NCBI GenBank assembly: GCA_019236695.1
Contig: JAFAIN010000282.1
Coordinates: 1-34,952 of the forward strand
Length of the DNA stretch: 34,952 bases
Origin: Acidobacteriota bacterium
GTDB lineage: Bacteria; Acidobacteriota; Terriglobia; Terriglobales; Acidobacteriaceae
Reading direction: 5' to 3'
The position numbers were made by a program, and so were the translations under genes. Positions 1 to 34,952 of this stretch are shown here, one piece after another. Each line of letters begins with the position of its first letter. The first letter of the stretch is position 1. Under the pieces are notes generated by a model. It ran no database searches. It saw only the letters and a list, made by a program, of their open reading frames with translations, and was not told the DNA's origin.

Positions 1-218
1 TTTACGACCATCTCAGCCCGCGACCATACTTCGTGGGCGCCGGCCACGATTCGCGCGCCCGCCTCTTTGTATTCACTGTCGGGGAGGCTGGAGAGTTCAC
101 CGGCGCCTGCTTCGACGAGCACGGTATGGCCGGCATCCGCGAGCGCCTTCACTCCGGAAGGCACAATTCCGACCCGGCTCTCATGGTCTTTGACCTCTTT
201 GGGAACCCCAATGATCAT
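1..218 (-). CDS. ald: Alanine dehydrogenase, N-terminal fragment (runs off the left window edge)
   Basis: Seen: reading leftwards from the ATG at 218-216, an open frame continues to base 1 with no stop and gives 72 residues starting MIIGVPKEVKDHESRVGIVP. It contains the segment GHTVLVEAGAG and ends in a VW..AEMVV motif. Family knowledge: this is the N-terminal catalytic half of NAD-dependent L-alanine dehydrogenase (EC 1.4.1.1), which interconverts alanine with pyruvate plus ammonia in the cytoplasm. The PntA subunit of transhydrogenase has a related N-terminus, but the MIIGVPKE opening and the VW..AEMVVK end fit Ald better. The gene is divergent from moaDE, with 148 bp between the start codons. 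The nucleotide-binding domain lies outside the window, so the call rests on the first fifth of the protein. Confidence 0.85.
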   Translation of the reverse strand, partial: MIIGVPKEVKDHESRVGIVPSGVKALADAGHTVLVEAGAGELSSLPDSEYKEAGARIVAGAHEVWSRAEMVV

Positions 219-271
219 TCGCCGCCTCTGTTCTGAATCACCGAGGATACCACCAGAGAATCGCGGAGTTT

Positions 272-297
272 CGAAATTGCGAAATTTTGAAATTTGC
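272..297. repeat. AAATT-rich degenerate repeat in the ald/moaDE divergent gap
   Basis: Three AAATT words spaced 9-10 nt apart lie between the divergent ald and moaDE starts. Bases 272-288 are the exact reverse complement of 31946-31962 (AAAATTTCGCAATTTCG, 17 nt), which lies inside the signal-peptide coding region of the phosphoesterase gene. The element is seen directly. Its role is unknown, and it sits where the two divergent promoters should be. Confidence 0.5.
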
Positions 298-366
298 GGT
301 TGCGGGCAGCCGGCAGAGCGGCGCAACTATGCCGGCTGCGGCGGGTTCGCGTATTCTAGGTACGCT

Positions 367-1101
367 GTGCCGTTTCGTGTCCGGGTGCTCTTTTTTGGCG
401 TGCTGCGCGACCTGCTGGGCTCATCCGGCGAGGATGCGTTCCTGCCGGAAGGGGCCACGCTGGCTGACCTGCTGGCCACCTACTCGCGCAAAGCACCCGA
501 GTTGAGGGCCCATATCCCGTCGCTGGCGCTCTCTCTCAATCACGAGTTTGCTTCCCCCAGCACCGGGCTCAAAGAAGGCGATGAGATCGGTTTCCTTCCT
601 CCGGTGTCCGGAGGGGCTGCCGGGGTTGGGCAACCGGTAATGAGCCGCTGGCTGCTGACGGGTGACCGGCTTTCGCCGAACGCGCTGGTGCAGGCGCTGG
701 CGCAGCCCGAGGACGGCGCGGTGGTGGTTTTCGAGGGAGTGGTTCGAAACCACAGCCGGCAGCGCCAGACATTTTTCCTGGAGTACGAAGCATACGAAGC
801 CATGGCCGCAGCCGGACTGCAATTGCTGGTGGAGCAGGCCAGGGAGAAGTTTCCCATCCGCGATGCTGCCGTGCACCACCGGCTGGGCCGGATCGAGATT
901 GGCGAGACGAGTGTGGTCATAGCGGTCTTCTCCGCGCATCGTGCCGCGGCCTTTGACGCATGCCGCTGGATTATCGACACGCTGAAGCGGACGGTTCCAA
1001 TCTGGAAGAAGGAGCATTTCGAGGACGGCGCAGTTTGGGCCGATGGCGAGCCGTTCCCCGCGAGCTTGACTGCCGGCGGCGCGCCAGGGAGCGCAGAATG
1101 A
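367..1101 (+). CDS. Fused molybdopterin synthase, MoaD-MoaE
   Basis: Molybdopterin synthase transfers sulfur from the MoaD C-terminal thiocarboxylate to precursor Z (cPMP) on MoaE, making molybdopterin. Here both subunits lie in one frame. Residues 1-83 are a MoaD ubiquitin-like fold ending FLPPVSGG (Gly82-Gly83). Residues 84-91 form a short linker. Residues 92-244 are MoaE, with FEGVVRNHS, the HRLGRIEIGE block and the lysine-rich active-site segment VPIWKKEHFEDG. The GTG at 367 is chosen because it opens the MoaD beta strand and has AGG about 6 nt upstream. The ATG at 67 is in frame but overlaps ald and adds a non-homologous tail. An internal ATG at 640 could yield free MoaE. The last 4 bp overlap the next gene (ATGA). 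The product would feed the Mo hydroxylase encoded at 4785-9191. Comparable fused proteins (mycobacterial MoaX) are known. Confidence 0.9.
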   Translation: MPFRVRVLFFGVLRDLLGSSGEDAFLPEGATLADLLATYSRKAPELRAHIPSLALSLNHEFASPSTGLKEGDEIGFLPPVSGGAAGVGQPVMSRWLLTGDRLSPNALVQALAQPEDGAVVVFEGVVRNHSRQRQTFFLEYEAYEAMAAAGLQLLVEQAREKFPIRDAAVHHRLGRIEIGETSVVIAVFSAHRAAAFDACRWIIDTLKRTVPIWKKEHFEDGAVWADGEPFPASLTAGGAPGSAE

Positions 1102-2075
1102 AAGCAGCGATGCCAACTGATGGCCGGCTCCGGCGGGTGGTGGGTTTCGCGGCGGCATTCTCCCTCGCTATTGCGCTTTGCCTTTCGCTGTACGCACAAA
1201 GCGGAGCAGGCAGTTCATCGCAAATTCCAACTTTTCGTTCTGACGTGCGCCTGGTGAACGTGTATGCCACGGTTCTGAACCATGATGGAGCGCCGGTAGC
1301 CGAACTGACCCGCGGGGATTTTCAGGTTCTGGAAGACGATGTACCGCAAAGCATTGCGATGTTCGACCGCGAATCGGAAGTTCCGCTGAACATCGTAATC
1401 GCGGTAGATACCAGCCTGAGTACGCGCAAAGACCTGCCGCTGGAAGTGGCAGCAGCCCGCCGTTTTGCTCGCGACATCCTGCGGCCCGAGGACCGGCTGG
1501 CCGTCTATCGATTTGACGAGAACGTGACGGAAATCGTGCCGTTCACTTCCGATATCAAGGCCATTGAACGCGGGCTGGAGCACGTGCGCACCGGCGCCGC
1601 CACCTCGCTTTTTGACGCTGTCTATCTGGCGGCCGATACGCTGGCGGGCCGCCGGGGGCGCAAGGCGCTGGTGGTCATTACGGATGGCGGCGACACTACG
1701 AGCCGGATGGGCTTTCAGGATGCATTGCGCTCCGCAATTCAATCGGAGGCGCTGGTGTACAGCATCATTGATGTGCCGATTGAAGCGAGCGCCGGGCGCG
1801 ACATTGGCGGCGAACACGCGCTGATGCAGTTTGCCCAGGACACGGGCGGAAAGTACTTCTACGCCGGCAAGCCGGGGCAGCTCGATGAAGCCTTCCACCA
1901 GATTGATCGCGAGCTGCGCACGCAATACGTGCTGGGCTACTATGCGAAGGCGCGGGATGACGGCAAGCAGTTCCGGCGCATTGACGTTCGCGTAAGAACG
2001 ACGGGCGCGGAGCCCGGAGGAGGCGGCGAGAGCGCGTACACCGTAAGGCACAGGACCGGCTACTACACCCATTAG
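1098..2075 (+). CDS. Secreted VWFA-related domain protein (acidobacterial type)
   Basis: The protein has 325 residues. An N-terminal signal-peptide-like segment (hydrophobic stretch around residues 14-32, AAAFSLAIALCLSLYAQ) is followed by the block FRSDVRLVNVYATVLN and then a von Willebrand factor A domain. The MIDAS metal site DTSLS lies near residue 100 (VIAVDTSLST), and LVVITDGGD comes later. This arrangement matches the VWFA-related family expanded in Acidobacteria. Family members are exported and presumed to mediate protein interaction; no enzymatic role is established. The start ATG at 1098 overlaps the moaDE stop (ATGA) and has an AGGGA ribosome site about 7 nt upstream, so the two genes are probably translationally coupled although no functional link is obvious. 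An in-frame ATG at 960 lies inside moaDE and is rejected. Confidence 0.85.
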   Translation: MKAAMPTDGRLRRVVGFAAAFSLAIALCLSLYAQSGAGSSSQIPTFRSDVRLVNVYATVLNHDGAPVAELTRGDFQVLEDDVPQSIAMFDRESEVPLNIVIAVDTSLSTRKDLPLEVAAARRFARDILRPEDRLAVYRFDENVTEIVPFTSDIKAIERGLEHVRTGAATSLFDAVYLAADTLAGRRGRKALVVITDGGDTTSRMGFQDALRSAIQSEALVYSIIDVPIEASAGRDIGGEHALMQFAQDTGGKYFYAGKPGQLDEAFHQIDRELRTQYVLGYYAKARDDGKQFRRIDVRVRTTGAEPGGGGESAYTVRHRTGYYTH

Positions 2076-2094
2076 AGATGCCCTGGGATGAATG

Positions 2095-2226
2095 ACGTGG
2101 GTCCGGCCGCCCTCGGCCGGACTGGGCGTGCGGAGCGCGCCTGAGGTCAGTATCAGCAGAACCGATGACCCCAATAAGAGCGGCCTTGCAGGCCGCCTGT
2201 CCGGCCGAGGGCGGCCGGACCCACGT
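2095..2226. repeat. 132-bp element with perfect 28-bp terminal inverted repeats (copy 1)
   Basis: Bases 2095-2122 (starting ACGTGGGTCCGGCCGCCC) are the exact reverse complement of 2199-2226. The 76-bp interior holds a smaller palindrome, GCGGCCTTGCAGGCCGC. A second copy with an identical right arm lies at 13776-13884. There is no open frame inside. The structure resembles a MITE or REP/BIME-like dispersed element. It starts 19 bp after the VWFA stop and ends 47 bp before the Hfq-like start. Confidence 0.85.
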
Positions 2227-2273
2227 GAGTTCGAAAATGTCTCCGTTGTGACCGCGATGGTAGAATCTCTCGC

Positions 2274-2600
2274 ATGTCTTTCCGCTCGTTCTCCTTTCCC
2301 CGGCGCGCCCAGAAGAGCCCGCCGCCTGATGAGACATTTAAAGAAGCCGAGTACCTGCGGTCGCTAGGGGAGCGGCAGAAGACGGTTTCGGTGAAGCTGC
2401 TGGATGGGCAGGTGGTGCGCGGCTGGATTGAGTACTACGACCAGCGCATGATCCGGCTGACGCGGGAAGGCGAGCCCAACCTTTTTATCTTCAAGGATCG
2501 AATCGCCTACATTGCAGAAGACAACCGCAAGCCCGGCCCGGGGCGCCGCGAGCGCGCGGCCAGCAGCATGCCCGCCATGGCGGAGTTGGGCCAGGAGTAA
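2274..2600 (+). CDS. Hfq/Sm-like RNA-binding protein
   Basis: The protein has 108 residues. After a proline- and basic-rich N-terminus, residues about 36-83 form an Sm fold. The Sm1 part is KTVSVKLLDGQVVRGWIEYYDQRMIRL, given here as VKLLDGQVVRG followed by IEYYDQRMIRL. The Sm2-like strand is LFIFKDRIAYIAED. Hfq proteins bind small RNAs and mRNAs as hexamers. The Sm1 glycine, tyrosine-aspartate and isoleucine-leucine pattern is present, but the canonical YKHAI motif of Sm2 is replaced by IFKDRI. The C-terminal tail (residues 84-108) is basic and then acidic. A divergent Hfq-like role is the best call. No strong ribosome site precedes the ATG. The next gene begins a few bases after the stop and may share its mRNA. 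Confidence 0.7.
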   Translation: MSFRSFSFPRRAQKSPPPDETFKEAEYLRSLGERQKTVSVKLLDGQVVRGWIEYYDQRMIRLTREGEPNLFIFKDRIAYIAEDNRKPGPGRRERAASSMPAMAELGQE

Positions 2601-2605
2601 TCCGC

Positions 2606-3463
2606 CTGGCCCCGAGCTTCGAGTTCGCTTCCCAAGCCGGCGAAGTCGCACGTGAAGCCGGCAGGTTGCTGCTCACTTATTTTCGCGGCGCCTGGCTGGC
2701 CGGCGATTCCGGCGCGCCGGCCGCACACATTCGCATTGAGTACAAGGGCGATGTCGATCTCGTAACCGAAGCCGACCGGCGCTCAGAAGAACTCATCGTG
2801 GGGCGCATCCGCGAGCGTTGGCCCGGCCACGGCATCCTGGGGGAAGAGGGCACGCGCACGCAGCCGGGCAGCGAGTACCAGTGGTATGTGGACCCGCTGG
2901 ACGGCACAACCAATTTCGCGCACGGGTATCCGGTGTTCTGCGTCTCGCTTGGCCTGGCGCGCAGCGGCGAGCTGATTTCCGGCGCCATCTATGACCCCAC
3001 GCGCGACGAACTCTTTGCCGCTGAAAAGGGCGCGGGCGCGTGGCTGAACGGCAACCGCATTGTGGTGTCACCGGTTAAGGCGCTGGCCGAGAGCCTGCTC
3101 GGAACCGGCTTTCCCAGCAAGAAGCGGCACAACAACCCGAACATCCACTTTTACCAGCACCTCACGCTGCGATCGCACGGCGTGCGCCGCGCCGGGTCGG
3201 CGGCGCTCGACCTGGCATGCGTTGCCTGCGGGCGCTATGACGGCTTCTGGGAATTCAATCTCAACCCATGGGACACGTCAGCCGGCGTCGTGCTGGTGCG
3301 AGAGGCCGGCGGGATGGTGAGCGACTTCAGCGGCGGCGAATTCGATATCGCCAGCCATGAGGTGTGCGCCTCGAACGGCCGCATACATCCGGAACTTCTG
3401 CGGGAGTTCGCCCGCGTGTTTGCCGGCACGGATCTGGAGCCGTTGCCCAAGGCCGGAGCGTGA
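2606..3463 (+). CDS. Inositol monophosphatase family protein (likely CTG start)
   Basis: This is a Mg2+-dependent phosphatase of the IMPase/SuhB family, which hydrolyses inositol-1-phosphate or related sugar phosphates. Seen, numbering from 2606: metal ligands in ILGEEG (Glu80/81), VDPLDGTTN (Asp96, Asp99) and PWDTSAG (Asp223). Together these form the complete metal-binding set. No ATG, GTG or TTG opens the frame before the TTG at 2666, yet the family helix-1 sequence (FASQAGEVAREAGRLL) is encoded upstream of it. The CTG at 2606 has AGGAG 8 nt upstream and would restore that helix, giving 285 residues. If TTG 2666 were used, helix 1 would be lost. The start is therefore an inference. The 5' end lies within a few bases of the hfq-like stop. 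Confidence 0.85.
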   Translation: MAPSFEFASQAGEVAREAGRLLLTYFRGAWLAGDSGAPAAHIRIEYKGDVDLVTEADRRSEELIVGRIRERWPGHGILGEEGTRTQPGSEYQWYVDPLDGTTNFAHGYPVFCVSLGLARSGELISGAIYDPTRDELFAAEKGAGAWLNGNRIVVSPVKALAESLLGTGFPSKKRHNNPNIHFYQHLTLRSHGVRRAGSAALDLACVACGRYDGFWEFNLNPWDTSAGVVLVREAGGMVSDFSGGEFDIASHEVCASNGRIHPELLREFARVFAGTDLEPLPKAGA

Positions 3464-3481
3464 AAGCGGTTGGGTGGCGGC

Positions 3482-4171
3482 CTAAGAACTCAAGCGGAGT
3501 GACTGTGATTCTGAACCAGCAACCTCATCCGTGAGTGATTCGAGGGGCTTACGCCTATCGGCGGCTTGCGACTTATCAGATGTTTCGTTAGCCACAGTGG
3601 CGTCAAGGCAATACTGAACCGTAGAACCGCAATGCGGGCATATCTCGTCTGGACAGCGGCCGGCTGCAACGGCGTGCTGTGGCACTGAAAAAGACCGTAA
3701 ACACTCAGGACAGGTGAGCACCAGGTACGATTTCCGCGACCGGGGAATCCAGACAGGGGGCAGCTCCGCCTTTGCGGGCTGGAAACGCATCGGACAGGTC
3801 GCAAGGATTTCCCGAACGGTTTTTATGATCTCCAGGGGAGACGTTTGGCCCTTCTCCAGGTAGCGGTCGGCCAACAGATTGGGCGGGAAAGACGCCGGCT
3901 TGAATTCACCGCTGAAAGCAATCGTAGCAACGGAAGGAAATCGCTTGCGAAGAACCCCCAGCAGCTCAAAGCCGGACATGGCTGGGGTTTTCAAATCGGT
4001 GATGACCAGATGAGGAATTGCGCCACGCATTACTGCGAGGGCCTCGAAACCATCCGCGGCAACCAAGACTTCATAATGTTCATTCGTGAGCAATGCGCCC
4101 AGCGTAAGCCGTACATTCTCCTCGTCGTCAACAACGAGAATCCGATAGCGAAATTGCTGCGGCGATCCCAT
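3482..4171 (-). CDS. Response regulator with C-terminal zinc ribbon
   Basis: The protein has 229 residues. Residues 9-125 are a CheY-like receiver domain with the acidic pair Asp15/Asp16, phospho-acceptor Asp59 (LVITDLKTP), Ser87 (AFSGE) and Lys107. There is no DNA-binding or known enzymatic output. Instead residues 148-190 carry two cysteine pairs, C154PECLRSF and C178PHCG, spaced like a zinc ribbon, followed by a polar Ser/Asp-rich tail. The protein is probably a cytoplasmic signalling node acting through protein or nucleic-acid contact by the ribbon; no target is apparent. It converges on the IMPase gene with an 18-bp gap. No cognate kinase adjoins it. Confidence 0.8.
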   Translation of the reverse strand: MGSPQQFRYRILVVDDEENVRLTLGALLTNEHYEVLVAADGFEALAVMRGAIPHLVITDLKTPAMSGFELLGVLRKRFPSVATIAFSGEFKPASFPPNLLADRYLEKGQTSPLEIIKTVREILATCPMRFQPAKAELPPVWIPRSRKSYLVLTCPECLRSFSVPQHAVAAGRCPDEICPHCGSTVQYCLDATVANETSDKSQAADRRKPLESLTDEVAGSESQSLRLSS

Positions 4172-4509
4172 GGAAGAAAGCCGATCTTGTGCTCCCCCGG
4201 CTGGGCCGACTTCTTCTTACCCGAATTGAGACTTAGGGTCAAGTATGCTTCTTCAAGCCCTGCAGTAGCGAACGTCAAATCGCGCCATGCTGTGCAAGAA
4301 ATCTCCAGGCGTCCGGCACCTCGCTACTTGTCATTTCGAGCGCTGGTTTGGCGCGAGAAATCTGCATTTTGCTGATGGACAGCGAAATGCAGATCCCTCA
4401 CCTTCGGCAAGCTCAGGGTCGGGATGACATTTGCTGAGGGTGTCGCTCTTTTATGCAAAAATCATTAATATTTGCGCGCTGCCCGGAAGGGTGATCGAAA
4501 GGAGATCGC
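4172..4509. other. Intergenic region with a degenerate repeat element
   Basis: About 338 bp lie between the response-regulator start and the GlsB-like gene. No convincing open frame is present. The central part (4329-4429) is an imperfect inverted repeat listed separately. The AT-rich stretch 4448-4473 directly precedes the GlsB leader and is the likely promoter region, but no clear -35/-10 pair could be assigned. Confidence 0.6.
4329..4429. repeat. Imperfect inverted-repeat element with TGTCAT/ATGACA ends
   Basis: The element opens with TGTCATTTCGAGC and closes with GTCGGGATGACA. The inner arms AATCTGCATTTTGC (from 4359) and GCGAAATGCAGATC (4382-4395) are near-perfect complements. The two halves can pair over most of their roughly 45-nt length with mismatches. 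The layout resembles dispersed intergenic hairpin elements of many free-living bacteria. Only one copy is in the window. Confidence 0.6.
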
Positions 4510-4752
4510 ATGGGAATCCTGGCCTGGATTGTGGTTGGATTGATTGCGGGGTGGCTGGCGGGCAAGGTCATGAAAGGCGAAGGCTACGGCATTGTGGCGG
4601 ATATTGTTATCGGCATCCTCGGCGGCGTGTTGGGCGGCTGGATCTTCAACGCGCTGGGCGTTTCCTGGGGCGGAATGATCGGCTCGATCATCGTAGCCTT
4701 TATCGGCGCCGTGATTTTGGTGTGGATTGCGCGAATGCTGAAGCGGGCGTGA
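4510..4752 (+). CDS. GlsB/YeaQ/YmgE family small membrane protein
   Basis: The protein has 80 residues with three hydrophobic, glycine-rich segments (about residues 2-18, 28-47 and 53-74). It matches the GlsB/YeaQ/YmgE family, historically called transglycosylase-associated proteins, with the motif GLIAGWLAG near the start and GGVLGGWIFNALG in the middle. Family members are inner-membrane proteins often induced by stress; their molecular role is unclear. A strong AAGGAG ribosome site lies 7 nt before the ATG (4499-4504). The gene stands alone and converges on the coxG end. Confidence 0.9.
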   Translation: MGILAWIVVGLIAGWLAGKVMKGEGYGIVADIVIGILGGVLGGWIFNALGVSWGGMIGSIIVAFIGAVILVWIARMLKRA

Positions 4753-4784
4753 GCGGTTCCCCGCTGAGAGCGAGGGTGAGTGCT

Positions 4785-5246
4785 TCAGCCGGCGCTCCGC
4801 CCTAATTCGCGCTCCAGGTTGGCAAACAAATCGTCAAGGTTCTTGCGCGCGGCGGATTCCACCAGGCGGCCGGCTATGGAAGCCAGCATTCCACCCACTT
4901 TTACTTCGCCCGAATAGTTGAGGAGCGTGGACGGGGCGCCGGGCTGTTCCATATCGTCGGCCAGAGTAATGTCTCCGGTGCCATCCACAAAGCCTACCCC
5001 GGCCTTCATGCGCGAGCGCAGGGTATAGGAATTCTGCGGATCGATGTTGGTAATTTCCACTTCTCCGGAAAACGATCCGCGAATATGCCCAACGCCGGCG
5101 CGAAAGAGTCCGGTGTACTTGGAGGGCCCGGCAGCCGTGAGCTTTTCGCATCCGGGGATCACGCGGCAAAGGATTTCCGGATTCAGCAGGGCTTCCCAAA
5201 CCTGGGAGCGCGGAACCGGAAGCCGGTATGAACCTTCGAGTTTCAT
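4785..5246 (-). CDS. coxG: CoxG, carbon monoxide dehydrogenase subunit G-like SRPBCC protein
   Basis: The protein has 153 residues, opening MKLEGSYRLPVPRSQVWEAL, with PEILCRVIPGCEKL and a C-terminal amphipathic helix. This is the CoxG family of START/SRPBCC folds, which is encoded with aerobic CO dehydrogenases and related molybdenum hydroxylases. In Oligotropha, CoxG is linked to membrane recruitment of the enzyme. Its start overlaps the coxM stop by 4 bp (ATGA on the minus strand), so it is the last gene of the S-L-M-G operon. Confidence 0.9.
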   Translation of the reverse strand: MKLEGSYRLPVPRSQVWEALLNPEILCRVIPGCEKLTAAGPSKYTGLFRAGVGHIRGSFSGEVEITNIDPQNSYTLRSRMKAGVGFVDGTGDITLADDMEQPGAPSTLLNYSGEVKVGGMLASIAGRLVESAARKNLDDLFANLERELGRSAG

Positions 5247-6094
5247 GCCTTCGCAGCCATCGCTTCCTGTACGGCACGCCGGCAGTAAACCGCTGCCAGG
5301 TGCTTGCGGTATTCCGCCGAGGCAAAATGATCGCCCAGCGCGTCCACGCCTTCTGCGGCCCGGCTGCAGGCGCCGGCAATGGCGCTCGCCGGTTGGTTCA
5401 CCAGGGCGCGTTCCGCCGCACCTGCGCGGTAGGCGTGATCGGCGACTCCCGTAATTCCGATCGCGGCGCTCTGGATTTTGCCGGACGCCATCTTTACCAC
5501 CGCCGCCACGCCCACCACGGCAAAGCCTGAGGCAGGATGGTGAAACTTGGCGTAGCTTGTTCCGGCGCCTGTGGTGGCCGGCACACGGATTTCGGTAATC
5601 AGCTCGCCGCTGAGGAGCGTTGTGCTGAACAGCCCGGAGAAGAACTCCCGGGCAGGAATCGTGCGCTCTCCCTTCCTGCCGCGCGCCACGATTTCGGCGT
5701 CAAGCGCGAGCAACGCTGCCGGATAATCGGCAGCCGGGTCGGCATGGGCAATGCTGCCGCCGATGGTGCCGCGATTGCGTACCTGCACATCTCCAATTTG
5801 CCGCGCTGCCCTCGAAAGCAGCGGCGAGCGCGAGGCAAGCAGCGGCGATTCGGCGATGGCGGCGTGCGTGGTCATTGCGCCCAGGGCAACCTGGGCTCCG
5901 GCCTCGCGGACGTAGCTCAGGCCAGGAATTCGGCCGAGGTCAATGAGCAGGGCGGGCTCGGCCAGCCGCAGCTTCATGGCCGGGAGCAGGCTGTGCCCGC
6001 CGGCCAGCAGTTTGGCCTCATGAGAGGACTCGAGCAGCGCAATGGCCTGTTCCACGCTACTTGGGGCCTGGTAGTCAAAATTCGCTGGAATCAT
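5243..6094 (-). CDS. coxM: CoxM-type FAD-binding subunit of a molybdenum hydroxylase
   Basis: The protein has 283 residues and is the medium subunit that passes electrons from the iron-sulfur protein to FAD. Seen: FAD-binding motifs AGGHSLLPAMKLR (near residue 31) and TIGGSIAHADPAADYP (near residue 109), then the CO-dehydrogenase flavoprotein C-terminal domain. A GGGAGG ribosome site (bases 6103-6108, minus strand) precedes the ATG by 8 nt. A 109-bp spacer carrying an inverted repeat separates it from coxL. Position after coxL gives the order S-L-M, typical of form II clusters. Confidence 0.92.
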   Translation of the reverse strand: MIPANFDYQAPSSVEQAIALLESSHEAKLLAGGHSLLPAMKLRLAEPALLIDLGRIPGLSYVREAGAQVALGAMTTHAAIAESPLLASRSPLLSRAARQIGDVQVRNRGTIGGSIAHADPAADYPAALLALDAEIVARGRKGERTIPAREFFSGLFSTTLLSGELITEIRVPATTGAGTSYAKFHHPASGFAVVGVAAVVKMASGKIQSAAIGITGVADHAYRAGAAERALVNQPASAIAGACSRAAEGVDALGDHFASAEYRKHLAAVYCRRAVQEAMAAKA

Positions 6095-6110
6095 CTGCCT
6101 GCCTCCCGGT

Positions 6111-6178
6111 GTGCAATGTGAAATGTGGAATCTGGAATCGGCAAACGAGGGCGTTCATTTTTACTTTTCACATTGCAC
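6111..6178. repeat. Inverted repeat of the TGTGGAAT family inside the cox operon (copy A)
   Basis: GTGCAATGTGAAA (6111-6123) and TTTCACATTGCAC (6166-6178) are perfect complements separated by 42 nt. The words TGTGGAATCTGGAAT follow the left arm. In the minus-strand mRNA this would form a 13-bp stem between the coxL stop and the coxM ribosome site. Related copies lie at 31841-31916 and 34761-34836. Confidence 0.7.
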
Positions 6179-6203
6179 GTTCCTCTCCTGTCGCGCTTCA
6201 GGC

Positions 6204-8657
6204 TCATGAAGCTGCCGCAGCCCGGGCCTGCTGAATGGCCCGCCACACCTTCTCCGGCTTGAGGGGCATATCAATATGCGTGATCCCCAGCGGCCGCAAT
6301 GCATCACAAACCGCGTTCACCACCGCCGGGGTGGACGCAATGGTTCCGGCCTCGCCCACGCCTTTCACGCCCATGGGATTGACGGGCGAAGGCGTGCAAG
6401 TGCGTTCGAGAATGAATTCGGGCACCTGCGCCGCTTTCGGCATCGAGTAATCCATCAATGTGCCGGTTACGAGCTGGCCATCCTCGTTGTAGATGACTTC
6501 TTCGAACAGCGCCTGGGAAACACCCTGCACAATGCCGCCGTGGATCTGGCCTTCCACCAGGAGCGGGTTGATTACGTTTCCGCAGTCATCCACCGCTACG
6601 TACTTGTCGATTCGGATGTGGCCGGTCTCGGCATCCACTTCGCACGACACCACGTGGGTGCCGAACGGAAAAGTGAAATTTGAAGGCTCGAAAAAGTGCG
6701 TGGCTTCGAGCCCGGGCTCCACGCCGGGGGGAAGATTGCGGGCCACATAGGCCGCGCCGACAACTTCCCCAAAACCGAGCGACTTTTTCTTTGTGCCTAC
6801 GCGGCCGGCGCTGAAGTTCATTGCGGCCGCCTTTTCGCCAAGCAGGTGCGCCGCGATGGCCGCCATCTTGGCCTTCACTTTTTGCGCCGCAATGTACATG
6901 GCAGTGCCGCCCACCGCGGTCGCGCGGCTCCCGAAGGTTCCAATGCCGTAGGGGACCGCCGCCGTGTCACCATGCACGATGTTTACGTCATCGGGAGTAA
7001 GGCCAAAGATATCGGCCACGATCTGGGCAAATGTGGTCTCCTGCCCCTGGCCGTGGGGCGAGGCTCCGGTGAGCACGGTGATTTTGCCGGTCGGCTCCAC
7101 TCGCACCGTTCCGCTTTCCCACCCTCCCGCGGGCATGGCGGTCGAGGGGCCCATGGCGCAGATTTCAACGTAGGTGGAAAGCCCCACGCCGTAATATTTG
7201 CCGCGCTTCCAGGCATCTTTCTGGCGGGCGCGGAGCCTGGAGTAGCCGGCGAGCTCGAGCGCCTTTTTCATGGCATTCTCGTAATTGCCCGAGTCATACG
7301 TAATGCCGGTGATGGTGGCAAAGGGATACTCGCGAGGTTTCGGAAAATTGCGCCGGCGAATCTCTGCCGGATCAAGGTTGAGTTCGCGGGCAGCGAGATC
7401 AACCATCCGCTCGATGATGTAAGTAGCTTCCGGGCGGCCGGCGCCGCGGTACGCGTCAGTCGCCATTTTGTTGGTGAAGACGCCCACCACATCGCACTGC
7501 AAAGCGCCAATCTTGTAGCAGCCCGAGATGAGAAGCGCGGTGAGCGTGGGGATGATGGGGGTGAGCAACTGGTGGTAGGCGCCGAGATCGGAGATCACCC
7601 GGGCCCGCATCCCCAGGATGGTTCCGTTCTTCTTTAGCGCCAGCTCCACGTAGTTGATCTGGTCGCGGCCGTGGATGGTGGCGGCAATGTTCTCGCGCCG
7701 CGATTCACTCCATTTCACCGGCCGGCCGAGCTGCATGGCGGCAAATGGGACCACCGCTTCTTCGCGGTACACATTCAGCTTGGAGCCAAACCCGCCGCCG
7801 ACTTCGGGCGTGACCACCCGAACGTGGGTTTCGGGCACACCGAGGATGAGAGCCACCTGGGTTTTCAGAAGGTGCGGAATCTGGGTGGAGGACCAGACGG
7901 TGAGCGTCTTTTCGCCGGGCAGGTATTGCGCCACCACGCCGCGGGTCTCCATGGAGACCGGCGCAAGCCGTTGATTCACGAAGCGCGCCTTCACTACGCG
8001 GTCAGCCCGGGAGAATGCGGCGTCAACATCGCCGTTCTTCAGTTGATGGGTAAACGCCTGATTTGATTTGACGCTGGCATGAACAAAATTTGTACCCGCT
8101 AACGCCTTTTCAGGGTCCACCACGGCGGGCAATGGGTCGTATTCCACCTGCACCTTCTCAGCCGCGTCGCGCGCCTGATAAAGGTCTTCTGCGATCACCG
8201 CCGCCACCGGCTCTCCAACGTGGCGAACGTGACCCTCAGCCAGAACCGGATGCCGGGGAATTTTCAAATCGGGTAGCGCACCCGCGCAGGGCACCACGCC
8301 GAGCGCTTTGGTATCGGAAGCCGTGTAAACCGCAACCACACCCGGTGATGACCTTGCGGCCCCGGTATGGATGCCGGCAATTCTGGCGTAGGCATGCGGC
8401 GAACGCACAAAGACGCAGTGCAGCATGCCGGGGAGCCGCAGGTCATCGGCATAATGACTGATGCCCTGAATCAGCCGAGGGTCCTCTTTGCGCAGATAAC
8501 GGCGCCCGACCCAGGGTTCGGGCCGCCCGTTGGTCCGGGATTTCTGTGCTGCCGCAATGCCGCGCTCCGCGGCCTTTTTGGGAGCCCGCGCCAGAGTGCC
8601 CTGGGGCGCCATCTGGCGCGGCGCCGGCTTGCCTGTTTTCCTGCTTCGAATTGCCAT
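6204..8657 (-). CDS. CoxL-like molybdenum hydroxylase large subunit, form II
   Basis: The protein has 817 residues and is the catalytic subunit of a xanthine-dehydrogenase family enzyme binding Mo-molybdopterin cytosine dinucleotide. Seen: WVGRRYLRKEDPRLIQG near residue 49, PEVGGGFGSK, the active-site loop AYRGAGR at 402-408, a Q-loop GASPHGQGQET, and the catalytic glutamate in GVGEAGT (Glu769). Family knowledge: genuine form I CO dehydrogenases carry AYxCSFR with a copper-binding cysteine. AYRGAGR marks form II, whose physiological substrate is generally unproven. The N-terminus has about 45 extra residues rich in Lys, Arg, Ala and Pro. The start is supported by GGAGG 7 nt upstream (bases 8665-8669), so this extension is probably real. 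Annotators may call it coxL, but CO oxidation is not supported by the loop. Confidence 0.93.
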   Translation of the reverse strand: MAIRSRKTGKPAPRQMAPQGTLARAPKKAAERGIAAAQKSRTNGRPEPWVGRRYLRKEDPRLIQGISHYADDLRLPGMLHCVFVRSPHAYARIAGIHTGAARSSPGVVAVYTASDTKALGVVPCAGALPDLKIPRHPVLAEGHVRHVGEPVAAVIAEDLYQARDAAEKVQVEYDPLPAVVDPEKALAGTNFVHASVKSNQAFTHQLKNGDVDAAFSRADRVVKARFVNQRLAPVSMETRGVVAQYLPGEKTLTVWSSTQIPHLLKTQVALILGVPETHVRVVTPEVGGGFGSKLNVYREEAVVPFAAMQLGRPVKWSESRRENIAATIHGRDQINYVELALKKNGTILGMRARVISDLGAYHQLLTPIIPTLTALLISGCYKIGALQCDVVGVFTNKMATDAYRGAGRPEATYIIERMVDLAARELNLDPAEIRRRNFPKPREYPFATITGITYDSGNYENAMKKALELAGYSRLRARQKDAWKRGKYYGVGLSTYVEICAMGPSTAMPAGGWESGTVRVEPTGKITVLTGASPHGQGQETTFAQIVADIFGLTPDDVNIVHGDTAAVPYGIGTFGSRATAVGGTAMYIAAQKVKAKMAAIAAHLLGEKAAAMNFSAGRVGTKKKSLGFGEVVGAAYVARNLPPGVEPGLEATHFFEPSNFTFPFGTHVVSCEVDAETGHIRIDKYVAVDDCGNVINPLLVEGQIHGGIVQGVSQALFEEVIYNEDGQLVTGTLMDYSMPKAAQVPEFILERTCTPSPVNPMGVKGVGEAGTIASTPAVVNAVCDALRPLGITHIDMPLKPEKVWRAIQQARAAAAS

Positions 8658-8681
8658 CCGAATGCCTCCGCAGTTTTCGCG

Positions 8682-9191
8682 CTACGCCGCCACTGCCTTC
8701 TTGCGCCGGTTCATCTTGCGCGCTGCCGAACGCACCGCCGCCACAATGTTCTGGTAGCCGGTGCAGCGGCAAATGTTTCCGCCCAGGCCTTCGCGAATTT
8801 CCAAGTCACCCGGAGTTGCGCCGGCGGCAGCGGCCGGCGAGTGTTCCAGCAGGTCAGCCGCCGCCATGATCATTCCGGGCGTGCAGTACCCGCATTGCAG
8901 GCCATGCTCCTCCCAGAATCCCTCCTGCACCGGATGCAGGGCGCCGCTCTGCGCCAGGCCTTCCACGGTGGTCACTGAGGCGCCGTCAGCCTGAACGGCA
9001 AGCACGGTGCATGACTTTACTGCCCTTCCCTCAAGCATCACAGTGCAGGCGCCGCAAAGCGAGGTCTCGCAGCCGATGTGAGTGCCGGTCAGGCCGGCAA
9101 CTTCCCGCAAAAAGTGCACCAGCAGCAGGCGAGGCTCCACGGATGCGCGGTGCTCCACGCCGTTGATTTTGATTTTTATGTCTTTGGTCAT
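8682..9191 (-). CDS. coxS: CoxS-type [2Fe-2S] subunit of a molybdenum hydroxylase
   Basis: The protein has 169 residues from the chosen ATG ([12 protein letters not shown]). Two [2Fe-2S] clusters are complete: the plant-ferredoxin type at C41, C46, C49 and C61 ([10 protein letters not shown]), and the four-helix type at C100, C103, C141 and C143 (CGYC, CRCTGY). It carries electrons from the Mo site to FAD. A longer in-frame start at 9230 adds 13 unrelated residues and is less likely. It lies 24 bp upstream of coxL and 70 bp downstream of the rhodanese gene on the same strand. Confidence 0.93.
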
Positions 9192-9261
9192 TGGTGAGCC
9201 CCACTGGAAGGAACCGCCGAACGATACCAAAACACCAGAGGCGAAACAACCGCCGGCGCCG

Positions 9262-9633
9262 TCAATCGCTGGTCAGCGGATATCCTTTCGCCTTCCAGTC
9301 GCGATACCCGCCATCCACCGAAACTACATTCCTGTAGCCCATTTTCTGAAGATTGTCAGCCGCAAGCGCCGAACGAAATCCGCCGCCGCAATACAGATAC
9401 AGCGGCGTATCTGCCTCCGGAACCCGGGCTTCAATATCGCGCTCGATGATGCCCTTCCCCAGAGGAAGCGAGCCGGGAATGTGGTCGCGGGCGAACTCGC
9501 TCTCTTCGCGAACATCCACCACCACAAGGTGTTCCTGGGCGTCGAGCTTGCGCTTAAGATCGTCAACCGTGCACTGCCGCACGCGGCTCTTCGCGTCATT
9601 CACAATCTTCAGGAATCCAGGTGCATGTGCCAT
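9262..9633 (-). CDS. Rhodanese-like sulfurtransferase
   Basis: The protein has 123 residues with a single rhodanese domain. Seen: [19 protein letters not shown], the active-site loop CGGGFRS with Cys82, and the closing block [18 protein letters not shown]. Rhodaneses carry a cysteine persulfide used for sulfur transfer or thiol chemistry. GGTGG lies 6 nt before the ATG. The gene sits between the PPOX gene and coxS on the same strand. Mo hydroxylases need a sulfur ligand on Mo, so a role in cofactor sulfuration is possible, but that is inference from position only. Confidence 0.88.
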
Positions 9634-9669
9634 GGTCCACCATAAGGAGGAAGCTCAAAGCTTTAAGCC

Positions 9670-9721
9670 GTAAGCTTTAAGCCGGAGCGCTTTGGCTGAG
9701 AGCTGAGAGCTTAAAGCTTAC
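9670..9721. repeat. AGCTTTAAGC-family inverted repeat (copy 1)
   Basis: GTAAGCTTTAAGC (9670-9682) and GCTTAAAGCTTAC (9709-9721) are exact complements with a 26-nt loop. Further degenerate AGCTTTAAGCC and GAGAGCT words extend the element to about 9652-9725. It starts 7 nt beyond the PPOX stop codon on the minus strand. Relatives lie at 12966-12996 and 23947-23985. Confidence 0.75.
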
Positions 9722-9728
9722 AGCTCCC

Positions 9729-10124
9729 CTATCCCATGCCGTGCACGTGCTCAGGCTCAATCTTCAGCAGAATTCGCTGCTCGCCCGGCTGCGCGTACGG
9801 GTACTTCGCCTGGCCCAGGTATTTCTGTGCCATTTTGTCAATGTGCTGGGCCGCGCCGTTCTCCGTCATCTCGACAACCCGGCCGCGCACTTCGACGTAC
9901 CGATATGGATTATCGGGATCGACCAAAGTCACCGCGACTCGAGGATCGCGCTGGACGTTCTTGTGCTTCTGGCGTCCTTTTGCGGTGTTGATGACGATGG
10001 TGCCATTCTCCGCGTCAACCCACACGGGCGTGACCTGCGGCTGGCCATTCGGCATGATGGTGCCGAACATGGCAAAGGTTCGCTTGTGGACGATGTCGCT
10101 GTATTTTTCCGGTATTGCAGCCAT
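9729..10124 (-). CDS. PPOX-class putative F420-dependent oxidoreductase
   Basis: The protein has 131 residues with a split-barrel flavin-binding fold of the pyridoxamine-5-phosphate-oxidase class. Seen: FAMFGTIMPNGQPQVTPVWV at the start, TAKGRQKHKNVQRDPRVAVT, and YRYVEVRGRVVE. This pattern belongs to the Rv1155-like branch, in which several members bind F420 rather than FMN. Divergent placement beside the F420 biosynthesis genes supports F420 use. The substrate is unknown. It heads the minus-strand run that continues into the rhodanese and cox genes. Confidence 0.88.
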   Translation of the reverse strand: MAAIPEKYSDIVHKRTFAMFGTIMPNGQPQVTPVWVDAENGTIVINTAKGRQKHKNVQRDPRVAVTLVDPDNPYRYVEVRGRVVEMTENGAAQHIDKMAQKYLGQAKYPYAQPGEQRILLKIEPEHVHGMG

Positions 10125-10569
10125 GGTTGCCTCACTTTCGGCCCATCGATTCTAACTAATTTGATTTCCACAGGGGGCTGGAGCTGCGCAGCAACGAAAT
10201 TCGCGACGCAGAGGACGCAGGGGACGCAGGGGACGAGAGACATAAATCAGTCAACTCTGCGTCCACAGTGTCCTCTGCGTCTGTGGGTGGGCGCCTCGTG
10301 TTTGACGAAATTCGCGACGCAGAAGACACAGGGGACGCGGGGGACGAGAAAATAAATCAGCCAACTCTGCGTCCACAGCGTCCTCTGCGTCTGTGGGTGG
10401 GCGCCGCGTGTTTGACGAAATTCGCGACGCTGAGGACACAGGGGACGCAAGGGGACGAGAGAAATAAATCAGGCAATTCTGCGTCCATAGCGTCCTCTGC
10501 GTCTGTGGGTGGGCGCCGCATCCCCTGCGCGGATTGTTCAGCGCCGCCTGTGCTATGCTCCCCGAACTC
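10125..10569. other. Divergent intergenic region between PPOX and cofD
   Basis: About 445 bp separate two divergent start codons. Most of it (10194-10520) is a three-unit tandem repeat described separately. The flanks are 69 bp on the PPOX side and 49 bp on the cofD side. Frames that read through the repeats are not credible because the unit (110-111 bp) is not a multiple of three. Promoters for both directions should lie here, but no clear consensus was found. Confidence 0.7.
10194..10520. repeat. Three-unit tandem repeat, about 110 bp per unit, each with a hairpin
   Basis: Units begin with ACGAAATTCGCGACGC at 10194, 10305 and 10415 (spacings 111 and 110 bp). Each contains GACGCAGAGGAC-like and GTCCTCTGCGTC words about 53 nt apart. 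In unit 1 these are 10205-10216 and 10270-10281, exact complements. Units end in GTGGGTGGGCGCC. Within each unit are shorter reiterations of GGACGCAGG. There are no unique spacers as in CRISPR and no encoded protein. Confidence 0.85.
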
Positions 10570-11547
10570 ATGATCACTGTTTTGAGCGGCGGCACAGGCG
10601 GGGCAAAGTTTGTCCAGGGCCTGTCGCGAGTAGTTCCGGCCGAAGACATTACGGTGATTGTGAATACCGGCGATGACCTTGAATGGTGGGGCCTGCATGT
10701 TTCGCCCGATCTCGATTCGATTTCGTACGCTCTTGCGGGCCAGTTGAGCCGGGAACGCGGATGGGGAGTGGAGGGCGACAGCTTCCACTGCGCAGAGGCT
10801 GCCGCGCGCCTGGGCCTGCCGACCTGGTTCCGGCTCGGCGACCGCGACCTGGCATTGCATCTGGCGAGAACGCAACTGCTGGGCTCCGGAAGGTCGCTCG
10901 GGGAAGCCACCGCAGAAATCGTGGCGCGTTTTGGCGTTCGCTCGAGCGTGCTGCCAATGACGAACCAGCGGGTGGAGACACGAGTTTCGACCGCGGCGGG
11001 CGAATTGAACTTTCAGGAATATTTTGTGCGCGAGCATTACGCTCCCACGCCGCTGGGGGTTTGCTTCGCCGGCGCAGAGCAGGCATCGCCGGCGCCCGGC
11101 GTGCTCGAGGCCCTTGCTGCGGCGCAGGCGATCCTCATCGCTCCCAGCAATCCGATCACCAGTATTGGACCAATTCTCGCAATACCGGGCATTCGCCACG
11201 CGCTGCGGGCCGCCCCGGCGCCGATTGCTGCAGTGAGCCCCATGGTTGGCGGCGCGGCCGTCAGCGGCCCGGCCGCAGCGCTGATGCGCGCCGCCGGCTT
11301 TGCGCCGTCGTATTCCGGTGTGGCCAGCGCCTATTCCGATTTCCTCGACGTGTTGATTGCCGACTACCGCGACGCAAAATGGCACGATCAAAATGCCGCA
11401 CTCGGGTTTTCAACAGGGGTGCGAGTGCACTTCTGCGATACCATCATGACCTCCGAACCTTCCAAGGATGAACTGGCCCGGGCGGCGCTTTCGTCTCTGG
11501 GAGGCGCTTTGGACAAGTTTTGTTCCAGGGAAGCAGTGAGCCCATGA
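10570..11547 (+). CDS. cofD: CofD/FbiA, 2-phospho-L-lactate (or PEP) transferase of F420 synthesis
   Basis: The protein has 325 residues. CofD joins the phospholactyl or phosphoenolpyruvyl group of the GDP/GPP-activated donor to FO, giving F420-0 or dehydro-F420-0. Seen: the N-terminal loop MITVLSGGTGGAKFVQGL, NTGDDLEWWGLHVSPDLDS, and the SNPITSIGPIL block around residues 193-203. The ATG at 10570 is chosen because the nucleotide-binding strand starts there. In-frame ATGs at 10555 and 10534 would add unrelated residues. The stop overlaps the cofC start by 4 bp (ATGA). Confidence 0.92.
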   Translation: MITVLSGGTGGAKFVQGLSRVVPAEDITVIVNTGDDLEWWGLHVSPDLDSISYALAGQLSRERGWGVEGDSFHCAEAAARLGLPTWFRLGDRDLALHLARTQLLGSGRSLGEATAEIVARFGVRSSVLPMTNQRVETRVSTAAGELNFQEYFVREHYAPTPLGVCFAGAEQASPAPGVLEALAAAQAILIAPSNPITSIGPILAIPGIRHALRAAPAPIAAVSPMVGGAAVSGPAAALMRAAGFAPSYSGVASAYSDFLDVLIADYRDAKWHDQNAALGFSTGVRVHFCDTIMTSEPSKDELARAALSSLGGALDKFCSREAVSP

Positions 11548-12203
11548 TTCTGGTTCCGGTAAAAGACTTCTCGACGGCCAAGCAACGCCTGGCGCAAACG
11601 CTTACGCCCGAGCAGCGCCGCGAGCTCGCACGAACCATGTTCCAGGATGTGCTGCGCGCGCTGGGCGCGGTTGCGCCGCTGACTGCGATCGGCATTGTCA
11701 CTCGCGATCCGGAGGCCCTGCGCCTGGCCGATGAAGCCGGTTTCGGCAGAATTTATGACGGGTTAAATGCCGGCGAAACAGAAGCCATCGAGATGGCCAC
11801 GCAGCATGCCATTGCACGCGGCGCAGAATTCACGCTGGTGATTCCGGGTGACGCTCCGCTGGTGGCGGCCAGCGAAATATCCCTCATCCTCGAGGCAGGC
11901 CGCCGTGCGGGTACGGTGCTCGCGCCGGCTGCCGACGGGCAGGGCACCAACGCGGTGTTTCGCCGCCCCGCGGGCCTGTTTCCGCTGCGATTCGGCAATC
12001 ACAGCTTCGTGCCGCATTTGCGTGCTGCCATCGCTACGCAGAAGCCGGTCGTGGTTTTCAAGCGCCCCGGCATAGCGCTGGATGTGGATCGGGTTGCTGA
12101 TTTGCATGCGCTGGCGCAGGCCGCCGGGTCTGGCGCATCGCAGCAACTGGTGCGGCGATGGGGATTCGGCGCCGCTGCCGTCGCCCGCGCCGCCGGCTTT
12201 TGA
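11544..12203 (+). CDS. cofC: CofC/FbiD, phospholactate or PEP guanylyltransferase
   Basis: The protein has 219 residues and is a nucleotidyltransferase fold (MobA-like) that activates 2-phospholactate or PEP with GTP for CofD. Seen: MILVPVKDFSTAKQRLA with the family K..AK.RL signature, the central FTLVIPGDAPLV metal-binding aspartate region, and DGQGTNAVFRRP. The ATG at 11544 overlaps the cofD stop. The stop TGA and the next ATG share one base (TGATG at 12201-12205). This tight packing argues for one translationally coupled mRNA. Which three-carbon donor is used cannot be told from sequence alone. Confidence 0.92.
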   Translation: MILVPVKDFSTAKQRLAQTLTPEQRRELARTMFQDVLRALGAVAPLTAIGIVTRDPEALRLADEAGFGRIYDGLNAGETEAIEMATQHAIARGAEFTLVIPGDAPLVAASEISLILEAGRRAGTVLAPAADGQGTNAVFRRPAGLFPLRFGNHSFVPHLRAAIATQKPVVVFKRPGIALDVDRVADLHALAQAAGSGASQQLVRRWGFGAAAVARAAGF

Positions 12204-12964
12204 TGGCCGCTCGGGCGCTCATTCAGGCCATCCCTATCTCCGGCATTCCCGAAGTGCGCCCCGGCGATTCTGTGGCGAGCCTTATTCGCGCCGCGCTCCG
12301 CAAATCGCGGCTGCGGTTGCTGGCCGGCGACATCCTGGTGGTGAAGCATAAGGTGATTTCGAAAGCGGAAGGCGCGGTGGCGCGCCTGGATGGCGTGAAC
12401 CCGCGCCCCAAGGCCCGGCGGTGGGCTGAAAAGTGGGGGCGGGATGCCCGCGTCATCGAACTCGCCACCCAGAACGCCCGCGGCGTCATTCGCATGAAAA
12501 ACGGCGTCCTGATCACGGAAACCCGCCACGGAGTGGTTTGCGCCAACAGCGGAGTTGATCTTTCGAACGTCGATGGGGGTACGAGCGCGGTGCTGCTGCC
12601 CACCGATCCCGACGGCTCGGCCCGGCGGCTCATGGCAGCAGTGCGGCGCGCCCGGGGCTTGCGCATTCCCGTAATCATTGCCGACAGTTTCGGGCGGCCA
12701 TGGCGGGAAGGCCTGACCGAAGCGGCCATCGGAGTTGCAGGGCTCGAGCCTTTACGCGATTTCCGAGGGCAGGTAGATCCGCACGGTTACGAACTGCATG
12801 CCAGCGCGGAAGCCGTGGCCGACGAACTGGCTGCGCTGGCGGGCCTGGCGTGCGGCAAACTGGAGCGCATTCCGGCGTGCATCATTCGCGGATTTCGATA
12901 TCAACCAGGAAGGGGCGGCGCTCACAAGCTCATTCGCCCGGCGGAGAAAGACTTGTTTCGATGA
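12203..12964 (+). CDS. cofE: CofE, coenzyme F420-0:L-glutamate ligase
   Basis: The protein has 253 residues and adds glutamate(s) to F420-0 using GTP and divalent metal (EC 6.3.2.31). Seen: IPISGIPEVRPGDSV at the start, DILVVKHKVISKAEG, the conserved block GVVCANSGVDLSN, and IIADSFGRPWREGLTEAAIG. It is the single-domain archaeal-type length, without the extra FMN domain of mycobacterial FbiB. The ATG at 12203 shares its first base with the cofC stop. An upstream in-frame ATG at 12158 lies inside cofC and is rejected. Confidence 0.93.
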   Translation: MAARALIQAIPISGIPEVRPGDSVASLIRAALRKSRLRLLAGDILVVKHKVISKAEGAVARLDGVNPRPKARRWAEKWGRDARVIELATQNARGVIRMKNGVLITETRHGVVCANSGVDLSNVDGGTSAVLLPTDPDGSARRLMAAVRRARGLRIPVIIADSFGRPWREGLTEAAIGVAGLEPLRDFRGQVDPHGYELHASAEAVADELAALAGLACGKLERIPACIIRGFRYQPGRGGAHKLIRPAEKDLFR

Positions 12965-12965
12965 G

Positions 12966-12996
12966 GGCCGTAAGCTATAAGCTCTAAGCCCGAAGC
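12966..12996. repeat. AGCT-word repeat filling the cofE-npdG gap (copy 2)
   Basis: The 35-bp gap between the cofE stop and the npdG ATG consists almost wholly of degenerate words GTAAGCTATAAGC, TCTAAGCC and GAAGCTCC. These are the same words as in the inverted repeat at 9670-9721. Only one arm is present, and there is no normal ribosome site between the repeat and ATG 13000. Confidence 0.6.
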
Positions 12997-12999
12997 TCC

Positions 13000-13680
13000 A
13001 TGCGCACCATTGCCATTGTCGGCGGCACCGGCCCGGAAGGCTCCGGGCTTGCTCTCCGGTGGGCGCGGGCGGGCGAGAAGATCATCATCGGCTCGCGCGA
13101 AGTTGCGCGGGCGCAGGAACGAGCCGACGAACTCGCGCGCCGCTGCGGCAGTGCCACGATTGAAGGCGCCGCCAATGCTGATGCCGTGGCCGCAGCCAAT
13201 GTGGTTGTGCTGACGGTGCCGTTCCCCGCCCAGGCCGATACGCTGAAAGGCATAAGGAAGGCGTTCCGGGCAGGGGCCGTGCTGATCGATACCACCGTGC
13301 CATTGGCTTCAACGGTTGGAGGCCGCGCGACGCGCGTGCTCGGCGTGTGGCAGGGCTCGGCCGCACTGCAGGCGCGGGAACTCGCTCCCGAGAGCGTGGG
13401 CGTGGCCGCCGCATTTCACAATATCGGCGCAGAAGCGCTGGGTTCGGAGAACGCGGTTGAGTGTGACGTGATCGTGTGTTCGGACGATGAGAATGCCCGG
13501 AGCGCTGCCATGGAACTGGCAAACCTCATTCCGGGCGCGCGCGCGGTGGATGGCGGGAAACTGGAGAACGCACGCACCGTCGAGCAACTGACGGCATTGC
13601 TTATCGCCATTAACACGCGGTATAAAGTGCGCTCTGCCGGAATAAGGATTACGGGCCTGCCCGGATTGCCGCTGCCCTAG
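13000..13680 (+). CDS. npdG: NADPH-dependent F420 reductase
   Basis: The protein has 226 residues. It transfers hydride between F420H2 and NADP+ (EC 1.5.1.40). Seen: Rossmann nucleotide loop GGTGPEGSGLALRWARAG, the SRE motif after strand 2 (IIIGSREVARAQ) that suits the NADP phosphate, VVVLTVPFPAQADTL, and AFHNIGAEAL. Size and motifs match archaeal and bacterial Fno/NpdG. It follows cofE by 35 bp and completes an F420 production-and-reduction set. The FO synthase gene (cofGH/fbiC) is not in the window. Confidence 0.92.
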   Translation: MRTIAIVGGTGPEGSGLALRWARAGEKIIIGSREVARAQERADELARRCGSATIEGAANADAVAAANVVVLTVPFPAQADTLKGIRKAFRAGAVLIDTTVPLASTVGGRATRVLGVWQGSAALQARELAPESVGVAAAFHNIGAEALGSENAVECDVIVCSDDENARSAAMELANLIPGARAVDGGKLENARTVEQLTALLIAINTRYKVRSAGIRITGLPGLPLP

Positions 13681-13715
13681 CCCTGGCTTGCTGCCGGCTG
13701 CCCAGACTGCAATTC

Positions 13716-13766
13716 CCGGTTTGCTGGTTCGCTCTATATGTTGCGAACCAGAAATGAGAAAACCGG
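13716..13766. terminator. Long imperfect hairpin after npdG (possible terminator or operator)
   Basis: CTGGTTCGC (13724-13732) and GCGAACCAG (13743-13751) pair perfectly around a 10-nt loop. Outer arms CCGGTTT (13716-13722) and AAACCGG (13760-13766) extend the stem across a bulge. There is no U-tract, so a terminator function is uncertain; a protein-binding palindrome is an alternative. Confidence 0.4.
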
Positions 13767-13775
13767 CAGCGACCT

Positions 13776-13884
13776 ACGTGGGGCCGGCCGCCCTCGGCCG
13801 GCCAGGCGGCCTGAAAGGCCGCTACGCCGTCAACCCAGGCGAGCTTCGCTCGCCCTGTCCGGCCGAGGGCGGCCGGACCCACGT
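13776..13884. repeat. 109-bp element with 28-bp terminal inverted repeats (copy 2)
   Basis: The right arm 13857-13884 is identical base for base to 2199-2226. The left arm 13776-13803 differs from 2095-2122 at two positions. The interior keeps a GGCGGCCTGAAAGGCCGC palindrome but is otherwise different and shorter. The conserved ends with a variable centre fit a dispersed, hairpin-forming element. Confidence 0.85.
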
Positions 13885-14058
13885 CAATTCCTGGTAATGG
13901 TCCATTTTACTGCCCACTAACCCCAATTCCCGGGAAGCTGCTTTCCGGCTGTGTCGCGCATCACAGACAACGCCGGAGGCGCCCCGTGGACAATGGCGTA
14001 GGCGTTTCCTTCTGTTCTTGCGCCGTGCGCGGCGCGTGGCGCCCCGAGGTGAACCTCT

Positions 14059-14333
14059 ATGTGCCTGGCAATTCCGGGTAAAGTTGTTGAAATTTACGAT
14101 CGGCAACTGATGCGCATGGGGCGCGTGCAGTTTGGCGGAATTATCCGCGAGGCCTGCCTCGAATACGTGCCGGAGGCCGAGGTGGGGCAGTACGTGCTTG
14201 TGCATGTGGGTTTTGCCCTCAGCGTGGTGGATGAAGAGGAGGCGCGCCGCACCTACGAGCTGCTGGAAACCATGGATCAGCTCACGGAACTGGAAGCGCC
14301 GGTGGTGGATGAAGCCGCTTCCGGGGCAAAGCG

Positions 14334-14337
<4 letters not shown>
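14059..14337 (+). CDS. hypC: HypC/HybG/HupF hydrogenase maturation chaperone
   Basis: The protein has 92 residues. It opens [12 protein letters not shown], with the essential Cys2 that coordinates the Fe(CN)2CO unit together with HypD and delivers it to the hydrogenase large subunit. The OB-fold core and [20 protein letters not shown] block are typical. The tail of about 15 residues past the usual end is acidic. The stop overlaps the hypD start by 4 bp (ATGA). Confidence 0.95.
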
Positions 14338-15455
<1,118 letters not shown>

Positions 15456-15486
15456 GCCGGATTCTCGCTTCCTCAGGGGGTGAATT

Positions 15487-16116
15487 TTGAGCGCTGTATC
15501 GCCCATTCCGGGGACCACACCTGCAAATGACTCGTGGCGCGATAAAGTTCTGCGCAAGTGCGGCGAATCCGTGGAGGTCAAGCAGAAGTTCTTCCACCGC
15601 TACGCCGACGAAATTGGTGAACTAAGCCAGAGGATGGCCGGGCAGTTCCAGAGCGGGCACAAGCTGTGGATTATGGGAAACGGCGGCAGCGCGTGCGATG
15701 CCCAGCACGTGGCGGTTGAGTTCATTCACCCCATCATCGAAAAACGGCGGGCGCTGCCAGCGCTCGACCTGGTGAGCCAGATTCCGGTACTCACGGCCAT
15801 CTCGAACGACAAGGATTTCGCCCGAGTGTTCGTGGACCAGATTGAACTCTGGGGCCAGCCGGGCGATATGGCGCTCGCGATTTCGACCAGCGGACAGTCA
15901 CCGAACCTTCTATATGCGCTGGAGGCTGCGCACAAGAAGGGATTGATGACGATTTCGTTCTCCGGCAAGGACGGCGGACGCATGGCGCAGGCCTCCGACT
16001 ACTGTTTCACGGTGCCCAGCTTCAGCATCCATCGCATTCAGGAATCGCATGTGGCGCTGCTGCACATTCTTTGGGACCTGATCCATGTGGCGCTGGGGGA
16101 AGAAGACGTCATTTGA
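15487..16116 (+). CDS. SIS-domain isomerase (GmhA/DiaA-like) within the hyp operon
   Basis: The protein has 209 residues and one SIS phosphosugar-binding domain. Seen: LWIMGNGGSACDAQHVAVEF (phosphate-loop region), LTAISNDKDFARVFVDQI, and LAISTSGQSPNLLYALEAA. It resembles sedoheptulose-7-phosphate isomerase GmhA and the replication protein DiaA. The TTG start at 15487 has AGGGGG 6 nt upstream. No heptose pathway gene is nearby. The gene lies between hypD and hypE on the same strand, so it probably has a role tied to hydrogenase expression or assembly, but this is positional inference. Confidence 0.85.
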   Translation: MSAVSPIPGTTPANDSWRDKVLRKCGESVEVKQKFFHRYADEIGELSQRMAGQFQSGHKLWIMGNGGSACDAQHVAVEFIHPIIEKRRALPALDLVSQIPVLTAISNDKDFARVFVDQIELWGQPGDMALAISTSGQSPNLLYALEAAHKKGLMTISFSGKDGGRMAQASDYCFTVPSFSIHRIQESHVALLHILWDLIHVALGEEDVI

Positions 16117-16200
16117 GGAATTGCCGAATTGCGGAATTGCCGAATTTGCCGGCTGGCTGGAGTAAGCCAGTCAGCTATGCAGCCAGTCAGCCTTGCAGAA
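16117..16200. repeat. Degenerate GAATTGCC tandem plus GGCTGRYT hairpin between SIS gene and hypE
   Basis: Directly after the SIS stop come four GAATTGCC/GAATTGCG-like words, then GGCTGGCTGG and GCCAGTCAGC around a short loop, then ATGCAGCCAGTCAGCC. The last words closely match ATGCAGCTATTCAGCC at 30785-30800. The element fills most of the SIS-hypE gap and ends near the hypE start. Confidence 0.6.
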
Positions 16201-16208
16201 AGTGACCT

Positions 16209-17306
16209 ATGCCTGATTCAGCCCAAGCCCCCACGCGCACACTGAATTCTGACGAACCGGAAAGCATGCCGGGCGCCGCCTGCCCGTTACCTATCTTCGA
16301 TCACAAGCAGGTGGTGCTGGGGCACGGCAGCGGCGGAAAGCTGAGCGCTGAACTGATCGAACGAATTTTTGTCCCGGCATTCTCCAACCCGCTGCTCGAC
16401 AAGCTGGATGACCAGGCGGTTTTTGAAATCGGCGCGGCGCGGCTGGCTTTTACGACAGATTCTTTTGTCGTGACCCCAATCTTTTTTCCGGGAGGCGATA
16501 TCGGCGAGCTGGCGGTCAACGGCACCGTAAATGACCTGGCGATGAGCGGCGCCCGCCCGCTTTATCTTTCATCGGCGTTCATTCTGGAAGAAGGGCTGGT
16601 GATGGAAGATCTGCGCCGCATCGTCAACTCGATGCGCTGCGCTGCTCAGGCTGCGGGCGTGCAGTTGGTCACCGGCGACACCAAAGTCGTGAACCGCGGG
16701 AAGGGCGACCAGATTTTCATCAACACCGCGGGCATCGGCGTGATCGAGGGTGCAGTCAACATCTCAGCCGCGAATGCACGCCCCGGCGACCAGATCATCC
16801 TGAGCGGCTACGTTGGCGACCACGGCATGGCCATCCTGTCGCAGCGCGAAGGGCTGGAATTTGAAGGTGAAATTCGCAGCGACACGGCCGCGCTGCACAC
16901 GCTGGTGGCTGCCATGCTTGAGGCGAGCACCGACATTCATGTGCTGCGCGATCCCACGCGCGGCGGCATAGCCACCACCCTGAACGAAATCGCCGCCCGC
17001 TCGCGCGTTGGCGTCAGGCTGCAGGAGACAGCAATCCCGGTCCGCGAAGCCGTAAGCAGCGCCTGCGAACTGCTGGGCCTTGATCCTCTATACGTAGCCA
17101 ACGAGGGGAAGCTTGTGGCCATTGTGGGCAGGGCCGGCGCCCAGGAGATTCTGGACCGCATGCGCCGGCATCCGCTGGGCACAGACGCCTGCATCATCGG
17201 CGAAGTCACGGCCGAACATCCCGGCATGGTCATCATGACCACCGGAATCGGCGGCTCGCGGGTGCTCGACACCCTGTTTGGCGAGCAATTGCCGCGCATC
17301 TGCTGA
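16209..17306 (+). CDS. hypE: HypE, carbamoyl dehydratase of [NiFe] hydrogenase maturation
   Basis: The protein has 365 residues and is a PurM-like ATPase that converts the carbamoylated C-terminal cysteine to thiocyanate, the source of the cyanide ligands. Seen: GHGSGGKLSAELIE near residue 38, DDQAVFEIG, TDSFVVTPIFFPGGDIGELAVNGTVNDLAM-type substrate loop (TVNDLAMSGARP), and the C-terminal PRIC with the reactive Cys365. About 35 N-terminal residues precede the usual family start; an internal ATG at 16266 would shorten this. HypF, HypA and HypB are not in the window. Confidence 0.95.
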   Translation: MPDSAQAPTRTLNSDEPESMPGAACPLPIFDHKQVVLGHGSGGKLSAELIERIFVPAFSNPLLDKLDDQAVFEIGAARLAFTTDSFVVTPIFFPGGDIGELAVNGTVNDLAMSGARPLYLSSAFILEEGLVMEDLRRIVNSMRCAAQAAGVQLVTGDTKVVNRGKGDQIFINTAGIGVIEGAVNISAANARPGDQIILSGYVGDHGMAILSQREGLEFEGEIRSDTAALHTLVAAMLEASTDIHVLRDPTRGGIATTLNEIAARSRVGVRLQETAIPVREAVSSACELLGLDPLYVANEGKLVAIVGRAGAQEILDRMRRHPLGTDACIIGEVTAEHPGMVIMTTGIGGSRVLDTLFGEQLPRIC

Positions 17307-17322
17307 GAGCCGAGCCTCTCGC

Positions 17323-17350
17323 AACGGAGGCACGGAGGCACGGAGAATGC
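17323..17350. repeat. CACGGAG-type degenerate repeat after hypE
   Basis: The word GGAGGCACGGAG is reiterated and ends in GAGAATGC. A near copy lies at 27860-27891. A weak hairpin GAGCAG/CTGCTC follows at 17354-17372. This 123-bp gap otherwise holds only the TonB receptor leader. Confidence 0.55.
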
Positions 17351-17429
17351 CCCGAGCAGGCTGGCGCTGCTCTCTTGCAACACCTCCTGCTCAAGCGTAG
17401 TGTGTTTTGCTCCAAAAGCCGGAGGCACG

Positions 17430-20400
17430 ATGAGAATCCTGAGCGCAGTTGCTTTGCTGGTTTTGCTGGCGGGCGCCGCGGTGGCGCAAACGTTTCGTGG
17501 AACCATTCTGGGCACGGTGACGGATGCTTCCGGCGCCGTCATCGGCGAAGCCAGGGTTACGGCCCGCAATGCCGCCAACGGCTTTGAGCGCAGCACCCAG
17601 ACCAGCGCCGACGGCAGCTACACAATTCCTGAACTGCCCATCGGCAGCTATACGGTCACGGTCACCAAGGCAGGTTTTCAGACCTCCACAACCACCGATG
17701 TCGCCGTCAATATCGCCGTGGAACGCCGCGTGGACGCGGCCATGAAGCCCGGCAATGTCGAAACGACCATCGAAGTGGCGGGCGAATCGCTGCCGCAAGT
17801 GGAAACCACCAATGACACTCTGGGCGGAACGCTGACCGCCGCCGCCGTAAAGGATCTTCCGGTCAATGGCCGCGACTACACCAAGCTGATTTATATGACT
17901 CCGGGGATCGCCGGCTCGCCCGACCAGATTTCCGATTCCCCGGGCTCCTTCGGCATCTTCTCGATGAACGGAGCGCGCGGCCGTTCCAACAACTTCCTGC
18001 TCGACGGCACGGATATGAATGACGGTTACCGCAACGATCCGGCCATCAACGAAGCGGGGGTGTTCGGCACGCCGGCCACCATCCTGCCGGTGGATTCGAT
18101 CGGGGAGTTGCGCGTGCTCTCGAATTTCGAGCCGGAATATGGCCGCAACGCCGGCGCCGTGGTCAACATTGTGACCAAGAGCGGAACCAACAAGCTGCAC
18201 GGGGCCGCGATCGAATACTTCCGCAACAACGCTCTGGATGCGCGCAACTACTTCAATCCGGTGGGCCAGCCGCAGGCCACCTTCCACAACAACCAGTTTG
18301 GCGGCTCACTGGGCGGGCCGATTGTGCAGAACCGCACTTTCTTTTTTCTCGATTATGAAGCCCAGCGCGAGCAGGTAGGGGTGGTGACTCTGGGATGCGT
18401 GCCTGACCCGGCGCAGATTGCAGCCGATACCGCCGCAATCACCACCGGGGGCGGCAGCGTGAACCCGATAATCAGCGCGCTGCTGGCTCGCCATCCCTGG
18501 CCCGCGCCCAACCTGAAGGGAACATTTGGAACGGCAGGCCCCGGCGAGGAGAGCGGCTGCCTGAACGGCAACTCGCCCGATGCTTCCGTCATTTCGCCAT
18601 CGCGCAACCGGGTTGACAGCCTGATTGGGAAAATCGATCACAACTTCAATGCCGGGAACCTGCTCACCGGGCGCTACTACTTCGGCGACAGCGACCAGTC
18701 ATTCCCGCTGGCGCTTACGGCGAGCGGCGGACAATTGCCCGGGTTCAACACTTACACGCCCACGCGCGTGCAACTCGTCTCGCTCTCCTGGGTGCACACG
18801 GTTTCCTCCACCAGGCTGAACGAACTGCGCTTCGGCTGGAACCGCTTCGCGGAAGGCTTCTTCCCCGAGGACCAGTCGTTCCAGCCCAGCTCAATAGGGC
18901 TGAACACAGGCGGCGGCGCCTCTGACCAGGGGCTGCCCATAATCCTGATCGGCCACTTTGCGCAGTTGGGTTCCACTTCCGGAGATCCGCGCCACCGCGT
19001 GGATGCCAACGACCAGTTGCTCGACAATTTCTCGTGGAAATTCGGCCGCCACGACGTGCGCTTTGGCGCCGAGTACCGCCGCACTACCATCGGGCAAACC
19101 AACGGCAAATATGCTCGCGGCAAGCTGACCTTCGATTCACTGACCGCCTTCCTCACCGGCACCCTCGATACGGGCTTCGGCAAATCGTTCGAATACCTGG
19201 GAAACTCGCTGCGCCATACATATGAGAACAACTACGGGGCTTACGTGCAGGATACGTTTCGAGCTTCCGCGCGGCTCACCTTCACCTATGGCGTGCGATG
19301 GGATTACTTCGGAGTGATCGGGGAAAAGAACAACCTGTTCAGCAACATCACCGCCACCAATCCCGCCGCGGCCACGCTGACGCTGGCCCAGGTGGGCTCC
19401 GGAGGCCTTAACCAGCTCTACCAGCCCGATTACAGGAATTTCGCTCCCCGGGTGAGCGCCGCCTGGGATCCGCTGGGACATGGAAAAACCGTGATTCGCG
19501 CCGGCTATGGCGTGTTCTTTGATGCCTTCTCGCAGGATTTCTTCCTTGGCCATCTTCCTTATCCGCCATTCTTCGATCCCGGGCCGGCCTACAACCCCAT
19601 TGGCCCGGCGCAGATCATTCCCGCCGCAGCCCTCGGCGCCATTGTGAAAAACCAACCGGTGTTCGGCGCGGCAGGCTGCGGCAGCGTGGAGTGCGACATT
19701 TTTGCTGTCGATCCGCACATCCGCACACCTTATATGGAGAATTACAACCTGAACCTTCAGCAGCAACTGGGCAGCCGGGTTGCGCTGCAGATTGGGTATG
19801 TGGGTTCCCAGGGGCACCGGCTGTTCCGTTTCCGCGACATCAACCAGCCCAGCCAGGCCGTGATTACGGCGGCAGACCTCGGCGCCGGCAGCATCCTGTC
19901 ATACGGCGTTCCGCGGCCGTTCGGCAACAATCCCTATGGAGCGGTGTACATCATGCGCGAGGAGGCCGCCGCCAAATCGAACTACAACGCGCTGCAGATG
20001 AACCTGCGCACCACTCCCTGGCACGGGATGACCACCATGGCCAACTACACATGGTCGCACTCGCTCGACACCGCCAGCGATGGTGAGGATTTTGAGCCGA
20101 ACGCGGCCCAGCCCAATGACAGCACACGGCCCAACCTCGAGTACGGCAATTCGAACTTCGACCTGCGGCAGCGTTTCAGTTGGATCCTGAGTTATGAACT
20201 GCCGCACCTGGGAGGCCGCGGCGAGAGATTCAAGAACGGCTGGGGCCTCAGCAGCACCGCGACCCTGCAAAGCGGGCAGCCCTTCCAGTTCAATTACAAC
20301 TTTGAGGATGACTTCAGCGGAAGCGGCGAAGGATTTGACCGGCCCGACGTGGTAGGTCCGGTGGTTTACCATCCGCGGAACCCCGCAAACTATGTGGATC

Positions 20401-20813
20401 TCACGGCGTTTGCGATCCCGTGCACGGTCAACGTGGCGGCAGCAACCGGCACTGCATCCGATTGCATACCCGGCACCCGCCGCTTCGGCAACCTGGGGCG
20501 CGACGCTCTGGTCGGGCCAAATTTCCGGCAGTGGGATCTGGCGCTGTACAAGAACACCAACTTGAACGAGCGTGTCAGCATGCAGTTGCGCGCCGAAGCT
20601 TTCAATGTGCTGAACCGGCCCAACTTCGCCAACCCGTTCCTGCCGCTGTTCATAGCCGATCCCGGCTCCAACGGTTTTCAGCTTAAAGGCAACCGCGAAG
20701 TGGGAGTCGGCGGCTATCAATTGACCGCCACCGGTGATGTAGGTATCGGGAATCCATTTCTCGGCGGCGGCGGCCCACGCGGCATTCAACTGGCCGTGAA
20801 GTTCAGTTTTTAG
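17430..20813 (+). CDS. Oar-like TonB-dependent receptor with carboxypeptidase-regulatory-like domain
   Basis: The protein has 1127 residues and is an outer-membrane beta-barrel. Seen: a signal peptide with hydrophobic core AVALLVLLAGAAVAQ; a CarboxypepD_reg-like beta sandwich (about residues 21-105, GTILGTVTDASGAVIGEARV); a plug domain with DLPVNGRDYTKL and MNGARGRSNNFLLDG; VVNIVTKSGTN; and barrel strands ending in FSF. The aromatic C-terminus is typical of outer-membrane proteins. Members of this family are very numerous in Acidobacteria and are thought to import large substrates or form adhesive or transport complexes; the ligand is unknown. The ATG at 17430 is chosen because it starts the signal peptide and has GGAGG 4 nt upstream; an ATG at 17400 would add ten residues before it. 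Confidence 0.92.
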   Translation: MRILSAVALLVLLAGAAVAQTFRGTILGTVTDASGAVIGEARVTARNAANGFERSTQTSADGSYTIPELPIGSYTVTVTKAGFQTSTTTDVAVNIAVERRVDAAMKPGNVETTIEVAGESLPQVETTNDTLGGTLTAAAVKDLPVNGRDYTKLIYMTPGIAGSPDQISDSPGSFGIFSMNGARGRSNNFLLDGTDMNDGYRNDPAINEAGVFGTPATILPVDSIGELRVLSNFEPEYGRNAGAVVNIVTKSGTNKLHGAAIEYFRNNALDARNYFNPVGQPQATFHNNQFGGSLGGPIVQNRTFFFLDYEAQREQVGVVTLGCVPDPAQIAADTAAITTGGGSVNPIISALLARHPWPAPNLKGTFGTAGPGEESGCLNGNSPDASVISPSRNRVDSLIGKIDHNFNAGNLLTGRYYFGDSDQSFPLALTASGGQLPGFNTYTPTRVQLVSLSWVHTVSSTRLNELRFGWNRFAEGFFPEDQSFQPSSIGLNTGGGASDQGLPIILIGHFAQLGSTSGDPRHRVDANDQLLDNFSWKFGRHDVRFGAEYRRTTIGQTNGKYARGKLTFDSLTAFLTGTLDTGFGKSFEYLGNSLRHTYENNYGAYVQDTFRASARLTFTYGVRWDYFGVIGEKNNLFSNITATNPAAATLTLAQVGSGGLNQLYQPDYRNFAPRVSAAWDPLGHGKTVIRAGYGVFFDAFSQDFFLGHLPYPPFFDPGPAYNPIGPAQIIPAAALGAIVKNQPVFGAAGCGSVECDIFAVDPHIRTPYMENYNLNLQQQLGSRVALQIGYVGSQGHRLFRFRDINQPSQAVITAADLGAGSILSYGVPRPFGNNPYGAVYIMREEAAAKSNYNALQMNLRTTPWHGMTTMANYTWSHSLDTASDGEDFEPNAAQPNDSTRPNLEYGNSNFDLRQRFSWILSYELPHLGGRGERFKNGWGLSSTATLQSGQPFQFNYNFEDDFSGSGEGFDRPDVVGPVVYHPRNPANYVDLTAFAIPCTVNVAAATGTASDCIPGTRRFGNLGRDALVGPNFRQWDLALYKNTNLNERVSMQLRAEAFNVLNRPNFANPFLPLFIADPGSNGFQLKGNREVGVGGYQLTATGDVGIGNPFLGGGGPRGIQLAVKFSF

Positions 20814-20855
20814 GGTTAGGGAATTTTTGGCGTCGGCCCAGAGTTTTCAAAGCTC

Positions 20856-20893
20856 AACCACGAAGGTCACGAAGGCCACAAAGGTCACGACGG
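20856..20893. repeat. CACGAAGGT degenerate tandem repeat
   Basis: Four words of the form (A)CGAAGGTCA or CAAAGGTCA follow each other at 9-nt spacing. They run over the last bases of the phosphoribosyltransferase gene (stop at 20885). Similar purine-rich words occur at 17323, 27860 and 31818. Confidence 0.55.
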
Positions 20894-21562
20894 AAGGAGC
20901 TCCGCAGTTCCGCGATTCGGCAATGACTCGCGCGAGCGGCGGAGCAATTCCTTAACTTCCTCATCTGTAGTCTGCTGAAAATTCAGATACCACTGGCCCA
21001 CGGCAAAGAAGTTGTGCGGCGTATGCAGGCAAACCACCTGGACAGCCTCGCTTCGCAGGCGATCGCAGGTGTCGGCGGCGCCCACCGGCACGGCCACAAG
21101 GATGCGTGCCGGTTCGGCCATCCTCAGCGCCTGCACGGCTGCCCGCATGGTTGAGCCGGTCGCCAGCCCGTCATCCACCACGATTGCCGTGCGGCCCGCC
21201 ACCGGCAACTGGGGGTGGCCCTGCCGGAACGCCGCTGCTCTCCGCTCGAGTTCCTGCTGCTCCAGGTCTGCGACCCGGGCAATCTGCTCCGGCAAGATCC
21301 CGAGCGCCCGCACAACCTCGGCGTTGATTACGCGTACGTTGCCGGCTGCCACCGCCCCCATCGCCAGCTCTTCCTGCCCCGGAACGCCGAGCTTCCGCAC
21401 CAGGAAGACATCGAGCGGAAGCCGGAGCTCCTGCGCCAGCGCAAAGGCTACGGGCACGCCTCCCCGGGGCAGTCCCAGCACCACGCCGGGTGTAGCGGCA
21501 AACTCCCGCAAACCGGCAGCAAGCTGCCGCCCGGCATCCATACGATCAAGGAAGAGAGACAT
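20885..21562 (-). CDS. Phosphoribosyltransferase family protein
   Basis: The protein has 225 residues. The PRPP-binding signature IVVDDGLATGSTMRAA lies near residue 124, preceded by GLPRGGVPVA and VRKLGVPGQEELAMGA. This matches a stand-alone family of type I phosphoribosyltransferase-fold proteins whose substrate is unproven. The chosen start MSLFLDRMDAGRQLA at 21562 is 7 bp past the diguanylate cyclase stop. A longer in-frame start at 21646 would overlap that gene by more than 70 bp. It probably forms an operon with the cyclase. Confidence 0.85.
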   Translation of the reverse strand: MSLFLDRMDAGRQLAAGLREFAATPGVVLGLPRGGVPVAFALAQELRLPLDVFLVRKLGVPGQEELAMGAVAAGNVRVINAEVVRALGILPEQIARVADLEQQELERRAAAFRQGHPQLPVAGRTAIVVDDGLATGSTMRAAVQALRMAEPARILVAVPVGAADTCDRLRSEAVQVVCLHTPHNFFAVGQWYLNFQQTTDEEVKELLRRSRESLPNRGTAELLPS

Positions 21563-21569
21563 GGAAAGT

Positions 21570-22697
21570 TCAGGAGGCTTCCCGCTTTTCCCGGGACAGC
21601 GCGGAAAACAGGATTGCCTGGTTCCGGCCGCCGCTTTTGGCGGCATAGAGCGCGGCGTCAGCCGCTTCGATCAGCTCGCGCTTGAACTGCGCGTCTGAAT
21701 CGAACACCGCCACGCCGATGCTGATCGAAAGGTACTCCACAACCTGGGGCGAGCCGGCAAAGAATTTTGCCTGCTCCACGCTTCGCCGCAGGCGGTCAGC
21801 TACTTTCATCGCTCCCGCGCCGGCCGTTTCGGGAAGGATGATCACAAATTCCTCCCCGCCATAGCGGGCCACCGTATCCACCTCGCGCATGTCACGCATC
21901 AGCAGCGCAGCCACATCGTGCAGAACCTGGTCACCCACATGGTGCCCGTAGCGGTCGTTCAACTGCTTGAAATGGTCGATATCGATCATGAGCAGCGCAA
22001 AATGCTGCTTCTTGCGGCCCGACCGCTTGATCTCGAGGTCGAGCTGCTGCTCGAAGTACCCCCGGGTCTTCAAGCCGGTGAGGTAATCGGTGAAGGCAAA
22101 CCGGATGAGCCCTTCGTTGGTGTATTCGCGGGTGAGCAGGTTTTCCGATACCAGCGCCATCATCCATAACAACTGCGCATCTTCCTCGCTGAAGGCTGAG
22201 GAGCTGCGGGAGAACAACTGCAGGGTCCCCATCACGCGGTTGTTCACGAGCAGCGGCACTACGATGGCCGATTCGAACCGCAATTTGTCGAGCAGCGCGT
22301 CGGCTTCGGGATTATGGGCGGGGCTGATCAGCAGCGGCCGGCCATACTTGGTGGCCCAGAAGTTCAGCACGTTACCGCGGGCAAATACTTCCTGAGTCAC
22401 GTGATCCAGGCTGCGGGCCACGCGGGCCTCGGGACGCTCTTCGGTGTCGTCCCAGAAGTAAACGAGCGCGGCTTCAAAGGGAACAATCTCGGCGGCAAAG
22501 TCACACAGCATGTTGAGCGTGGCTTCCACTTCCATGTCAAGCCCGCTCAGCATGCTCAGGCGCAAGACTACGTTGACCTCGCGCCAGCGCCGCTGCACTA
22601 CCTCACGCGACACCTCGGAGAACACTTCGACTACGAAATGTTCCGGAGGAACCGGGGCGTTGCTGAAGTATTCCGGCATGGTTCTGGAGAAGGCCAT
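21570..22697 (-). CDS. GAF-GGDEF diguanylate cyclase
   Basis: The protein has 375 residues. A GAF-like sensory domain (about 55-190) precedes a GGDEF domain (about 205-368). The catalytic signature is GGEEF at 280-284 (RYGGEEFVIILPE), and the inhibitory I-site RxxD is present as R271-E-V-D274. It should synthesise cyclic di-GMP from two GTP in the cytoplasm, with product feedback. There are no membrane segments, so the signal is probably intracellular. The phosphoribosyltransferase gene lies immediately downstream. Confidence 0.93.
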   Translation of the reverse strand: MAFSRTMPEYFSNAPVPPEHFVVEVFSEVSREVVQRRWREVNVVLRLSMLSGLDMEVEATLNMLCDFAAEIVPFEAALVYFWDDTEERPEARVARSLDHVTQEVFARGNVLNFWATKYGRPLLISPAHNPEADALLDKLRFESAIVVPLLVNNRVMGTLQLFSRSSSAFSEEDAQLLWMMALVSENLLTREYTNEGLIRFAFTDYLTGLKTRGYFEQQLDLEIKRSGRKKQHFALLMIDIDHFKQLNDRYGHHVGDQVLHDVAALLMRDMREVDTVARYGGEEFVIILPETAGAGAMKVADRLRRSVEQAKFFAGSPQVVEYLSISIGVAVFDSDAQFKRELIEAADAALYAAKSGGRNQAILFSALSREKREAS

Positions 22698-23213
22698 TAC
22701 ACGACCGGGTTAGCCGGAGCCCCACCTCACGGCATAGGATTAAGGCGCACGCCTGCCCCGGCCTGCCCGGAAGCCGCGCCTTCCGCAGCAGTCCCCCACG
22801 GCAAATAAGCCGCCGCCTGGGCCCAAACCGGCCCGTGTTTCCATTGAGATGCAACTTTGCAGGAAGCGGCAAAAGGGAAAAGACCAGCGCAGGCAGCCGG
22901 TTGCCCCAAGGCTCACGGCGGCCGATTTTTGGCACTTTGCGACCCTGAGTGCCAAGAATGGGAAAATTCTTTCAACTTGTGCACCAAAATTGTTGCGTTC
23001 GGCTGAATGTCAGGCTACGATGAATTCCTGTGGAGGCTTTCCCAGGGCTTCCGCATCCCTGGCTGTACCGGGGCCCGCTATCCAGCAAAAAGCAAGGCGA
23101 GAATAAAACGGTGCGCAGGTGCGCTTCCGTCTGAATGGCGAAGCCCGACCAAAGTCCGAACGATCAGGCCCAGCTTGGCGCCGCTGCAATGCGGCGTTAC
23201 GGAGAAGACGGAC
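22698..23213. other. Divergent intergenic region between the cyclase and gvpL/F-like genes
   Basis: About 516 bp with no convincing gene. Frames at 22849-23106 and upstream of 23214 have no recognisable protein content. A GC-rich part (22740-22840) lies beside the cyclase start, and a less GC-rich part (22925-23010) probably holds promoters. A GGCAAA...AGGCAGCCGG pair at 22868-22900 was examined and rejected as a cyclic di-GMP riboswitch. Confidence 0.55.
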
Positions 23214-23948
23214 ATGGCGTGGTACGCGTATTGTCTTGCCGAGCAGCAGGCTTTCCTTCCCGGTTCCCGTTCCCGCCGCCCAACATTGATCGAAGACCTC
23301 CGCGGCATCAGCCAGCAGGAGGTTTATGCCTATCCCAGCGGCGACTTCGTTGTGATAGTCAGCGAAGCGGCCGGAGGAGAATTCGATCAGCAGGCGGTGT
23401 TGCAGCATGCGCGAGTAGTCAGCGAATGCTTCCGCGCTACCACCGTGCTGCCATTCCGGTTTGGAACGGTGTTTCATGATGATGAGGAGCTGCGGCGAGC
23501 CGTGCGCGCCAACCGCAAGGCGTTCACCGCCACGGTAGAGCGCTTGCGCGGCAAGAGCGAAATGCACCTCAAGCTGCTGGTGCGCGATGGAGTGGTCACC
23601 GCCATTGCCCCGGAGAGTGGCACGGTTCGCGCCACTGCCGGTGGTGAATACCTGGTGCAGCTCAAGCAGCGCGCCGCGCGTGACCGTGAGCGCCAAAGCC
23701 GCGCCCGCACGCTCTCCGTTCAGGTGCAGAGGTTGTTTAACCCGCTCGAGGCTGACGTTACCTGCAAAAAGGTGGATTCCGGCCGCATCATGATCGATAT
23801 TGCCCACCTCATCCCCAGCCATGGCGTTGAGAAGTACCAGAACCGCTACAACATCGCGGCCCGCCAGCTCAAAGGCTGCGAATTAATGGTGAGCGGGCCC
23901 TGGCCTCCCTACCACTTCATGCCGGGCAAGCTCAGGACGGTTTCATAG
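23214..23948 (+). CDS. GvpL/GvpF family protein (orphan)
   Basis: The protein has 244 residues. It begins MAWYAYCLAEQQ and shows the two-part GvpF/L pattern: FRATTVLPFRFGTVFHDDEEL in the N-terminal half and PPYHFMPGKL near the C-terminus (SGPWPPYHF). In gas-vesicle producers these proteins are minor structural or assembly factors that bind GvpA. No gvpA or other gas-vesicle gene is in the window, so this may be a repurposed homologue. The start is chosen from homology plus GGAG 9 nt upstream. A longer frame back to 23007 looks non-coding. Confidence 0.82.
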   Translation: MAWYAYCLAEQQAFLPGSRSRRPTLIEDLRGISQQEVYAYPSGDFVVIVSEAAGGEFDQQAVLQHARVVSECFRATTVLPFRFGTVFHDDEELRRAVRANRKAFTATVERLRGKSEMHLKLLVRDGVVTAIAPESGTVRATAGGEYLVQLKQRAARDRERQSRARTLSVQVQRLFNPLEADVTCKKVDSGRIMIDIAHLIPSHGVEKYQNRYNIAARQLKGCELMVSGPWPPYHFMPGKLRTVS

Positions 23949-23985
23949 CTGAGAGCTTTAAGCCCTCAGCTCCAAGCTTTCAGCT
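23947..23985. repeat. AGCTGAGAGCTT inverted repeat overlapping the gvpL/F stop (copy 3)
   Basis: AGCTGAGAGCTT (23947-23958) pairs with AAGCTTTCAGCT (23974-23985), one mismatch in 12. The left arm begins inside the TAG stop codon (23946-23948). The word content (TTTAAGCC, AAGCTTT, CAGCTC) matches the elements at 9670 and 12966. Confidence 0.65.
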
Positions 23986-24136
23986 CTCCAGCCCGATCCG
24001 AGTTCGCGGAGCTGGTCCTTTCGGCGTTGGGAGCTGGGCCGGCTTTGCCGGGGGTGCCCGGAACCATGGCGGGCACTAGCCGTTTTAGGCCTCGCCCGCA
24101 TCCAAATCAGCAGCTTCGATTCTGATTGGGTTCCCC

Positions 24137-25765
24137 ATGACTGGCTCCAAACCTCGAATTCTGGTGGTAGATGATGAACCGGCCATTGCACTGACGCTGC
24201 AGACCATCCTGGAGAACGAAGGGTACGAGGCCGAAAGCGCAGGCGGAGGGGCGGAAGCAATAGCGGCAGTGCGCCAGCGGCATTACGACGTGGTACTGAC
24301 TGACCTGCGAATGCCCCGCGTAGATGGCATGGCGGTGCTTGAAGAGGTGCGGCTGGGTTCGCCCCAAACCGCGACCCTGGTGCTGACCGGCTATGCTTCG
24401 CTCGACAGCGCCCTCGAAGCAGTGCACCGCGGCGCTTTCGAATACCTGATGAAGCCGGTAGAAGTGGCGCAGCTCAAGCTGGCAGTTGAACGCGCGCTCG
24501 AGCGCAAGCGCCTCTCGGAAATAGAAAGCCTGTACCGGGTGCAGAACAATCTCGCTTCAGCCCAGAATGAGCAATCGGTGGCGCGCGAAATTACGGACGC
24601 CGCGTGCAAGGTGCTGAACGTAGACCATGGCTACCTGTTTCTGATGCCGGCCGAGGAGAGCCTGCGGGCGGCCGCCCTCCCGCCTGCCGGCAACGACGTT
24701 CAACTGCTCACCGAGCTGCGCAACGGCCAGGTGATCCGTTCGGGGGAGAATACCGCGGCCGGAGAGTGGGCCCGGCAGCGCAACATCGCCGATTTTGCGC
24801 TGGTTCCCGGGGCCGCCCAGGGCGAGCTGGTTTGCGTGCTCTACGTCCACAATGGCGAGCGGCCATACGACTTTCACGCGTCTTCCCTGCGTTTTCTGCG
24901 CGCGCTGGCCGGGCAGGCGGCGCTGGTGCTGCGCAATCGCGAGCTTATTTCGCGGCTGCGGCTCAACAATCAGGAGCTTGCGGCTGCCAACCGCAAGCTG
25001 CAGGAACTGGATCGCCTGAAGTCGCAATTCCTCTCGGTTGCAACCCACGAGCTGCGGACGCCGCTCAGCGTGCTGCTCGGCTACAACCGCATGCTGGCCG
25101 AATCGCTGCGGGAGCGCCTCAACGGCGAAGAGGCCGGCATTCTGGAAGAATCCGCCTCGGCCTGCAAACGCCTCATCCGGCTGGTGAACTCGATGCTCGA
25201 CATCAGCCAGATTGAATCCGGGCGCATGCAGATGACCCTGGCCCCCGCCGACCTGAGGCAGGGGATTTCAGCGGTAGAGCGGCTTTTCCGGCACGAGGCG
25301 GAATCCCGCGGAATTGGCCTGCATGTGAACGTGCCGGCCAGGCTGCCGCGGCTGCTGCTCGACAGCGAACGCATTCAGCAGGTGCTCATCAACCTGGTGG
25401 GAAACGCCATTAAATTCACTCCTGCCGGAGGCCAGATCACCATCTCGCTGCACATGGCGGGGCGGGGCGAGGCCGAGTCACTCGAGATCGTGGTGCGCGA
25501 CACTGGAATCGGCATCGCTGCCGACGCGCAGCGGGTCATTTTCAGCGAGTTTGCGGTGCCCCCGGAGGCGCGCTCGCTTCCGGCGCCGCAGGCCAATACG
25601 GAGCGAGGATTCGGATTGGGTCTGGCAATCGCCCGCCGCATCATTGAAGCGCACGGCGGCAGCATCCGATTGAGCAGTTCCCCGGGTGAGGGCAGCACAT
25701 TCACCGTTTCGCTCCCCGTTCGCCGCCTCGCGGCTGCCGCGAAACATGCCTCACTCACCGCCTGA
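24137..25765 (+). CDS. REC-GAF-histidine kinase (hybrid sensor, receiver first)
   Basis: The protein has 542 residues. Domains in order: receiver (7-120; Asp56 in VLTDLRMP, Lys near FEYLMKP), GAF-like domain (about 130-280), a short coiled linker, HisKA with phospho-acceptor His304 (ATHELRTPLS), and HATPase_c with N box NLVGNAIKFTP, G1 DTGIGI and G2 GFGLGLAI. There are no transmembrane segments, so it is cytosolic. The N-terminal receiver suggests it is itself controlled by another kinase. It lies 182 bp upstream of an NtrC-type regulator on the same strand, a likely partner. Confidence 0.93.
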   Translation: MTGSKPRILVVDDEPAIALTLQTILENEGYEAESAGGGAEAIAAVRQRHYDVVLTDLRMPRVDGMAVLEEVRLGSPQTATLVLTGYASLDSALEAVHRGAFEYLMKPVEVAQLKLAVERALERKRLSEIESLYRVQNNLASAQNEQSVAREITDAACKVLNVDHGYLFLMPAEESLRAAALPPAGNDVQLLTELRNGQVIRSGENTAAGEWARQRNIADFALVPGAAQGELVCVLYVHNGERPYDFHASSLRFLRALAGQAALVLRNRELISRLRLNNQELAAANRKLQELDRLKSQFLSVATHELRTPLSVLLGYNRMLAESLRERLNGEEAGILEESASACKRLIRLVNSMLDISQIESGRMQMTLAPADLRQGISAVERLFRHEAESRGIGLHVNVPARLPRLLLDSERIQQVLINLVGNAIKFTPAGGQITISLHMAGRGEAESLEIVVRDTGIGIAADAQRVIFSEFAVPPEARSLPAPQANTERGFGLGLAIARRIIEAHGGSIRLSSSPGEGSTFTVSLPVRRLAAAAKHASLTA

Positions 25766-25947
25766 AGCCGACCCGTGCTTCCTTGCAGCAGCGCAGCTTT
25801 TGGGGAAAAACACTGCGGTACAATGCAACAGAAGCGCTCCAGCGGCTCATAACAGGGAAACCAAATTCTAATTGTTTGTATCTGAGTACTGAGGCAACGC
25901 CGGGGTACCACTTTCTGTAACGCCCAGGAGGTGTTGTTGCCCGCCGC

Positions 25948-27495
25948 GTGCACCACCGAGGCCCTTTGCTGACCAATTCCAAGACCCGGCTCCTCATAGT
26001 GGACGATGACGGCAGCCTTTCTAAATACCTCAGCACCTACCTGACCCGGCGGAACTTCGAAATCGGAACCGCCGCCAGCGGCGAAGAAGCCATCCGCCTC
26101 TTCCGTGTCTATGACCCGCATGTTGTGCTGCTGGATCTGGGCATGCCGGGCATGGATGGCATTGACACCCTCGAGCGGCTGAAGCAGATCAAGCCCGAGG
26201 TAGCCGTCATCATCATCTCCGGGCAGAACGATCCGGAGCTGATCTTCAAGGCTTCGAGGCTGGGCGCCGATGACTACGTCAGCAAACCATTCGAGCCGCG
26301 CAATCTCGAGGCGCGGCTCAGCAAGGTGATCGACAAGCTGCGCCTGGTGAGTGAAGTGACCCAGTTGCGGGAGCAGGTACGAAGGCAAACCGATTTCTCG
26401 GCCCTTTTCGGGACCAGCCCCAAAATGGAAGAGGTGAAACACACCATCGAGCAGGTGGCCGATACCACCGCCACCGTGCTCATCCGCGGCGAGAGCGGCA
26501 CCGGCAAAGAGGTGGTGGCCCGCATGATCTATGCGCAGTCCAGCCGCCGCGATAAGCCATTTGTGAAGGTGAACTGCGCCGCCATTCCCCACGAGCTGCT
26601 GGAATCCGAGCTCTTCGGCTATGAGCCCGGCGCTTTCACCGGCGCCAACCGGCAGAAGCTCGGCAAATTCGACCAGGCGAATTACGGCACAATTTTTCTC
26701 GATGAAATCAGCGAGATGCATCCCGCGCTGCAGGCCAAGCTGCTGCACGTATTGCAGGATGGCGAGTTCTCGCGCCTCGGCGGCAAGCGCGATATCGCGG
26801 TAGATGTGCGGGTGCTGGCCGCCACCAACAAGGCGCTGGAACGCGCCGTTCAGGATGGGGCCTTTCGGGAGGACCTGTTTTACCGCCTCAACGTCATCAC
26901 GGTCCACATACCGCCGCTGCGGGAACGCCGGGAAGAAATCCCAATCCTGCTGGATTTCTTCATGACCAAATATTCCGAGTATTACGGCAAGCAGCCGCCC
27001 AGGTTCAGCGACTACGCCGTTTCGCGCATGATGGAGTACCCCTGGCCGGGAAACATTCGCGAGCTTGAGAATCTGGTGAAGCGCTACGTCATCGTGGGCA
27101 ACGAAACCTCGATCATCCGCGAACTCTCCACTCACAAGCCCATCGTTTCCTCCCTCAGCAGCGGGCCCGGTTGGGAACAACCTCAGAGCAACAGTCATGC
27201 CGCGACCGAGCCGGCTCAATTGCGAACCGATGGCAGCGCAGATGGCGCCGCAGGCGCCGCATGGCTTGCCCGCAGCCCCGATGCCGGCAACGGCGAAATG
27301 CCGTCGCTCCTGGAAATCGGCAGGAAGGCCGCCATGAAGGCAGAGCGCGAGGCGATTGAGCGGGTTTTGACCCAGACTCGCTGGAATCGGCGCCAGGCCG
27401 CTAGAATTCTGAAGATCAGCTACAAGGCCCTGCTGAACAAATTGAAGGTAATCGAGGAACAGAATGCCGCCCAAGCACGGAACCAGAGTGCTTAA
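25948..27495 (+). CDS. NtrC-family sigma54-dependent response regulator
   Basis: The protein has 515 residues. Receiver domain (13-125; Asp63 in [11 protein letters not shown]), AAA+ domain with Walker A GESGTGKE, the sigma54-contact loop GAFTGA at 228-233, Walker [12 protein letters not shown], and the R-finger region [21 protein letters not shown], followed by an Ala/Gly-rich linker (about 390-455) and a Fis-type helix-turn-helix ([19 protein letters not shown]). The intact GAFTGA means it should activate sigma54 RNA polymerase when phosphorylated. The start is uncertain: GTG 25948 is used, with AGGAGG about 16 nt upstream; TTG 25966 is also possible. Probably phosphorylated by the upstream kinase. 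Confidence 0.92.
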
Positions 27496-27645
27496 GGTGA
27501 GTATCGAAGTGCCACTTGCGGTTATCTCCCTGATTCTGCCACCCGAAACGCTTCTGTGGAAAACCAGAACGGCTCCTGCGCTAAGCACCTGCTGAAACAA
27601 TTTGTTACCCAAGCTGGCCCGGCACTCTCAGCATCAGGCCTTTTT

Positions 27646-27661
27646 TGGCCGAGCAAGTGCT
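27646..27661 (+). promoter_or_regulatory. Candidate sigma54 (-24/-12) promoter
   Basis: TGGCCGAGCAAGTGCT has the invariant GG (27647-27648) and GC (27659-27660) separated by exactly 10 nt, with TGGC at -24 and TGCT at -12. It departs from consensus at the A of TGGCA and at the first T of TTGC. Predicted transcription start is near 27672. The candidate gains weight from lying 150 bp after a sigma54 activator gene. Confidence 0.35.
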
Positions 27662-27671
27662 GCTACTCAGG

Positions 27672-27834
27672 ACAACAAAGAGGCTGTACACCGTGACATT
27701 GACCCTCTTCATTTTCGCTCGACCGTACCAGTCACTACGTTCCGGATGGAACAGCATCGCGTATCGCCTTCCCTGAGTTTTTCCCTCCCTCCCTTGCCTC
27801 TTTAGAACGGCCCGCGAAAGCGGGCCGTTTTTTT
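27672..27834 (+). ncRNA. Candidate small RNA ending at the intrinsic terminator
   Basis: If the sigma54-like site is real, a transcript of about 160 nt would run to the terminator. It would contain a small hairpin GTTCC/GGAAC (27739-27752), an unpaired-looking C-rich run CCCTCCCTCCC complementary to Shine-Dalgarno sequences, and a 3' hairpin with a U-tract of the kind bound by Hfq. There is no credible open frame. The alternative is simply the 3' untranslated region of the NtrC-type mRNA. Confidence 0.3.
27806..27834 (+). terminator. Strong rho-independent terminator
   Basis: AACGGCCCGC, loop GAAA, GCGGGCCGTT, then a run of T residues to 27834. The 10-bp GC-rich stem with a stable tetraloop and T-tract is a textbook intrinsic terminator for plus-strand transcripts. 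The reverse direction lacks a T-tract after the stem. Confidence 0.92.
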
Positions 27835-27859
27835 GAAGAAGCTCTAGCCATAAATTTTC

Positions 27860-27891
27860 ACCGCGGAGGCACGGAGACGCGGGGAGAATGC
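27860..27891. repeat. CACGGAG-type degenerate repeat (second copy)
   Basis: The stretch GCGGAGGCACGGAGACGCGG continues to GGAGAATGC. It shares GGAGGCACGGAG and the ending GAGAATGC with 17323-17350. It lies 9 bp beyond the HIT stop. Confidence 0.55.
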
Positions 27892-27900
27892 AGCCCTCGG

Positions 27901-28401
27901 TTATGGCTTCGAGTCTTGCCAGGCGCTTTTGATCCGGGCGTAGGCCTGCTCGAGCGACTCCGGCAGCACGCGGGTTTCGGCGGTGGCGCCCATGAAGTTG
28001 GTATCCCCAAACCAGCGCGGCAGCGCGTGCAGGTGAATGTGGCCGGCCACGCCGGCGCCGGCGGCACGCCCCTGGTTCATGCCGAGGTTCATGCCATGTG
28101 GGCGATATAGATTGCGCAGAACGCCATCGGCGCGTTGCGCCAGGGCCATCATTTCGTTTGCCGCAGCGGCAGGCAGTTTGCGCAGCTCATCCACATGCCC
28201 GTAAGGAGCAATCATCAGGTGACCGCTGGTGTAAGGGAACCGGTTCAACATCACCAGGCATTCGGTCCCGCGGTGAACCACCAGGCTGGCGGCATCATCC
28301 GTGGCCTGCCGAATTTCGCAAAAAAGGCAGTTTTGCGCTGAGGCTTCGGCGGCAGCGCCGGCGATGTACTGGTAACGCCAGGGTGTGAACAGGTAATCCA
28401 T
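27901..28401 (-). CDS. HIT family protein (AP4A hydrolase/phosphorylase-like)
   Basis: The protein has 166 residues. The histidine triad is HIHLHALP with His121, His123 and His125. A zinc-type CLFC pair (C25, C28) lies near the N-terminus, and LNRFPYTSGHLMIAP is typical of the branch that cleaves diadenosine polyphosphates or other nucleoside phosphoramidates. It is probably cytoplasmic housekeeping. It is divergent from the S9 peptidase gene with 66 bp between starts. The exact substrate cannot be inferred. Confidence 0.92.
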   Translation of the reverse strand: MDYLFTPWRYQYIAGAAAEASAQNCLFCEIRQATDDAASLVVHRGTECLVMLNRFPYTSGHLMIAPYGHVDELRKLPAAAANEMMALAQRADGVLRNLYRPHGMNLGMNQGRAAGAGVAGHIHLHALPRWFGDTNFMGATAETRVLPESLEQAYARIKSAWQDSKP

Positions 28402-28467
28402 GTGCGGGATTGTAATGGCTACTGGCGCGGCATGGTTTCATTTAGACTTTCGTGCTTCGGAGGCGAA

Positions 28468-30693
28468 ATGAAATTCTGCGCGATCGTGGCATCGCTGGTC
28501 TTCCCGGTGGCCCTCGCGGCCCAGGCCAGGCACGCTTTTACATTCGAAGACATGATGGCGCTGAAGCGAATCAATGAGCCGGTGCCTTCACCCGACGGCC
28601 GCTGGGTTCTGTTCAGCGCCGTGGAGGTAAACCTGGCGGAAAACACAAAGCGGCCTCACCTCTGGGTGGCGCCGCTCAATGGCTCCGGCGGCCCGGCCCG
28701 GCAACTCACGAGCGATGCCGCGGGCGAAGACCGCCCGCGCTGGTCGCCCGATGGCCGGCAGTTCGCCTACATCTCATCAAAATCCGGCTCAGGCCAGGTA
28801 TGGATTGCCGATTTCGACAGCGGCACCGGCGAGATGGCGAATCCGCGGCAGCTTACGAACATCTCCAGCGAGGCCGATGGGGAGTTGTGGTCGCCGGATG
28901 GCGCCAACATCCTCTTCGTATCGGCGGTGTATCCGGAATGCAGCGTGCCCGCCGGCGAAAGCAGCTCGCCCGAACAGCCGGCCGTCCAGCAGCCTGCAGC
29001 CCGGCCGGCGCTCAAGGCTGCGGCGTTTTCCGGCGCGGGGCGCGATCCCGCAGAAGAGGATCGCTGCAACCAGCAGAAGGATGCGGATCGGGCATCGTCA
29101 AAAGTAAAGGCCACGATCTTCACCCGGCTCTTCTACCGCCACTGGAGCACATATTACTTGGGCAAGCGCTCTCACCTGTTCGTTGTGCCTTCCTCCGGCG
29201 GCCCCGAGACTATGGCCCACGACCTTACGCCCGGAGATCATGATGTGCCCACGTTTTCACTCGGCGGCCAGGACCTGTATGCCTTTTCGCCCGATGGAAA
29301 AGAGGTCTGCTTTACCTCGAACGTGGATGAAGTGGAGGCGACTTCCACCAATAATGACCTCTTTCTGGTTCCGGTGACCGGCGGCCCCGCCAGGAAAATC
29401 ACCAGCAACCCCGCATCTGATTCCACCCCGCTCTATTCCCCGGATGGACGCTATATTGCCTACCGGGCGCAGTTCCGGCCGGGATACGAGAGTGACCGCT
29501 TTCGCCTGCTGCTGTACGAGCGCTCCACCGGGAAGATTACGAACCTGACCGAACGGTTTGACGAATGGGTGGGCAGCTACGTGTGGTCACCCGACTCGCG
29601 CGCGCTTTACTTCAGCGCCGAACACAAGGGCCACGCGCTCATTTACACGATTCCCGCCGCGCCGCCCTTCCACGTGCGAGTCATCGTGGGCGGCCACAAC
29701 GACGACCTCGGAATCACGGCCGACGGCAAGCGGCTGCTGTTCACACGAATGTCGGCCCAGGCGCCCAACGAAATTTATTCCGCCGACGCCGCAGCCCAAG
29801 GCTGCCCCGCCGATCGCGGCAATGTGAATCCGGGCGCCGGGCCGAACTGCCGGCTCGAACCGGGCGATCCGCTCACACAGTTGAATCGCGACCTTCTGTC
29901 GCAGGTGGCGATGCAGCCCATTGAATCGTTTTTCTTTACCGGGTCGCAAAACGCCAGCGTCGAAGGCTTCATGGTGAAGCCGCCGGACTTCAACCCGCAG
30001 CAGAAATATCCGCTGAAGTTCCTGATTCATGGCGGCCCGCAGGGGGCGTGGGGCGATTCATGGTCGTTCCGGTGGAACCCTGAGCTGTTTGCCGCGAACG
30101 GATACGTGGTCATCATGATCAATCCGCGCGGCTCGACCGGTTACGGGCAGAAATTCATTGACGATATCAATGGCGATTGGGGCGGCCGCGCCTACGAGGA
30201 CCTGATGCTCGGCCTGGATTACGCGGAGAAGACCTATCGCTTCGTGGATCGCAACCGCGAGTGCGCGCTGGGCGCCAGCTTTGGCGGCTACATGGCCTAC
30301 TGGCTGGAGGGGCACACCACCCGCTTCCAGTGCATCGTGGCGCACGACGGAATGTTCAACACTGAATCGGCTTACGGCACCACCGAAGAGCTGTGGTTCA
30401 ACGAATGGGAGTTCAAGGGCAGTCCGTGGAACAATCGCGAGCTGTATCGCAAGTGGTCGCCGCATCTCTCCGCAACCAGCTTCAAAACGCCGCTGCTGGT
30501 CGTGCACGGGCAGCTGGATTACCGGCTCGACGTGAGCGAAGGATTTCAGGCGTTCACCACGCTGCAGCGGCTCAAGGTTCCATCGAAGATGCTGTATTTT
30601 CCCGATGAGGGCCATTGGGTTCTGAAACCGCAGAATTCGCAACTCTGGTACAAGACCGTGAATGACTGGGTGGATCAATGGGTCAAAAGATGA
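28468..30693 (+). CDS. Secreted S9 family (prolyl-oligopeptidase-like) peptidase
   Basis: The protein has 741 residues. A signal peptide (MKFCAIVASLVFPVALA) is followed by a seven-bladed WD40-like propeller with repeated SPDGR motifs (about 40-450) and then an alpha/beta-hydrolase domain. The catalytic triad is Ser604 (GASFGGY), Asp684 (GQLDYRLD) and His716 (DEGHWV). This is the dipeptidyl-peptidase IV / acylaminoacyl-peptidase type. An insertion with Pro/Ala- and Gln-rich sequence lies near residues 170-215. The ATG at 28468 has GGAGG 4 nt upstream and starts the signal peptide; an ATG at 28402 is in frame but adds an unlikely leader. Confidence 0.93.
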   Translation: MKFCAIVASLVFPVALAAQARHAFTFEDMMALKRINEPVPSPDGRWVLFSAVEVNLAENTKRPHLWVAPLNGSGGPARQLTSDAAGEDRPRWSPDGRQFAYISSKSGSGQVWIADFDSGTGEMANPRQLTNISSEADGELWSPDGANILFVSAVYPECSVPAGESSSPEQPAVQQPAARPALKAAAFSGAGRDPAEEDRCNQQKDADRASSKVKATIFTRLFYRHWSTYYLGKRSHLFVVPSSGGPETMAHDLTPGDHDVPTFSLGGQDLYAFSPDGKEVCFTSNVDEVEATSTNNDLFLVPVTGGPARKITSNPASDSTPLYSPDGRYIAYRAQFRPGYESDRFRLLLYERSTGKITNLTERFDEWVGSYVWSPDSRALYFSAEHKGHALIYTIPAAPPFHVRVIVGGHNDDLGITADGKRLLFTRMSAQAPNEIYSADAAAQGCPADRGNVNPGAGPNCRLEPGDPLTQLNRDLLSQVAMQPIESFFFTGSQNASVEGFMVKPPDFNPQQKYPLKFLIHGGPQGAWGDSWSFRWNPELFAANGYVVIMINPRGSTGYGQKFIDDINGDWGGRAYEDLMLGLDYAEKTYRFVDRNRECALGASFGGYMAYWLEGHTTRFQCIVAHDGMFNTESAYGTTEELWFNEWEFKGSPWNNRELYRKWSPHLSATSFKTPLLVVHGQLDYRLDVSEGFQAFTTLQRLKVPSKMLYFPDEGHWVLKPQNSQLWYKTVNDWVDQWVKR

Positions 30694-30801
30694 ATGGCTG
30701 GATAGCTGAATGGCTAAATGGCTGAATAGCTAAATGGCTGGATAGCGGAGTGGCGAAATCGCCGGCTGGCGCCGAGCTGCGGCCATGCAGCTATTCAGCC
30801 C
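30691..30801. repeat. GGCTGAATAGCT degenerate tandem with inverted partner
   Basis: Starting at the S9 stop codon, words such as GAATGGCTG, GATAGCTGA and ATGGCTAAA follow each other at about 9 nt through 30755. GGCTGAATAGCT (30720-30731) is the exact complement of AGCTATTCAGCC (30789-30800). The right arm ends just before the GAAAGG ribosome site of the next gene. Confidence 0.7.
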
Positions 30802-30817
30802 TGAAAGGCTTAGTTCT

Positions 30818-31804
30818 ATGCAGATGCGAACCCTGGGGCAGGACCTGCAAGTCTCGGCCATTGGCCTGGGCTGCATGGGCATGAGCGAGTTTTACGGCCC
30901 GCGCAATGACGAAGAATCCATCCGCGTGATTCATCGCGCCCTCGAGATTGGCATATGCCTGCTCGACACCGCCGACGTTTACGGGGTGGGGCATAACGAA
31001 GAACTGGTGGGCCGCGCCATTCGCGGGCGGCGCGATAACGTGGTGCTTGCCACCAAGTTCGGCAACGTGCGCTCCGATGAAGGAGCGTGGCTGGGGGTGA
31101 GCGGCCGGCCGGAGTACTTGCGCCGCGCCTGCGAGAACAGCCTGAAGCGGCTGGGCGTCGAAGTCATCGACCTTTATTACCAGCATCGCGTCGATCCCGA
31201 TACCCCCATTGAAGAGACCATCGGGGCCATGAAGGAACTCGTGCAGGAAGGCAAGATCCGGCACATTGGCATGTCGGAAGCGGCTCCGGAGACGCTGCGG
31301 CGCGCGCACAAGGTCCACCGCATCACGGCGCTGCAGACCGAGTATTCGCTGTGGACTCGCGACCCGGAAGTGAACGGCGTGCTCGCAGCCTGCCGCGAGC
31401 TCGGAATCGGCTTTGTTGCGTATTCGCCACTGGGCCGCGGATTTCTCACGGGCCGCTTCAAATCGCCGGCCGATCTGCCCTCGGATGATTACCGCAAGCG
31501 CTATCCGCGTTTTGAAGGGCAGAATTTTGAAGCCAACCGGCGCATTACCGAGGCCATTGAACGCATGGCCGGCGCGAAAGGCTGCCAGGCCTCACAGCTT
31601 GCCCTGGCCTGGGTTCTGGCCCAGGGACGCGATATTGTTCCCATACCCGGGACCAAGCGCCTCAAGTATCTGGAAGAGAACGCAGCCGCCACGGCCATGA
31701 AGTTAAGCAGCGACGAAGTGCGGCAGCTCAACGAAAGCATTCCGCCCGGCATTACGGCCGGCGCGCGCTACACCGAAGAAGCAATGAAGCGAGTCCATTT
31801 GTAG
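30818..31804 (+). CDS. Aldo/keto reductase
   Basis: The protein has 328 residues with a TIM-barrel fold and NADPH-dependent carbonyl reduction. The catalytic tetrad is complete: Asp50 and Tyr55 (DTADVYG), Lys80 (ATKFG) and His123 (YYQHRVD). The sequence [15 protein letters not shown] and [12 protein letters not shown] place it in the YakC/AKR13-like branch. The ATG at 30818 is preferred: it opens MQMRTLG, and GAAAGG lies 9 nt before it. The in-frame ATG at 30785 lies in the repeat element. The physiological substrate is unknown. Confidence 0.92.
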
Positions 31805-31817
31805 GACAAATTTGGAT

Positions 31818-31839
31818 CACAACGGAGACAACGGAGACA
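31818..31839. repeat. Short ACGGAGACA tandem repeat
   Basis: Two direct ACGGAGACA words at 9-nt spacing follow the aldo/keto reductase stop. The words resemble the CACGGAG elements at 17323 and 27860. Confidence 0.45.
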
Positions 31840-31840
31840 T

Positions 31841-31916
31841 GTTGAATGTGAAATGTGGAATCTGCAAAGTGCAGAAGGAGCCACGTCCTGGTACTTTTCA
31901 CATTCCACATTTCAGG
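31841..31916. repeat. TGTGGAAT-family inverted repeat (copy B)
   Basis: GAAATGTGGAA (31850-31860) pairs exactly with TTCCACATTTC (31903-31913). A second, mutually exclusive register pairs AATGTGAAA (31845-31853) with TTTCACATT (31896-31904). The loop holds a perfect small hairpin TCTGCA-AAG-TGCAGA (31861-31875). It ends 26 bp before the phosphoesterase ATG. Confidence 0.7.
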
Positions 31917-31941
31917 TTTCACGCTTCCTGACCCAACCCCA

Positions 31942-34740
31942 ATGAAAAATTTCGCAATTTCGCGCTTCCGCACTTTCGCACTGCTCACGCTTCTACCGCC
32001 ATTCGGGCTGAGCCCCCTGCGAGCCCAGCCCGTTCACCTGCCGAGCAGCAAGCAACTGCTGCAAGCGGCGCCCGGCTCGCCGCAGCGCACCAATTCCCTG
32101 CCCATCACAATGGCCGTAAGCCCTGACGGCCGCTACGTTGCCCTGCTCAATGCCGGCTACGGCAGCGCAGCATCCGGCTATGCCCAATCCATCGGCGTGC
32201 TTGACCTGAAGACCAACCAGCTCGCCGATTTTCCCGAGCCGCGGCTGAAGCAGCGGGCCCACCAGACCTACTTTGGCGGCCTGGCATTCACTCCTGATGG
32301 CAGGGAATTGCTCGCCGGCATTGCGTCATTGACCGACCCGCGCGGCGAATCGCCCAATGATACCGGCAACGCCATTGCTGTTTATTGGTTTCGCGACGGT
32401 AAGCTCGGGCCCGAACGGCTCATCCCGCTCGAGCCGGTTAAGCTCGGGCCCGGACGAAAGTCCCCGAAAGGACTGTTCAAGAAGCTAGCCGCCAATGAAG
32501 CCGCGCCCTATCCCGCCGGCATTGCCCTGGTCACGTCGGGAAATGAAACCCGCATCCTTGCGGCAGCAAACCTTGCCGACGCCGCCATTCTGACCAGCAT
32601 GAGCGGCAAGGAATCGCGCACCTTTGACCTGGGCACGCAAAACCTGGTTCCTTCCGCGTTCCCGGTAAATGTAGCTGCTTCGCGCGACGGACGCCGCGCC
32701 TGGTTCAGCCTGTGGAACGCTTCCGAAGTAGTGGAACTTGATTTGACCCTCGGTACAATCGTGCACCGCACGCTGGTGATGCCGCCCAGTTCATCGACCG
32801 GCAGCAGCTCGCATCCCACGGCGCTGCTGCTCAGCCCTGACGAAAAAACACTGTACGTTGCCGTGGCCAACCGCGATGTGATTGCGGTTCTCGATACCGG
32901 CAGCGGCCGGGTGGCGCGCCTGCTCAATGCCCGCATGGCCGGGCAGCGCTATGGCGGCGCCATGCCGGTTGCGCTTGCCCTCAGCCATGACGCCCGGCGC
33001 CTCTACGTGGCCGATGCCGGGCTCGATGCGGTCGCGGTGTTCGACGCCACCACGCCGCGGCTCGATCCGCTGGGATTCATCCCCACCGAGTGGTATCCCA
33101 CGGCGCTCGCGGTGGTGCAGGATGAGCTGATTGTGGCCAGCGGAAAAGGAGTGAGCACCACCGGCAATGCCAATGTGCTGCCGCCGCCTGAAACCGCGCC
33201 TGCCGGCTCCGCCGCCCCTCGCGGCCAGATGGCCCCGGCGCCGCTGCATCCCTACATCCTTGACCTCATCTACGGCTCGGTGGCCCGCATTCCGCTTGGT
33301 TCCATTGATTCCGCGCTGCCCGGGTTCACCCGCGCGGTGGCCGAGAACAACCTGCTGCGCGGCCAGGCCGGCCAGTTTCCTTTCGCTTCCGGCCGCAATC
33401 CCATCCGGCACGTGCTCTACATCATTAAAGAGAACCGCACCTACGACCAGGTTTTTGGCGACATCAAGGAGGCAAACGGCGATCCCTCGCTGGTGATGTA
33501 CGGCGAGAGCATTACGCCCAACCAGCACAAGCTGGCCCGGCAATTCGGCGTGCTTGATAACTTCTACGACAGCGGTGAAGTTTCAGGCGACGGGCATGTG
33601 TGGTCCACCGCGGCCATTACGAGCGATTACCTGGAGCGCTGGTATCCGGTCAATTACCGCGGCGGCGAGCGCACCTACGACGGCGAAGGCTTCAACAGCT
33701 CAGGGATTCCGCTGCTCGAAGGCATCCCCGACCTGGATGACCCCGGCACCGGATACCTGTGGGAGAACGCGCTTCTCCACGGCATTACGTTTCGCAACTA
33801 CGGCGAATACACCGCCGCGCAATGGTGCACCACGGTGCGGGATGAAGGTTTTGTGCCGCCGCCTGATCCCGGCCGCTGCCCCGTAAAGGCGATTGCGCAG
33901 GGCGAGCCGCTGCCCGCGAACGTCGGCCAGCCGCATGGCTCCCCCAGTCCCTATCCGTGGACCATGCCGGCGCTGGGCGGCGTGATTCCCATGAAGCTGG
34001 CGCTGCGCGGGCATACCGACCTGAACTTTTTCCCGTGGAGCCTTGATGTTCCCGACCAGCTCAGGGCGGATGAGTTTCTCAACGAGTTTGAGAAGTTCAC
34101 CACGGGCGGCCAGGAATTCCCGTCGCTGATGATCATGCGCCTGGGCAACGATCACACTGCGGGAACGCGCGCCGGGCATGCCAAACCGGCGGCGCAGGTG
34201 GCCGACAACGATCTGGCGGTGGGCCGCATGGTCGAGGCCATCAGCCACAGCCGCTATTGGGACGATACCGCCATCTTGATTGTCGAGGATGATGCCCAGA
34301 ATGGCGCCGACCACGTGGATGCGCATCGCTCAACCGCGCTCGTAATCAGCAAGTACTCGCCCGCAAGCCCGGCGCCCTTTGTGGACCACGCGTTTTACAC
34401 CACGGTGAACATGGTCCACACCATTGAGGCGCTGATCGGTTTGCCGCCCATGAACCTCAATGATGCGTATGCCGCGCTCATGGCGCCGCTGTTCTCCGGG
34501 CCGGGCACGCAGGCGCCCTTCACCGCCGATTATTCCAACCGCGACAATGGCCTACTCTACCAGGTGAATGCCGCGCAGGCGCCGGGCGCCCGCACCTCCG
34601 CGCGCCTGGATTTCTCCCACGCCGACGCCGCGCCCCCCGAAACCCTGAATCGCATTCTCTGGCGCGATGCCAAAGGCAACCAGCCCATGCCCAAACCGCG
34701 CCACGCGGTAATTCCGGCAGCAGCCGAGGATGACCGGTAG
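31942..34740 (+). CDS. Secreted YncE-type propeller / alkaline-phosphatase-superfamily phosphoesterase
   Basis: The protein has 932 residues. A signal peptide (h-region FALLTLLPPFGLSPLRAQ) is followed by a beta-propeller of YncE/lactonase type with repeated VSPDGRYVAL, LSPDEKTLYVA and LSHDARRLYVADAG blades (about 50-470). The C-terminal part (about 488-900) is a phosphoesterase domain related to phospholipase C and acid phosphatase AcpA, with LYIIKENRTYDQVFGD, DGHVWSTAAI, and late motifs ILIVEDDAQNGADHVDAHR. The enzyme is probably periplasmic or secreted and may scavenge phosphate from organic esters. The first codons coincide with an AATTTCGC repeat. The in-frame ATG at 31855 is upstream of the signal peptide and lies in a repeat. 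Confidence 0.9.
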   Translation: MKNFAISRFRTFALLTLLPPFGLSPLRAQPVHLPSSKQLLQAAPGSPQRTNSLPITMAVSPDGRYVALLNAGYGSAASGYAQSIGVLDLKTNQLADFPEPRLKQRAHQTYFGGLAFTPDGRELLAGIASLTDPRGESPNDTGNAIAVYWFRDGKLGPERLIPLEPVKLGPGRKSPKGLFKKLAANEAAPYPAGIALVTSGNETRILAAANLADAAILTSMSGKESRTFDLGTQNLVPSAFPVNVAASRDGRRAWFSLWNASEVVELDLTLGTIVHRTLVMPPSSSTGSSSHPTALLLSPDEKTLYVAVANRDVIAVLDTGSGRVARLLNARMAGQRYGGAMPVALALSHDARRLYVADAGLDAVAVFDATTPRLDPLGFIPTEWYPTALAVVQDELIVASGKGVSTTGNANVLPPPETAPAGSAAPRGQMAPAPLHPYILDLIYGSVARIPLGSIDSALPGFTRAVAENNLLRGQAGQFPFASGRNPIRHVLYIIKENRTYDQVFGDIKEANGDPSLVMYGESITPNQHKLARQFGVLDNFYDSGEVSGDGHVWSTAAITSDYLERWYPVNYRGGERTYDGEGFNSSGIPLLEGIPDLDDPGTGYLWENALLHGITFRNYGEYTAAQWCTTVRDEGFVPPPDPGRCPVKAIAQGEPLPANVGQPHGSPSPYPWTMPALGGVIPMKLALRGHTDLNFFPWSLDVPDQLRADEFLNEFEKFTTGGQEFPSLMIMRLGNDHTAGTRAGHAKPAAQVADNDLAVGRMVEAISHSRYWDDTAILIVEDDAQNGADHVDAHRSTALVISKYSPASPAPFVDHAFYTTVNMVHTIEALIGLPPMNLNDAYAALMAPLFSGPGTQAPFTADYSNRDNGLLYQVNAAQAPGARTSARLDFSHADAAPPETLNRILWRDAKGNQPMPKPRHAVIPAAAEDDR

Positions 34741-34760
34741 GCAAGGCACGGAGGGTGGAT

Positions 34761-34836
34761 GTGCAATCGGCAGTGTGGAATGTAAAAGGTAGCCTTGCTC
34801 GGGCCGCCGTTCACTTTTGACATTGCACATTCCACA
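34761..34836. repeat. TGTGGAAT-family inverted repeat (copy C)
   Basis: TGTGGAATGT (34774-34783) is the exact complement of ACATTCCACA (34827-34836). GTGCAAT (34761-34767) also matches ATTGCAC in the right half. It lies between two convergent genes, where it might act as a transcription or mRNA end structure. Confidence 0.65.
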
Positions 34837-34852
34837 TTTCGCGTTCAAGAAT

Positions 34853-34952
34853 TCAACTTCCCGACTTCACTGTCACCCTGGTTCCCGGCGCGATCTCGTC
34901 GCTGGCGCGGGTGATGACCGGGTCACCCGGCTTCAGCTCGCCAAACACTTCC
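34853..34952 (-). CDS. C-terminal fragment, probable efflux RND periplasmic adaptor subunit
   Basis: A minus-strand frame enters from the right edge and stops at 34855-34853. The 32 visible residues contain LKPGDPVITRASDEIAPGTR and end VTVKSGS. The pattern of a glycine-turn GLKPGD.V followed by PGTRV.V is typical of the last beta strands of HlyD/MFP-type membrane fusion proteins. So little is visible that other beta-barrel adaptor-like proteins remain possible. Confidence 0.45.
   Translation of the reverse strand, partial: EVFGELKPGDPVITRASDEIAPGTRVTVKSGS

Follow-up and report, generated by a model that had tools for sequence, protein, structure and literature searches.

The window analysed here, a stretch of 34,952 nucleotides from a member of the Acidobacteriaceae, contains a gap between the stop codon of a gene for an NtrC-type response regulator and a convergent HIT-domain gene (27901-28401). 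Does this gap hold an RNA gene, how would such a gene be controlled, and what might its product do? The original prediction had placed there a sigma54-controlled small RNA; the elements on which it was built (a GG-N10-GC site, a 5-bp hairpin, a C-rich run and a terminator with T-tract) were all found in the sequence where it had put them. As judged by comparison with relatives, the finding is real and conserved, and it is more interesting than was proposed. The genes upstream of the gap are as follows.

25948-27495, + strand: NtrC-type response regulator (receiver, sigma54 AAA+ and Fis-type HTH domains by Pfam), presumed activator of the RNA gene
24137-25765, + strand: hybrid histidine kinase (receiver, GAF, HisKA and HATPase domains), at this place in some relatives only
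23007-23948, + strand: GvpL/F-like gene, usually found next to the RNA locus on its upstream side, in both groups of loci described below

Conservation of the RNA element

Orthologues of the activator were found in 39/300 genomes of the family (protein search, E<=1e-140), and when the sequence 3' of their stop codons was read, the RNA element lay directly downstream in 38 of the 39. These 38 regulator-linked loci were picked by protein; the script that located the element required a promoter, which was found at every RNA-bearing locus. The original prediction had staked itself on conservation of the GG/GC pair and of the C-rich run in relatives that keep the regulator, and it survived this check, the promoter being present in 38/38 and the run in 27/32. 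The sole orthologue without the RNA downstream is that of locus L020 (genome G022), where a DksA/TraR-like gene directly follows the activator orthologue.

The pattern TTGG-N9-TGC-N12-24-AAAGAGGC-N90-120-CCTCTTT gave a single match per genome in 62/300 family genomes, and the reversed-pattern control gave 0 matches in the same 300; therefore, the element occurs far beyond chance. In 84,980 genomes, the joint pattern matched 56 acidobacterial contigs (with Terriglobales, Terriglobia or gp1-type titles) and eight others that resembled chance. Matches in Kordia, Shimia, a Cytophagales MAG and Selenomonas, and likewise in Polynucleobacter, a Burkholderiaceae MAG, Nitrospira and Thermoanaerobaculum, were without a terminator or matching ORF and were judged to be chance.

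A covariance model (CM) was built from the transcript alone and is blind to the promoter. In 399 genomes from the class, 24 full-length matches to it were obtained, all inside the window's family, including seven members overlooked by the exact pattern (L185, L190, L195, L198, L203, L206 and L207). Out-of-family CM matches were short (about 45-54 bp) with weak scores and were judged terminator-like chance. The window itself was matched at 27671-27834 (E 6e-27), its sequence having been part of the model. The sampled elements are kin by descent, so that the ORF counts given below are not independent events, and most of those outside the regulator set were gathered using strings of the closing helix P1 (see below).

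Rfam contained no family matching at the gathering threshold; relaxed thresholds gave nothing real, and sub-threshold scores for other families were weak (30.9 against a gathering threshold of 41, and 25.1 against 79). In conclusion, these comparisons indicate a real RNA gene in the gap, one that Rfam lacks and that dozens of related genera conserve; as to membership of a family, we claim only that of a structured, terminated RNA with a sigma54-type promoter.

The original prediction had tied the RNA to the kinase-regulator pair. This holds for the regulator (38/39), but the neighbouring kinase is not a constant partner, as it does not regularly stand beside the RNA locus among relatives. As for the GvpL/F-like gene, a search for GvpA-family matches found none in the window's genome, G031, G007 and G146, and one each in G001, G033, G019 and G116; because such a match is absent in some of these genomes, the role of this gene need not be gas vesicles. 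On the other side of the RNA gene, a short dispersed repeat of the CACCGCGGAGGCACGGAGACGCGG type (27856-27894) directly follows the terminator, and 11 more partial matches to it are found elsewhere in the genome, with 83-96% identity.

Promoter and enhancer

The control elements in the window are the following.

27499-27514, no strand: position of the enhancer (UAS), GAGTATCGAAGTGCCA; TGGNA-N6-TNCCA in relatives, left half degenerate in the window
27645-27660, + strand: sigma54 -24/-12 promoter TTGG-N9-TGC, found in 38/38 regulator-linked loci and in 7/7 of the promoter-blind CM members
27672-27834, + strand: predicted transcript of about 163 nt, its start placed 12 nt past the -12 C and its end in the T-tract, from promoter geometry, terminator and CM

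The GG at 27647-27648 and the GC at 27659-27660 form GG-N10-GC, and their positions lead to an expected sigma54 start at 27672. TGG-N10-GC was found 30-37 nt (mostly 31-32 nt) before the AAGAGG head of the RNA in all 38 loci, and at the same spacing in 7/7 CM-only members (by script, and by eye for L190, L195, L198 and L206). The sigma54 protein RpoN was not found in the window's genome, a fragmented MAG that is 88% complete; it was present in 8/8 relatives tested, a congener included. The RNA gene is apparently switched on through this sigma54 promoter, and we infer that it depends on sigma54 in vivo.

In regulator-linked loci, the conserved UAS is a 16-bp palindrome, TGGNA-N6-TNCCA, located just behind the regulator stop codon and mostly 134-161 nt 5' of the -24 element, a near-fixed offset. 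The window copy retains the right half only; since its left half is lost, regulation of the RNA gene may be weak in the window. The 11-bp palindrome AAGTGCCACTT (27507-27517), for which an enhancer role had been suggested, is indeed present, but it overlaps only the right half of the conserved 16-mer and is not the conserved element; its role as enhancer is not supported. Linkage to the regulator, the promoter and the near-constant enhancer distance together bear out the idea of an RNA gene probably controlled by sigma54 and tied to the NtrC-type activator.

In a second group of loci, this regulator was absent near the RNA, and many of these loci have GTGCA-N6-TGCAC instead, at 123-137 nt. As a different UAS occupies the same place without this activator nearby, a different activator seems to run the RNA gene there; in front of this RNA gene, one type of enhancer seems to have given way to another. 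A search for this second activator through GTGCA-N6-TGCAC in six genomes gave counts equal to those of the control, and the lone NtrC-like match overlapped an intragenic site. Likewise, a wider regulon of the first activator, sought as UAS plus -24/-12 site in 27 genomes, yielded mostly chance-like matches besides the RNA promoter. In L079, L091 and L101, the regulator gene is itself directly preceded by a second TGGNA-N6-TNCCA, at about 1.7 kb from the RNA promoter on its 5' side, which suggests autoregulation in that genus.

RNA fold and a small open reading frame

The predicted transcript carries the following features.

27677-27684, + strand: head AAAGAGGC, Shine-Dalgarno-like, 5' arm of the closing helix P1; invariant in 52 aligned sequences
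27693-27776, + strand: small ORF of 27 codons, GTG start and TGA stop; ORF present in 74/77 elements, frame kept, peptide unconstrained
27739-27752, + strand: internal hairpin P2, GTTCC/GGAAC, inside the ORF; both-side changes across relatives
27783-27793, + strand: C-rich run CCCTCCCTCCC, in 27/32 regulator-linked and 3/36 other elements
27796-27803, + strand: tail GCCTCTTT, anti-Shine-Dalgarno-like, 3' arm of P1; invariant in the alignment
27806-27834, + strand: intrinsic terminator and T-tract, AACGGCCCGC-GAAA-GCGGGCCGTT at 27806-27829; both-side changes

The closing helix and the small ORF had both been overlooked in the original prediction. P1 (AAAGAGGC/GCCTCTTT) was invariant across the 52 aligned sequences and has no covariation support, because it never varies in the alignment; it formed in the predicted fold of 17/17 elements folded. 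In three CM-found members (L190, L195 and L198), its outer edge varies and the AGAGG/CCTCT core is kept. P2 and the terminator, by contrast, do covary: in the same alignment, both-side changes were found at 9/9 pairs of P2 and at 6/7 pairs of the terminator, and 91.9% of cells were paired in the aligned structure, compared with 43-55% when the structure was slid. The C-rich run, expected to be conserved, was so in regulator-linked elements (CCCTCCC in 27/32) but not in sister-group elements (3/36), both groups being C-rich and G-poor; blocking of Shine-Dalgarno sites by this run, as had been put forward, would be conceivable. In the congener RNA (L010:2670-2885), the ORF contains an additional hairpin, formed by about 51 nt that are inserted in frame.

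The ORF was found in 74/77 distinct elements, with ATG (62), TTG (7) or GTG (5) starts and lengths of 18-43 codons, mostly 25-29. It stops 13-37 nt (mostly 13-23) before CCTCTTT, and its start codon often lies far from the Shine-Dalgarno-like head. Among CM-only members it was present in 6/7 (L185 and L203 by script; L190, L195, L198 and L206 by eye), and L207, the most divergent of them, is without it; because L040, L072, L077 and L207 are all without the ORF, it is not indispensable. In dinucleotide shuffles, an ORF was found in 9.7/77 compared with the 74/77 observed, a null that overstates the contrast since the conserved motifs are also destroyed. Two controls are fairer. The other two frames were open over the same spans in 45/74 and 47/74. 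Counted from the CTCTTC-type anchor, the stop lay at a multiple of three in 32/37 elements, for lengths from 66 to 117, and the head-to-anchor and stop-to-tail spacings were random modulo 3. In L071 and L094, which belong to one clade, a +1 change and a nearby -1 change cancel each other.

The peptide behaved differently from the frame. In 21 non-overlapping pairs, pN/pS was 0.93 and codon positions 1, 2 and 3 showed 116, 120 and 115 differences; a conserved small protein, considered at one stage, was dropped after this test. The variable middle of the ORF had 0.26, 0.27 and 0.31 changes per site at the three positions, and in the conserved last codons third positions were the least variable. 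The synonymous fraction showed no excess over a column-shuffled null, in a test that compared only open ORFs and so had zero in-frame stops by construction. Frame-0 peptides had a net charge of +2.5, compared with +0.5 and +1.4 in the other frames, and a near-neutral hydropathy (GRAVY -0.12). Because constraint at the RNA level bears on every position, weak selection on the peptide could be hidden, and given the basic frame-0 peptides a loosely constrained peptide is conceivable. What appears to be conserved is translation and not the peptide, and the frame is probably translated.

Known systems and possible mode of action

Knowledge of small RNAs from soil Acidobacteria is scant, and our literature search found no paper on a sigma54-driven sRNA in these bacteria. 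In LuxO-Qrr of Vibrio and GlrR-GlmY/GlmZ of Enterobacteria, an NtrC-type response regulator and sigma54 drive terminated regulatory RNAs; the likeness lies in these two factors, in hosts unrelated to the acidobacterium, and to our knowledge the Qrr and GlmY/GlmZ RNAs have no ORF. The crcZ gene adjoins cbrB. In Pseudomonas, CbrB, an NtrC-type regulator, directly activates the sigma54-dependent regulatory RNA CrcZ/CrcY, and its sites consist of three non-palindromic subsites (PMC6296734). The logic is the same, but the acidobacterial gene has one 16-bp palindrome, and its product, a single structured RNA that combines a conserved ORF with a head-tail lock, differs from CrcZ in sequence and, unlike CbrB-CrcZ, is confined to one acidobacterial family. 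The acidobacterial RNA showed no sequence match to Qrr or GlmY/GlmZ, and as regards CrcZ, Qrr and GlmY/GlmZ it had no match to a described RNA family in Rfam.

Pos19 of Rhodobacter sphaeroides is also a small terminated transcript with an sORF under an alternative sigma factor, RpoE; its regulation of targets persists without translation, and it was found only in that species (PMC5036791). The acidobacterial RNA differs in using sigma54, in occurring in many genera, in conserving the frame and not the peptide, and in its head-tail helix. With suhB/mmgR and RsaE/RoxS it shares a CU-rich unpaired stretch before the intrinsic terminator, whereas regulation, ORF and fold differ, and their Rfam scores were below gathering. 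The gene thus appears to be previously unlisted, the new feature being an ORF with conservation of frame and none of peptide. Dozens of genera share this defined RNA gene, for which promoter, enhancer, fold and terminator are described, and a frame apparently kept for translation without a peptide makes a general question about ORFs in sRNAs testable.

Our best reading, to which we would commit about half of our confidence, is a dedicated regulatory RNA that is switched by NtrC and sigma54, engages ribosomes and carries anti-Shine-Dalgarno-like segments. On a gene, promoter, enhancer, fold, terminator and open frame that are supported by comparison, it would build sigma54 dependence in vivo, translation, ribosome gating, trans-pairing and targets. 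The activator (25948-27495) would bind the enhancer about 150 bp upstream and drive sigma54 RNA polymerase from 27645-27660, giving the terminated transcript 27672-27834. The RNA would fold back, its Shine-Dalgarno-like head AAAGAGGC pairing with GCCUCUUU, the tail immediately ahead of the terminator, and the head-tail helix would enclose a body that is rich in pyrimidines and has one hairpin. Ribosomes would translate the ORF of about 27 codons, whose end precedes the tail by about 20 nt; as the frame is conserved and the peptide is not, the ORF most likely serves ribosome passage. As they load and move through, ribosomes would undo the closing helix and reshape the pyrimidine-rich strand, and the opened RNA would act in trans, its CU-rich segments and tail pairing with Shine-Dalgarno regions of target mRNAs. 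Tentatively, and with more doubt than belief, we propose further that the ORF is kept for the act of translation, that ribosome entry and near-fixed termination gate the head-tail lock so that anti-Shine-Dalgarno activity appears only in translating cells, and that the enhancer switched between specificities for two activator types with the RNA unchanged.

Two other explanations concern the ORF, and we consider each of them unlikely, to a similar degree. A dual-function coding sRNA, in which a short basic peptide works alongside the RNA under loose constraint, would account for the kept frame, start and stop and for peptides more basic than those of the other frames, and Pos19 offers a precedent (PMC5036791); nevertheless, pN/pS of 0.93, codon positions that differ equally and a synonymous fraction no higher than the shuffled null argue against it, and the conserved ORF ends reflect conservation at the nucleotide level. 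Conversely, the ORF could be a by-product of RNA motifs in a pyrimidine-rich, stop-poor sequence, and the RNA a plain non-coding sigma54 sRNA acting by base-pairing, much as was first predicted. Structure and motifs are indeed kept at the nucleotide level, the other frames are often open too, and a few members are without the ORF; however, a conserved frame runs through the RNA, with an anchor-to-stop distance that is a multiple of three in 32/37 elements between flanking spacings that are random modulo 3, and with compensating +1/-1 changes in one clade.

A CrcZ-like sponge that titrates an RNA-binding protein, Hfq or a different CU-binding one, would suit the long pyrimidine-rich single-stranded body and the gene logic shared with CbrB-CrcZ (PMC6296734); a repeated protein-binding motif was not seen in the RNA, and its best conserved parts are the Shine-Dalgarno-like head and the anti-Shine-Dalgarno-like tail, which makes this explanation very unlikely. 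Hardly credible at all is a type I toxin mRNA inhibited by fold-back, in which the ribosome-binding site stays hidden by the 3' tail until the RNA is processed: head-tail pairing does cover a Shine-Dalgarno-like site next to the terminator, but the peptides are basic, unconserved and near neutral in hydropathy, unlike a conserved hydrophobic toxin, and the gene is present in a single copy per genome.

In the ribosome-engaging RNA that we prefer, trans-pairing would perhaps involve Hfq. The original prediction had pointed to the product of 2274-2600 in this respect; this link was not upheld, as the protein is only a distant Hfq/Sm-like one (23.7 bits, compared with an Hfq cut-off of 27), and the genuine Hfq of the window's genome was found on contig C138 (94.8 bits). 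The gene at 2274-2600 encodes an Hfq-related/Sm-like protein of 108 aa and adjoins an inositol-monophosphatase-like gene, and a second divergent Hfq-like protein is encoded on contig C214 (32.4 bits).
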